DNA from: a virus
Virus record (IMG/VR): IMGVR_UViG_3300040815_000389
Span: 1-35,259 of that record
Direction: 5' to 3' (one strand)
Length of the DNA stretch: 35,259 bases
Shown here: positions 1-35,259 of the stretch, piece after piece
Layout: each line of letters starts with the position of its first letter
How positions within the stretch are numbered: the stretch's first letter is position 1
Program-made: the position numbers and the translations under genes
Notes under the pieces: model-generated
What the model saw: only the letters and a program-made list of their open reading frames with translations
Database searches by the model: none
Told to the model about the DNA's origin: nothing

Positions 1-737
1 ACCAGTAATTGCTACACTGTTGGCATTTTGTGTAGCCATTGTGCCAGCACTTGCATTGTCAAATGGTGTATATGTTAATGCGCCTGTAACATCGGCAGAT
101 GATAAGGTAATTGCACCAGTTCTAGTATTGAATGATGAAACTAATCCACTTGCAGAGAATGCAGCTGCATCCCATGCAGATCCATCCCATATATATAACT
201 GACCAACACTTGTATTAAAATATAAGTCTCCTGTTTGTAATGCGCTACTATCTTTTCTTGTGCTTGGAGCAGAAGCTGATGGGCCATAATACACGCCAGC
301 AAAGTTAGTTACATCTGTCACATTGTCTGCAACTGTTGTTACGTCCGTGCTGATACCAGCCACTGTGGTGACATCAGTTGATATTCCAGCCACTGTTGTG
401 ACGTTTGCATTGTTAGCAGCAACAGTATTTATATCAGCCGAGATACCACCGACTGTAGTCACATCAGAACTAATACCAGCTACAGTAGTAATGTTCGCAT
501 CATTGCTAGCAACAGTGTTTACATTATCAATACTACCACCGACATTGTTTACATTAGTAATATTAGTAGCTACTGTGCCAATGTCTGCTTGATCTGCTAC
601 GACAGCCGTAACATCAGAACTAATACCAGCAACTGTAGTGACGTTAGCTGAGATGCCAGATACTGTAGTCACATCAGAGCTTATGCCAGCCACTGTGCCA
701 ATGTCTGTGCCATCAGCTGCCACTGTTGATACATCTG
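1..737. repeat. Left copy of 737-base terminal overlap
   Basis: Bases 1-737 align without gaps to 34523-35259, reaching both window ends exactly. I counted about 39 mismatches by eye (about 95% identity), half of them between 421 and 540. Both copies stay open in the tail-fibre frame. This is what an overlapping circular or circularly permuted assembly gives when the two ends come from different strain variants. Confidence 0.9.
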
Positions 738-1653
738 TGCTAATACCAGCCACTGTGGTTACGTTAGCGTTGATACCAGCTACAGTGTTAATATTAGTTG
801 CATTACCAGCAACACTTGTTACGTTAGCAGAAATGCCAGCTACAGTATTTACATCTGCAATGTTTGTGCCAACATTATTCACATTAGCAATATTATTCGC
901 AACAGTGTCGATCTCAGATGTTGCTTCGTTCAAATCATTCGCTACAGTCTCAACTTCTGATATAGCTTCAGCTAAGTCATTAGCAACAGTGATAACATCA
1001 GCGATGTTTGTCGCTACAGTATTTACTGACGCAATGTTTGTAGCCACTGTAGTTACATTAGCATCGTTGTTAGCTACTGTTGTAACATTAGATGATATCC
1101 CTGATACTGTCGTTACATCATCAGAGATACCAGCTACTGTTGTTACATCAACGACATTGTTTACAACTTCAGGATTACCTGTGCTTGCATTGAATGAGAG
1201 ATACTTACCTTTACGATCATCATCTTTAGGTAATGTCATATTGACTGAAGATGGATCAGTGACTGGTGCTTTGATGGAACGATCAGCTTCTTCTTTGTTT
1301 TGTTGTGTAAAGATAGTTAAGCTGTCAAACTCATCGTTGAGTGAGGTAGCAAATAGAGGACCACCTGTGGTAAAGTCTGTTGTTCTTTCAATTGTTCTTG
1401 CACCAACAATCGTAATACGATCAGAAGCAGTAGGGGTAGTAGGCACATTAGTACCGACAACAATAGTCACAGATCCTGTGCCAGCTGGATCAATAGTCAC
1501 AGTATAGTCTGTAGTCAGTGTTAGTTCTGTATCATTGAAGTATACATCAATGTCAGTCTGTGCTAAGACTTCAAAGTTAAAGGCGTAAGGGCCTACACCA
1601 GCTGAGCCAGTGTAAACAATACGTCTCGTTGTGCTTGATATATCAATTGCCAT
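1..1653 (-). CDS. Tail fibre protein, N-terminal part (runs off left edge)
   Basis: T7-type tail fibre. The ATG at 1653-1651 follows an AGAGGA ribosome site at 5-base spacing. Residues about 1-125 resemble the T7 gp17 N-terminal tail-attachment domain: a short aromatic strand (YAFNFEVL, 23-30), TDYTV near 48-52, and the RTIERTTDF and LNDEFD signatures before a helical segment with QQNKEEADR. A linker leads to decapeptide repeats of the type VTTVAGISSD from residue 170. The frame is open to base 1. Joined through the terminal overlap to the ORF ending at 33440 it gives 911 residues. The N-terminus should dock to the tail, with the repeats forming a trimeric shaft. The family call is by domain resemblance; the join is inferred from the 737-base overlap. 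Confidence 0.9.
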   Translation of the reverse strand, partial: MAIDISSTTRRIVYTGSAGVGPYAFNFEVLAQTDIDVYFNDTELTLTTDYTVTIDPAGTGSVTIVVGTNVPTTPTASDRITIVGARTIERTTDFTTGGPLFATSLNDEFDSLTIFTQQNKEEADRSIKAPVTDPSSVNMTLPKDDDRKGKYLSFNASTGNPEVVNNVVDVTTVAGISDDVTTVSGISSNVTTVANNDANVTTVATNIASVNTVATNIADVITVANDLAEAISEVETVANDLNEATSEIDTVANNIANVNNVGTNIADVNTVAGISANVTSVAGNATNINTVAGINANVTTVAGISTDVSTVAADGTDIGTVAGISSDVTTVSGISANVTTVAGISSDVTAVVADQADIGTVATNITNVNNVGGSIDNVNTVASNDANITTVAGISSDVTTVGGISADINTVAANNANVTTVAGISTDVTTVAGISTDVTTVADNVTDVTNFAGVYYGPSASAPSTRKDSSALQTGDLYFNTSVGQLYIWDGSAWDAAAFSASGLVSSFNTRTGAITLSSADVTGALTYTPFDNASAGTMATQNANSVAITG

Positions 1654-1718
1654 AATAATCCTCTACTCTATTTTACTCCCGTTAATATAAAATATCCACT
1701 AAGTGATATCTGATAATG

Positions 1719-4301
1719 CTAAAAACCTGTAAATTGTTGCGATGGTTTAGTCAATAAAAACTCCTGATTGTAGTCTTTCTCCATACGTTTCTCCATTCTT
1801 TTCAATACTCCAGGATTCATAGTCTCCATCATCTGATATCCAATCAGGTAATCAAATGCTGTTTTTGTATAAAACAGATTTAAGAATGGAATATTAGTAG
1901 ATATAGTCTTATATGCTTGTCGTGCTGCTTTGCCACCCTCTCCGGTTACTCCATATTTCATTGCTTGTAATACATCAAATGCACTTAATGGGACTGGGCC
2001 GAGCATACTTGCAGCAATTTCACCACCAGTCCTGGTCTCCTGAAATAACACATCACCATATAAGCCAAGACCACCACCTTGTAATATCGCCGCTAATACT
2101 GTTTTACCTTTTAAAGGGTCTCTTGCAGATCTTCCTTTCAACAAATCTTTTGCTGTCATTGATAAATATCCAAGTAAAGCAGATGTAACAAACAATGAGG
2201 CAACACCACTAATTGCTCTAGCTTTGTTTCCAGCTCTCCAAAACGATGCTTCTCTGGATAATGTTTTGTAGATAATAGACATTGGAAACGCTTTAAATTG
2301 ACCAATAAATCTAATGGCCTCACCCATTGTAGTTCCAGCCATTAGTCCTTGTGTCATAATACCTTTGACTTTAGCATCTGGTTCAATCACAGCATAGGTT
2401 GTTCTATCTAGTAACATGCCGGATACAGATGATTTAAACTTTTCTTTGATAATTCTAATCTCACGCTGACTTGCATTATCTAAACCAGCAATCAATTTAG
2501 CTTGTTGATCTGTAATATTGTCTAAGTTTTTAATACTAATAAACTCTGTACCATCGGCTGCTTTTTCCATAGCCACAGATCGAATAATATTCCATCGTGT
2601 TTTATCAATATTGTATTGACCAAATAAGGTTTTAAGTGGTGCATTTAAGTTATCAAACTCTATACTTTTTTGTTTAGCAAAGTAATTAGCCATACTCAAC
2701 ATAGCACCTTCTTTGAGCGTGTTAGTCCACCAAGACAATAAGTTGTATTTAAAGAATGTACGTTGCACGTTAGTCCATCCTTTAGATAAATTGTCACCTA
2801 CTTGAAATCGACCAGAGATGTCGTAAATAGCACTATCAGCCATGAAGCCTAATGATTCAGCAATCTCTTTTTTGTCTTTACTGTTTTTAATTTTAAATAA
2901 TGAACTCAGAGCTTCAGCCATGCCACCTAAAAATGATCTACCTTGGTATCTCATTTCAGCACCATATTGAGCTAAATCAGATGCAGCACTAATGACAGCA
3001 CCACCAAGCTTTGCTGTACTTGCAACAGCACGTGTAATAGCAGACCACTTAGCAACACCAAAGTTTTCTACTGAATAGACAGTTCCATCAACAATATTCA
3101 TAAACTTTTCATATTGTTTAGCATTAACTTGTCCAGCATCTCTTCCTTCTGCGGCTAATCGAGTTGCTACAGCTTTTCTAATCTTTTCAAAGTTCTGTGC
3201 TGGCTTAGTCCCTAGTGTATCCATAATGCCAATGTTACGTCCAGCTGTTGTAAGGCCAGAAAAGAATGATTCATTCAAGTTACCTACACCAAACATCTCA
3301 TTATATTCAAACCAACTATCAGCATCTTTGAAATGTAATACTCGCTTCATCTGTGCAGACTTTGCTACGTTCTTAGTAGGTCTTGAACCAAATGTAAATT
3401 CAGCACCGTCAGATTTTAGTGAGTCATTTCTAACAAGTGAGTTATATGCAAATAACATAAACTCATCGATGTTATCTGTATCAGCAAAGGTTCTGTCCTT
3501 ATCAAGTTTGTCCATAACAAACTCTTTCCAAGCTGTAAAGTTCTTGTTATAGTTTTGATCATACTTTGCTGCTAGTTTTGGATCAGTAGGAATATCTTGC
3601 TTGCCTAATACATTGGCTGCATCTCGAACTAAATATGGATCATGCGATTGTCTAACCACATAACCCCATAACTTTCCAATATTAGCACCACGATCATTGA
3701 GCTGCTGTCTGACCATCTCAGAGTATTCGTGTAGTATTGTTCCAAGCTTTACAATCTCTGGATTCTTTTCTGATAGTGTTGGTTTGATTCCGGCATCAGC
3801 TTCTGCTTTAGTTGGTTGCTCAGCTAGATCTTTCATTACACGTGTAATTCTTAGTTGAGTATTTCTATCAGCATTAGCAAAGAGTCTTTCTACTCCAGCA
3901 TCACGTAAACGCTTAGGTATACCATTGATTAATTGATTCACAGCAGCATGTTGTTGCACTGCGACTGAGGCCCTAGCACCTTTCTTTTGATCTGTAGATC
4001 CAATAAGAATAGCATTTAATCCTTCTTTAGGATTGTCCCGGAACTCTTCAAACACATACTCAACAAGTTCACGACCTTTGATTTCATCTTCAATAGCATT
4101 ACGTTTGTTAATCTTGCGTTGTAATACAATCTGATCTTGTACAGTTTGTGCTACTTCATCAATGTTAATCTCATCAATTCTGTTTAGCTTTAGTTCAGCT
4201 TGAGCAATCTTAAGCTGATTAAGAATCTCATCTCTCTCAACAAAGCCAATAGACGACTTATCTAGTAACTTCTGAACTCTTATTAAACATTTATCTGCCA
4301 T
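1719..4301 (-). CDS. Large internal virion protein (gp16-like)
   Basis: An 860-residue, mostly helical protein at the distal end of the tail/internal-core block, just before the tail fibre. By position and size it matches the large internal virion (ejection) proteins of T7-like phages, which form the inner core and enter the cell envelope during DNA injection. The first 130 residues are highly charged and helical. Moderately hydrophobic alanine- and glycine-rich stretches occur in the middle (around the KLGGAVISAASDLAQYG segment), and a hydrophobic stretch near residue 700 reads ASLFVTSALLGYL. No lytic transglycosylase motif is visible, unlike T7 gp16. It starts 2 bases after the 403-residue gene, so the two are probably translated together. 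The function is inferred from context. Confidence 0.75.
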   Translation of the reverse strand: MADKCLIRVQKLLDKSSIGFVERDEILNQLKIAQAELKLNRIDEINIDEVAQTVQDQIVLQRKINKRNAIEDEIKGRELVEYVFEEFRDNPKEGLNAILIGSTDQKKGARASVAVQQHAAVNQLINGIPKRLRDAGVERLFANADRNTQLRITRVMKDLAEQPTKAEADAGIKPTLSEKNPEIVKLGTILHEYSEMVRQQLNDRGANIGKLWGYVVRQSHDPYLVRDAANVLGKQDIPTDPKLAAKYDQNYNKNFTAWKEFVMDKLDKDRTFADTDNIDEFMLFAYNSLVRNDSLKSDGAEFTFGSRPTKNVAKSAQMKRVLHFKDADSWFEYNEMFGVGNLNESFFSGLTTAGRNIGIMDTLGTKPAQNFEKIRKAVATRLAAEGRDAGQVNAKQYEKFMNIVDGTVYSVENFGVAKWSAITRAVASTAKLGGAVISAASDLAQYGAEMRYQGRSFLGGMAEALSSLFKIKNSKDKKEIAESLGFMADSAIYDISGRFQVGDNLSKGWTNVQRTFFKYNLLSWWTNTLKEGAMLSMANYFAKQKSIEFDNLNAPLKTLFGQYNIDKTRWNIIRSVAMEKAADGTEFISIKNLDNITDQQAKLIAGLDNASQREIRIIKEKFKSSVSGMLLDRTTYAVIEPDAKVKGIMTQGLMAGTTMGEAIRFIGQFKAFPMSIIYKTLSREASFWRAGNKARAISGVASLFVTSALLGYLSMTAKDLLKGRSARDPLKGKTVLAAILQGGGLGLYGDVLFQETRTGGEIAASMLGPVPLSAFDVLQAMKYGVTGEGGKAARQAYKTISTNIPFLNLFYTKTAFDYLIGYQMMETMNPGVLKRMEKRMEKDYNQEFLLTKPSQQFTGF

Positions 4302-4303
4302 TG

Positions 4304-5515
4304 TTATCTTCCATCTATACAGTTAGCTAAATCTTTGACTGCCGCTTTGATGTCGTCAGACTTAGTTTGAGCTTCATCTAATGCTTGTGTTGCTGTATCA
4401 ATATCTTTTGCATCTTCATCAAATCTTAATTCAGGACGTGCTTGACGTTTCTCTTGTAATCTTTGATTTAAGTTTTCTATTTCTACGTCAAAGTCAGACT
4501 CTGTTTTATTTACTGTATTATTAACAGCAGTGCTTTGTTGTTGTTCTGATCGTGGTGTTTCTGGCTGTACTCGATTGTTTGGTTTAGCAGAAGTATCAGA
4601 TGATTGTTTTAATACCGGGTCTGCATCTACAATAGGAGCAACGTCTACTTGTTTTTCAAGCATTAAGTCATTCAAAGACTTTTCAAGTAATACTTTTCTT
4701 GTTTGTGGATCAGTAGTTGCTAAATCTCTCATGATTTCAGAGTTTTCTGGATAATATGCCTTATATAGATTAATTTCAGCATCGCGAATGTTTGGTGAGT
4801 CTATACCCAAATTTTCTCTTGCACGTCTTACTTTTGCTCTAAACTCTGTACGTATAGATAAATCTGATAATTTTCCAACACCAACATGCAATCCACCACC
4901 GAGCAATGATCCAAAGGTAATGTTTAAAAAACTATCAGCTAAACCATAATCTGCTTGTAATTCACTAGCAGCTAAAGCTACAACTGGCTCAACAAGCGCA
5001 GCACCTACAGCACCTTCTTTTACACCCTTAGCAAGCCTAGCTCGAGTAAACCCAGTCTTTGCAACCATCTGTGCCATACGTGCTTGACCAACAACAGGAA
5101 TAAATGCTGATGCAACGTTAATAGGGTCTAACATACTTACACCTAAACCTACAGCAAATTTAGCTGCACCTACACCAAAACCTTGTGGGCCTCTTGCAAT
5201 AATAGATTGTCTTTCACGTTCTGCTTGTTTTTCTTCTACCATGAGATCAACAACAGATTGATATTCATCCTCTTCAAATGACAATCCAAGATCACCATAT
5301 TCTGCATTCAGTTGATCTTTAGATACAAGTGGGCTGTTTTCTTTCAGTGCCGCACGTTGTAATTCAATTAAGGTAGATGTAGAAGATAATGGATTTCTTG
5401 CCCAGGTCTCTTCAGCAGTCGCTTTTAGTACATCACCAAAGCCTACAGCATATTGATCATAGCCTGATTCCTGAGCTGTCTTGTTGACGTTAAGACCAAA
5501 TCCTATTTGAGCCAT
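4304..5515 (-). CDS. Internal virion protein with glycine-rich hydrophobic segment
   Basis: A 403-residue protein between two larger internal-core genes, separated from each neighbour by 1-2 bases. Residues about 110-150 are glycine-rich and hydrophobic (around VGAAKFAVGLGVSMLDPINV), and a second such patch lies near residues 165-210, so membrane interaction during ejection is possible. The C-terminal third (about 300-400) is charged, low in complexity and probably coiled coil. The N-terminal motif WARNPLSS resembles sequences I associate with podoviral internal core proteins. It may represent the N-terminal part of a gp16-like protein carried as a separate gene. No catalytic motif is seen; the role rests on context. 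Confidence 0.65.
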   Translation of the reverse strand: MAQIGFGLNVNKTAQESGYDQYAVGFGDVLKATAEETWARNPLSSTSTLIELQRAALKENSPLVSKDQLNAEYGDLGLSFEEDEYQSVVDLMVEEKQAERERQSIIARGPQGFGVGAAKFAVGLGVSMLDPINVASAFIPVVGQARMAQMVAKTGFTRARLAKGVKEGAVGAALVEPVVALAASELQADYGLADSFLNITFGSLLGGGLHVGVGKLSDLSIRTEFRAKVRRARENLGIDSPNIRDAEINLYKAYYPENSEIMRDLATTDPQTRKVLLEKSLNDLMLEKQVDVAPIVDADPVLKQSSDTSAKPNNRVQPETPRSEQQQSTAVNNTVNKTESDFDVEIENLNQRLQEKRQARPELRFDEDAKDIDTATQALDEAQTKSDDIKAAVKDLANCIDGR

Positions 5516-5516
5516 A

Positions 5517-7919
5517 CTACTCCTTGTCTAAACCAAAGACTTTTCTGCCTCTAGCTTGTTTTTCTTTTAGGATGCGCAATTCGTCTGGAGTCATTTGTAA
5601 TCTTTCTCTTGCACGAGTTTTACGTCCACGTCTTTCAATGATAGTTTCACCTTCTGGTGGAGCAATATCAATGTTAGTTCCAGGAACAGTCATACTTATA
5701 TCATCAAATTTAAATGATAAATTATTGCCTTGTTCATTAACAATGGGTGCAAAAGAACCATCACCCATAGTAATACCAAAGATTAACCCAGTACCATCTG
5801 GACTATTATGCCATCTACCATTTTCAACAAGTTGTGTTTTAAACTCCATCATGCGTTCTTCTTCGTCTGCAATCTCTAGTAATGAACCAAATGGAACACC
5901 ATTGAAATCTTCTAAGTGAATATCTTTAATACGCTCTGCTTTGGTAATAACTTCTTCTGCATTAATATCTTTACCATTGTATAAAGTTGGAACATAGTAA
6001 GTATCTTTGATTTGAAACTTATCAGTAAATTCTTCAGCTGCTTTCTTAATCGCACTGCTTTGTGACATACCAGATTGCATGTGAGTAATAGCAAGATATG
6101 TAAACGCATCATGAATGTTGTCCATCTTGGCAGTAGAGATACTTGTATTAAATTGATTTTGTCGCATGACAACTTCGTTAAACTCTGAGAATTTGTTTGC
6201 AATCTCTTTTCTCACCTCATCATAAGTTGTGTTCTTTTCTTTAGCCACTTGTTTCAACTTCTTCTGTTCTTCTTCATCATCAAAACTTAAGAAACGTTCT
6301 GTAAGTGTTGGGTTATTAAAGTAAGATGACAATTCAGCAGTCGTAGGTAAACCACCATTGACCAGCTGTGACAATGCGGCAGAGTTGTCTGCACCAAACT
6401 GTGTGTCAAGAACTTGCAACATTGCAGTTCTTTGTTGGCCATCAGCCTTCATGTAAGTACTAACAAATGCATCAACCTCACCCTTAGTCAATAACATTGT
6501 GTCTTTATCTACATCACTAATGCCATACTTAGCTGCATTACGTTCAATCATTTTTTTACGTTCAAGAACTTTACTAGACAGATCCGGATCTGTAATATCT
6601 AATTCTTCAAACTGACCATCACGCTTAGCTATCAAACCTACTGGATCTTTCTTCAATGCTTCTAGCATGTTTTTGGTGTATGGTTGTAATATCTTTAATC
6701 TTTGGTTTTCTGTTATATCTAGATCTTGATTAGGATCAATTTTTCTATCCATTAAATCTTCTAATTCAACTATTAAATCTGGTAAACTAGATTTGTTAAG
6801 CTGCTCAATCTGGTTAGATTGTTTTACCATTTCATCCACAACGTCGACTAGCTCAGATCCTGGCTCAAGCAAATCATACATTTTTTTAATCATCGCTGGC
6901 GGTATACGCTGTCCTTCAGCTAAATAATTACTTTCAATCAACCCTAGCTCTCTTCTTGCAATCTTATCTCTAGCTGCAATTTCTGAGTTAATATAAGACA
7001 ATTCATTATTAATCTGTTTTGCAAATCGATCTTTGTCTGTTGATTGCATATAGTAACTAGCTTCAGATGACTTATCTTTTGGTAATTCGTTTAATACTTC
7101 TGCAATAGTCTTGCCTCTATATTTTTGTGCAATCGCTTTTGCATGATGGCCATCATCAATTAACTGCAATGATTCATCTAGTTGTTGTGCTAACTTCTCC
7201 TGTTTCCGAGTACCGCTAAATGACATATCACGTGCCATTTTCCTAATAACATCTTTATATTGTTGTTTTTGTTCTAGTGTGGCATTTGGATTTGCAAGTA
7301 AAAAGTTTTCATAATCACGCTCAACATTAGCCTTCATAGTTTCAGCATTGAATAAACGCTTTTCTTCTTCTTGATTACGAATAACTGTATCAGCTTGATT
7401 AAGATAATTCCGTGCAGAAGCTGTTGCTTGCGCACCATAACCCTCAGCCAACATAGGATCAATACTTGTTAAAAATTCTACATGTGCAGAAATAGGTTCT
7501 TGTAACTTTTCTAATGCTTGGCCTTGATTAGTAATAGCACCAGTACGTACTTGCTCTAACACATCTGCACTCATTTGATCTAATTCAAGTCTTAACTCTC
7601 CCGCTACTTGTTGACCAAGTACTTTTTTAATTGCATCGTTGTAAGTTGTTCCACCTTTGAGGAATGAGTCAATAGGATTGCCACCGGTTTGTCTTGCTTG
7701 ATCTATTTGTTCTTTAGTAATAGGATTAGTAATGGCATCTTTAACAGCCTGTTCGCTCGCATATACATTTGCTTTCTCATTAAAGGTTTGACCTACCTGA
7801 GATAAAAATCTATTAACACGCTCATTAGAAGCTAATGACTCTTGTATAGGTGCAGTAGTGAGCTGACCCATGCCAGTCATTGTAATACCAGATGTTTGAT
7901 ATTGTTGTAATTTACCCAT
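5517..7919 (-). CDS. Internal virion protein (gp15-like)
   Basis: An 800-residue, strongly helical, charged and glutamine-rich protein without transmembrane segments. It lies in the T7-like order tail tube B, then a gp14-like protein, then this gene. This is the place and approximate size of T7 gp15 (internal virion protein C), part of the ejected core that spans the periplasm. Many asparagine/aspartate-capped helices and long amphipathic stretches suggest a repeated helical solenoid. The start overlaps the stop of the upstream 220-residue gene by one base, indicating coupled translation. No enzymatic motif was recognised. Confidence 0.75.
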   Translation of the reverse strand: MGKLQQYQTSGITMTGMGQLTTAPIQESLASNERVNRFLSQVGQTFNEKANVYASEQAVKDAITNPITKEQIDQARQTGGNPIDSFLKGGTTYNDAIKKVLGQQVAGELRLELDQMSADVLEQVRTGAITNQGQALEKLQEPISAHVEFLTSIDPMLAEGYGAQATASARNYLNQADTVIRNQEEEKRLFNAETMKANVERDYENFLLANPNATLEQKQQYKDVIRKMARDMSFSGTRKQEKLAQQLDESLQLIDDGHHAKAIAQKYRGKTIAEVLNELPKDKSSEASYYMQSTDKDRFAKQINNELSYINSEIAARDKIARRELGLIESNYLAEGQRIPPAMIKKMYDLLEPGSELVDVVDEMVKQSNQIEQLNKSSLPDLIVELEDLMDRKIDPNQDLDITENQRLKILQPYTKNMLEALKKDPVGLIAKRDGQFEELDITDPDLSSKVLERKKMIERNAAKYGISDVDKDTMLLTKGEVDAFVSTYMKADGQQRTAMLQVLDTQFGADNSAALSQLVNGGLPTTAELSSYFNNPTLTERFLSFDDEEEQKKLKQVAKEKNTTYDEVRKEIANKFSEFNEVVMRQNQFNTSISTAKMDNIHDAFTYLAITHMQSGMSQSSAIKKAAEEFTDKFQIKDTYYVPTLYNGKDINAEEVITKAERIKDIHLEDFNGVPFGSLLEIADEEERMMEFKTQLVENGRWHNSPDGTGLIFGITMGDGSFAPIVNEQGNNLSFKFDDISMTVPGTNIDIAPPEGETIIERRGRKTRARERLQMTPDELRILKEKQARGRKVFGLDKE

Positions 7920-8581
7920 TATGTTGGAACCCTTGTGTCATTATAAATTTTATACGCATTACCAATATGATACAAAGCATCAAACTTAGATCCACGTACC
8001 GCCTCATCTCCAGCAGCAGCCAGCAGTGATGATTGAGCATCTTGAAATAACTCTGATGATCTTGAGTTAAATTCTAAAGCACTAATATCACGCAAGTAAC
8101 GTTCTTCATTTTTCTTAGTAACTAATTTCACTGAGCCATCAAATCCATTCACACCATTAGCAAAACCAGCTGCTAATGTGCTTGCATTAACTGCTAACAA
8201 ATTACGTGTCTTATCATTAGCTGCACGTAACAAGTTGAGTCGATTAATCTCTTGATCTGCTCGCATTTGTTCTGCTTGCATTTCATATTGTTGCTCAAGA
8301 TATTGTCCACGATTGTAAGCACCTACAGCTTGCAATCCAGAGAAGCCTGTAGATATTAAGCCAGAATACTTATTCATTACATCAAATGCTGTGCCAAAAC
8401 TAGCTAATAATCCACCGCCACCTGGGCTAAGAATTGCTGGATTCATCATCATTGATGCACCAACAGATGCTATAGGAGCACTAACTGCTGCTGCACTAAG
8501 TAATGCTGGAGCTGTAGCCATACTTGCAGTTGCTGTTGCTCCAAATGCTGTTGTTGCTGCTGGTACCGCTGCCATTCCCAT
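7919..8581 (-). CDS. Small internal virion protein (gp14-like)
   Basis: 220 residues. The first 60 are alanine-, threonine- and methionine-rich and hydrophobic; a second weakly hydrophobic region runs to about 90, followed by a helical glutamine-rich part (YLEQQYEMQAEQMRAD, around 112-128) and a mixed C-terminal half. This matches the T7 gp14 class, whose hydrophobic N-terminus is thought to form an outer-membrane channel for ejected DNA. It lies directly after tail tube protein B, as expected for the family, and overlaps the next gene by one base. The assignment is by composition and order, not by a specific motif. Confidence 0.7.
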   Translation of the reverse strand: MGMAAVPAATTAFGATATASMATAPALLSAAAVSAPIASVGASMMMNPAILSPGGGGLLASFGTAFDVMNKYSGLISTGFSGLQAVGAYNRGQYLEQQYEMQAEQMRADQEINRLNLLRAANDKTRNLLAVNASTLAAGFANGVNGFDGSVKLVTKKNEERYLRDISALEFNSRSSELFQDAQSSLLAAAGDEAVRGSKFDALYHIGNAYKIYNDTRVPT

Positions 8582-8583
8582 AG

Positions 8584-10548
8584 TTAAGTTCCTTGATGTG
8601 TTGCTATTTTATATTCTAAACCAAGCAATGTCATTTTTAATGGTGCAGATTGTGTAATAGTAATCTGACCTTCACTGCTATACCCTAGTATACCATGCAG
8701 CACTTTAGTTCCAGTAAACTCTGGTACTGCACTGTCCAAAGCTCCAGCTCCTAATGTGCGGATTGGTACTAAATTATTATTGATAACAATATTCTGTGTT
8801 TCGTACAACAAAGCATTCACTTCTACAATACGTTTTCTAAATCCAATACGAGTACCACCAACAACTCTTAAGTCAATTGGCATTGTTTTTACTTCAACCT
8901 CAATCGGCAACCCAACTTCACATGATGTAGTAGGGGTATTAGTAAATGTTACTGCACTATCTGCTACCTGATCTTCTTCGACTAATCCATCTGACAGTAC
9001 ATTGACTGTGGCCCCATCAATATGAGACGCATCTAAACTAGCTACTGCTCCTCCAATAATTGCACTGTCAGTTAATCGACCTTCCTCAAACACCTCAACA
9101 TAATATTTATCTACACTATTATCGCTCCGTTTAACAATAGTATAAATGTCTGTAATATCCACACCCACATCTAAATAACTACCTAGTGTAGTAAACTCTG
9201 ATGCAGCAATAACATTCTGTGATCTTAATAATGAAAACACAGCCATCGTGCCGTCATCTTCATTGACTATAAAAAGTAAGTCATTTTCATCGGTATTCAC
9301 TGCACGACGTAAATCCATACGCTTTGGACTTTTGAGTAAGTGTCCAGATAGTAATGAAATTTTTGATGTAACGTAAGTTAAGAATGTATCTGAATATGCA
9401 ATCTCAGCTAACTGTTTACCTTGTCTTTGTATAAATAACACGCCAGATTCTAACTGTTTAACACGTACACCTTCTTTGGTGCCGTTACGTGATGTAGTAG
9501 ATAAAAAGAAACTTGTTGGTGTAATAGGAGTTAAGCCTTCTTGAATAACAGCAAACTCACCACCTGATGTAAAGATCTGTAAGTCACGACCAGAGATCAT
9601 GTCAATGATAGCATTAAAAGTATTAGTATCGAGAGTAGCCTCAACAGCATCATCATCTAATCCTTCCACCGGTTCAAAGTCAAAGAATAAACCTACCTTA
9701 GATCCCCAGATGGTTGATGGTCTTGATTTCGATCCGCCAAAGAATAAACGTCCTTGATGGAATGTCACTGTGCGTGGCCATCCTTTTGATACAGACCATA
9801 CATCCTCGTATCCTGTTTCTAGTTCCCAGTTACCAGATGCAATAGCAGATGTATTAAAAAATGGAAACTCAGTCACTGCATTAACTTCAGTAGCACTTAC
9901 AAATTCTACAATTCTTGCTCGACCTTGTGGCTCTGCATTGATATATTGTCCAACATGTCCTGAGTTAAATACACTAGCAGATGCAGTCAATGTCACTTTA
10001 CCAGAAACGTCTGACGGTGTTAATGTTGCAGCTGGGTTGGATGTTGCTAAAGTAAATGCATGTTGTGGTATAGAATCAAAACTAATATCTGAGATTGACC
10101 AACTCGTATCACTTGTACGTGTAATTCTTTTTGGTACCATGTCTTCTTGTACCAGAATTAATGTGTCTGCGGATTGAGTAAAACACATTGCATCTAAATA
10201 AGCACTTATGACTGTTGTTGTTAGGTAATTGTCTCCGGAACCATTGATGTTTGTTTGTAGTACTTTATTCTTAAATACATACATACGATTGTTGGTAAAA
10301 GCCAACATGTAACTGTCGTTTACTGAGAATTCAAAATGTACAAGACGTACACCATTTTCTGGACTGCCGCCAAGCTCTGTTAAGAATTTAGTACCTGGCC
10401 TACGATGCACGCCACCTTGTGGTTGACAGATAACATTCTTTGCTGTTTCTAGTCCATTCTTATATGCATCCAGGTCAATACGAGAACGTACAAGCGGATC
10501 AAGCTCACCACTGGTAAAGTTCGTTTGTATATCAACAAACCTAGCCAT
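8584..10548 (-). CDS. Tail tubular protein B (nozzle, gp12-like)
   Basis: 654 residues. The N-terminus has the recognisable nozzle opening: TNFTSGELDPLVRSRIDLDAY (with residues in that order) followed by a NVICQPQGGVHRRPGT block. This is shared by tail tubular B proteins of T7-like phages and related stumpy-tailed phages. The remainder is rich in beta strands, as expected for a hexameric nozzle with propeller-like domains. It forms the distal tail tube and contacts the fibres. The start overlaps the upstream tail tube A stop by one base, the usual order A then B. Length is slightly below T7 gp12 (about 790). Confidence 0.88.
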   Translation of the reverse strand: MARFVDIQTNFTSGELDPLVRSRIDLDAYKNGLETAKNVICQPQGGVHRRPGTKFLTELGGSPENGVRLVHFEFSVNDSYMLAFTNNRMYVFKNKVLQTNINGSGDNYLTTTVISAYLDAMCFTQSADTLILVQEDMVPKRITRTSDTSWSISDISFDSIPQHAFTLATSNPAATLTPSDVSGKVTLTASASVFNSGHVGQYINAEPQGRARIVEFVSATEVNAVTEFPFFNTSAIASGNWELETGYEDVWSVSKGWPRTVTFHQGRLFFGGSKSRPSTIWGSKVGLFFDFEPVEGLDDDAVEATLDTNTFNAIIDMISGRDLQIFTSGGEFAVIQEGLTPITPTSFFLSTTSRNGTKEGVRVKQLESGVLFIQRQGKQLAEIAYSDTFLTYVTSKISLLSGHLLKSPKRMDLRRAVNTDENDLLFIVNEDDGTMAVFSLLRSQNVIAASEFTTLGSYLDVGVDITDIYTIVKRSDNSVDKYYVEVFEEGRLTDSAIIGGAVASLDASHIDGATVNVLSDGLVEEDQVADSAVTFTNTPTTSCEVGLPIEVEVKTMPIDLRVVGGTRIGFRKRIVEVNALLYETQNIVINNNLVPIRTLGAGALDSAVPEFTGTKVLHGILGYSSEGQITITQSAPLKMTLLGLEYKIATHQGT

Positions 10549-11162
10549 TAATACCTCACATTAATTAATGAGAAATCTTGTATTGCATTTGTTGGATTGC
10601 CTTGACTATCAATATTCATTGCTTGTCGCATATAACCACCTCGACCATTTTCTCCTGGTGTACCTTCTGCAATCGTGCGCCAGTATTCTGACTTATCAGC
10701 CTGATCTGTGATGGGTAAAGCTAGATGCCAAGCCATCTCGTACTTGAGCAATTGCACAAAATAATGTGGTAATCCAAACTCAGGGACATTGTATTGATAA
10801 TCTATGTATACTTTTTCATAGTCTGTTAATAACTTATCGCCTATTAATCTATATTCCCTACGAGGGTAAGCGCCTACATCACTTGAGTCATATACAGCAT
10901 TCGGTCTGCCGATAATGTCAGAGGGTAGTTGATATTCATATTTGTATTCGTTAGTTGGTGTCGTCACCAATCTAGCTAATTGTGTTTTCTTAAATGAAAA
11001 TGACCAGTCATACATTGTTAATGTACGGATCTTAATGTCTGGATACAGCCGGTCACAAATGTTAGACTCGTCTGTGCCTTCTGTAAATGATGATATTGGA
11101 TTGGCCCCAAGCATTAGTAATGCATCGGAACATATTTTAATATCGGTATCACCTGTAGCCAT
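10548..11162 (-). CDS. Tail tubular protein A (gatekeeper, gp11-like)
   Basis: 204 residues, close to the T7 gp11 length. The opening DTDIKICSDALLMLG is the typical start of tail tube A proteins, followed by a RLYPDIKIRTLTMYDWSF-type region and YEYQLPSD. It forms the dodecameric ring between portal and nozzle. It is the first tail gene after the capsid block and follows a strong hairpin at 11187-11210. A purine-rich AAAGGAAAC ribosome site precedes the start. It overlaps the nozzle gene by one base. Confidence 0.88.
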   Translation of the reverse strand: MATGDTDIKICSDALLMLGANPISSFTEGTDESNICDRLYPDIKIRTLTMYDWSFSFKKTQLARLVTTPTNEYKYEYQLPSDIIGRPNAVYDSSDVGAYPRREYRLIGDKLLTDYEKVYIDYQYNVPEFGLPHYFVQLLKYEMAWHLALPITDQADKSEYWRTIAEGTPGENGRGGYMRQAMNIDSQGNPTNAIQDFSLINVRY

Positions 11163-11186
11163 TTTGTTTCCTTTAAATGTGCAAAT

Positions 11187-11210
11187 AGGTAGGCACCGAA
11201 GTACCTACCT
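11187..11210 (-). terminator. UUCG-capped hairpin after capsid genes
   Basis: In the leftward transcript, arm AGGTAGGTAC and arm GTGCCTACCT pair over 10 bp (one G-T wobble) around a TTCG tetraloop closed by C-G. It lies in the 65-base gap between the 93-residue gene and the tail tube genes, but no T-run follows. It is therefore better seen as a 3'-end stabiliser, pause or processing hairpin than a full intrinsic terminator. Both lines above run in the direction of transcription: it follows the tail tube side only if read rightward; in leftward transcription it sits upstream of the 93-residue gene and downstream of nothing else but the tail tube gene start at 11162. Confidence 0.6.
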
Positions 11211-11227
11211 GATCTGCAATAAACAAC

Positions 11228-11509
11228 TTAGTCAGCGTCTGCGACTGATAATGCTGTACCATCTGATACATCAACAACACCAGAAGCATTAGAAAGTACA
11301 ACGACTAAAGATGCTGTAGGAACAGATGAGTCCCATAAGTATACTAAGTCGCCCACTTTTAATACTGAGTGTGCGTCATTGAAATAACCAGCTGTATTGA
11401 TATCAGCAAGTGTGTCAGTTCCAGGAGCGGTATATGACCACATCTGTGGAGCATTACCAGCTTTGGCTTGACCACCAATAGGTTGTAAATTGTCTTTATT
11501 ATAAGCCAT
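11228..11509 (-). CDS. Small capsid-associated structural protein, probable
   Basis: 93 residues, 11 bases after the capsid gene on the same strand. It is rich in Gly, Ala, Asp, Val and Thr, with the strand-like pattern VGDLVYLWDSS and a C-terminal VSDGTALSVADAD. No transmembrane segment. Small beta-rich proteins next to a podoviral major capsid gene are often capsid decoration proteins, and a shared capsid transcript would give high expression. No family motif was recognised, so the decoration role is inference. A good ribosome site (AAGGAGATAA) precedes the ATG. Confidence 0.6.
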   Translation of the reverse strand: MAYNKDNLQPIGGQAKAGNAPQMWSYTAPGTDTLADINTAGYFNDAHSVLKVGDLVYLWDSSVPTASLVVVLSNASGVVDVSDGTALSVADAD

Positions 11510-11520
11510 TATTTATCTCC

Positions 11521-12363
11521 TTATGATTCACGACATGTGAGGTTAACAATACCTTCAGCGTCAATCGCTACAGCACCAGCAGAGAACATAGCATTCACTA
11601 AGAATGAAGTTTTTTCTGGAACGTAGTTGATTTCACTTTTAGGACCCATGCCTTCAGCATAACCAATAGCATCTTTATGGAATGCTAAAACAGTTCTGTC
11701 TAAAGAACCATCGATAGATAAACCACCTTCAGTTCTGTCGCCAAGTACGTGGAATGTGAAACCTAAGTATGTATTGATTTCACCAGATACTAAAGCTTTA
11801 ACAGTGTTGAAGTCAGAAGATGTTACTTCTGTTTCGCTGAGTAATGCAGCTAAGTTATTAGCGTGTAGGACAACGTGACGATCTTGTGGAGGTACGTTAC
11901 CTTTGTCTAATAGTTTTTTAGCTTCACGTAGTTTAGCTACGTTTAAGTTTGTGTCAGTACCACCAATGTCGTTAGCAACAGTTAATGAAGTACCAGAACC
12001 TTCAAGTGCATCAATGATTAACTGATCTTGACGACGACCGATAGCATTAGCAACTACTTGTACTAATTCTTGTCTTTCGTCAAAGTTAACTTTTTGTTGC
12101 ATGAAGATGTCAGAATATTCTGCTGCATTCCAATCTTGCATTGTTGCTGTAACTTGTGAAAAATCCACATTTAATGGTGTTACGTCTGTTTGTGGAATAC
12201 GTAATGTAGCCACACCTTTGCCCACTTTAGGGAATTTTGCTGTTGAACCTTCAACGCCTCGTCTCTGTCTTACGGCACCAACAAGCTCTGCTTTAGCTTG
12301 ATAAGCCTGTTTAACTTCGGCATCAAATAAGGTAACAAAAGCATTAGATAAACCAATAGCCAT
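11521..12363 (-). CDS. Major capsid protein
   Basis: 280 residues, preceded by the scaffold gene and followed by tail genes, the T7-like order. The sequence has HK97-type capsid features: a helical N-arm (FDAEVKQAYQAKAELVGAVR), then RIPQTDVTP and DWNAAEYSDIF strand-rich parts, a spine-like helix (LVQVVANAIGRRQDQLIIDAL), and the late segment TFHVLGDRTEGG followed by FHKDAIGYAEGM, typical of podoviral capsid subunits. It has its own strong promoter (12515-12544) and a structured leader. The start is supported by AAGGAGTC upstream. Codon choice is regular, as expected for a highly expressed gene. Confidence 0.88.
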   Translation of the reverse strand: MAIGLSNAFVTLFDAEVKQAYQAKAELVGAVRQRRGVEGSTAKFPKVGKGVATLRIPQTDVTPLNVDFSQVTATMQDWNAAEYSDIFMQQKVNFDERQELVQVVANAIGRRQDQLIIDALEGSGTSLTVANDIGGTDTNLNVAKLREAKKLLDKGNVPPQDRHVVLHANNLAALLSETEVTSSDFNTVKALVSGEINTYLGFTFHVLGDRTEGGLSIDGSLDRTVLAFHKDAIGYAEGMGPKSEINYVPEKTSFLVNAMFSAGAVAIDAEGIVNLTCRES

Positions 12364-12497
12364 TATTGACTCCTTATAGTAATTAATAAAATTGTGTATT
12401 AATCGCTGTGGTATGCCAGAGAAATCTGGGCCGTGCTTGCTATTTACGATAGCCAGTCGTCAAGATTACTTGCGTTTAAGGGTTACAATGAATATGT

Positions 12498-12539
12498 AAT
12501 AGGCCTCATTCCCGATTTTACAGGGGAACAAAGCCTATT
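12498..12539. repeat. Nested inverted repeat over capsid promoter
   Basis: Outer arms AATAGGC (12498-12504) and GCCTATT (12533-12539) and inner arms TTCCC (12509-12513) and GGGAA (12524-12528) form a two-tier hairpin with a 10-base loop holding the promoter -10 element. The symmetry means it could act as a cruciform or a dimeric protein operator; as RNA it would be read only by transcripts from upstream of the promoter. No T-run follows on the leftward side. Confidence 0.6.
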
Positions 12540-12544
12540 GTCAA
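12515..12544 (-). promoter_or_regulatory. Strong sigma70-like promoter for capsid gene
   Basis: On the minus strand a perfect -35 TTGACA (12544-12539) and a -10 TAAAAT (12520-12515, 5 of 6) are separated by 18 bases. It lies just downstream of the scaffold stop and about 150 bases before the capsid start, giving a long leader with small hairpins (CCAGA/TCTGG and GCTAT/ATAGC). It should boost capsid expression above that of neighbouring genes using host RNA polymerase. Confidence 0.75.
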
Positions 12545-12551
12545 GCGATTT

Positions 12552-13373
12552 TTAGCCAAAGTTTTGAGCAAATGCTCTTTCGACTTTTTGACGGTAGGAT
12601 GGATCAGTATTATATCTAGGATCTGCTACCATTTGATATAGCTCATCTTTCGATGGTGCGCCTTCTACTGGAGTTGTTTCTACAGGTACACGACCTTCAT
12701 AAGATGCTCTGAGTTTTTCTAGTGCAGCAATACCTTTTGCAGTACCACCCATGACCTTGAACTCTTCAAAGTCATCCTTACCCCAAACACCTTTGTTAAC
12801 TAAACTAGATGCCCATTTAACAATGCCATTGATTCTAGCATCAGCATTAGGGCCTAGCATCTTACGCTCTTCTTCAAGATTAACTTGTTGTGTTTCAGCG
12901 CCAAGCATATTCATCTCAACAACTTCACCAACAAGATCATCTAGTGCAGATTGACTTACGCCATACTTCGCTGCCCAATTCACTACATGACTACGTAATG
13001 GATCATCTTCTGGAGTTTCACCAAATGCAGATAAATCATAGTTACCATCTGCCGGTGCTTTATGTTTACCTTGAGATATTTGTTTGCGTAGGTCCATCCA
13101 TGACTTAGCAATGCCTTCAAGATCTGGTGCGTCTTCATCTGACTTCCAGAAGTTTTCAGGCCACCAGTCTGGTCGCTCTAAAGGGTCATCATCACCATCC
13201 TCTTCACTAACAGCAAACTCTTCTTTTGCTTTTACTTCTTCAGGATCACGATGATCTATTTCTACTTTTTGTGGATTCTCAGCATCAGCTTCTTCGACTT
13301 CTGGACTTGCTCCATCGAGTAGGCCAGTGCTTTCTTCTTGAGTCTCTACACTAGGCTCGAGTGTTTCTTCCAT
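12552..13373 (-). CDS. Capsid assembly scaffolding protein
   Basis: 273 residues. The N-terminal 80 residues are extremely acidic (many Glu and Asp, e.g. EEDGDDDPLE), followed by WWPENFWKSDEDAPDLEGIAKSW, a pattern common in T7-like scaffold proteins. The middle is helical, and the C-terminal tail (YRQKVERAFAQNFG) is short and basic, as in scaffolds that grip the capsid subunit. It lies directly upstream of the capsid gene. It guides procapsid assembly and leaves before DNA packaging is complete. The call rests on composition, size, motif and position. Confidence 0.82.
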   Translation of the reverse strand: MEETLEPSVETQEESTGLLDGASPEVEEADAENPQKVEIDHRDPEEVKAKEEFAVSEEDGDDDPLERPDWWPENFWKSDEDAPDLEGIAKSWMDLRKQISQGKHKAPADGNYDLSAFGETPEDDPLRSHVVNWAAKYGVSQSALDDLVGEVVEMNMLGAETQQVNLEEERKMLGPNADARINGIVKWASSLVNKGVWGKDDFEEFKVMGGTAKGIAALEKLRASYEGRVPVETTPVEGAPSKDELYQMVADPRYNTDPSYRQKVERAFAQNFG

Positions 13374-13636
13374 TATAATTTCCTTGCTCTAATTAGCCTT
13401 GCTTCTAAGTCCTTGACTATACTGTTTTGTCCTTCTCGATAAAACGCGTAGCTTGGATCGCTACCCGGCAAAGCAACGGGTTGCTCAATGACTGCATCAC
13501 GCAGCCATTTCATTAATTTCTCCCCGTCCTCACCCCCTAGGACACGTAGACAAAGACGATCTAAGTCGTCTCGTTTTTGATTAGCCTCACCAATTTCTAA
13601 TGGTATTGGCTCTTGTAAATCTTCCCATCCAGCCAA
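13373..13636 (-). CDS. Bbp19-like small head-region protein, probable
   Basis: 87 residues between the 156-residue gene and the scaffold. The segment CLRVLGGEDGEKLMKWLRDAV, a gap, then DPSYAFYREGQNSIVKDL resembles the small phage protein family named after Bbp19, found beside portal and scaffold genes in podoviruses. I assign the family from memory of this pattern. Its molecular role is not known to me. The stop overlaps the scaffold start by one base, so translation is probably coupled. Confidence 0.55.
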   Translation of the reverse strand: MAGWEDLQEPIPLEIGEANQKRDDLDRLCLRVLGGEDGEKLMKWLRDAVIEQPVALPGSDPSYAFYREGQNSIVKDLEARLIRARKL

Positions 13637-13637
13637 A

Positions 13638-14108
13638 TTATTCTCCTATATTATATTTGTTCAGTAATGGCCGTTTATTATTATTCTTTATAACCTTGGC
13701 TGTAGGCTCATCATCTTGATAAAACACACTCTTACCTTGTTTTAATCTTTTTTCAGCATGTTTTGAAGCAAGGTTAAAGATTTTATTAAACTTATCTTTA
13801 TTCCTTTCTCTAAAAGCCATACGCTCATTTTCTGGACTCTCCATTAACTCTTCATCTTTAGCTAATAAATTTATATCATCTTGTGTAAGTCCAGGAACTA
13901 GAGAAGGTACACGCATCTCTTTAACTGAACCATCAGGCTGTTTTACTTCAACATCAACAGAAAACTCTGTCATTGTTCTACCCGTATTAGACTTAACAGC
14001 ACCTAAGAAACCACTCATAGATTTTGGAACCATAGTATGATATTCATCTATTAATGGTCTTTTTCCTTCATTTCTAAAATAAGATTCATTTAATTGAATT
14101 TTACCCAT
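13638..14108 (-). CDS. Hypothetical protein in head operon
   Basis: 156 residues, basic and helical at the C-terminal end, not recognised. Residues 40-75 hold a beta-like segment (TMTEFSVDVEVKQPDG, then EMRVPSLVPGLT), followed by a charged helix ending in lysine- and asparagine-rich sequence (KVIKNNNKRPLL). The phrase VPSLVPGLT followed by DDINLLAKD recalls phage proteins in which internal-core or protease-like domains are concatenated, but no active site is visible. It lies 3 bases after the portal gene and 1 base before the 87-residue gene, so it belongs to the head operon. Confidence 0.6.
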   Translation of the reverse strand: MGKIQLNESYFRNEGKRPLIDEYHTMVPKSMSGFLGAVKSNTGRTMTEFSVDVEVKQPDGSVKEMRVPSLVPGLTQDDINLLAKDEELMESPENERMAFRERNKDKFNKIFNLASKHAEKRLKQGKSVFYQDDEPTAKVIKNNNKRPLLNKYNIGE

Positions 14109-14111
14109 CTA

Positions 14112-15671
14112 CTACTCCTGTGGTTGTTGCATCATGGCCATTTCTTCCTGTTGTGCTGCTTGTGCCATCTGTGCTGCTTGTTGTTTCATCACTGCACGCT
14201 CAGTTGGTGTTGGTCTTAATCGCTGTGGAACACCAAGCTTCTCTGCAATGTAATCCATCATTTCATCTATCTTAATACTCATTGCGCCTTCTGGACCAGC
14301 ACCTTGTGCAATCTGTGCATACTGTAATATGTTTTGTACATCATCCATATTCTGTGCCATAGCTAATGGAGCCACTGGTGCAATCTTAACTTCTAATCCA
14401 TTTACTTTTAATGGTAAGTTAATGATACCACGGTCATCCATCACTTGTAACATTTTAGAGACTAACGGAATCATTGTTTCATTAATGAGTCGACCAAATG
14501 CAGAACCTAAGTTTTGTGACAGCTCTTTCATTCTTTCGACAACTTCTGTCGCTGATCGAGCTGACATGTTGTCTGGTGGTAATGATTCGTCAAGTAAGAT
14601 ACGTTTAATATTCATACGTAGATCATTCATTACAATGTTAGATACGTTAAAGTCACCGGCACGTGGTAATGGTCTTAATGATTCACCTTGTGGACCACCA
14701 TTACGGGCTACAGGAATAATTGCACCTGGCATAATCTTCACTGTGTTAGGATTTAAAACACCGTCATCTGCTGCTGTATACACACCAGAGATAGATAGTG
14801 ACGCATTCTTCAATACAAGCTCTAATGTTTTATTTAATGTTTTAATATCAGGTAATGCAGTAATTAATGGACCGCGACCATAGATCTCACCCGCTACTTT
14901 TGCATAACGTGATACAACCCATGGGCTATATGCCATACGTCTATATACAAGTTCTGTTTTAGATTCTTTGTGAATCAGATGGTAACAATAATCACCACGC
15001 TTCTGATCAAACACAGTTGCTTCAATCAGCTCTACATCATCAGTGGGTTTGTCATCAATCTTTTTCTGTAAGTCACCTTCAATCTTAGCATCAGGCCATT
15101 GACGTTGTATTGCTTCACCTTTCATACGTATACGTCTATATACATTATCGACTTGACCATTAGCACCTTCTTCCAAAGACACTAAGTATTGTGGCACCGG
15201 AATAAAGTTTACTGGAGTAATATCATCTCCAGGTTGAACCATCATGACTGCTGTACCTACAGATAAGTCAAGCAAGAACTCACCAATAGCTACATCAAAG
15301 TTAGATTGTTTTAATGTATCAAATAGTTTATCGTTGTACATATCTAATGCAGCTTGTGCATCAGCTTGTCTATCTTGAGGAATGTCTGATCCTGGTTCTA
15401 GTCTGCACCATTTACGTTGTGGAGGAAAGATGCCTGATTGCATACGATTAGCAAAACGTTGTGTAGAATTAATTGCAGTAGAATCGAACACGCGGTTCAT
15501 CTTTTTAGTACCGCCTACTTTACCATCGTAATGACCGTCATATAAATTACGTTGTGGTAACGCAAACTCATAAGCCTCTTCATACAAGTTTCTAAAGTTT
15601 TCTTTTCTTGTTAATGCTTTGTCATGTCTCTTTAAAACATCCTCTGCACTTAATCTCATCATATCAACCAT
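14112..15671 (-). CDS. Head-to-tail connector (portal) protein
   Basis: 519 residues, the usual length for T7-type portals. The opening (LYEEAYEFALPQRNLYDG, then TAINSTQRFANRMQSGIFPPQRKWCRLEPG) is the diagnostic N-terminal pattern of the head-tail connector family. The centre carries the crown/clip region (ARSATEVVERMKELSQNLGSAFGRL near 375-400), and the C-terminus is Gln/Ala/Met-rich (AQAAQQEEMAMMQQ). It forms the dodecameric ring through which terminase packages DNA and to which tail tube A binds. Gene order (terminase, small head genes, portal, scaffold, capsid) agrees. Confidence 0.92.
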   Translation of the reverse strand: MVDMMRLSAEDVLKRHDKALTRKENFRNLYEEAYEFALPQRNLYDGHYDGKVGGTKKMNRVFDSTAINSTQRFANRMQSGIFPPQRKWCRLEPGSDIPQDRQADAQAALDMYNDKLFDTLKQSNFDVAIGEFLLDLSVGTAVMMVQPGDDITPVNFIPVPQYLVSLEEGANGQVDNVYRRIRMKGEAIQRQWPDAKIEGDLQKKIDDKPTDDVELIEATVFDQKRGDYCYHLIHKESKTELVYRRMAYSPWVVSRYAKVAGEIYGRGPLITALPDIKTLNKTLELVLKNASLSISGVYTAADDGVLNPNTVKIMPGAIIPVARNGGPQGESLRPLPRAGDFNVSNIVMNDLRMNIKRILLDESLPPDNMSARSATEVVERMKELSQNLGSAFGRLINETMIPLVSKMLQVMDDRGIINLPLKVNGLEVKIAPVAPLAMAQNMDDVQNILQYAQIAQGAGPEGAMSIKIDEMMDYIAEKLGVPQRLRPTPTERAVMKQQAAQMAQAAQQEEMAMMQQPQE

Positions 15672-15673
15672 AG

Positions 15674-15946
15674 TTATGCCTTTTTATTTTTGTTAGCAAA
15701 TGCTCTTGCTTCTGCTTTGTTACTAAAGCCCCACTTCTGCAATGCAAGTTTTAATCGAGTTGGTCTACCCTTCTCATCTTTTAACGGGCCATCCATCCCA
15801 CTAAAGCGTGCAGCAAAACTGACACGACGACCATCAGTCCCAGATTTTTGTGGTGGCTTAAGATCTCCACCATCTTTATTTTCAAAATGTTTACGTCCAG
15901 CTTCATTGAGTCCGCCTGTAGGGTTTTGATATTTTTTAGCTACCAT
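15674..15946 (-). CDS. Hypothetical basic protein upstream of portal
   Basis: 90 residues, very basic (Lys/Arg/Gly-rich), not recognised by name. It has the pattern KYQNPTGGLNEAGRKHF, a SFAARFSGM segment, and a C-terminal LQKWGFSNKAEARAFANKN helix. Similar short basic proteins sit just upstream of portals in marine phages. It may bind DNA or join the head, but nothing here proves either. It starts on the last base of the 167-residue gene and ends 2 bases before the portal start. Confidence 0.6.
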   Translation of the reverse strand: MVAKKYQNPTGGLNEAGRKHFENKDGGDLKPPQKSGTDGRRVSFAARFSGMDGPLKDEKGRPTRLKLALQKWGFSNKAEARAFANKNKKA

Positions 15947-16449
15947 TATTCAGTCCAACTTAATATAATTTCCATTGCATGAGCGTTATTGTTTCCGTCT
16001 GCATTTGTTAATCTAAATAGGTAAGTGGTTAGTCCTTTGAGTATAATGTTGTTACCACCGACTTGATTTCCTCCACCTTTTTTACCTACACCCGCGGTTA
16101 ATATTTCTTGCAACACTACAGTACCTAAACTATTTACTGTTGGATTAGCTAGTGCTACCCCCGTACTACTGATTGTGCTAGCACGATTACGATTGATAAT
16201 AGGTAATGATGTACCGCCTGTTACACTAGCACCTTCATATAAATAACCCACTGCATTTCCATTAGATAAACCAGTAATAGTAAATACAGGATCAATACCC
16301 TGAGGAAAAGCAATTGCTATATCAATACTAAAACCATCTGCAACTGGACTAGCAAAGTCAGCGACTAAACCTGTGCTAAACGCTTGGCCTTCAATTAAAC
16401 GAACTTGTTCAACATCACGTACCGGATATGCGCCTTTATATCTTTCCAT
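15946..16449 (-). CDS. Hypothetical beta-rich structural protein
   Basis: 167 residues, beta-rich, with many Gly, Thr, Asn, Ser and Val. After an N-terminal region (YPVRDVEQVRLIEGQAFSTG) come strand-like segments and a glycine-rich loop (GVGKKGGGNQVGGNN), ending in HAMEIILSWTE. It has no transmembrane segment. The composition suggests a virion surface protein (head fibre, decoration or neck component). Location between terminase and portal genes agrees with a structural role, but the assignment is by composition only. Its ATG abuts the stop of the 44-residue gene. Confidence 0.6.
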   Translation of the reverse strand: MERYKGAYPVRDVEQVRLIEGQAFSTGLVADFASPVADGFSIDIAIAFPQGIDPVFTITGLSNGNAVGYLYEGASVTGGTSLPIINRNRASTISSTGVALANPTVNSLGTVVLQEILTAGVGKKGGGNQVGGNNIILKGLTTYLFRLTNADGNNNAHAMEIILSWTE

Positions 16450-16584
16450 CTATTTTTTCTTCTTTGGAAAACCTTTAAGCATATTCTTATATGCCTTAGG
16501 GGAAATAGTAGAATCTTCTTTAGAGCGGCTAATTCCTTTTTTCTTACGCTCGTTAATGTTGTGGTACAAACCTTTTTTTTCCAT
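16450..16584 (-). CDS. Small conserved basic phage protein (44 aa)
   Basis: A short gene with a clear ribosome site (AAAGGA, 6 bases before the ATG). The product is lysine-rich: MEKKGLYHNINERKK, then SRSKEDSTISPKAYKNM and a KKKK end. This pattern (MEKKGLY-N-RKK-G-SRSK-STIS-AYKNM) recurs as a tiny conserved protein in structural operons of aquatic phages. The role is unknown; strong positive charge and regularity suggest nucleic acid or virion binding. It abuts the 167-residue gene and overlaps the upstream 66-residue gene by 32 bases in another frame. Confidence 0.75.
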   Translation of the reverse strand: MEKKGLYHNINERKKKGISRSKEDSTISPKAYKNMLKGFPKKKK

Positions 16585-16753
16585 GTTCATCCTTTATTGT
16601 GCAAATCGTTTTCTTAACAGGTTGTTTATGAATCTTACGTATATTCTTTTCACAGACAACTTCTTTCTCTGCTTCACGTACCACAACAGCTTCTTCAGCA
16701 AAAGCCAAACAAGCCATAAATAAAGCTACAATTGATGTAACAATATTTTTCAT
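16553..16753 (-). CDS. Small exported protein with signal peptide
   Basis: 66 residues. The N-terminus is a classic Sec signal: MKN, a hydrophobic core IVTSIVALFMACLAF, and a likely cut after AFA (residue 19). The mature part is short, charged and has two cysteines (VCEKN and TICTIKDEHGKKRF), perhaps a disulfide in the periplasm. A good ribosome site (GAAAGGATAATC) precedes the ATG. The function is unknown. An exported protein inside the head operon is odd and could act on the envelope. It overlaps the 44-residue gene by 32 bases. Confidence 0.65.
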   Translation of the reverse strand: MKNIVTSIVALFMACLAFAEEAVVVREAEKEVVCEKNIRKIHKQPVKKTICTIKDEHGKKRFVPQH

Positions 16754-16755
16754 GA

Positions 16756-16893
16756 TTATCCTTTCTTCATGTTTTTTTGTATTGCTTCTGATCTTTTTGT
16801 TTCATAAGAACTCATCTTGCCATCTTTATTTAGATCACCTTTTTTGTTCTTTTTCATCATTGTTTTAACTTTTTTGTACATTTTATCCATCAT
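16756..16893 (-). CDS. Small EF-hand-like protein (45 aa)
   Basis: A short reading frame beginning with two ATG codons (16893 and 16890); the first overlaps the TGA of the upstream 208-residue gene as ATGA, so translation is coupled. The product is lysine-rich with a calcium-loop pattern GDLNKDGKMSSYE (residues 19-31): Asp, Asn, Asp, Gly and a Glu at the last loop position match the EF-hand D-x-[DN]-x-D-G-x(5)-E consensus. A single loop could bind calcium only as a dimer. It reappears in my memory as a short conserved protein of marine phages. The role is unknown. Confidence 0.72.
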   Translation of the reverse strand: MMDKMYKKVKTMMKKNKKGDLNKDGKMSSYETKRSEAIQKNMKKG

Positions 16894-17516
16894 ACGAATA
16901 ATCCTTTTCCTAGAGATGTTTGACCAAGTTGTAAACCACCAGTACCTAAATCTGGCAATCCTGTTGTTGCTTTTGCTCCTACGGGTCTTGCTTTTGCTGC
17001 CAAGCCACCAGTACCACGCCTTAATCGCTTCTGTGATGTTTCTGCTTTAGCCGCTTCTCGTTTCGCTCGCTGTGCGCCAGCTTTGGCTGATCTTTCAATA
17101 TCTGATAATTCACCCACAGTATAATCTTTACGACTTGTTCCAAACCCTAAGCTCACTTCACGGGACACATAGCTCCTTGGACGAGTAATACTAAATGGTT
17201 TAGATTTATCTTCTACTGCGCCTTTAGGTGCTGTAAATTGTCCATATAAAGTAGGTTTTTCTGGTCGCCATTCTAATATCCCAGAAGATTTAGCAACCAT
17301 CGATGGTTTGGCAAGTCCAGTATCAACTAGATATTGTGTTTGATAATCTTGTTGACGATAACCTTGAGAAATTTGTTTATCAACAGCTTTGTTCCACCAG
17401 TCTTCAGATTTAAAGATGTTACGACCGCCAGCAAGATTAAGCAAATCTTCTTGTGCTTTTTTAGCAGTAGGTAACATGCCTCGTGCTAATGCCATACCAA
17501 AGTCTAGAGCTGCCAT
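16890..17516 (-). CDS. Hypothetical protein in head operon (208 aa)
   Basis: 208 residues, not recognised. Residues 1-60 are helical (MAALDFGMALARGMLPTAKK, then WWNKAVDKQISQGY), the centre is Pro/Ser/Tyr-rich, and the last 60 are basic with low complexity (Arg, Lys, Ala, Gly). The basic tail suggests contact with DNA or the capsid interior. It lies between the 81-residue gene (1-base overlap) and the EF-hand-like gene (4-base overlap), so it belongs to the structural operon. Confidence 0.6.
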   Translation of the reverse strand: MAALDFGMALARGMLPTAKKAQEDLLNLAGGRNIFKSEDWWNKAVDKQISQGYRQQDYQTQYLVDTGLAKPSMVAKSSGILEWRPEKPTLYGQFTAPKGAVEDKSKPFSITRPRSYVSREVSLGFGTSRKDYTVGELSDIERSAKAGAQRAKREAAKAETSQKRLRRGTGGLAAKARPVGAKATTGLPDLGTGGLQLGQTSLGKGLFV

Positions 17517-17761
17517 TATCCTTTAGTTCCTAATAAATTTTCATCTTCATCCATACCAGTCTCTGGAGTGACTCGTTGTGCTAATAACATACGCTTACCA
17601 CCTACACGTCTTGCACGTTTAGATGCAGACATTTGTTCTGCTAATGTTCTTTTTTCTTCTTCAGCTGCTTGTCTTGCTCGTGCAGTTTCTTCACGTTGCA
17701 TACGCAAAGATTCTTCAGCAGCAGATGTATCTGGCTTTCCTCCACCAACTAAACCACCCAT
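17516..17761 (-). CDS. Small coiled-coil phage protein (81 aa)
   Basis: 81 residues. The N-terminus MGGLVGGGKPD is glycine-rich, followed by a charged helix (ESLRMQREETARARQAAEEEKRTLAEQM, about 17-44) that should form a coiled coil, then a basic RRVGGKR patch. Short MGG-type coiled-coil proteins are regular members of podoviral structural operons, just after the GNAT-like gene. No function is assigned. It overlaps both neighbours by a single base. Confidence 0.65.
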   Translation of the reverse strand: MGGLVGGGKPDTSAAEESLRMQREETARARQAAEEEKRTLAEQMSASKRARRVGGKRMLLAQRVTPETGMDEDENLLGTKG

Positions 17762-18252
17762 TACAATCTCCTCATAATATATGTATCTTCTTTGTCAGCA
17801 CTGTACTGCACCATCACACCTTCTTCAATAAAGCCTAATGCTTTGGCCCACCTAACAGCACGTGTATCATCACATTTTACTGTTATTTGTATACGATGTA
17901 AATTAAATAATATCTTGCAGATATCAAAGAATGCAAATGCACCCTTTGTCATAGCTATGGGGTATCGTCTGGATTCCTCAGCAAAGAGCGACCACGCCTC
18001 ACCCACTCCTTGCCAGTGAAACATAAGACCAAACATAGCGACAGGACGACGATTGACAAACGCAGTAACACAAGGGCCACAGTGAGATTGAAATATAAGA
18101 AACCGTTTTCGATCTTCAATCGTAATTGATTGAGATTCATACTCGATTATTCCTTTAAAATTATCCAGATGTCCTTCGTGAAATGGTAAATAGTATCCAT
18201 TTTCAACATCAGGCATTGCTTGTAATATTTTATCAATATTAGTTAAAAACAT
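17761..18252 (-). CDS. GNAT-fold protein (T7 gp13-like)
   Basis: 163 residues. The pattern of an N-terminal sensor half, CVTAFVNRRPVAMFGLMF as the central strands, and a C-terminal ITVKCDDTRAVRWAKALGFIEEGVMVQY segment is that of the GNAT acetyltransferase fold. The classic acetyl-CoA loop Q/R-x-x-G-x-G/A is not obvious; the nearest sequence RYPIAMTKGAFAFF lacks it, so catalytic activity is doubtful. T7 gp13, needed for virion assembly, has a related fold, and phages of this class carry it beside the terminase. The start overlaps the terminase large subunit stop by 14 bases. Confidence 0.7.
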   Translation of the reverse strand: MFLTNIDKILQAMPDVENGYYLPFHEGHLDNFKGIIEYESQSITIEDRKRFLIFQSHCGPCVTAFVNRRPVAMFGLMFHWQGVGEAWSLFAEESRRYPIAMTKGAFAFFDICKILFNLHRIQITVKCDDTRAVRWAKALGFIEEGVMVQYSADKEDTYIMRRL

Positions 18253-19795
18253 CGAAATCTGCGTTAACCACAGTTTGTGAAATCAAAGTATTTTGTGATA
18301 AGGCGGACTTGGTCATCCGCTTATGTTCTCCGCCACCTAAAAGCAGATAACCAAATGCATCGCCAATATGAGAATGTTCGTTTTTATTAGGGCTGTCTCT
18401 AAATCTTTCTTGACCAGCGCCGACGGCCACACGTTTAAAATGATAACCACCAGCTAAAGATTTACGTAATTTTTTACAAGACGTATGAATTATCAATCCA
18501 GGTTTGCCCGCAATCAGTCTTTGCATTGGGGCAGCAGCCGCTTCGCGTCGCACTTGGAAGTTGTTAGATGGTGTAGGTTGTGCGCGTAAGCCTAGTGTTC
18601 TTAAATAATCAAATGCAGTCACTTCATAGATCGCATCTCGTTGCATACCGGCTGGGTCACCCCACACCAAGATCTGTGCTTTAGGATAACGTGCATTGAT
18701 CTCCGCTAACAGCTGTGTACCAAATCGTTCTAGCCCCATATCTTCAGTCACAATCTCATGCAACAATACCCATCGACCATTAGTTAATCGTTGTCCAATA
18801 GCAGCTGCTGGTGTCAAACCAAAGTCAAGACCAATATGAATGGGTAATGTAGGATCATAATCGACTTCCGCAGAACTCATAGCATTGTCATCATATTCAG
18901 GCCATACCGGTCGACCTTCTTGTACATAAGTAAACTTACCTTCAGCATAACAACGAATCCAGTCTAGGTTCTTCCCACCTAGCATCTGAGCATAGTAACC
19001 TCCAGGTAAGTTGGATACGTTCTCTGCTTTAGAGTTGATTGTCCACCAACGACCACCCGCAAAGATATGATCATTGGCTTCTGGATTATCAGGCAAATGT
19101 TCTGGACTCACCTCAACCACACCACCCGGTTGATGAAAGAAGTCCCAGGCATACTTACCAGTGATCGGTTCCTTTTGACTTAAGCGGAACCACCAATGGT
19201 CGTCATCCATTGGGTTAGTATCCATCCACACTCCATGCCAAGTCGGTCCACCATCCCGTTGTGTAGGATAGCGACCAACCCGATGAGTGAGACCATCAAT
19301 AACAGCTTTTGGAAGTTCTCTTGCTTCATTGACCCATGCTCCTGTTAGTTCTAAGGATAATAGTTTACGTACATCTTTAGGTTGGTCCAACGCTAGGAAG
19401 ATCACTTCACAGTCTATACCCGCAGCATCACCGCGGGACGGGAGGCGAATGTGATGAGTGATTGGAGGTGTATATAGCATCGGACCAAAAGTGTTTTCAG
19501 GAAATAACTCTTGCCATGTCTTAATGGTTGTCGTCTTAAGTTCTGGGTACGAGTTCCTGACAATTACGAAACGAGTATAACGGATCCCATCAATCGGTGA
19601 TGGCTTCTGTCTGACAGCGCGCATCATGATCTCAGCAGCACATGCATAGGACTTACCCGATCCTACCGGACCCATGAGTCCGCGAACAAATGCATTACTC
19701 TGGAGAAATTTATACGTCGTCCGGGCGCTACTAAAATCTAGATCAATGCCTGGACCCGCTAACTCTTTTTTACTACGTTCTTTTTTATTGCTCAT
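18239..19795 (-). CDS. terL: Terminase large subunit
   Basis: 518-residue DNA-packaging motor. Walker A is GPVGSGKS (42-49). The Walker B-like strand with catalytic acid is TGAWVNEA (151-158). DTNP (192-195) fits the coupling motif. The nuclease domain shows GLDFG (322-326), WGDPAG (378-383) and HSHIGDAFGY (474-483), whose aspartates (324, 380, 479) form the RNase H-like metal site. The ATG lies within the end of the 53-residue gene (11-base overlap), so it is translationally coupled. It binds the portal, pumps DNA and cuts the concatemer. Which packaging type (headful or fixed ends) the phage uses cannot be read directly, but a permuted map favours headful. Confidence 0.95.
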   Translation of the reverse strand: MSNKKERSKKELAGPGIDLDFSSARTTYKFLQSNAFVRGLMGPVGSGKSYACAAEIMMRAVRQKPSPIDGIRYTRFVIVRNSYPELKTTTIKTWQELFPENTFGPMLYTPPITHHIRLPSRGDAAGIDCEVIFLALDQPKDVRKLLSLELTGAWVNEARELPKAVIDGLTHRVGRYPTQRDGGPTWHGVWMDTNPMDDDHWWFRLSQKEPITGKYAWDFFHQPGGVVEVSPEHLPDNPEANDHIFAGGRWWTINSKAENVSNLPGGYYAQMLGGKNLDWIRCYAEGKFTYVQEGRPVWPEYDDNAMSSAEVDYDPTLPIHIGLDFGLTPAAAIGQRLTNGRWVLLHEIVTEDMGLERFGTQLLAEINARYPKAQILVWGDPAGMQRDAIYEVTAFDYLRTLGLRAQPTPSNNFQVRREAAAAPMQRLIAGKPGLIIHTSCKKLRKSLAGGYHFKRVAVGAGQERFRDSPNKNEHSHIGDAFGYLLLGGGEHKRMTKSALSQNTLISQTVVNADFDVFN

Positions 19796-19946
19796 CGTCG
19801 ATGTCTTTAAACTTCATTGTCGCTAATCGCTTGAGTTCTTGATTCTCTTTCCATAGCGCATCAATAATCTCCATGGTTCTGGTATTATTCATGTGGGCCA
19901 TAGCAAACTCCTCACGCAATTGCTCAATCATTGCTTTGAGTTCCAT
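19785..19946 (-). CDS. Small helical protein between DUF3310 gene and terL
   Basis: 53 residues, all-helical by pattern: MELKAMIEQLREEFAMAH, then TMEIIDALWKENQELKRLA, with leucine spacing that suggests a short coiled coil. A GGAGA ribosome site lies 8 bases upstream, and both ends overlap neighbours (23 bases with the DUF3310 gene, 11 with terL), the usual sign of a real compact phage gene. No known family is claimed. It may assist terminase, but position is the only evidence. Confidence 0.65.
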   Translation of the reverse strand: MELKAMIEQLREEFAMAHMNNTRTMEIIDALWKENQELKRLATMKFKDIDDEQ

Positions 19947-20172
19947 CTGTAGTCTCCAAATGTTTTACTAAGAATGCGACATAGTGTTGCAACTTCTTCA
20001 AGTCCTCAACACCCCCTTTATCCCGCCAACGCAGTGCGTACTTTATAATGTTCCCATTCAGGAAACCTTGATAGGCTTCATCCGATAGGTACTCTTTCAT
20101 GACATCTATAGGTTGTATTGTGTGTCGCTTATAATGGTCACCACCAACTTGGATGTCTTTTGGATCATTCAT
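19924..20172 (-). CDS. DUF3310 family protein
   Basis: 82 residues. The pattern VGGDHYKRHTIQPIDVM (residues 9-25), GNIIKYALRW (around 40-49), and LKKLQHYVAFL matches the DUF3310 domain, present as a free protein in many phages and as part of T7 gp1.7, a nucleotide kinase. The aromatic and charged residues HYK, QP and KYALR are the hallmarks. Alone it probably has a regulatory or nucleotide-related role; kinase activity is unproven. It overlaps the 62-residue gene by 8 bases. Confidence 0.82.
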   Translation of the reverse strand: MNDPKDIQVGGDHYKRHTIQPIDVMKEYLSDEAYQGFLNGNIIKYALRWRDKGGVEDLKKLQHYVAFLVKHLETTDGTQSND

Positions 20173-20353
20173 CTTTATTTATTCCTAATCGTCGTGCTGC
20201 TTCTTGTGCAAACTTATTCACCACTTCAAATTGATGGTTTGGATTATCTAATAGTTTTTTAATCCAACCTCGATGTCTATCGTAGTCTTTTTTCTTTGCT
20301 GCTTCTTCTTTTATAATCTGCATGTATTTATCTCGTGATGCTTTATTCTTCAT
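20165..20353 (-). CDS. Hypothetical small basic helical protein
   Basis: 62 residues, lysine- and glutamate-rich, helical (KYMQIIKEEAAKKK, then GWIKKLLDNPNHQFEVVNKFAQEAARRLG). No motif recognised. It overlaps the putative small terminase gene by 11 bases and the DUF3310 gene by 8, so it belongs to the packaging operon. It could bind DNA or be a terminase accessory; neither is shown. Confidence 0.6.
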   Translation of the reverse strand: MKNKASRDKYMQIIKEEAAKKKDYDRHRGWIKKLLDNPNHQFEVVNKFAQEAARRLGINKDE

Positions 20354-20762
20354 TATCTATTGTTTCCGGTGCTTTAATATTAATCCCAATCACAGACGGT
20401 TTATCTGAGTCATCCGGTGTATCCAACAGACCACTGGCTTTCGCTAACAGTCTTAAGGTTTGTACCTTGTCCCAAAGTTCAATCTCAATCTCACCGGTTT
20501 TAGGATTGGTTTTAATTTTTTTAATCGCTTGCATTGCATGTTCAGGAATGTCCTTACTGGCTTTCACTTTGACATTACCCGCTTCATCCCATTCCATAAT
20601 ATCCGAGAGTTTAGTATTGGCCATACACAGCAACGAGTAGGCCACGGCCTCTCGGTTTGCTGCGATGGTTGTACTCTTCTCTAAGTTTTTCTGTAAAGCT
20701 CTGACACCGCCATAACCTGACAGACTTGGAATCGGTTTATTTTTGTTTTTAGTTTCACTCAT
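20343..20762 (-). CDS. terS: Terminase small subunit, probable
   Basis: 139 residues, four genes before terL. The region AANREAVAYSLLCMANTKLSDIMEWD and the C-terminal part IKKIKTNPKTGEIEIELWDKVQTLRLLAKASGLL resemble the end of small terminase subunits, where a beta-hairpin built from residues like K-TGEIEIEL precedes an oligomerising helix with KxxALxLLxKxxGL. The N-terminal part has only a weak helix-turn-helix. It should recognise phage DNA and hand it to the large subunit. The stop of the SSB-like gene and this start overlap by one base. An alternative would be an unrelated packaging regulator. Confidence 0.65.
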   Translation of the reverse strand: MSETKNKNKPIPSLSGYGGVRALQKNLEKSTTIAANREAVAYSLLCMANTKLSDIMEWDEAGNVKVKASKDIPEHAMQAIKKIKTNPKTGEIEIELWDKVQTLRLLAKASGLLDTPDDSDKPSVIGINIKAPETIDNEE

Positions 20763-21061
20763 TAGAAGGGTAGATCGTCTTCCATTTCCACAAGTGAATC
20801 CGACGAGACGTTATTCTGTACTGGTGCGGATGGTTGGGTATTGGCACCTTGTTTAACTGGATTACCGATTTTAACTTTGTACCATTTGTTTCCAGAACTT
20901 TGTGCAACGTTTTCGTAGAGATTAATGTAGCATCGTGTTCCATCTGGTAATAACACTTGGCCTTGGTAGTCGCCATGCCAATCCTCTGTCTTATCGTTGT
21001 TAATAAATAATTTGCCTTCGTTTTCTTTCAATTCTAACGGACGTTTATTATCTTCAGCCAT
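20762..21061 (-). CDS. SSB-like protein with acidic C-terminal tip
   Basis: 99 residues from the ATG at 21061, chosen because GGAAG lies just upstream; a longer frame to 21166 lies inside the RusA gene and lacks a site. The core (DWHGDYQGQVLLPDGTRCYINLYE, then KWYKVKIG) is strand-rich and compatible with a small OB fold. After a Pro/Asn/Gln/Ser linker the protein ends in EMEDDLPF, nearly the DDDIPF tip by which bacterial SSBs recruit partner enzymes. It sits beside RusA in the recombination block. SSB activity is inferred from the tail and context; I do not recognise the core. Confidence 0.6.
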   Translation of the reverse strand: MAEDNKRPLELKENEGKLFINNDKTEDWHGDYQGQVLLPDGTRCYINLYENVAQSSGNKWYKVKIGNPVKQGANTQPSAPVQNNVSSDSLVEMEDDLPF

Positions 21062-21431
21062 TATCTTCTTCCTTTTCTGTTTCATAAATATGGACGACGG
21101 CAGCGCCACCATCCTTCGGTTCACCTCTAGCAATTTCAATGTATTCAAATTGACTATCGTCATCATACACGTTAGCCTTCATCAATGCATCTAGTATTGC
21201 TTTGAGAGTATTATCTAGGTCGAATTTTCTTTTCGATCTAGGGTGTATCATGACACTGATTCCAAGACTCTTATCGCCAAAGCTTTTGTAGCCAGATTGT
21301 TTTACGATTACATCAACTTCCTCCGTAAATTTTTTTCCAGCTGGAGAGATATACCTTCGCTTTCCCGATGCATGCCAATAATTATTCACACTGGGCGGGT
21401 AAGGCAATTCAAATCTCAGAGTCGGTGTCAT
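21054..21431 (-). CDS. rusA: RusA-family Holliday junction resolvase
   Basis: 125 residues, the normal RusA length. The N-terminus (FELPYPPSVNNYWH) is the family opening. The catalytic region FDLDNTLKAILDALMKANVYDDDSQ carries acidic residues D71, D73 and D90-D92 and lysine K77 of the conserved DLDN-K-LDAL pattern. It forms a dimer that cuts four-way junctions made by recombination. With the exonuclease and ERF protein on the other arm, it can process the concatemer network before packaging. It overlaps the ribbon-helix-helix gene by 4 bases (ATGA) and the SSB-like gene by 8. Confidence 0.92.
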   Translation of the reverse strand: MTPTLRFELPYPPSVNNYWHASGKRRYISPAGKKFTEEVDVIVKQSGYKSFGDKSLGISVMIHPRSKRKFDLDNTLKAILDALMKANVYDDDSQFEYIEIARGEPKDGGAAVVHIYETEKEEDNG

Positions 21432-21589
21432 AGTCGATTTAATCTTGAGTTAATGTCTTTAGTACAGTACGTCTTGATCGCATCGTTGATAATGCTTGCC
21501 TTAGTCTTCTCTTGTTCCTTCGCAGTCTTGTTGAGTAATTCAACACTTTGAGGAGTGAGACGAACTAAGAATGGTTTTAGATCACTCAT
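21428..21589 (-). CDS. Ribbon-helix-helix DNA-binding protein
   Basis: 53 residues. The pattern PFLVRLTPQSVELLNKTAKEQ then KTKASIINDAIKTY is a ribbon (residues 6-11) followed by two helices, the Arc/CopG/MetJ fold. It would dimerise and place the ribbon in a major groove, so it is a likely phage transcription regulator or partition-like factor. A GGAG site lies 6 bases before the ATG. The stop overlaps the RusA start (ATGA). Its operator is not known; nearby palindromes at 23565 and 23703 are candidates. Confidence 0.75.
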   Translation of the reverse strand: MSDLKPFLVRLTPQSVELLNKTAKEQEKTKASIINDAIKTYCTKDINSRLNRL

Positions 21590-21857
21590 ACAAGTCTCCT
21601 ACATATTTATTGCGGACCTTTTTCGGACGTCCACGACTCCGTATTTCATTTTCATGTTCTTTGGCTACATCACGCTTACACAACTCAACCATCTTAAGAT
21701 ACTGACTGGCCCCTATCTCCTTCAAGCCATGTCCGTCAAAACCCTTAGTCATTTTCCAGTAGCCACTTGGATCGGTAAACTTGTATTCCAACGGTTTACC
21801 CTCGTTGAACTCATTACACACGAGTTTATAGAATTCACGTAATGTTTTGTAAGACAT
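21582..21857 (-). CDS. Hypothetical protein with AT-hook-like motif
   Basis: 91 residues, not recognised. Residues 1-50 read MSYKTLREFYKLVCNEFNEG, then FTDPSGYWKMTKGFDGHG. The C-terminal third has a long charged helix and then RSRGRPKKVRNK (about 72-83), with the core GRP flanked by basic residues of an AT-hook, a minor-groove DNA-binding element. It follows the methyltransferase with a 23-base overlap, so both may act on DNA. The family is unknown; the AT-hook is a motif-level reading only. Confidence 0.62.
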   Translation of the reverse strand: MSYKTLREFYKLVCNEFNEGKPLEYKFTDPSGYWKMTKGFDGHGLKEIGASQYLKMVELCKRDVAKEHENEIRSRGRPKKVRNKYVGDLYE

Positions 21858-22869
21858 GTTTAATCACCTCAACTGTCCAACCATTACCTAACATCTTATA
21901 TCTTTGTGTATTAGATACACCTTCTGTATAACCATCAGGTACAGTTTGTAATCGTTCACATTCTAATGGTGTTAGTTTTCTGTAATACATTTTATCTTGA
22001 GTTAAGACATTATCTTTTTGTACAGATGTTAATGTGTTTGTTTTATTGTCTTCACGCAACTCTAACATTTGTGTATATTCTTTTGAACCAGGCGTAATTT
22101 GTCTTCCACGCAATGCACCGCATGCTATTTTAGGTTGACGATTGCCACCATTCATGGAGTTTAATGTAGGGGCTTTACCTTCAGAACTATAGATTCTTTT
22201 TAATATATCATGTCCATTAATATCATTAGCCATACCCACTTGTACCATAGTACGTTGTCTTTTTTCAATACTATTCCAAGCTACTGCGCCTTGGTATCTT
22301 GCCGTTAAACAAAAAGATTTTTTATCAGATGTAGTCATCTCATCTGTCGCAATACCATTTTCTAATATGTCTTTTAATACAATATCACGATCTTCAGGTT
22401 GGGTAATGTTAGGTATATTGGTCCAGTACAATCGCACTCGATTCTGTGCAGAGACTAATGCACTGTTAATCATAATCGGTTCAACACCGAGATGTTCTGT
22501 AATGACATCCTGATATTCTTTCTTCATCCGAACATTCTCTAGTAGAAAGTATTTAGGATTACATTCTTTTAACAGTCTAACAAACTCAAAGAATAATGCA
22601 GACCTTGGATCGTTAAAGTTTAACTGTTTACCCGCAAAACTAAATCCTTGACAAGGACTACCCCCTAAGAGTAAATCAATTTTTTCTAAATCCTCACCTT
22701 TAACTTTAGTGACATCACCTAGATGTATAGTCTCTGGAAAGTTATTCTGTGTCACACGCATTGCATAAGGATCTATTTCTGCTGCATAATAGTTATCCAC
22801 AGGTATACCTAACTGATCTAAAGCTATTTGACCACAACTCATTCCGTCGAACAGGCTTAATACATTCAT
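21835..22869 (-). CDS. DNA C5-cytosine methyltransferase
   Basis: 344 residues. Motif I is FDGMSCGQIAL (7-17), motif IV GGSPCQGFSFAG (69-80) with nucleophile C73, motif VI ENV (111-113), motif VIII QNRVRLYW (142-149), motif IX/X LECERLQTVPDGYT and YKMLGNGWTVEVI at the end. The target-recognition region between 150 and 300 is unlike any I recognise. No restriction gene is next to it, so it is a solitary enzyme, probably protecting phage DNA from host restriction or marking it. It lies near the start of the leftward arm. The stop of the 30-residue gene overlaps its ATG by 4 bases (TGAATG region). Confidence 0.92.
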   Translation of the reverse strand: MNVLSLFDGMSCGQIALDQLGIPVDNYYAAEIDPYAMRVTQNNFPETIHLGDVTKVKGEDLEKIDLLLGGSPCQGFSFAGKQLNFNDPRSALFFEFVRLLKECNPKYFLLENVRMKKEYQDVITEHLGVEPIMINSALVSAQNRVRLYWTNIPNITQPEDRDIVLKDILENGIATDEMTTSDKKSFCLTARYQGAVAWNSIEKRQRTMVQVGMANDINGHDILKRIYSSEGKAPTLNSMNGGNRQPKIACGALRGRQITPGSKEYTQMLELREDNKTNTLTSVQKDNVLTQDKMYYRKLTPLECERLQTVPDGYTEGVSNTQRYKMLGNGWTVEVIKHVLQNIT

Positions 22870-22958
22870 TTCTTTTTACCAAAGATACGTTCAAAGTTCT
22901 CTTCAAACTTCTTGCGATCTACTGGTCTAGGTGTACTGCCTTTGCCGCCATCACTCAT
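22866..22958 (-). CDS. Tiny conserved phage protein (30 aa)
   Basis: 30 residues: MSDGGKGSTPRPVDRKKF then ENFERIFGKKK. This pattern, with GGKGS-x-x-RP-D-x-x-F and a terminal IFG, is a tiny conserved protein found in many podoviruses and other phages near early DNA metabolism genes. The function is unknown. A purine-rich site (AAAAAGGAAA) precedes the start. ATGA couples its start to the stop of the 63-residue gene, and its own stop overlaps the methyltransferase start. Confidence 0.78.
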   Translation of the reverse strand: MSDGGKGSTPRPVDRKKFEENFERIFGKKK

Positions 22959-23146
22959 TTGATTTCCTTTTTGATTAAACCTTCTGGTAAATATATATAA
23001 TCTTCCATTAAACAAATTGATGACTGATGCGTTGGGTAATGCTCTTGTTGATACTTGTTTGCTTCAGCACAGTTTGTAAAATGTCCCACATACTCCGGGT
23101 TTTTATAGTCATTAAATAAATACACCACTAACACAAACTCAAACAT
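22955..23146 (-). CDS. Conserved small phage protein (63 aa)
   Basis: 63 residues. It begins with a hydrophobic strand FEFVLVVYLF, followed by YKNPEYVGHFTNCAEANKYQQEHYP and SSICLMEDYIYLPEGL. Two cysteines (in TNCAEA and SICL) and the pattern Y-G-F-x-x-C-x-x-A-N-x-Y are shared by small phage proteins I have seen but whose role is unknown. No signal cleavage site is obvious; it is probably a compact cytoplasmic fold. It overlaps the regulator gene by 8 bases. Confidence 0.65.
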   Translation of the reverse strand: MFEFVLVVYLFNDYKNPEYVGHFTNCAEANKYQQEHYPTHQSSICLMEDYIYLPEGLIKKEIK

Positions 23147-23564
23147 CTTTTCCTCCCTCGATCTCGGTATAGCGTTTTATATAGTTGATGTCTTCATTGT
23201 CTAGCATATAACCTTTGACATCATCCCATTTAACACTATTATCATACACAATCCTCCTTAAGTTACCACGGATTCCTGGGTATGCCGACCTAGGCCTCAT
23301 CTCTACATAACCTAACTTCATCAGCTTTTGTAGATGGTATTGTATTGTTGGGTAAGTGACCTTGAGCTTTTCCGCTAGGGTTCTAATGCCCACAATACTA
23401 AATCCTTGTTTGTTACAATATCCAGCTAGTACAGCTAACACTCTTAGATTGCCGGGAGTTACTTTCTGATCTAAGACTGCTTTAAAGGGTATCACTACAA
23501 AATGCCTGTGATCTTTATTCCTGAGCTTTTGTATCTTGATCGATTCAGGTATCTTGTATTCCAT
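23139..23564 (-). CDS. Winged-helix regulator, first gene of leftward arm
   Basis: 141 residues. After an N-terminal strand-rich part, residues about 37-90 form a winged helix-turn-helix: TPGNLRVLAVLAGYCNKQGF, IRTLAEKLKVTYPTIQYHLQKLMKLGYVEMR, with the recognition helix around 70-83. It resembles plasmid and phage regulators of the MarR/ArsR-like or Rep-N type. Being the first gene beside the putative origin and under a palindrome, it probably controls the divergent promoters; a role in origin binding is also possible. No catalytic motif. The -10 lies so close that the mRNA may be nearly leaderless. Confidence 0.78.
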   Translation of the reverse strand: MEYKIPESIKIQKLRNKDHRHFVVIPFKAVLDQKVTPGNLRVLAVLAGYCNKQGFSIVGIRTLAEKLKVTYPTIQYHLQKLMKLGYVEMRPRSAYPGIRGNLRRIVYDNSVKWDDVKGYMLDNEDINYIKRYTEIEGGKDV

Positions 23565-23579
23565 AGATATAGTATATCT
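23565..23579. promoter_or_regulatory. Palindromic operator candidate
   Basis: AGATATA-G-TATATCT is a perfect 7-base inverted repeat with one central base, directly before the regulator ATG and covering its -10 element. The position is that of an autoregulatory operator, most simply for the winged-helix protein itself. Confidence 0.55.
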
Positions 23580-23598
23580 GAAAGATAGTTAAGTGCAA
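23571..23598 (-). promoter_or_regulatory. Putative leftward sigma70-like promoter
   Basis: On the minus strand a -10 TATACT (23576-23571, 5 of 6) lies 16 bases after TTGCAC (23598-23593, a weak -35). Transcription would begin close to the regulator ATG at 23564. It overlaps the palindrome at 23565-23579. Confidence 0.5.
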
Positions 23599-23915
23599 GT
23601 CTTGTAATCTACTACAGTTATGCTAATATGTATTTAACGGGGCTATGACCCAGCCCTCTGGAATGTAGATAGCGACAGACCAGGATAAACGTGTTTAACC
23701 GCAGAGATCTCTCCTATTAGAAGTATATAAAGGTATCGGGAATCGTGAAAGCGGGCGTACAGCATACTAGATAAACGAGAGCTATCCACTTAATTGTGTT
23801 AACTGATAAATACCTTTTTTTTATCGGGTTTGGTTCTATTACTCCAAGTTATCAACATGACATGCTGACCGCATGCTCCATTGATATATATATAACTAAT
23901 GTTCATGAGGACACC
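23580..23915. other. Non-coding divergent leader region
   Basis: No convincing gene. It holds several inverted repeats: GGGCT/AGCCC near 23642-23659, TAAAC/GTTTA near 23686-23697, and the perfect 10-base palindrome AGAGATCTCT at 23703-23712. A weak rightward promoter may lie at TTGTAA (23602-23607) with TAATAT (23624-23629), spacing 16. The middle is more GC-rich than its flanks, as expected for a structured leader RNA, but no known riboswitch or tRNA pattern fits. Confidence 0.45.
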
Positions 23916-24098
23916 ATGCAAGAATCACCATGCATTTACCAGTGTAGACTTGAGTCTATAGACAATATCGAGTTGTGTATCTCGTGTGGCCGTACACGTG
24001 ATGAGATTGTCAACTGGCGTGACTTTGACCAGGCTCAACGCGATACCGTGTTTCAGCTATCCAACCAGAGACTTCTAGGAAAACTGGGAAAAATTTGA
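23916..24098 (+). CDS. DUF1289-like zinc-ribbon protein
   Basis: 60 residues from ATG at 23916, chosen because GAGG lies 5 bases upstream and the homologous region starts there; an in-frame ATG at 23796 would add 40 residues without similarity. The product reads SPCIYQCRLE, then ELCISCGRTRDEIVNW: four cysteines (6, 10, 21, 24) and the CxGCGRTxDEIxxW pattern of DUF1289, a small bacterial domain of unknown function. The cysteines may bind metal. It is the first gene of the rightward arm, just before the DnaA-box cluster. Transfer from a bacterial chromosome is likely. Confidence 0.8.
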   Translation: MQESPCIYQCRLESIDNIELCISCGRTRDEIVNWRDFDQAQRDTVFQLSNQRLLGKLGKI

Positions 24099-24353
24099 GT
24101 CATAGGGATAGACAGAAAGACACCCCCCCCAGCCCCCCAAAGGTGAGTTTTCCACAAGTTATCCACAAGGGTTATCCACAGAATAGGTTGAGATATCCAC
24201 AGGGCTTTATGAGTTATCCACAATACCAGGGCGCACAATTAAGACGGGGTTATGACATATAAATTAAACTAGTTATAACCAAACCTCTTATAAGGTGTTA
24301 TGTATCAACGATACTAAAACATCATGGTTATTTATTCATGATTAAAAAAGTAT

Positions 24354-24383
24354 TTGCATTTTAGATATCTTTATGTTTATAAT
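24354..24383 (+). promoter_or_regulatory. Putative rightward early promoter
   Basis: A perfect -10 TATAAT (24378-24383) lies 18 bases after TTGCAT (24354-24359), a weak -35. It precedes the first of the small accessory genes by 55 bases. The leader contains a small hairpin ACGGC/GCCGT (24390-24408). Confidence 0.65.
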
Positions 24384-24407
24384 TACACAACGGCAAACAA
24401 AAAGCCG

Positions 24408-24437
24408 TCATTTTATAAACTTAGAAAGGTAAACAAA
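24408..24437 (+). repeat. Repeated early-gene leader, copy 1
   Basis: TCATTTTATAAACTT, one base, then GAAAGGTAAACAAA leads straight into ATG. Copy 3 (25469-25496) shares TCATTTTATAAACTT and GAAAGGTA. Copies 2 (24821-24844) and 4 (26261-26283) share AAACCGAG-AAGGTA-ACAAA. All carry the AAGGT ribosome site at fixed distance, so the leader has been duplicated with the small genes. Confidence 0.6.
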
Positions 24438-24797
24438 ATGAAAACAATAGAGCAAATACTCACAGCAACAGAGTTACAGAAGCACAAAGAATTCCATTCA
24501 TTAATTAATAACGTTTCACCAGAATGGCGCGAGGAAGTATATTTTGATCAAATGAACGAGGAAATGCGCCAGATCTTTAACAAGATCCGCATTGTTCGCG
24601 CGATGGAAATTCCAGGCCTTTGGAAATATAAAAACTTCAATGTTAAAACTGGATATTTCAATCTTGTTGAAAAGATTATATTAGATGATAAACACTTTAT
24701 AAGTTTTGCAAATAGAGAGCCAGAAATCTGGTATCAATCTGAAACTGGCGGATCATTTCCGTTAGATCTTAAAAACAAGTCAAAGGCGGTGGCTTAA
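24438..24797 (+). CDS. Hypothetical early protein (119 aa)
   Basis: 119 residues from ATG at 24438; an upstream in-frame ATG at 24354 falls inside the promoter and is rejected. The start follows the repeated leader with AAAGGTA. Sequence is charged and helical (MKTIEQILTATELQKHKEF, then WREEVYFDQMNEEMRQIFNKI), with a later aromatic part (FISFANREPEIWYQSETGG). No known family. Its stop codon lies in the loop of a terminator hairpin, so it may be a single-gene transcript. Probably a host-directed accessory protein, by position only. Confidence 0.65.
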   Translation: MKTIEQILTATELQKHKEFHSLINNVSPEWREEVYFDQMNEEMRQIFNKIRIVRAMEIPGLWKYKNFNVKTGYFNLVEKIILDDKHFISFANREPEIWYQSETGGSFPLDLKNKSKAVA

Positions 24798-24814
24798 CAG
24801 CCCCGCTTTTTTTT
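24786..24814 (+). terminator. Intrinsic terminator overlapping stop codon
   Basis: Arms GCGGTGGCT (24786-24794, one bulged T) and AGCCCCGC (24799-24806) pair around TAAC, whose TAA is the stop of the 119-residue gene. Eight T residues follow. This is a good rho-independent terminator in the rightward direction. Confidence 0.8.
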
Positions 24815-24820
24815 ATCATT

Positions 24821-24844
24821 AATAAACCGAGAAAGGTATACAAA
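24821..24844 (+). repeat. Repeated early-gene leader, copy 2
   Basis: AATAAACCGAG then AAAGGTATACAAA leads into ATG at 24845. It is nearly the same as copy 4 at 26261-26283 (AAACCGAG, purine, AAGGTA, T or A, ACAAA). Confidence 0.6.
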
Positions 24845-25162
24845 ATGGATAAAGAACTATTACAACACGTGCAACATATAGCCGATCAACTTACTAACGG
24901 GTTTGATGATGACCTTGAGGGTGTTGACGGTGAATTCAATGCTTTTGATTATCTTGAAAGCGTCCTTGATGTCAATTGGATATTAAACAGTGATAAATCA
25001 CTCAAAGGGGCTGATTTATTAGTTGCCTTTGGTGGTCCTAATATCTATGTCAACACAGTTACCCAAACAGTCAAAGGCTATTGGGGTGGCGATCATGCAA
25101 CGGCAACATTTAAAGACAATGTTGGACTAGATGACGCTATCGATACCTGGTACAACTGTTAA
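24845..25162 (+). CDS. Hypothetical early protein (105 aa)
   Basis: 105 residues, strongly acidic. The N-terminal half is helical (LLQHVQHIADQLTNGFDDDLEG) and the second half has LLVAFGGPNIYVNT, VKGYWGGDHATATF, and DDAIDTWYNC. The glycine-aromatic parts give a compact alpha/beta look. I have an uncertain memory of similar short proteins on plasmids and other mobile elements. No catalytic motif. It sits behind its own terminator-separated leader, in the AT-rich accessory block. Confidence 0.68.
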   Translation: MDKELLQHVQHIADQLTNGFDDDLEGVDGEFNAFDYLESVLDVNWILNSDKSLKGADLLVAFGGPNIYVNTVTQTVKGYWGGDHATATFKDNVGLDDAIDTWYNC

Positions 25163-25185
25163 CAATCATATAAGGAATTACAACC

Positions 25186-25419
25186 ATGAAAGAATATATT
25201 ATTTGGGGTAAGTCATCAAAAAACCCTATACATGAGAATATCTTATTAGATCAATATAAAAACCAAAATATCCATGATTATAAAGTGGCAAAGCAATTAG
25301 AAAAGCTATTGATTGATCAATATGGATGCTTTGATACACGTATTCAAGAGTTTGACTTAAATCAACCTTTTGACTTACAAAATACTTTAATTAAAGCAAT
25401 TAATATACAAAATATCTAG
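25186..25419 (+). CDS. Hypothetical early protein (77 aa)
   Basis: 77 residues, rich in Ile, Asn, Lys and Gln, AT-rich DNA. It opens with a strand MKEYIIWGKSS, then a helix with DYKVAKQLEKLLIDQYGCFD and an end FDLQNTLIKAINIQNI. AAGGAA lies 8 bases before the ATG. A strong hairpin follows immediately (25420-25460). Unknown function. Confidence 0.6.
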   Translation: MKEYIIWGKSSKNPIHENILLDQYKNQNIHDYKVAKQLEKLLIDQYGCFDTRIQEFDLNQPFDLQNTLIKAINIQNI

Positions 25420-25460
25420 TGATAACCGATAACGTCTCACGGGGCGTTATCTGATTATCA
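25420..25460 (+). terminator. Long hairpin between early genes
   Basis: TGATAA and TTATCA form an outer 6-bp stem and GATAACG with CGTTATC an inner 7-bp stem, separated by a small internal loop, with a 10-base apical loop. Only a short TTT follows, so it may terminate weakly, process or stabilise the transcript. It directly precedes leader copy 3. Confidence 0.55.
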
Positions 25461-25468
25461 TTTGATAG

Positions 25469-25496
25469 TCATTTTATAAACTTTGAAAGGTACATT
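25469..25496 (+). repeat. Repeated early-gene leader, copy 3
   Basis: TCATTTTATAAACTT, then TGAAAGGTACATT before ATG at 25497. Its first 15 bases are identical to copy 1 at 24408, and both are placed just after a hairpin, so hairpin plus leader looks like a repeated regulatory module. Confidence 0.6.
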
Positions 25497-25796
25497 ATGG
25501 AATTATATACAGATGTTAACAAGCTAAAATCTGATTTTTATAACACCAAAAGATCAGTAAGCGCGAGCAGTGATCAGTTACCCGATGATATATTCGAACA
25601 TGATCAAACTATCACGGGGGGTTATTTATACTTATTTGATACGTGTTGGATCGCAAAAACTGATACCGAAAATGAGTATTTTCTGATTATTGAAAATAAC
25701 CATTGGGTAACAAGTGATCTAAAAGAACTTGAAAATCTTTTATTCACAAAATGGGTTATTCCAAACTTCTTAAAAGAGGGGGTATCAAATGAATAA
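25497..25796 (+). CDS. Hypothetical early protein (99 aa)
   Basis: 99 residues. The first half is polar (LKSDFYNTKRSVSASSDQLPDDIFEHD); the second has alternating strands YLYLFDTCWIAKTD, EYFLIIENNHWVTSDL, then a helix ending FLKEGVSNE. It looks like a small alpha/beta domain; no family recognised. The ATG follows GAAAGG in the repeated leader. It overlaps the next gene by 8 bases. Confidence 0.62.
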   Translation: MELYTDVNKLKSDFYNTKRSVSASSDQLPDDIFEHDQTITGGYLYLFDTCWIAKTDTENEYFLIIENNHWVTSDLKELENLLFTKWVIPNFLKEGVSNE

Positions 25797-25953
25797 CTTT
25801 GATAGATACTTGAGTGACATAAACCCCGAAATATTGCAAGATATTGCACGGAAAAGAAAACGCAAAACTGTCATATATGACATATTAGGGGGCTTTATTT
25901 TGTTCTTTATACTAGGCCTAGGCTCTTATTTGGTGTTGTCTTATGCCGGATAA
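25789..25953 (+). CDS. Small single-pass membrane protein (54 aa)
   Basis: 54 residues. The N-terminal 20 are polar, then RKRKRK (21-26), then one hydrophobic helix ILGGFILFFILGLGSYLVLS (about 32-51). Positive residues before the helix place the N-terminus in the cytoplasm. Its role could be superinfection exclusion, membrane attachment or lysis timing; none is shown. GAGGGGG lies upstream of the ATG. It overlaps the neighbours by 8 and 11 bases, the mark of a compact operon. Confidence 0.62.
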   Translation: MNNFDRYLSDINPEILQDIARKRKRKTVIYDILGGFILFFILGLGSYLVLSYAG

Positions 25954-26089
25954 CGATCAAACAACTTATGGGGGCTATGAAGACGGGCAAGATTGGCTCG
26001 ATGACATAGCCATTGAAAATCACTTTCTTAATAAACAGGGTCGAGACAGCGTCCCACAGAAAGGGGGTTCTCATGATAAAAAAGACTAG
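25943..26089 (+). CDS. Hypothetical small acidic protein (48 aa)
   Basis: 48 residues, acidic at first (MPDNDQTTYGGYEDGQDWLDDIA) and basic at the end (GGSHDKKD). The ATG overlaps the upstream membrane gene by 11 bases and the gene overlaps the next by 17. No ribosome site is clear, so coupling is presumed. The modest length and the overlaps make this less certain. No family recognised. Confidence 0.45.
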   Translation: MPDNDQTTYGGYEDGQDWLDDIAIENHFLNKQGRDSVPQKGGSHDKKD

Positions 26090-26318
26090 CTTAATAATCC
26101 TCGGCATCGTTATCGGTGCCGGAATCTATGATCTTGCAATTAATCTTAAGATATCTTATAATCAAGATACCCTTAAGGTATATTGTAAAAAGGGGGCAAT
26201 GTTTGAACAAGTACATCAAGGCACCGATGTATATGTAAAAACAAAACTAGAATGTATTAACGAAACCGAGGAAGGTAAACAAAATGACACCAGAAATAGA
26301 AAACAAAACCCACATTAA
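26073..26318 (+). CDS. Membrane-anchored small protein (81 aa)
   Basis: 81 residues from ATG at 26073, chosen for the strong AAAGGGGG site six bases upstream; an in-frame ATG at 26013 has none. KK then TSLIILGIVIGAGIYDLAI (about 5-23) is a signal anchor. The rest is probably periplasmic with cysteines 45 and about 67 (VYCKKG, LECINE), which could form a disulfide. A superinfection-exclusion or envelope role is possible. No family recognised. Confidence 0.6.
   Translation: MIKKTSLIILGIVIGAGIYDLAINLKISYNQDTLKVYCKKGAMFEQVHQGTDVYVKTKLECINETEEGKQNDTRNRKQNPH
26261..26283 (+). repeat. Repeated early-gene leader, copy 4
   Basis: CGAAACCGAGGAAGGTAAACAAA, split by inspection into AAACCGAG and GAAGGTAAACAAA, leads into ATG at 26284. 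It lies inside the coding end of the upstream gene yet keeps the copy 2 sequence. Confidence 0.55.
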
Positions 26319-26460
26319 AAGCCACATCCGGCAAATCATCAATTTAATCTTTGAGTTAGAAAGAACAGGTCAATTGGACATGCAAGATTGGTTCACTATG
26401 ATCAATGATCTTGATGACTTCTTAGAACTACTTAACGGAAAGGATAACCATGGTAGGTAA
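26284..26460 (+). CDS. Hypothetical small acidic helical protein (58 aa)
   Basis: 58 residues, helical and acidic (HIRQIINLIFELERTGQLDMQDWFTMINDLDDFLELL). It starts after leader copy 4 with a clear GGAAGG site, overlaps the upstream gene by 35 bases and the exonuclease by 11. No family recognised. Its conserved leader argues that it is real. Confidence 0.6.
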   Translation: MTPEIENKTHIKSHIRQIINLIFELERTGQLDMQDWFTMINDLDDFLELLNGKDNHGR

Positions 26461-27412
26461 AGTCACACCGAACGACCAGCTATCAGCGTCTGAAATACCT
26501 GTATTAATGGGTGCATCACGCTTTATGACGGTCAACGAACTATTAAAACAAAAGATGGATGTTATCTCAGGGATTGATCCACCATTCACAGAAAATGAAA
26601 GCATGTTTTGGGGCAATACACTTGAGACAACGATACTCAATGAGTCATGTGCAAGGCTTGGGCTTGGCAATCCAAAGACCACACATCTCAAACCATACTT
26701 TCACAAGTCAATACCCATCGCATGTAGTTTAGATGGCACTGTAACAGGTGATAACAGAACAATCATGACGGATATTGAAAAAGGGATTGTGTGCGTCAAT
26801 GAGGACGAGATAGTGCTGGATGGTATGGGCGTTGTCGAAGCTAAACTGACTGCGCATGAAGTAGAATCAGCAACAGAACTACCACTGTATCGTGGGCCTT
26901 TGCAATTACAAATGCAAATGGACATCACCGGTGCAAAGTGGGGTGCTGTGTGTGTACTGTACAAAGGTACCACTCTAAAAACTTTTGTATACAAACGAGA
27001 TGAAGAGGTCATTGCCCGGATTCATGCAGCAGTGATTGATTTTCAACGTCGCTTGGACAAATACAAAACTAATGATGAGGTCGAATGGTATGACATGGAG
27101 TCGACCAAAGAAGCCGCATCCATCTTTGATGAAGCTGAAAAGGAAACGATTACACTCGATGATGTAGAGGAAGATGTCAACAAAATCATAGAGTTACGTC
27201 AGATCCATGCAGACATAGAAGAGCAAATTAAGAACCATGAACTTAAGATTATGGATCGTATGCGTGACAATATGTATGCCATTTCAGGTCAGTACAAAAT
27301 CTCATGGCCAATGATTAGTTACAAGGCCACGCCTGAGAAGATTGTACCAGCCAAACCCGCACGAACTGTGCGCCAATCTAAATTACGTATAAGGACAGTC
27401 GACAATGGATGA
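26450..27412 (+). CDS. YqaJ-type recombination exonuclease
   Basis: 320 residues. The N-terminus SASEIPVLMGASRFMTVNELL and the WGNTLE site (54-59) are the YqaJ opening. SLDG (93-96, D95), VVEAK (128-132, E130 and K132) and YRGPLQLQMQMDITG (147-161) are the catalytic D, E-x-K and Q region of the lambda-exonuclease-like fold. The C-terminal third is an acidic coiled coil (about 230-280) and a basic end. It resects duplex ends to give 3' strands for the ERF annealing protein encoded just downstream. Upstream GGAAAGGATAACC is a good ribosome site. Confidence 0.9.
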   Translation: MVGKVTPNDQLSASEIPVLMGASRFMTVNELLKQKMDVISGIDPPFTENESMFWGNTLETTILNESCARLGLGNPKTTHLKPYFHKSIPIACSLDGTVTGDNRTIMTDIEKGIVCVNEDEIVLDGMGVVEAKLTAHEVESATELPLYRGPLQLQMQMDITGAKWGAVCVLYKGTTLKTFVYKRDEEVIARIHAAVIDFQRRLDKYKTNDEVEWYDMESTKEAASIFDEAEKETITLDDVEEDVNKIIELRQIHADIEEQIKNHELKIMDRMRDNMYAISGQYKISWPMISYKATPEKIVPAKPARTVRQSKLRIRTVDNG

Positions 27413-27590
27413 TTTACAGTATCTATATGAAACCGTCATACGTGAAGAAGAGTATGAGCAAGATCAAAAGGATGACGCTGAGTTTTTAGCGATCATCAAA
27501 CGACGCATTGTAGATAAACGCAGACGTCGTGAATTAATATTAACTTACTTTGGAGAAGATTATGACAGAGAAAACTTTGGGGATTGCTAA
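27405..27590 (+). CDS. Hypothetical acidic/basic helical protein (61 aa)
   Basis: 61 residues between exonuclease and ERF genes. The first half is very acidic (YETVIREEEYEQDQKDD); the second has a basic helix IIKRRIVDKRRRRELIL. This two-charge design could bridge proteins or DNA in the recombination complex, but this is inference. It overlaps the exonuclease by 8 bases and ERF by 29. Confidence 0.6.
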   Translation: MDDLQYLYETVIREEEYEQDQKDDAEFLAIIKRRIVDKRRRRELILTYFGEDYDRENFGDC

Positions 27591-28002
27591 GGCATTTGTC
27601 GAGGCACAAAAAGAGTTTGCCCCAGCTCTTAAAACATCAACTAACCCACACTTTAAATCTAAGTATGTGGATCTGGCGGGTTGCGTTGAAGCTGTGATTG
27701 ATGCATTGAACAACCATGGCATTGCACTGATACAAAAGACTCATGATTGCGATAGTGGCGTTAAGGTCGAGACTATCTTTATGCATGAAAGCGGTGAACA
27801 AATATCAGGTGGATTGATTCATGTCCCGGCAGATAAACATACACCACAAGGTTATGGATCAGCATTGACGTATGCCAGACGTTACTCGCTCATGGCATCC
27901 TGTGGTATTGCTCCGGAAGATGATGATGGCAACGCAGCAACAAAGTCTATGGTAGATAAGCTACCACAAAGAAAGGTACCTGAAGAAGCAAAAAAGTTCT
28001 AA
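27562..28002 (+). CDS. erf: ERF-family single-strand annealing protein (short form)
   Basis: 146 residues from ATG at 27562 with GGAGA upstream. KAFVEAQKEFAPALKTSTNP, FKSKYVDLAGCVEAVIDALNNHGIALIQ, and PQGYGSALTYARRYSLMASCGIAPEDDDGNAA are the conserved ERF blocks, so it anneals complementary strands in RecA-independent recombination. The typical ERF protein is near 200 residues; this one ends early at KKF. The last codons are GCA AAA AAG TTC TAA, where A AAA AAG is a -1 slippery site, so a longer form probably exists (see 27996-28241). It pairs with the exonuclease upstream. Confidence 0.9.
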   Translation: MTEKTLGIAKAFVEAQKEFAPALKTSTNPHFKSKYVDLAGCVEAVIDALNNHGIALIQKTHDCDSGVKVETIFMHESGEQISGGLIHVPADKHTPQGYGSALTYARRYSLMASCGIAPEDDDGNAATKSMVDKLPQRKVPEEAKKF

Positions 28003-28037
28003 GCCTCAATCTACCTGGCAAGGATCCGATTGAGGTT
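27972..28037 (+). promoter_or_regulatory. Programmed -1 frameshift signal
   Basis: Three parts in the expected order: an AAAGG Shine-Dalgarno-like site (27972-27976), the slippery heptamer A AAA AAG (27990-27996) in the ERF zero frame, and, after 5 bases, a hairpin with arms AGCCTCAATC (28002-28011) and GATTGAGGTT (28028-28037) pairing over 10 bp with one G-T. This matches the dnaX-type design in bacteria. Confidence 0.75.
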
Positions 28038-28241
28038 AAGGATAAAGATGCAATGCAGAAGACCATGATTGAGATGTCACACAGGATTGGTGACAGTCAG
28101 CTTGACAAAGATACGAAAGCAAAGAAGCTAACAGAATTCTTTGAAGTCAACAAACAAGCGCTTAGCGTATTAGGCCCTGACACATTCTTAGCGATTAAGA
28201 ATGAGATTGGTGACATCTTACGTCGAGTGAGTCAGGAGTAA
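27996..28241 (+). CDS. ERF C-terminal extension in the -1 frame
   Basis: A frame of 81 codons without a good start of its own: after the slip the first codon is GTT at 27996, and the only ATG (28053) has no proper ribosome site. Read as a fusion it gives ERF of 226 residues: 145 from the zero frame and 81 from here (VLSLNLPGKDPIEV, then MIEMSHRIGDSQLDKDTKAKK and FLAIKNEIGDILRRV). This helical, charged tail could oligomerise or bind partners. An alternative is a homopolymer sequencing error that broke one ERF gene; the hairpin and spacing argue against it. Confidence 0.68.
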   Translation, partial: VLSLNLPGKDPIEVKDKDAMQKTMIEMSHRIGDSQLDKDTKAKKLTEFFEVNKQALSVLGPDTFLAIKNEIGDILRRVSQE

Positions 28242-28244
28242 GTC

Positions 28245-28559
28245 ATGGACTTTACTATAGACCCATCTTATATAGTCGAATCGCGCAAAAGCTATGCTTT
28301 AGATGACTGGCGTGCAAAATTAGTAATCGGTATTTTAGAAACTGCATTACATGATTTACTCGGATACCGATCACCAAAAGAACTGGTGAGGGAAGCAGAG
28401 GACTTTATCTATGATGACAATGACATGTTTGAATTATGCATGAACATTCTCGGAATGGATAAAGATTTATTTCGTGAACGTGTAGCTATGATGAAGATAA
28501 GAGGTGAGCGTTTACGTAGAACGAGTGAAGGAAGTGGAGGGTATCGTGAACAAAAATGA
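28245..28559 (+). CDS. Hypothetical protein downstream of ERF (104 aa)
   Basis: 104 residues with AGGAG before the ATG. Helical and charged: ALDDWRAKLVIGILETALHDLLGY, then LVREAEDFIYDDNDMFELCMNILGMDKDLFRERVAMM and a basic tail. The pattern with LC-NILGMD-D-FR-R is one I have seen in small phage proteins, without known function. It overlaps the exported Cys-rich gene by 14 bases. Confidence 0.62.
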   Translation: MDFTIDPSYIVESRKSYALDDWRAKLVIGILETALHDLLGYRSPKELVREAEDFIYDDNDMFELCMNILGMDKDLFRERVAMMKIRGERLRRTSEGSGGYREQK

Positions 28560-28698
28560 TATCGTAGTTTTTATTATCATTGCAGCACTCGTAGGTTTCT
28601 CACATTATGTGGGAGCCTGTGAGATAAAAAGAATCTACACATCAGACGGCAAGATGCAAGTCTGCCAGGTATGTAAAGATGTAGTAATTTGTTATTAA
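28546..28698 (+). CDS. Small Cys-rich exported protein, possible lipoprotein
   Basis: 50 residues from GTG at 28546, chosen because GGAGGG is 5 bases upstream; an upstream in-frame GTG at 28504 lacks a site. The N-terminal IVVFIIIAALVGFSHYVGA is a signal or anchor, with a possible lipobox VGAC giving cysteine 25. The mature part has KMQVCQVCKDVVIC, including a CxxC, and so may be disulfide-linked in the periplasm. Similar tiny Cys-rich exported proteins occur in many phages. Superinfection exclusion is a possible role, unproven. Confidence 0.62.
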   Translation: MNKNDIVVFIIIAALVGFSHYVGACEIKRIYTSDGKMQVCQVCKDVVICY

Positions 28699-28709
28699 AG
28701 GAGAAACTT

Positions 28710-29486
28710 ATGAACAAGTACAATATATTTTTTGAATTAGAAACAGCAATGTCTGAAGTGGAAGCAAATACAGTAGAAGAAGCTTATGAGATTGCAATGA
28801 AGACATTACCCAGTGTTGTACAAAACAAGTTTAAAATGATTAATATCGAGAGCAAACTGCTTAAGATTAATGGTAGTGATCCGTTTGATGGTATTAGTTA
28901 TTCTTATGAACAAGAAAACAAATGGCATGATTGGCTCAACACATTTGAGCCTGGTTACAGTGTAAAAACATACATTGAACAACATCTTGGGCGTGAATTG
29001 ATTGGTACTAAATACAGTGAATACTCTCACAATCATCGAAATAAAAATGTTGATTGGGACAATAACAATATGTCATGGTGTGAGCATTGTGATTTAATTC
29101 TAGATGATTCTAAAGTATATGGTTGGGGTGATAAAAAATTATTCAATCTATATAAATCACGTGGAATGAGTGATCACAATGCAGAGTTTATGACAGAACA
29201 AGCAATAGGTAATGAATTTATCTGTGAAGATTGTTTTAATAAGCTTGAACATATTAAACCAGATCTACCATACAATGATGAGGACAAGGATCATTATATT
29301 TCTTTACTCACTGAGGAAGAAAAGGAACGATACTTTGATGAGGAATACTTTAAACAGAAAGAGTTAAAAAAAGAAGAAGAAAGAAAGGAAGCAATTAGAA
29401 AAGCAAATGAAGAGCAAGATCAGATGTATGCTCGAATGAATAGCTTAGCAATGTATAGTATTTTTCCTGAGAAGAAGGGGTCATAG
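28710..29486 (+). CDS. Hypothetical protein with two CxxC pairs (258 aa)
   Basis: 258 residues from ATG at 28710 after AAAGGAG. Residues 1-70 form an alpha/beta domain (MNKYNIFFELETAMSEVEAN, TVEEAYEIAMKTLP). The centre has WCEHCDLIL (about 125) and FICEDCFNKLE (about 170), two CxxC pairs that could hold one zinc. The last 60 residues are a charged coiled coil (KEEERKEAIRKANEEQDQM). No family recognised; the zinc-ribbon idea is from spacing only. It is the last rightward gene, and its stop codon is in the loop of the terminator. Confidence 0.65.
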   Translation: MNKYNIFFELETAMSEVEANTVEEAYEIAMKTLPSVVQNKFKMINIESKLLKINGSDPFDGISYSYEQENKWHDWLNTFEPGYSVKTYIEQHLGRELIGTKYSEYSHNHRNKNVDWDNNNMSWCEHCDLILDDSKVYGWGDKKLFNLYKSRGMSDHNAEFMTEQAIGNEFICEDCFNKLEHIKPDLPYNDEDKDHYISLLTEEEKERYFDEEYFKQKELKKEEERKEAIRKANEEQDQMYARMNSLAMYSIFPEKKGS

Positions 29487-29500
29487 ACCCCTTTTCTTTT
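29475..29500. terminator. Convergent terminator between the two arms
   Basis: AAGGGGTC (29475-29482) and GACCCCTT (29486-29493) form an 8-bp stem with the three-base loop ATA. The rightward side has TTCTTTT and ends the 258-residue gene, whose TAG starts in the loop; the leftward side ends just after the pqqA stop (29499) with a less regular T-run. It probably works mainly rightward but may stop both arms. Confidence 0.75.
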
Positions 29501-29570
29501 ACTTGTTACAAACGTACATTGTTACTTCAAAACCGAAACGCATTTCAGTTGCTGCTGGTTTAGTCCACAT
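29499..29570 (-). CDS. pqqA: PQQ precursor peptide PqqA
   Basis: A 23-residue gene with a strong AAGGAG site 6 bases before ATG (29570). The peptide begins MWTKPA, then [12 protein letters not shown], and ends VCNK. The core F-E-V-T-M-Y holds the Glu (15) and Tyr (19) which, three residues apart, are linked by PqqE and become the skeleton of pyrroloquinoline quinone; MWTKPA and RFGFEVTMY match PqqA peptides from many proteobacteria. No other pqq gene is in the window, so the host must supply PqqB, C, D and E. It is the last gene of the leftward arm. It would raise precursor supply in an infected PQQ-making host. Certainty is high for family, moderate for effect. Confidence 0.88.
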
Positions 29571-29752
29571 AATAGTCTCCTTATTAATTGAATCTTCATT
29601 ATGCACCTGTAATACATGTAATACAGCTGTAAAAACCACGATATATGGCTACGGCTTTCCATGAGAATCACTGTTAAACGATCGTTATTTTCTGATAGGT
29701 TACCCTAGGTTGACATGAGATCGTGCAATACAGAGCGATTGTGGAGGTTGTT
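29571..29752. other. Non-coding region upstream of pqqA with direct repeats
   Basis: 182 bases between the 74-residue gene and pqqA. It holds a perfect tandem 9-mer TGTAATACA (29608-29616 and 29617-29625) and AT-rich flanks. I see no clear promoter on the minus strand. The repeats may be operator-like, and the long gap suggests pqqA has its own control. Confidence 0.5.
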
Positions 29753-29977
29753 TTAGTGGGTGACCTTAGGTTTTTCGTTGACAATGTACATATCGAGACC
29801 TTCAGCATGCAAAAGTATAAAATCTGAGTCCTCGTCTTCAGAGAACATGATCTTCACCATAGATTGGTCACCATCTTCCAGGATTTCTATGTTCCAGATC
29901 TTTTTACCGATGACTGAATCAACAGCTTCAGCTTGTTGAGCATCGAGTTCTGATATTACACTATTGTTTTCGTCCAT
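29753..29977 (-). CDS. Hypothetical small acidic protein (74 aa)
   Basis: 74 residues, strongly acidic. After ISELDAQQAEAVDSVIGKKIWNIEILED comes a beta-like part MVKIMFSEDEDSDFILLHAEGLDMYIVNE. It could be a small beta-barrel or a DNA mimic by charge, but neither is shown. It overlaps the phosphoesterase gene by 22 bases. No family recognised. Confidence 0.6.
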   Translation of the reverse strand: MDENNSVISELDAQQAEAVDSVIGKKIWNIEILEDGDQSMVKIMFSEDEDSDFILLHAEGLDMYIVNEKPKVTH

Positions 29978-30660
29978 CGTCCACCATCCTTGAGTACCAT
30001 TGGCATGAGTTTAGGTTGTCCTTCTATGATCATACCACAACCGATGATGAAACGTGACTTAAAATTCTTAGCATATTCAAATGCAAGTTCTTTTTGATTA
30101 ATTAGACATCCAGTTTGCATACCCCAAACCAGCTTGTCCGGATTAGAATAGTATTCAATCTTAAACTTAGAATGATAATGGCCCTGGACTGTATTCATAC
30201 CATACTGCTGAGCAACCTTCATTACATCAGCCGACATGCCATGGGTAAAGAAACATTTGTTACCATCTGACAAGGTAACCTTAAGGTCATCTACCCATTG
30301 CCATCCGGGACCCACATGCAAGAATTCATTGTATGACTTCAGGTACTCCAGGCTTAAGCCATGGGCCACAGCTCGACGATACACTAAAGATGAATGGTTT
30401 GAATGTACCAAGGTCATCTTAGGAAAAATTTTCTGTAAGTCTTGAGCATACATTCTTGCTGCTTTCAGCTCATCTCCCGGGGACTTCAGGTCTGGGTGAT
30501 GATTATGAAAACTGATTGAGTGCTGGTCGATCTCATCTCCGATGTTGACCACGAGGTCAGGTTTATATTTCTTCTTTAGTTCAGATAGAAAATCAAAAGC
30601 ATCAGGATGATGGTATGGAATGTGTAAGTCTGATATAACTAACACTGACTTGTACTTCAT
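29956..30660 (-). CDS. Metallophosphoesterase
   Basis: 234 residues. The calcineurin-like fold motifs are in order: SDLH (10-13), GDEID (41-45), SNHSS (87-91, in place of GNHD/E), FTHG (138-141) and GHYH (160-163). D11, H13, D42, N88, H140, H161 and H163 can form the two-metal site. It may cleave phosphodiesters in DNA, cyclic nucleotides or other substrates; phage versions are often near recombination or lysis genes. Motif three is altered but keeps the Asn and His. Substrate unknown. Confidence 0.88.
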   Translation of the reverse strand: MKYKSVLVISDLHIPYHHPDAFDFLSELKKKYKPDLVVNIGDEIDQHSISFHNHHPDLKSPGDELKAARMYAQDLQKIFPKMTLVHSNHSSLVYRRAVAHGLSLEYLKSYNEFLHVGPGWQWVDDLKVTLSDGNKCFFTHGMSADVMKVAQQYGMNTVQGHYHSKFKIEYYSNPDKLVWGMQTGCLINQKELAFEYAKNFKSRFIIGCGMIIEGQPKLMPMVLKDGGRWTKTIV

Positions 30661-30697
30661 GTATAAGTTCCTAAGTATTTGTTATATCTATTATATA

Positions 30698-31048
30698 TTA
30701 TAGTTCTTGTGGGTCAAGGAAATACATAGCACACACTTGCTTGTTGTATGCGTCAAACTTCTGATTATGTTCGACGTATTCTTCTGACTTTGGATTGTCA
30801 AGATACATACGCATGTGAATCATCTCATGGAGTACGGTATAGATAACAGCTTCGAGTGTCTTACAATACTTGGTAGATACCAATATGCGGTGCGGTTCAG
30901 GCGTGTACTCTCCGATGCAATCATGATTGTAGACAACTTCAAACTCAACATCAACGCTATCAGGAAAGTCTTGGAATGGTTTATGAATACGGAATGTATT
31001 GTAGAGGTGTTCAAGAAAACTATGGGTTATAAATCCTTGCGCCTTCAC
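30698..31048 (-). CDS. SprT-like zinc metalloprotein
   Basis: 116 residues. LEAVIYTVLHEMIHMRMY holds HExxH (HEMIH, 74-78), and H94 in EYVEHNQKF is the likely third zinc ligand: the SprT pattern. Phage SprT-like proteins could act as DNA-linked proteases, but the small size and missing C-terminal zinc ribbon make activity uncertain. It overlaps the endolysin gene by 29 bases, so it is in the lysis transcript. Confidence 0.75.
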   Translation of the reverse strand: MKAQGFITHSFLEHLYNTFRIHKPFQDFPDSVDVEFEVVYNHDCIGEYTPEPHRILVSTKYCKTLEAVIYTVLHEMIHMRMYLDNPKSEEYVEHNQKFDAYNKQVCAMYFLDPQEL

Positions 31049-31460
31049 GATTGATTACCAACGTTTGTCTTCTGGGTTCTGTACCTTCTTCCGGGAATGA
31101 GATATGAATCCATGAATCGTACTCTAAGATTAGTTGATCAAAAGGGATAGATGACTCAGCGATAACTTCAAATACGCGAGCAACATGAGCATAACGATCA
31201 CAAGTCCAATCAGCAGCAAGACCTCTAATATGCTGGCTTGTTCTTTTAGATCCGAGCAGATCATTGAGAGCCTCACACCTAAAGCCACTACTAATAATAA
31301 TAGGCAAACTATCAAGCTTAGTCCTAACAAGTTCCATCCCCTTCGCTAATGTTTTTAAGTTCTCCAACTGAATATCATTGGGTTTATTTAGTATACCATG
31401 CCGGGACGCCAGTTGGCTCCTAGTCATTTCTTCTAGGGTGAAGTGTTCAGATAACCTCAA
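31020..31460 (-). CDS. Endolysin, M15-type peptidase
   Basis: 146 residues. ISSGFRCEALNDLLG, TSQHIRGLAADW and WIHISF match the zinc D-Ala-D-Ala/L-Ala-D-Glu peptidase family M15; H77, D84 and H119 are the probable zinc ligands. It cleaves peptide crosslinks in peptidoglycan at lysis. It has no signal peptide, so it needs the holin, encoded just upstream with a 4-base overlap. Length and motifs are typical. Confidence 0.9.
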   Translation of the reverse strand: MRLSEHFTLEEMTRSQLASRHGILNKPNDIQLENLKTLAKGMELVRTKLDSLPIIISSGFRCEALNDLLGSKRTSQHIRGLAADWTCDRYAHVARVFEVIAESSIPFDQLILEYDSWIHISFPEEGTEPRRQTLVINREGARIYNP

Positions 31461-31852
31461 TGTGTTAGGCCCTTAGCCTTTTCCCAAGATCTTAAGCCAG
31501 CTAAACCAAGCATAGCTAATGTGAGTTCCATCAATACATCAGTTTGAAATACCGGTAAGACTACATCAATGCCAAGTAATGCACACACCCACTGAGCCAA
31601 TGGTTGGAGTATAAACACGAGAAAAAAACCAGCAGCAGCGCACCAGCCAAGGCAAGGACGCCAGCCAGCAACGAAAATGCTGCGATGATTAGCTTCGATT
31701 TTATTCGTCTCAGCTTGAGCAAGATTAATCTTTGACGCATTGTCAATGAGAGCTTTCTCAATGTCAGATTTTGCTTTTTGTTTTGCATTGTTGTCCGGTA
31801 TAACTTTATCTAATACGTCACTAATAATCCCAATTACTGGCGCCCAAATCAT
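31457..31852 (-). CDS. Holin, three-TM family
   Basis: 131 residues. After an N-terminal amphipathic part and charged helix, residues 60-70 (FVAGWRPCLGW) are the signature of the 3-TM holin family (RS-x-F-x-x-GWRP-x-x-GW). Hydrophobic segments follow at about 66-86 and 90-104, and a third helix at 108-120 (LMELTLAMLGLAGL). The protein inserts in the inner membrane, and oligomers make the hole that releases the endolysin. The position before the endolysin fits. It starts inside the ATGA overlap with the 44-residue gene. Confidence 0.88.
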   Translation of the reverse strand: MIWAPVIGIISDVLDKVIPDNNAKQKAKSDIEKALIDNASKINLAQAETNKIEANHRSIFVAGWRPCLGWCAAAGFFLVFILQPLAQWVCALLGIDVVLPVFQTDVLMELTLAMLGLAGLRSWEKAKGLTH

Positions 31853-31983
31853 TTAGATGCAATCCCCTTCAACCAGTCGCTCAATTTTATAAGGACACTC
31901 TTGCTTCTTTTTATCAGTTGTTTTCGGATAAGCTCGTAGGCCACGAGTATCAAGATAACTATGAGTATATAGATCATCCACAT
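31849..31983 (-). CDS. Small N-terminal membrane protein in lysis cassette (44 aa)
   Basis: 44 residues. MWMIYILIVILILVAYELI is a hydrophobic helix (1-19), then a basic stretch KQLIKRSK and a short amphipathic end. AGAAGGGG lies about 8 bases before the ATG, a strong site. Its stop overlaps the holin start (ATGA). It may be an antiholin, a pinholin-like or spanin-like partner; too short for a full i-spanin. It lies in a different frame inside the 57-residue ORF (31853-32026). Confidence 0.62.
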   Translation of the reverse strand: MWMIYILIVILILVAYELIRKQLIKRSKSVLIKLSDWLKGIASK

Positions 31984-32026
31984 TTTGTATTCCCCTTCTT
32001 AACATTTGACATATTCTGGATAGCAT
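31853..32026 (-). CDS. Overlapping small ORF in lysis cassette (57 aa)
   Basis: 57 residues, starting at the TAATG overlap with the upstream 55-residue gene, which suggests coupling. It fully covers the 44-residue gene in another frame. The product is polar (MLSRICQMLRRGIQNVDD) and ends with ECPYKIERLVEGDCI, a Cys-flanked end that looks designed rather than accidental. Whether it is translated is unclear; a Rz/Rz1-like nested arrangement is possible. Confidence 0.4.
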   Translation of the reverse strand: MLSRICQMLRRGIQNVDDLYTHSYLDTRGLRAYPKTTDKKKQECPYKIERLVEGDCI

Positions 32027-32193
32027 TAGATCTTACTCACTACAACGGCAACAACAATAGCACCGAAGCCGGTCATGCATCCCCAGATTAATTTGTTGAG
32101 CATGGCTTCTAAACGATCAAGACGATAGTGCAAGGTGGCATATCGCTCTGCACAAAGTTTCTCGTGGGCTGCTAATTTTTCGTCTGGTGTCAT
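32026..32193 (-). CDS. XhlA-like membrane protein (55 aa)
   Basis: 55 residues. A charged helix (MTPDEKLAAHEKLCAERYATLHYRLDRLEAMLNKL, about 1-35) is followed by one transmembrane helix (IWGCMTGFGAIVVAVVV). Polar coiled coil plus one TM is the layout of hemolysin XhlA-type holin accessory proteins. It begins the lysis cassette. The ribosome site is weak. It shares a TAATG junction with the next ORF. Confidence 0.65.
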   Translation of the reverse strand: MTPDEKLAAHEKLCAERYATLHYRLDRLEAMLNKLIWGCMTGFGAIVVAVVVSKI

Positions 32194-32227
32194 AATATAT
32201 AAACCAAGTAATAATTGTTGTGTACTA

Positions 32228-33148
32228 CTACAATGAATCTATATCATCTATAGATGTTGCAGCATCAATGTTTGCTTTGCGTGTCCAAGAAGATTGATAG
32301 ATAGCATTTACTGCACTCACACAGTCTTTCACTAATGACTTAAACTCAGCACCAGTCATTGTAATGTTTGTATTAAGTTTTGATCGCCAAGTAATCGAGT
32401 CAGTATCTTCTGTAACCAATAACTTAGCATTCATGTTAGTCATGCTATTATTGTCAATATCCCATGTATGATTGCCATCGTTATATCCATTATTAATTTG
32501 CTCATCACGTTCATAGTTTACCCATCGCTTTTTACGAAGCTTAGCTAACTCTAATGTAAAAGGTCTGAAAGCAATGTTGTAGTTTTGATTTTCATCTTCA
32601 TAAATTGACCAGCCATTATCGGATAACCATGTTGCAAAGTTTTTATTATATGTATAACCACGATCAGAAAATAAAGACAAGCCTAATGCTTCAGCTTTGG
32701 ATACGAATGTAGATAAACCTGACAAACCAGATGCACCTTCTGCTACATATGTAACTTGAATACCAACTGGAATTTTAGCTACGTCATAGTGTTTGTAGCA
32801 TACATCAATATTAATACCAGAATGACTTTGATTAAGTAAAGACTCAATATCATTCATGTGAGCTTCTTTATAATTGTTCCAAAACATTTCATTAGAATAA
32901 TCTGGCTCAGGCTCATCTTCAGGTTCAGGATAATTATCAAACAAAGATACTGCTGCATTTGCCCACTCTGGTAATTCTGTAATATCTTGGTTACTCGAAT
33001 CATCTAGCTCAATATGACCAGTGCTACCATCCCACTGCAATGCCCAAACATTAGAAGGTATATTGCATGTAGATAGATCTAAGCCTTCTATAGATACATT
33101 ATCTTTGTATACTGCATTATCTTCTACAATTATTGATATACGTGCCAT
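32228..33148 (-). CDS. Tail fibre-associated protein with DUF4376-like end
   Basis: 306 residues between the tail fibre and lysis genes. Residues about 1-85 are a phage tail accessory-type start (NVWALQWDGSTGHIEL) with an acidic linker (EPEDEPEPD). The last 100 (LAKLRKKRWVNYERDEQINNG, a gap, ITMTGAEFKSLVKDCVSAVNAIY, SWTRKANIDAATSIDDID) match DUF4376, seen in proteins that follow phage fibre genes and may help fibre assembly or attachment. It has no signal or TM. The role is inferred. Confidence 0.68.
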   Translation of the reverse strand: MARISIIVEDNAVYKDNVSIEGLDLSTCNIPSNVWALQWDGSTGHIELDDSSNQDITELPEWANAAVSLFDNYPEPEDEPEPDYSNEMFWNNYKEAHMNDIESLLNQSHSGINIDVCYKHYDVAKIPVGIQVTYVAEGASGLSGLSTFVSKAEALGLSLFSDRGYTYNKNFATWLSDNGWSIYEDENQNYNIAFRPFTLELAKLRKKRWVNYERDEQINNGYNDGNHTWDIDNNSMTNMNAKLLVTEDTDSITWRSKLNTNITMTGAEFKSLVKDCVSAVNAIYQSSWTRKANIDAATSIDDIDSL

Positions 33149-33149
33149 T

Positions 33150-33437
33150 CTATTTTGCTCCTATTTTAATCTTGGCTGATTCTGCTAATAACTTCACACT
33201 GTTCTCATTTGCCTTTACCATTTCATTTCTGAATGATTCAACTGCGGCTCCCGTCTGTCTCTGCATGCCAGAGTTCTCGACTAATAACATGGGTAGCCAT
33301 GTTACTGCACAAGAGTATTCATCTACCTCTTTCCCTGTGTTCATGTCTGTCCCTTGTAACTTAGTAAACCACATGCACTTTAAACCCATGCACTTCTTGT
33401 TTATTAATGGACAGTGTTCACCTTTAGGTAATTGCAT
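33150..33437 (-). CDS. Small Cys-rich protein after tail fibre (95 aa)
   Basis: 95 residues. The N-terminal CPLINKKCMGLKCMWF and a later YSCAVTW give four cysteines (about 9, 16, 21 and 44), a possible metal or Fe-S site. Then LPMLLVENSGMQRQTGAAVESF and a helical tail. This pattern recurs in short genes beside phage fibres; the function is not known. It starts 2 bases after the fibre stop and ends one base before the DUF4376-type gene. Confidence 0.68.
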   Translation of the reverse strand: MQLPKGEHCPLINKKCMGLKCMWFTKLQGTDMNTGKEVDEYSCAVTWLPMLLVENSGMQRQTGAAVESFRNEMVKANENSVKLLAESAKIKIGAK

Positions 33438-33439
33438 TA

Positions 33440-35259
33440 TTAATCCTTAGTTGCTGTTATAACATCTAAATATTTTACAGCTAAATCAATTGTATCACTA
33501 CCTGTAAATGTGTGATTGTGAGCTGTGCCTGTAAAGCCGTGGCTATGCGCTCCACCACCGCCTGTAGCATTCGTTGTTTTGTTGGTTGTTGGACTTGCTC
33601 TATTCTCTTTAGCATAAGATTGTGTACCACCTGATTTTGTTGTAGCACCATCCCATGGTCCAGTTAATGTATGAGTGTGGCTTGGAATGTTAGCAGTAGC
33701 TAGTGTGTGGTTAGCCACTGTACCACCAGCTGTAGTATTGTCTGTTGTACCTGATACGCTCACTGCTTGACTCACAAATGCTGAAGTAAAGTCTACTGTA
33801 CCACCTGTGCTTGCTGTGCCTGTGGTGACTCTTAATGCATGGTTGTCATAATTCGTTGTGTCTTTAGTCCATCCTGTTGGTGCAGTATTCTGTGCAAACA
33901 ACATTCGAGTGCCACTACTAAATGATACGACATCTGCCCATGACATTGTGCCATCACCATCAGATGCTAAGAACTGACCAGCAGTACCATTGCCTGATAC
34001 ATTAATTTGTGTAGCACCAATGCCATTATCTTTAACAGCAAACTGTGTGCCTGTGAGTTCTAAGGTAACTGCATCTGCTGAGTATAATGTTGCACCAGAG
34101 ACTTGACTCCAGGACTGTCCTGTAAAGTCAGTTGTATCATAGTTAGATTGTATCCAGCCTGATGCGCCATACGTTGTTCCTTCTAATACAAATAACTTAG
34201 CCCCTTGTAGTTCTGTATAAACATCACCATCCGTTGATCTTGATAATGTATAGTTTGCACCATCATCACCATAGACATAGATACCATTCTCAGAATCTGT
34301 AGATTGTCCTGTAAGTAATAATCTATAGCCAGCATCTGCTGTTACTAATGCAGCATGACCATCAATCACTAATGTGCCTGTTGTGCCAGTGAGGGAGATG
34401 TTGCTATCAGCATGTAGGTTGACTGCTTCTTTCCATTGTAATCCTGTAATAGCTGTATCAACATACGCTTTAGTTGCTACATCACTATCTGATGTTGGGG
34501 TTGACATACCTGTGACTGAACCACCAGTAATTGCTACACTGTTGGCATTTTGTGTAGCCATTGTGCCAGCACTTGCATTGTCAAATGGTGTATATGTTAA
34601 TGCGCCTGTAACATCGGCAGATGATAATGTCACTGCACCAGTTCTAGTATTGAATGATGTAACTAATCCACTTGCAGAGAATGCAGCTGCATCCCATGCA
34701 GATCCATCCCATATATATAATTGATCTACAGTAGTATTAAAATATAAGTCCCCTGTTTGTAATGCACTACTATCTTTTCTTGTGCTTGGAGCAGAAGCTG
34801 ATGGGCCATAATATACACCAGCAAAGTTACTTACATCTGTCACATTGTCTGCAACTGTTGTTACGTCCGTGCTAATACCAGCCACTGTGGTGACATCAGT
34901 TGATATTCCAGCCACTGTTGTGACGCTTGCATTGTTAGCAGCAACAGTATTTACATCAGATGAGATACCACCCACTGTAGTTACATCACTGCTAATTCCA
35001 GCTAAGGTAGTAATGTTCGCATCATTACCAGCGACAGTATTCACATTAGCAATGTTACCACCGACATTGTTTACGTTAGTAATGTTAGTAGCTACTGTGC
35101 CAATGTCTGCTTGATCTGCTACGACAGCAGTGACATCAGAACTAATACCAGCAACTGTAGTGACGTTAGCTGAGATGCCAGATACTGTAGTCACATCAGA
35201 GCTTATGCCAGCCACTGTGCCAATGTCTGTGCCATCAGCTGCCACTGTTGATACATCTG
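33440..35259 (-). CDS. Tail fibre protein, C-terminal part (runs off right edge)
   Basis: The same tail fibre gene as at 1-1653 after circle closure. The frame is open to the right edge; the GTG at 35245 is inside the repeats, not a real start. In order: decapeptide repeats (VTTVAGISTD type) to about 34840, an adhesin-like GDLYFNTTVDQLYIWDGSAW segment, several beta-rich repeats, and from about 33920 a C-terminal collar-like domain (PTGWTKDT, IPSHTHTLTGP, GAHSHGF, AHNHTF). The His-x-His pairs can hold metal in a trimer, as in short fibres such as T4 gp12. This end should bind the host receptor. Confidence 0.9.
   Translation of the reverse strand, partial: DVSTVAADGTDIGTVAGISSDVTTVSGISANVTTVAGISSDVTAVVADQADIGTVATNITNVNNVGGNIANVNTVAGNDANITTLAGISSDVTTVGGISSDVNTVAANNASVTTVAGISTDVTTVAGISTDVTTVADNVTDVSNFAGVYYGPSASAPSTRKDSSALQTGDLYFNTTVDQLYIWDGSAWDAAAFSASGLVTSFNTRTGAVTLSSADVTGALTYTPFDNASAGTMATQNANSVAITGGSVTGMSTPTSDSDVATKAYVDTAITGLQWKEAVNLHADSNISLTGTTGTLVIDGHAALVTADAGYRLLLTGQSTDSENGIYVYGDDGANYTLSRSTDGDVYTELQGAKLFVLEGTTYGASGWIQSNYDTTDFTGQSWSQVSGATLYSADAVTLELTGTQFAVKDNGIGATQINVSGNGTAGQFLASDGDGTMSWADVVSFSSGTRMLFAQNTAPTGWTKDTTNYDNHALRVTTGTASTGGTVDFTSAFVSQAVSVSGTTDNTTAGGTVANHTLATANIPSHTHTLTGPWDGATTKSGGTQSYAKENRASPTTNKTTNATGGGGAHSHGFTGTAHNHTFTGSDTIDLAVKYLDVITATKD
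34523..35259. repeat. Right copy of 737-base terminal overlap
   Basis: Partner of bases 1-737; gap-free, with about 39 mismatches counted by eye. The two copies are equivalent segments of one tail-fibre gene, so the unit genome is 34,522 bases if they are merged. Confidence 0.9.

Follow-up and report, generated by a model that had tools for sequence, protein, structure and literature searches.

The DNA analyzed here, a 35,259-base virus record from IMG/VR (the window), carries a tandem array of five DnaA-box-like 9-mers that, judged from its sequence, very probably binds DnaA. Comparison with related phages shows this array to be an exchangeable cassette, gained and lost, and not the conserved core of its locus. 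That core would consist of a phage-encoded O-like winged-helix protein and a pseudoknotted RNA read rightward, and positions 23139–24437 as a whole would form the replication-initiation and early-control region of the phage. The best single reading is that the array and the O-like protein act jointly in starting replication, and we hold it with about as much doubt as confidence. The RNA is uncatalogued and is a more novel object than the array. The features of the region are as follows.

23139–23564, minus strand: O-like winged-helix protein, 141 amino acids (PHROG replication-initiation families; AlphaFold model)
23602–23629, plus strand: promoter-like TTGTAA-N16-TAATAT, just 5' of the RNA (read from the sequence)
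23636–23838, plus strand: conserved structured non-coding RNA, with the core to approximately 23800 and a 3' hairpin to approximately 23838 (covariation)
23668–23673, plus strand: 5' half of the pseudoknot helix in the RNA, GATAGC, in the apical loop of P2 (covariation)
23781–23786, plus strand: 3' half of the pseudoknot helix in the RNA, GCTATC, immediately following GATAAACGAGA (23770–23780) (covariation)
23916–24098, plus strand: DUF1289 open reading frame (ORF), 60 amino acids (PF06945, E 8e-14)
24123–24138, plus strand: C8-AG-C6 homopolymer tract (sequence)
24148–24222, plus strand: DnaA-box array, with TTTTCCACA at 24148, TTATCCACA at 24159, 24172, and 24214, and ATATCCACA at 24193
24223–24437, no strand assigned: AT-rich flank, 28% G+C, with a promoter-like TTGCAT (24354) and TATAAT (24378) recognized by eye only
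24438–24797, plus strand: first right-arm gene, 119 amino acids (no family match)

The structural genes of the window are T7-like, including tail tubular-type proteins, a head-tail connector, and a T7-type capsid assembly protein, and among named phages the best match is Methylophilales phage MEP301 (MW452941). No T7 replisome was found with them, in line with the original prediction. It had also been claimed that polymerase, primase, and helicase genes are all missing. Neither a polymerase nor a replicative helicase was found in PHROG scans of 36 window proteins or in DNA_pol_A and DnaB_C searches, but an initiator-like gene is present, and a weak PHROG "DNA primase" profile match falls inside a cytosine methyltransferase gene. 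The latter (21835–22869, minus strand), near the O-like gene, encodes a Cytosine-C5 DNA methyltransferase (PF00145, E 1e-50). The window also encodes a RecE-like exonuclease, Erf, and RusA; no P-type helicase loader was found among the 36 scanned proteins, many of which are without any family match.

A previously unannotated PqqA of 23 amino acids, the precursor of the methanol dehydrogenase cofactor PQQ, is encoded at 29499–29570 on the minus strand (TIGR02107, E 5.8e-12; PF08042, E 6.3e-11) and points to a methylotroph host. Its DNA element is also matched in MEP301, Venkman, MEP401/402, Melnitz, and P19250A, and a report from Lake Baikal describes phage PqqA (accessible part of PMC7678222). 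Many small aquatic phages are without a polymerase, and how their replication starts is an open question. The accessible part of the MEP301 paper describes that phage as dependent on host machinery and says nothing more there on how replication starts (PMC8024684).

Five same-direction boxes, three of them perfect (TTATCCACA), lie within 75 bases, all on the plus strand and none reversed, exactly as had been predicted. The cluster exceeds chance: when the window was resampled 200 times with a first-order Markov model, the densest plus-strand cluster held three boxes, against the five observed. The AT-rich DNA said to adjoin the boxes is there on the right (24223–24437) but not on the left, where 24099–24147 has 59% G+C. 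The claim that the boxes lie between the divergent arms did not survive; the divergence point is at 23565–23635 instead, between the minus-strand gene at 23139–23564 and the rightward RNA at 23636–23838, and the rightward DUF1289 ORF separates the RNA from the boxes. The TTGCAT/TATAAT of the AT-rich flank was not listed in a promoter scan. TATCT/AGATA palindromes, possible operator sites for the O-like protein or some other regulator, occur at 23566–23590, near the start of the O-like gene, and at 24363–24369, in the early promoter region.

Relatives were gathered by terminase, O-like protein, exonuclease, and first right-arm protein, together with the RNA pattern. The 195 RNA copies obtained were reduced to 141 with at least 900 nt downstream and then to 92 non-redundant loci. 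Two or more boxes, at least one of them perfect, were counted as an array; the counts exclude L003 and L004, which are fragments of the window. Arrays are present in 18 of the 92 loci, all of one gene arrangement, and every one of the 18 lies approximately 430–590 nt past the RNA start on the same strand as the RNA. All 51 box spacings fall at 11–13, 21–24, 32–36, or 44–47 bp, a count taken over related and hence not independent sequences; helical phasing and a tandem, one-strand layout are thus features of the array. An AT-rich flank is found 3' of TTATCCACA in each of the 18 arrays (mean G+C 0.28, versus 0.41 on the left), and the unwinding element of Escherichia coli lies on the same side relative to box R1. 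Only the 9-mer core is strongly conserved, the flanking positions being weak, as would be expected for DnaA rather than for a long iteron.

As to the conservation of the boxes in related genomes that was implied in the original prediction, form and place are conserved but presence is not. The array is absent from 14 of the 32 relatives of the same arrangement (present in 18/32), and its distribution takes seven changes on a tree computed for these 32 loci with the slot excluded (six to seven in bootstrap replicates, at least four being forced by well-supported branches). L087 and L088 have an O-like protein that is 98% identical and the same flanks, yet are without the array, and no substitute direct-repeat array was found in either. 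The exchange is also seen in L112, which has boxes, and L114, which has none. The two match completely or almost completely through the RNA and DUF1289 region, drop to approximately 32%–42% identity for roughly 100 bp, and then recover to 84%–96%; this drop and recovery indicates that the array was exchanged between the G/C-homopolymer tract and a conserved ACTAGT-containing border. Such near-identical relatives with and without the box cassette amount to a natural experiment. In a separate lineage, L229, L231, L252, and L262 (four of the 195 loci) carry a pair of DnaA-type boxes at 12-bp spacing, located within the RNA toward its 3' end and on the opposite strand, so the association of boxes with the RNA is not confined to one arrangement.

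The homopolymer tract is itself widespread. A run of at least six G or C occupies the corresponding interval in 68 of the 92 loci; the first such run consists of G in 51 of them and of C in the other 17. It lies mostly 20–40 nt after a conserved AAAAATT(T/G) motif, changes strand between relatives, and is also found in phages without DUF1289 or boxes. As to a possible genome terminus at the tract, the contig ends gave no sharp site, scattering 200–1200 nt past the RNA start.

The RNA next to the array is kept while the array itself comes and goes. In alignment A6, comprising 60 non-redundant variants in which 11 nested pairs and the 6-bp pseudoknot were counted, standard pairs occupy 95.9% of cells, and 13 of the 17 pairs have changed on both sides. 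The covariation score of 0.523 compares with 0.153 (sd 0.010) in 500 shuffles and with values of no more than 0.10 when the partners are slid. When pairing at the pseudoknot was scored free of any alignment, runs of at least five consecutive Watson-Crick pairs were found in 55 of the 60 variants and of at least four in 58, with 23 pair types represented; the mean run was 5.16, versus 2.85 (sd 0.17) with swapped partners (25 unique combinations). G-U pairs on the plus strand favor an RNA of plus sense. RNAalifold, applied to 39 sequences, recovered P1 and P2 and one doubtful hairpin, and putative further helices and a putative loop-to-3'-end pairing were noted by eye. Because single-sequence folding of the element did no better than shuffles on either strand, it is covariation that carries the case; by this comparative measure the predicted structure is firmly supported. 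A loose version of the promoter-like pattern 5' of the RNA is found at 69 of the 92 loci, and a stricter promoter scan did not list the TTGTAA-N16-TAATAT of the window.

No Rfam 15 family (of 4227) matched the window or eight other loci above its gathering score. Scanning with the RNA pattern returned at least 119 viral stretches, with one bacterial-genome contig, in a metagenome-assembled genome, among the matches listed. Among phage records searched with blastn, only MEP301 and MW202825 gave meaningful scores, the other matches (E up to 10) looking like chance. DNA_pol_A is absent from all 21 RNA-bearing records searched and DnaB_C is matched in one, as a primase-helicase gene directly 3' of the RNA. 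In L230 and L300 the RNA stands directly 5' of a 563-amino-acid primase-helicase gene. The RNA is thus located in the replication neighborhoods of host-dependent phages. The literature searched (including the accessible parts of PMC9004378 and PMC10580990) yielded no description of the array boxes or of the RNA, which does not prove their absence from print.

Two simpler roles for the RNA were considered. A leader of the DUF1289 gene is not favored, a DUF1289-like ORF following the RNA in 23 of the 32 loci of the window's arrangement and in eight of the 60 others. R-loop priming through the G run is weakened by the change of strand of that run between relatives. A tentative proposal, possible rather than probable, is that the RNA is a widespread, dedicated origin RNA of phages, which with the O-like protein would start replication in small polymerase-less phages, as a primer, an R-loop former, or an RNA-protein initiator, the DnaA docking sites being a plug-in that is gained and lost. 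Should the RNA belong to the origin, an RNA component would take part in initiation in double-stranded DNA phages.

The O-like gene adjoins the RNA in 79 of the 87 loci with adequate flanks, always (79/79) on the opposite strand, although some contigs were fetched repeatedly. Two layouts occur: a short form left of the RNA and a long form (mostly 198–272 residues, stop to stop) right of it. The window protein is of the short form, family members in other related phages having about 196–270 residues, and its homologue in MEP301, gp55 (201 amino acids), matches the same PHROG families and groups with it in one profile family. Its matches to PHROG replication-initiation families are weak but consistent (E about 1e-5 to 2e-6; phrog_391, E 3e-5), whereas its Pfam, NCBIfam, and PDB matches are mostly generic winged helices, and a PDB profile search gave nothing significant. 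An earlier AlphaFold model was poor (pLDDT 42); the present one, built from 30 alignment rows, is a winged helix with a mean pLDDT of 79 and a pTM of 0.64. In the PDB its neighbors are for the most part generic regulators, joined by a few initiators of replication (4pt7, 5kbj); in BFVD they are helix-turn-helix proteins of phages, among them a putative O protein. The weak PHROG matches on which the identification rests hint at an O-like protein, and we infer that it may act as an initiator.

Array presence follows the form of this protein. Arrays were found in 18 of 32 short/left loci (among which L100, L102, and L105 are classed as left with a stop-to-stop ORF that runs into the RNA) and in none of 42 long/right loci, 12 loci without a detected O-like gene, or six with too little left flank. 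Restriction to the short/left form fits a model in which DnaA supplies a function that this form has lost; since the short/left loci are related, the association may be a single historical event. The parallel between short or long O-like form and presence or absence of boxes, together with the conserved pseudoknot of the RNA, offers concrete, testable parts.

Further tests gave the prediction of a DnaA-driven origin no support. The cumulative GC-skew minimum, at 24520, is near the boxes as had been predicted, but it follows the gene strand and gives no replichore signal. Third-position skew in coding orientation is alike on the left replichore (0.081), on the right replichore (0.069), and in plus-strand genes (0.073), which identifies the minimum as an effect of transcription or gene strand; GC skew was therefore rejected as independent evidence for an origin. 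DnaA-trios, sought by the rule given in the accessible part of PMC8287927, are not above chance, occurring in six of the 18 arrays against 7.6 expected from shuffled flanks and in none of the window's. No iterons for the O-like protein were found in 22900–24440 or in the O-like gene, the boxes being the only array-like repeat family there.

We present the following as a hypothesis of how the locus may work. A phage initiation locus made up of the RNA and the O-like protein would have acquired a host-DnaA docking cassette, the five boxes, with the G/C-homopolymer tract on one side and the AT-rich early promoter region on the other. The cassette would most likely recruit host DnaA, which would oligomerize along a single helical face and then help to open the AT-rich side and to load host DnaB, as in Rep-plus-DnaA plasmid origins.

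The array could alternatively be a transcriptional control site, at which bound host DnaA tunes the early rightward promoter, perhaps sensing the growth state of the host, and starts no replication. This is unlikely, but it draws on several observations: the array stands approximately 130–205 bp upstream of the promoter-like TTGCAT/TATAAT; it is optional, as many regulatory sites are; and arrays of sites for CtrA, a host cell-cycle regulator, act on transcription in other phages, in a study that saw no comparable pattern for sites of DnaA (accessible part of PMC9437464). A promoter needs less than tandem boxes that share one helical face and, in all 18 arrays, keep the AT-rich flank to the same side, and the boxes of another lineage lie inside the RNA gene. 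We consider improbable a datA-like decoy, by which multiplying phage genomes titrate DnaA and halt initiation on the host chromosome; optional, clustered, consensus sites would suit it, but titration has no need of a fixed orientation, place, and AT-rich side.

The original prediction itself, in which host DnaA on its own would open an oriC-type origin and so define a theta-type mode of replication, appears quite improbable in that strict form. Much of what suggested it stands: the array is real and conserved in form, its right side is AT-rich, and no polymerase or helicase was found. The part that fails is DnaA as sole, defining initiator, given that the phage encodes an O-like protein, close relatives are without the array, the trios do not exceed chance, and the skew is tied to transcription. 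Finally, although the 9-mers lie approximately 600 bp from the start of the O-like gene, it is highly improbable that they are iterons of the O-like protein merely resembling DnaA boxes, as L087 and L088 encode a 98% identical O-like protein with no array and strong conservation is limited to the 9-mer DnaA consensus. Joint action of the array with the O-like protein remains our preferred reading, and it can be set against several known systems.

ColE1 replicates from an origin primed by RNA II. Predicted transcription of a structured RNA toward a candidate origin, beside G/C runs, recalls that system; unlike it, the phage loci have a G/C run that changes strand and nearly always an adjacent winged-helix gene. 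The lambda-type O/P origin is suggested by the weak O-like family matches and by a structural match, one among many winged helices, to the O protein of phage Min27, but a P-like helicase loader was not identified in the window and the O-like gene contains no iterons. With the basal unwinding system of bacterial oriC the array shares tandem consensus boxes and an AT-rich side, whereas the DnaA-trios of the phage arrays are at chance level. Coliphage 186, which reportedly needs host DnaA, is a possible precedent for DnaA-dependent phage replication.

MEP301 has a similar gene order, the RNA at 33431–33613, and the homologous gp55, and the accessible part of its description reports no DNA or RNA polymerase (PMC8024684). 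It differs from the window in having no box cluster and a longer O-like gene to the right of the RNA, where the boxes sit in the window.

The closest parallels are the Rep-plus-DnaA plasmid origins (P1, F, RK2, and pSC101), which likewise combine DnaA boxes of fixed orientation, an AT-rich neighbor, a winged-helix initiator-like gene, and the host replisome; precedents in which the orientation of the boxes is critical are described in the accessible part of PMC4980987. The phage locus differs in being without iterons, in having boxes that are optional among close relatives, and in including a conserved structured RNA, and because iterons were sought and not found, we do not claim membership among plasmid origins. 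It nevertheless has the adjacent initiator-like winged-helix gene and, in 18 of 18 arrays, the AT-rich region on a fixed side, and by analogy the array may function as the DnaA component does at such an origin.

Follow-up and report, generated by a model that had tools for sequence, protein, structure and literature searches.

Does the ERF gene of this virus end at its own stop codon, or is a second, longer protein also made from it by ribosomes that change frame just before that stop? In the window, by which we mean the whole stretch of 35,259 nucleotides that was analysed (positions 1 to 35,259 of IMG/VR record IMGVR_UViG_3300040815_000389), the gene closes with the 0-frame codons AAA AAG TTC TAA, and behind the A AAA AAG heptamer the -1 frame stays open for a further 81 codons (Table 1). 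The original prediction was that -1 programmed frameshifting joins ERF to this extension and that the phage may make two forms of its annealing protein. Comparison with relatives strongly supports it through the phase of the heptamer, selection on the extension, the scatter of possible starts, the position of the 0-frame stop and the homology of the extension, and we put the probability at about 0.88 that a group of aquatic phages shares a conserved -1 programmed ribosomal frameshift in the ERF gene that yields a short and a long form. The heptamer, the AAAGG 13 nt before it and the 10-bp hairpin 5 nt after it had been placed correctly to the base, and the reading frames in the window agree with an 81-codon extension and a fused product of 226 residues (145 + 81).

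The mechanism we propose is as follows. Ribosomes translating the ERF mRNA would reach the heptamer with the hairpin blocking the mRNA entrance and AAAGG paired with 16S rRNA behind them, and a fraction of them would slip back by one base. Those that do not slip would end one codon later and release the 146-aa annealing domain alone, while those that slip would add 81 residues, predicted to form a beta-hairpin and a three-helix domain, to give a protein of 226 aa. As the biology of annealing proteins suggests, the short form would anneal and assemble, and the long form would add a docking domain.

Table 1. Coordinates of features at the ERF locus of the window, with the basis for each.
Feature	Position	Strand	Basis
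YqaJ-like exonuclease/recombinase gene	26450..27412	+	Pfam YqaJ PF09588, E 6.9e-6, above cut-off
GGAG, likely ERF ribosome-binding site, 6 nt 5' of ATG	27552..27555	+	sequence
ERF gene, 0 frame, from ATG 27562; short form of 146 aa (annealing domain)	27562..28002	+	PF04404
AAAGG, Shine-Dalgarno-like, 13 nt 5' of heptamer	27972..27976	+	sequence
Slippery heptamer A AAA AAG	27990..27996	+	sequence; phase shared with split relatives
0-frame stop TAA, ends short form	28000..28002	+	stop near slip in all distinct signals
Downstream hairpin, candidate stimulator (arms 28002-28011 and 28028-28037)	28002..28037	+	folding, codon conservation
-1 frame extension, 81 codons and stop (TAA 28239-28241)	27997..28241	+	open frame, profile, omega, model
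First standard -1-frame start, ATG	28053..28055	+	not conserved; judged unused

Relatives were gathered by ERF-, extension- and DNA-based searches, which returned IMG/VR loci and one locus from a metagenome-assembled genome. The original prediction had asked whether related phages keep the heptamer and whether some carry a fused gene; both are the case. Among 60 non-fused loci, a set made up of the loci from the earlier searches, the isolated phage MEP301 (MW452941.1) and the window after removal of 10 repeat loci, an in-phase slippery heptamer lies exactly at the junction in every one (48 distinct signals), as AAAAAAG in 59 cases and AAAAAAA in one. A heptamer-blind scan with a peptide motif 3' of the slip gave 55 loci, many of them contigs found earlier and one (L115) classified from another search; 52 were split with the heptamer and three (L321-L323) were uninterrupted. 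Over all searches we count 22 distinct uninterrupted loci and 72 distinct split loci, the window included, a total that takes in one scan requiring the heptamer and is therefore no evidence for heptamer conservation. One of the searches used a pattern holding the heptamer's two lysines at the residue level, and many loci are closely related, so that counts are not numbers of independent events. No split locus without the heptamer appeared in any search, the count covering open reading frames of at least 40 residues and profile hits at E 1e-5 or better. As background, the other long open reading frames of the related loci, 89,933 codons in all, contain 10 in-phase copies of A_AAA_AAG (0.11 per 1000), with a -1 stop within 4 codons at two of the 10 sites, and 3 of 50 ERF loci that have no extension carry a listed slippery heptamer in their C-terminal part, not at a comparable junction.

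Among isolated phages, the extension was found in MEP301 alone, with the same split and the same heptamer arrangement. Its annotation ends ERF at 3055 and begins the next gene at 3460, and the extension lies unannotated between them. No extension-like domain was found in cultured phages besides MEP301 with the window query and four further extension queries. The split ERF of Salmonella phage SB28 was considered as a further case of frameshifting and rejected; its two overlapping 'recombinase' genes (MK947460.1, 33360-34320, our L317) arise from a partial internal duplication of ERF, either real or an assembly artefact. We also note that in locus L107, on the same contig as L007, the extension stops early with a divergent tail, MQSVMS, relative to the near-identical L100, perhaps through an indel.

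The N-terminal domain encoded in the window is a clear ERF domain (PF04404; E 3e-24, 86.2 bits against a curated cut-off of 25) and is related to Gp77 (PDB 9y6u; E 3e-17), for whose structure no paper was found in the open-licence literature; by homology to Gp77, it would be expected to anneal single-stranded DNA as a ring. The extension, to go by its profile, is the ordinary C-terminal domain of this ERF branch, since that profile also recognises the C-terminal domain of uninterrupted ERFs, with in-frame matches at 25 loci (these are loci with an in-frame profile match, whereas the 22 above are distinct uninterrupted loci over all searches). The gene in the window thus resembles other members of the ERF superfamily in its N-domain and in a C-domain that is the tail of uninterrupted relatives, and differs from them in that a slippery site precedes this tail, which is read in the -1 frame. 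The extension profile found no match in 79 Rad52-type loci (L148-L226). A longer ERF profile, phrog_155, partly covers the extension in fused relatives; searched alone, the extension gave no significant Pfam or PHROG match and no PDB family that identifies a function. Its AlphaFold2 model (pLDDT 78.9) consists of a beta-hairpin and three helices, and because the matches to this model in the PDB are generic or designed helical bundles, the best being a designed protein (Z 9.7), we read no function from the fold. PDB matches from profile searches were helical only and were set aside as chance.

The uninterrupted relatives bear on the question from the other side. In 16 of the 22 (L008, L117, L321 and 13 loci from among L012-L029 and L054), in-phase A_AAA_AAG stands at the junction with a -1 stop two to four codons on; the remaining 6 do not have this arrangement. 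The -1 stop persists throughout the 13-locus group though the residues coding it vary, and in 12 of the 13 the heptamer is followed directly by CC; according to the passages available of a frameshift review (PMC5009743), no other dinucleotide placed after A_AAA_AAG favours shifting as much in E. coli. By analogy with E. coli dnaX, slipping in these genes is predicted to yield a minor short form. This second polarity is less certain than the split arrangement, given the close kinship of the loci, their weak stimulators and the chance that the heptamer is a leftover; its retention in the 13-locus group is weak evidence alone, because 52 of 151 columns with an invariant residue are equally free of synonymous change. 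Taken together, the wider family appears to keep a two-form output both ways, with the long form made by slipping in 72 loci and the short form in 16. A tree of the extension (82 columns) contains three changes between split and fused genes, and as it is poorly resolved, with long branches, we call neither polarity ancestral. The original prediction had named as evidence against it relatives whose gene is uninterrupted and that lack the hairpin; uninterrupted relatives do exist, and many split relatives have no strong hairpin, but neither refutes frameshifting, since most of the uninterrupted genes retain the heptamer and have a -1 stop close by.

Both products of the split genes bear marks of constraint. 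The extension evolves with omega of 0.05-0.25 in 9 of 10 pairs, the exception being L119/L120 at 0.63. Of the 48 signals, 33 have the 0-frame stop 3 nt after the heptamer, 8 have it immediately after (0 nt) and 7 have it 9 nt on, and in 18 close relatives the aligned extension codon 4 is CTA or TTA only, the sole pair among the six leucine codons that preserves this stop. The conserved stop and this codon constraint argue that the short form's end is kept as well as the long form's body. Comparison across the relatives shows both frames, the phase of the heptamer and, in the window's clade, the hairpin to be held by selection.

These observations bear directly on the rival reading that survives best, namely that the frameshift is real and merely sets the level of full-length protein, the short form being an inactive by-product. 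C-terminally truncated Red-beta, according to the passages available of PMC5052646, anneals without mediating recombination, and the short form could likewise be inactive in vivo. We nonetheless regard this as unlikely, because all 48 signals keep a 0-frame stop at 0-9 nt from the slip and because a heptamer with a -1 stop would serve no purpose in uninterrupted genes if the long form were all that counted. That the slip might instead occur during transcription, with RNA polymerase stuttering on the A run so that part of the mRNA encodes the fusion, has little to recommend it. The run does precede a hairpin, and slippage on long A runs is described for some dnaX genes, but the lengths given in the accessible parts of those sources are 9 A or T and n > 7 (PMC5009743, PMC3711429), whereas the run here is six in 47 of the 48 distinct signals and seven in one, with T or C before it in all, and is shorter than the A/T run of about 8-9 or more that marks a transcriptional slippage site. 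Its codon phase is moreover identical in all split relatives, which slippage does not require. From the dnaX-type signal, we infer that the slip is ribosomal -1 frameshifting.

Slimmer still are the prospects of the extension as a separate small gene, begun at an internal start (ATG 28053, which would give 62 aa) or by ribosomes that reinitiate once they have terminated ERF. Translational coupling is common among split genes, and the ATG is there, but across the relatives the first possible -1-frame start lies anywhere from codon 3 to codon 73 after the slip, and in several signals the stretch scanned contains no ATG. Selection already acts on extension codons 3-20 (omega 0.00-0.31), which precede any usual start, and the same domain is fused in frame in the 25 loci mentioned above. 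We rejected a separate downstream gene on the scattered starts and this upstream selection, and the earlier view that the extension has no convincing start of its own stands. A one-base difference in an A run is a classic sequencing error, but an error or a decaying, broken ERF gene is refuted for the family, with a negligible probability left to it, by the same frame relation in 60 loci from many metagenomes together with the isolate MEP301, and by purifying selection on the extension.

The elements that would stimulate frameshifting are less uniform than the site itself. The window's hairpin (10 bp including one G-U pair; -19.4 kcal/mol) folds better than dinucleotide shuffles (RNA z -3.54, 1 of 200 as stable), and none of 300 sequences in which the extension frame was recoded synonymously matches its stability (z -5.24); the latter comparison indicates that the amino-acid sequence does not explain the hairpin. 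Measured against synonymous recodings, no hairpin in the window's clade scores above a z of about -3.3, and in the 18 close relatives, codons 5-7 and 13-15, in or adjoining the stem, are without synonymous change, unlike the variable codons 9 and 10 of the loop and 16 at the edge. Over the whole family, only 22 of the 48 distinct signals fall below z of -1.64, so that the expectation that relatives keep the hairpin held within the window's clade and failed across the family. A universal hairpin was accordingly dropped; outside the clade there are short stems of the GCCTG/CAGGC type or nothing convincing. The Shine-Dalgarno-like sequence is similarly variable, with AAGG, AAGGA or AGGAG located 10-13 nt 5' of the heptamer in 29 of the 48 signals, at 5 and 7 nt in two others, and none found in 17. 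As both elements are patchy, we take the heptamer to be the constant element, with stimulators that vary around it. Separately, several of the loci L109-L115 and L121 show by eye a short stem-loop about 5-25 nt before the heptamer (CGGAAA-UGG-UUUCCG), and L114 has the same stem with another loop; this upstream structure may be a further stimulator or modulator.

The extension is not confined to ERF. A pattern scan that required the heptamer gave 93 matches, comprising 80 ERF, 6 Rad52-type and 5 of a third type, each with the extension, and 2 chance matches. The third type is represented by L258, whose N-domain is Sak (PF06378; E 3.9e-25, 88.6 bits against a cut-off of 22.3); the N-domains of L232, L261, L279 and L288 have ends near-identical to that of L258, the Pfam scan having been run on L258 alone. 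In six loci of Rad52 type from another search (L127, L129 and L131-L134; L147 is the same contig as L129), a different domain precedes the heptamer. The N-domain of L131 is not ERF by Pfam and matches only PHROG families of unknown function, the best being 11717. Its model (pLDDT 82.7) aligns with RAD52 at Z 10.3 and an rmsd of 3.5 over 114 residues, and the top 14 structure matches are all RAD52, Mgm101, Sak or Gp77, on which basis we predict a Rad52-fold, putative annealing protein. PHROG 11717 (L131:2564-3007 and L148-L226), with its predicted Rad52 fold, is probably an unrecognised single-strand annealing family; two of its members, L156 and L158, end in an SSB-like DEIPF or DDIPF tail. 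Exchange of the annealing domain is apparent between L123 (ERF) and L131 (Rad52-type). Upstream, as far as L123 position 2615, the two share 92% identity, and from 2964 onwards 91%, the heptamer standing at 3001; identity on both flanks indicates that the annealing domain alone differs at that gene. To judge from these comparisons, the unit of heptamer and extension is joined to three annealing-protein families, namely ERF, Sak and an unannotated Rad52-fold family.

To judge from this exchange of annealing domains at the slip site, one extension can serve several annealing folds, and its role would more likely involve a partner common to them than the chemistry of DNA binding. A probable partner is the YqaJ-like gene product encoded upstream of ERF in the window. 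The ERF gene of MEP301 is likewise preceded by a YqaJ gene, and the upstream open reading frames of L123, L131 and L258, which are of ERF, Rad52 and Sak type respectively, resemble the window's YqaJ-like protein at the N-terminus. Another candidate partner is the product of window positions 20762-21166 on the minus strand, likely an SSB-type protein from the DDLPF C-terminus that we read by eye; a Pfam scan of this product gave no match.

In the tail-assembly chaperones of the lambda G/GT type, as in other phage structural genes, a frameshift sets the ratio of a short to a C-terminally extended form. The ERF system would resemble these in being a phage frameshift with the same two kinds of product, here as read from sequence, and would differ in that it lies in a DNA-recombination gene and in that its frameshifted tail is exchanged among annealing folds. 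The other obvious precedent is dnaX, which encodes tau and gamma of DNA polymerase III; E. coli dnaX shifts at A_AAA_AAG, which ranks with the most shift-prone heptamers in that species, and both polarities are reported for dnaX, with the long form made by slipping in fewer bacteria (PMC5009743, passages available). Common to both systems are this heptamer, a Shine-Dalgarno-like sequence upstream, a hairpin downstream, short and long forms with a shared N-terminus, and the occurrence of both polarities. Unlike dnaX, the gene in the window encodes a phage annealing protein and not a clamp loader, its Shine-Dalgarno-like element lies 13 nt upstream, and its shifted product is the long form, an arrangement described for few bacteria in the same passages.

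Two well-studied annealing proteins suggest what a pair of forms might be for. In the accessible parts of PMC5052646, the C-terminal domain of Red-beta is needed for recombination and not for annealing; like Red-beta, the long form would pair an N-terminal annealing domain with a C-terminal domain, whereas Red-beta is a single polypeptide and two forms are expected here. No sequence or structural match appeared between the extension and the C-terminal domain of Red-beta. RAD52 builds its ring from the N-terminal half and carries partner sites in its flexible C-terminal half (PMC9989933, passages available). With Red-beta truncation and the RAD52 halves as guides, a mixed ring is the most likely use of the two forms, although we offer it tentatively, at somewhat less than even odds: the forms would co-assemble, and some subunits of the annealing ring would carry the C-terminal domain, contacting for example the YqaJ exonuclease or SSB. 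Searches of open-licence PubMed Central full texts, within the text portions they returned, gave no description of frameshifting in an annealing-protein gene, and in the passages retrieved from one matching paper, frameshifting concerns tail proteins. Erf, RecT and annealing protein are not mentioned in the passages available of the frameshift review PMC5009743, nor ERF and annealing in those of a genome-wide frameshift survey; the paper on MEP301 makes no mention of erf or frameshift.

For the family as a whole, we see an even chance that a set ratio of tailed to tail-less subunits is itself the selected trait, carried by a mobile unit that has come to stand behind at least three families (ERF, Sak and Rad52-fold) in both polarities and that yields mixed rings, comparable to the clamp loader with its mixture of tau and gamma. 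Most programmed frameshifts known in phages belong to structural and tail-assembly genes, and here the signal sits in a gene for DNA recombination. If the frameshift is confirmed, current annotations of such phages, MEP301 included, miss about a third of the protein. A silent change at the slip site would then make the protein all short or all long, and would offer a direct route to why the rings need both subunits.

Follow-up and report, generated by a model that had tools for sequence, protein, structure and literature searches.

A stand-alone pqqA gene as a probable auxiliary metabolic gene of a Methylophilaceae podovirus

Pyrroloquinoline quinone (PQQ) is made from PqqA, a ribosomally made peptide in which the radical SAM enzyme PqqE, together with PqqD, links a Glu to a Tyr. 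The joined pair is then excised and oxidised to PQQ, one peptide being spent per cofactor. Among the closest described systems is the Lake Baikal Methylophilaceae virus VP_266, in which a phage-encoded PqqA was proposed as an auxiliary metabolic gene (PMC7678222), and pqqA is among the virus-encoded genes listed for reservoir sediments (PMC13188868). In the publications describing Melnitz, MEP301, and MEP401/402, pqqA goes unmentioned, and the word pyrroloquinoline did not turn up when the Venkman paper was searched for it. No report of pqqA in cultured methylophages, or of so wide a distribution, was found in a literature search that was short on subscription papers, and an earlier mention is possible. 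Since methylophage PqqA had already been reported from Lake Baikal, the gene described here adds a member to a known kind, and what is new is its broad distribution.

In the hosts, surplus pqqA copies have been published for Methylophilaceae (PMC4109929), and in a cultured OM43 strain no transcript was more abundant than that of the methanol dehydrogenase xoxF (PMC5120137). We found pqqA in all Methylophilaceae genomes (121/121, 1–12 copies each), mostly as 2–3 copies in genomes of 1.2–1.4 Mb, and pqqC was single in 9/9 host genomes examined. The many pqqA copies against one pqqC, the published surplus, and the abundance of the xoxF transcript suggest that PqqA supply matters in these host cells. 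The Methylophilaceae genomes G002 (LSUCC0135) and G071 were noted for their pqqA copies, and twelve copies were present in one genome. For the host strain H5P1, on which Venkman and Melnitz are grown, the published medium is supplied with 1 nM PQQ (PMC9004378), an amount that might hide an effect of infection on PQQ.

The window analyzed here is the whole 35,259-nt stretch of the IMG/VR record IMGVR_UViG_3300040815_000389. Its phage genes include TerL, portal, capsid, nozzle, capsid assembly, holin, SprT-like, ERF, YqaJ, and RusA. A C-5 cytosine DNA methyltransferase (PF00145) is encoded at 21835–22869 and possibly protects the phage from host restriction. The window ends (1–737 and 34522–35259) overlap by 737 nt at 94.7% identity inside a repetitive tail fibre gene, the end being an imperfect assembly overlap. 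Because the two ends overlap, the record nearly spans a complete genome of about 34.5 kb; the genome of Methylophilales phage MEP301 has 34,774 nt. The structural genes, the genome-length ends, and nine isolates with the gene place pqqA in a genuine phage genome and not in a host fragment. The features of the locus were as follows:

18239–19795, minus strand, terminase large subunit (TerL), 88% identical to that of OM43 phage MEP301; marks lineage and host group
28716–29486, plus strand, convergent neighbour, 256-aa ORF with no assigned function; context only
29473–29495, unstranded, hairpin where the convergent genes meet, terminator-like on the plus strand
29499–29570, minus strand, pqqA, 23-aa PQQ precursor peptide; from family matches and translation
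29576–29582, minus strand, ribosome binding site AAGGAGA; read from the sequence
29598–29603, minus strand, putative -10 hexamer CATAAT; by inspection
29607–29626, minus strand, operator-like dyad CTGTATTACATGTATTACAG of two tandem TGTATTACA units; the sole such site in the window, and associated with pqqA across many methylophages
29753–29977, minus strand, upstream neighbour, 74-aa ORF without family match; context only
29956–30660, minus strand, metallophosphoesterase; context only

The ORF of 23 codons and 72 bases that encodes PqqA runs from 29570 to 29499 on the minus strand, and the plus-strand reading of 29499–29570 gave no PqqA. The window peptide matched Pfam PF08042 (E 6.3e-11, 42.4 bits, cut-off 21.1) and the NCBIfam equivalog TIGR02107 (E 5.8e-12, 45.1 bits, cut-off 20), the latter model being covered in full (positions 1–21 of 21). 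As a six-frame search of the whole record found PqqA at one place only (E 2.4e-11), chance is excluded for this call. The Glu-x3-Tyr pair corresponds to E15 and Y19 and aligned perfectly to PqqA. The ribosome site (29582–29576) lies 5 nt upstream of the pqqA ATG. The gene is the final minus-strand gene before the junction with convergent plus-strand genes, and the junction hairpin (29473–29495) possibly forms the 3' end of the pqqA mRNA on the minus strand. Judged from its sequence, the window ORF is unambiguously an intact PqqA. The preliminary description had placed a PqqA gene with a strong ribosome site at exactly these coordinates, giving no strand; the matches above both cut-offs and the position of AAGGAGA agree with it, and the strand is minus.

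Its further claim that pqqA stands alone also held, as a Pfam scan of 29 other ORFs of the window detected neither a further pqq gene nor a quinoprotein dehydrogenase. The absence of other pqq genes is probably real, since the window is close to genome length. The host had been proposed to be a PQQ-producing proteobacterium and could be narrowed: an assignment to Methylophilaceae, to OM43-like methylotrophs, is supported by the identity of TerL to that of MEP301, a podovirus of OM43 methylotrophs, and by that of the peptide to Methylophilaceae PqqA copies (up to 96%). The closest non-methylotroph relative, Pelagibacter phage Hodr, was missing from the PqqA hits; with matches restricted to phages of methylotrophs, this indicates that pqqA tracks the host.

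Compared with the Methylophilaceae type of the PqqA family (PF08042/TIGR02107), the window peptide is alike in its full length of 23 aa, its Glu-x3-Tyr, and its signature ending [CM]N[KR]; it differs in being phage-borne and alone, and in having an upstream element that had no counterpart in the host sequences searched. The dispersed chromosomal pqqA genes of Methylophilaceae (PMC4109929) are likewise extras beyond the single pqqBCDE set and have a strong ribosome site, whereas their upstream regions are unlike those of the phages, and searches of host sequences gave no copy of the phage dyad. VP_266 shares with the window a PqqA encoded in a predicted Methylophilaceae virus. However, VP_266 is T4-like and also encodes methanol dehydrogenase, while the window belongs to a podovirus with pqqA only, and the Baikal-type set of PqqA plus methanol dehydrogenase is thus absent from its scanned ORFs. 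In MEP301 (MW452941), an unannotated PqqA was located at 3316–3384, in line with the expectation that related phages would carry the gene. There, gp06 and gp07 flank pqqA, which is on the opposite strand, in contrast to its position at a convergent junction in the window. Between the two genomes, pqqA and its ribosome site form an island of similarity (83.5% over 85 nt) with different neighbours. The MEP301 record (MW452941.1) names the host FZCC2181, and the paper (PMC8024684) names strain HTCC2181.

The distribution in phages was surveyed by tblastn of the 23 window residues against 50,697 phage records. Nine isolated Methylophilales phages, belonging to several lineages, matched (Venkman, P19250A, MEP301, MEP401, MEP402, and four Melnitz phages), where nine of nine counts the methylophage isolates that surfaced in the searches. 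Further matches were ctXG6705, an uncultured podovirus, and two contigs recorded under Acinetobacter phage, one of which was examined. This contig (CAKLQF020000010.1, 105210–111263), entered under the name Acinetobacter phage MD-2021a, was not accepted as evidence for another host: its annotated surroundings are a bacterial ppk-pqqABCDE region, and a bacterial contig has probably been misassigned here. With a Pseudomonas PqqA query, the same records were recovered and no further genuine phage among the 50,697, and a Methylobacterium-type query matched no phage; both query peptides, and a generic composite PqqA-like sequence included in one alignment, were used only for widening the searches. 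A gene of 72 bases had been expected to escape gene callers easily, and a PqqA annotation is indeed absent from all ten phage records carrying pqqA. In Melnitz and ctXG6705, an annotated ORF on the opposite strand covers the gene; these hypothetical proteins (L008 2961–3056; L007 2067–2195) are probably spurious. PHROGs returned no family for the window pqqA.

In IMG/VR, at least 585 contigs encode PqqA. A PQQ alcohol dehydrogenase was detected in only one of the 43 pqqA-bearing contigs tested (42/43 without), so the peptide alone is the usual arrangement. The 72-kb contig IMGVR_UViG_3300025120_009955 carries both pqqA and a PQQ-dependent alcohol dehydrogenase and resembles the Lake Baikal methylophages.

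For an unbiased denominator, records were gathered by terminase and not by PqqA. Window-like records of at least 30 kb had exactly one PqqA each (6/6), and the 13 shorter ones had one PqqA between them. Among records of at least 28 kb in other lineages, the gene was found in 3/4 Venkman-like, 5/11 P19250A-like, and 1/6 MEP401-like records (9/21 in total). Across the four lineages, 12/27 near-length records, some of which may be incomplete, were without pqqA. Universality among methylophages was therefore rejected on the carriage by lineage, and, the gene not being fixed, any benefit would be limited to some settings. In a pqqA-less Venkman-like record, the terminator of the preceding gene runs straight into the ribosome site of the following gene; at the same site, Venkman has about 165 nt extra, holding pqqA and its leader. 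From the lineage counts and this empty site, pqqA is an accessory cassette, frequent but not universal. An initial clustering of neighbours was discarded, as contigs were joined too loosely and spurious ORFs overlapping pqqA were counted.

Selection was assessed on 120 matches from an IMG/VR scan with a pattern covering codons 1–13 only. Glu15, Tyr19, and the length of 23 aa were kept in 120/120 of these sequences selected by the N-terminal part. For 109 distinct nucleotide sequences, dN/dS was 0.019 in codons 14–23, which lie outside the pattern, and 0.058 over the whole gene, a value affected by the search pattern; synonymous sites were near-saturated across the phage sequences. By these substitution patterns, the peptide is under strong, long-term purifying selection. 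Host peptides are near identical to it, and pqqA is thus the counterpart of a host metabolic gene that selection has preserved intact.

The window pqqA is preceded, 37 nt before its ATG, by a dyad made up of two TGTAWTACA units in tandem. A TATAAT-like hexamer follows the dyad after 3–4 nt in several phages, and the dyad is read as a putative operator overlapping a promoter; a consensus promoter scan listed no promoter. In about 2.0 Mb of phage loci, the dyad occurred 27 times, 20 of them 25–47 nt upstream of pqqA and six just downstream, a raw linkage that is biased because the loci were fetched mostly around pqqA and include some duplicates. From the hosts, pqqA loci totalling 0.96 Mb and five genomes were searched, and none was found. 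Among whole window-like records, the dyad stood beside pqqA in the window, G122, G125, G126, and G127, it was unlinked to pqqA in G124, and G123 had only a weak, unlinked dyad. Upstream of phage pqqA, inverted repeats in general scored only mildly above shuffles (mean 6.5 vs 5.4), and the claim is therefore limited to the specific TGTAWTACA dyad. A GATTAAC leader was a minor feature (11/158 phage vs 0/112 host upstream regions).

The best explanation, with a probability of roughly three in four (0.77), is that the intact, host-derived pqqA is an auxiliary metabolic gene of a Methylophilaceae podovirus and supplies precursor for host PQQ synthesis. Extra peptide would be made from a small cassette consisting of a promoter region with the phage-specific dyad, the strong ribosome site, the 23 codons, and the hairpin. 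Host PqqD and PqqE would cross-link Glu15 and Tyr19, and the other host Pqq enzymes would complete PQQ. Because each PQQ uses up one PqqA, the phage would add substrate and leave the enzymes to the host. PQQ production could in this way be sustained by the phage peptide after host mRNA or transcription falls, and methanol dehydrogenase, the main energy source of the host, would stay charged with cofactor. The relevant quinoprotein is most likely this enzyme (XoxF/MxaF). What we infer is that the gene is expressed during infection, that host enzymes process the peptide, and that the phage benefits. As pqqA was present in every methylophage isolate that surfaced, this is probably a common means of sustaining host methanol oxidation during infection.

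Counted against a benefit is that hosts already have several pqqA copies. These copies are also available as donors if pqqA is a near-neutral, moron-like cassette, carried because a small unit passes easily between host and phage and having little effect on infection. The clean presence and absence, as in the empty Venkman-like site, and the different positions of pqqA in the window and MEP301 would fit such a cassette. Its presence in nine isolates and in all six long window-like records speaks against this, as do the dN/dS of about 0.02–0.06 and the intact reactive residues in 120/120, which mean long-term selection, and we consider near-neutral carriage unlikely. The invariance of these residues also bears on a role as decoy or inhibitor, in which phage PqqA would occupy PqqD/PqqE and lower host PQQ or redirect metabolism. 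The recognition part of the peptide is retained, and excess substrate could conceivably saturate a small PqqE pool; yet a decoy could dispense with Glu15 and Tyr19, which never varied in sequences chosen without regard to them, and this role is very improbable. Extra PQQ might instead serve redox protection, be exported as a shared good, or act in signalling. Against such non-methanol roles, which appear somewhat less probable than near-neutral carriage, pqqA was confined to phages of methylotrophs in the records searched, and a PQQ alcohol or methanol dehydrogenase is carried along with it by the Baikal methylophages (PMC7678222) and by one contig found here.

Beyond provision of PQQ precursor by this podovirus, a wider proposal has about even chances of being correct: that enzyme-free supply of a consumable peptide substrate is a widespread, and usually the sole, methylotrophy-specific auxiliary function of methylophages, encoded by a mobile cassette of about 165 nt with, in some phages, its own phage-specific operator. 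For surveys of auxiliary metabolic genes, genes of fewer than 30 codons are a blind spot. If the proposal is true, pqqA would serve as an inexpensive genomic marker by which methylophages could be recognised, and it would exemplify auxiliary genes that provide a substrate instead of an enzyme. Phages of abundant marine and freshwater methylotrophs would then often boost the cofactor of methanol oxidation by means of a 72-base gene, giving a link between viral infection and methanol turnover that would be testable in phage-host pairs already in culture.
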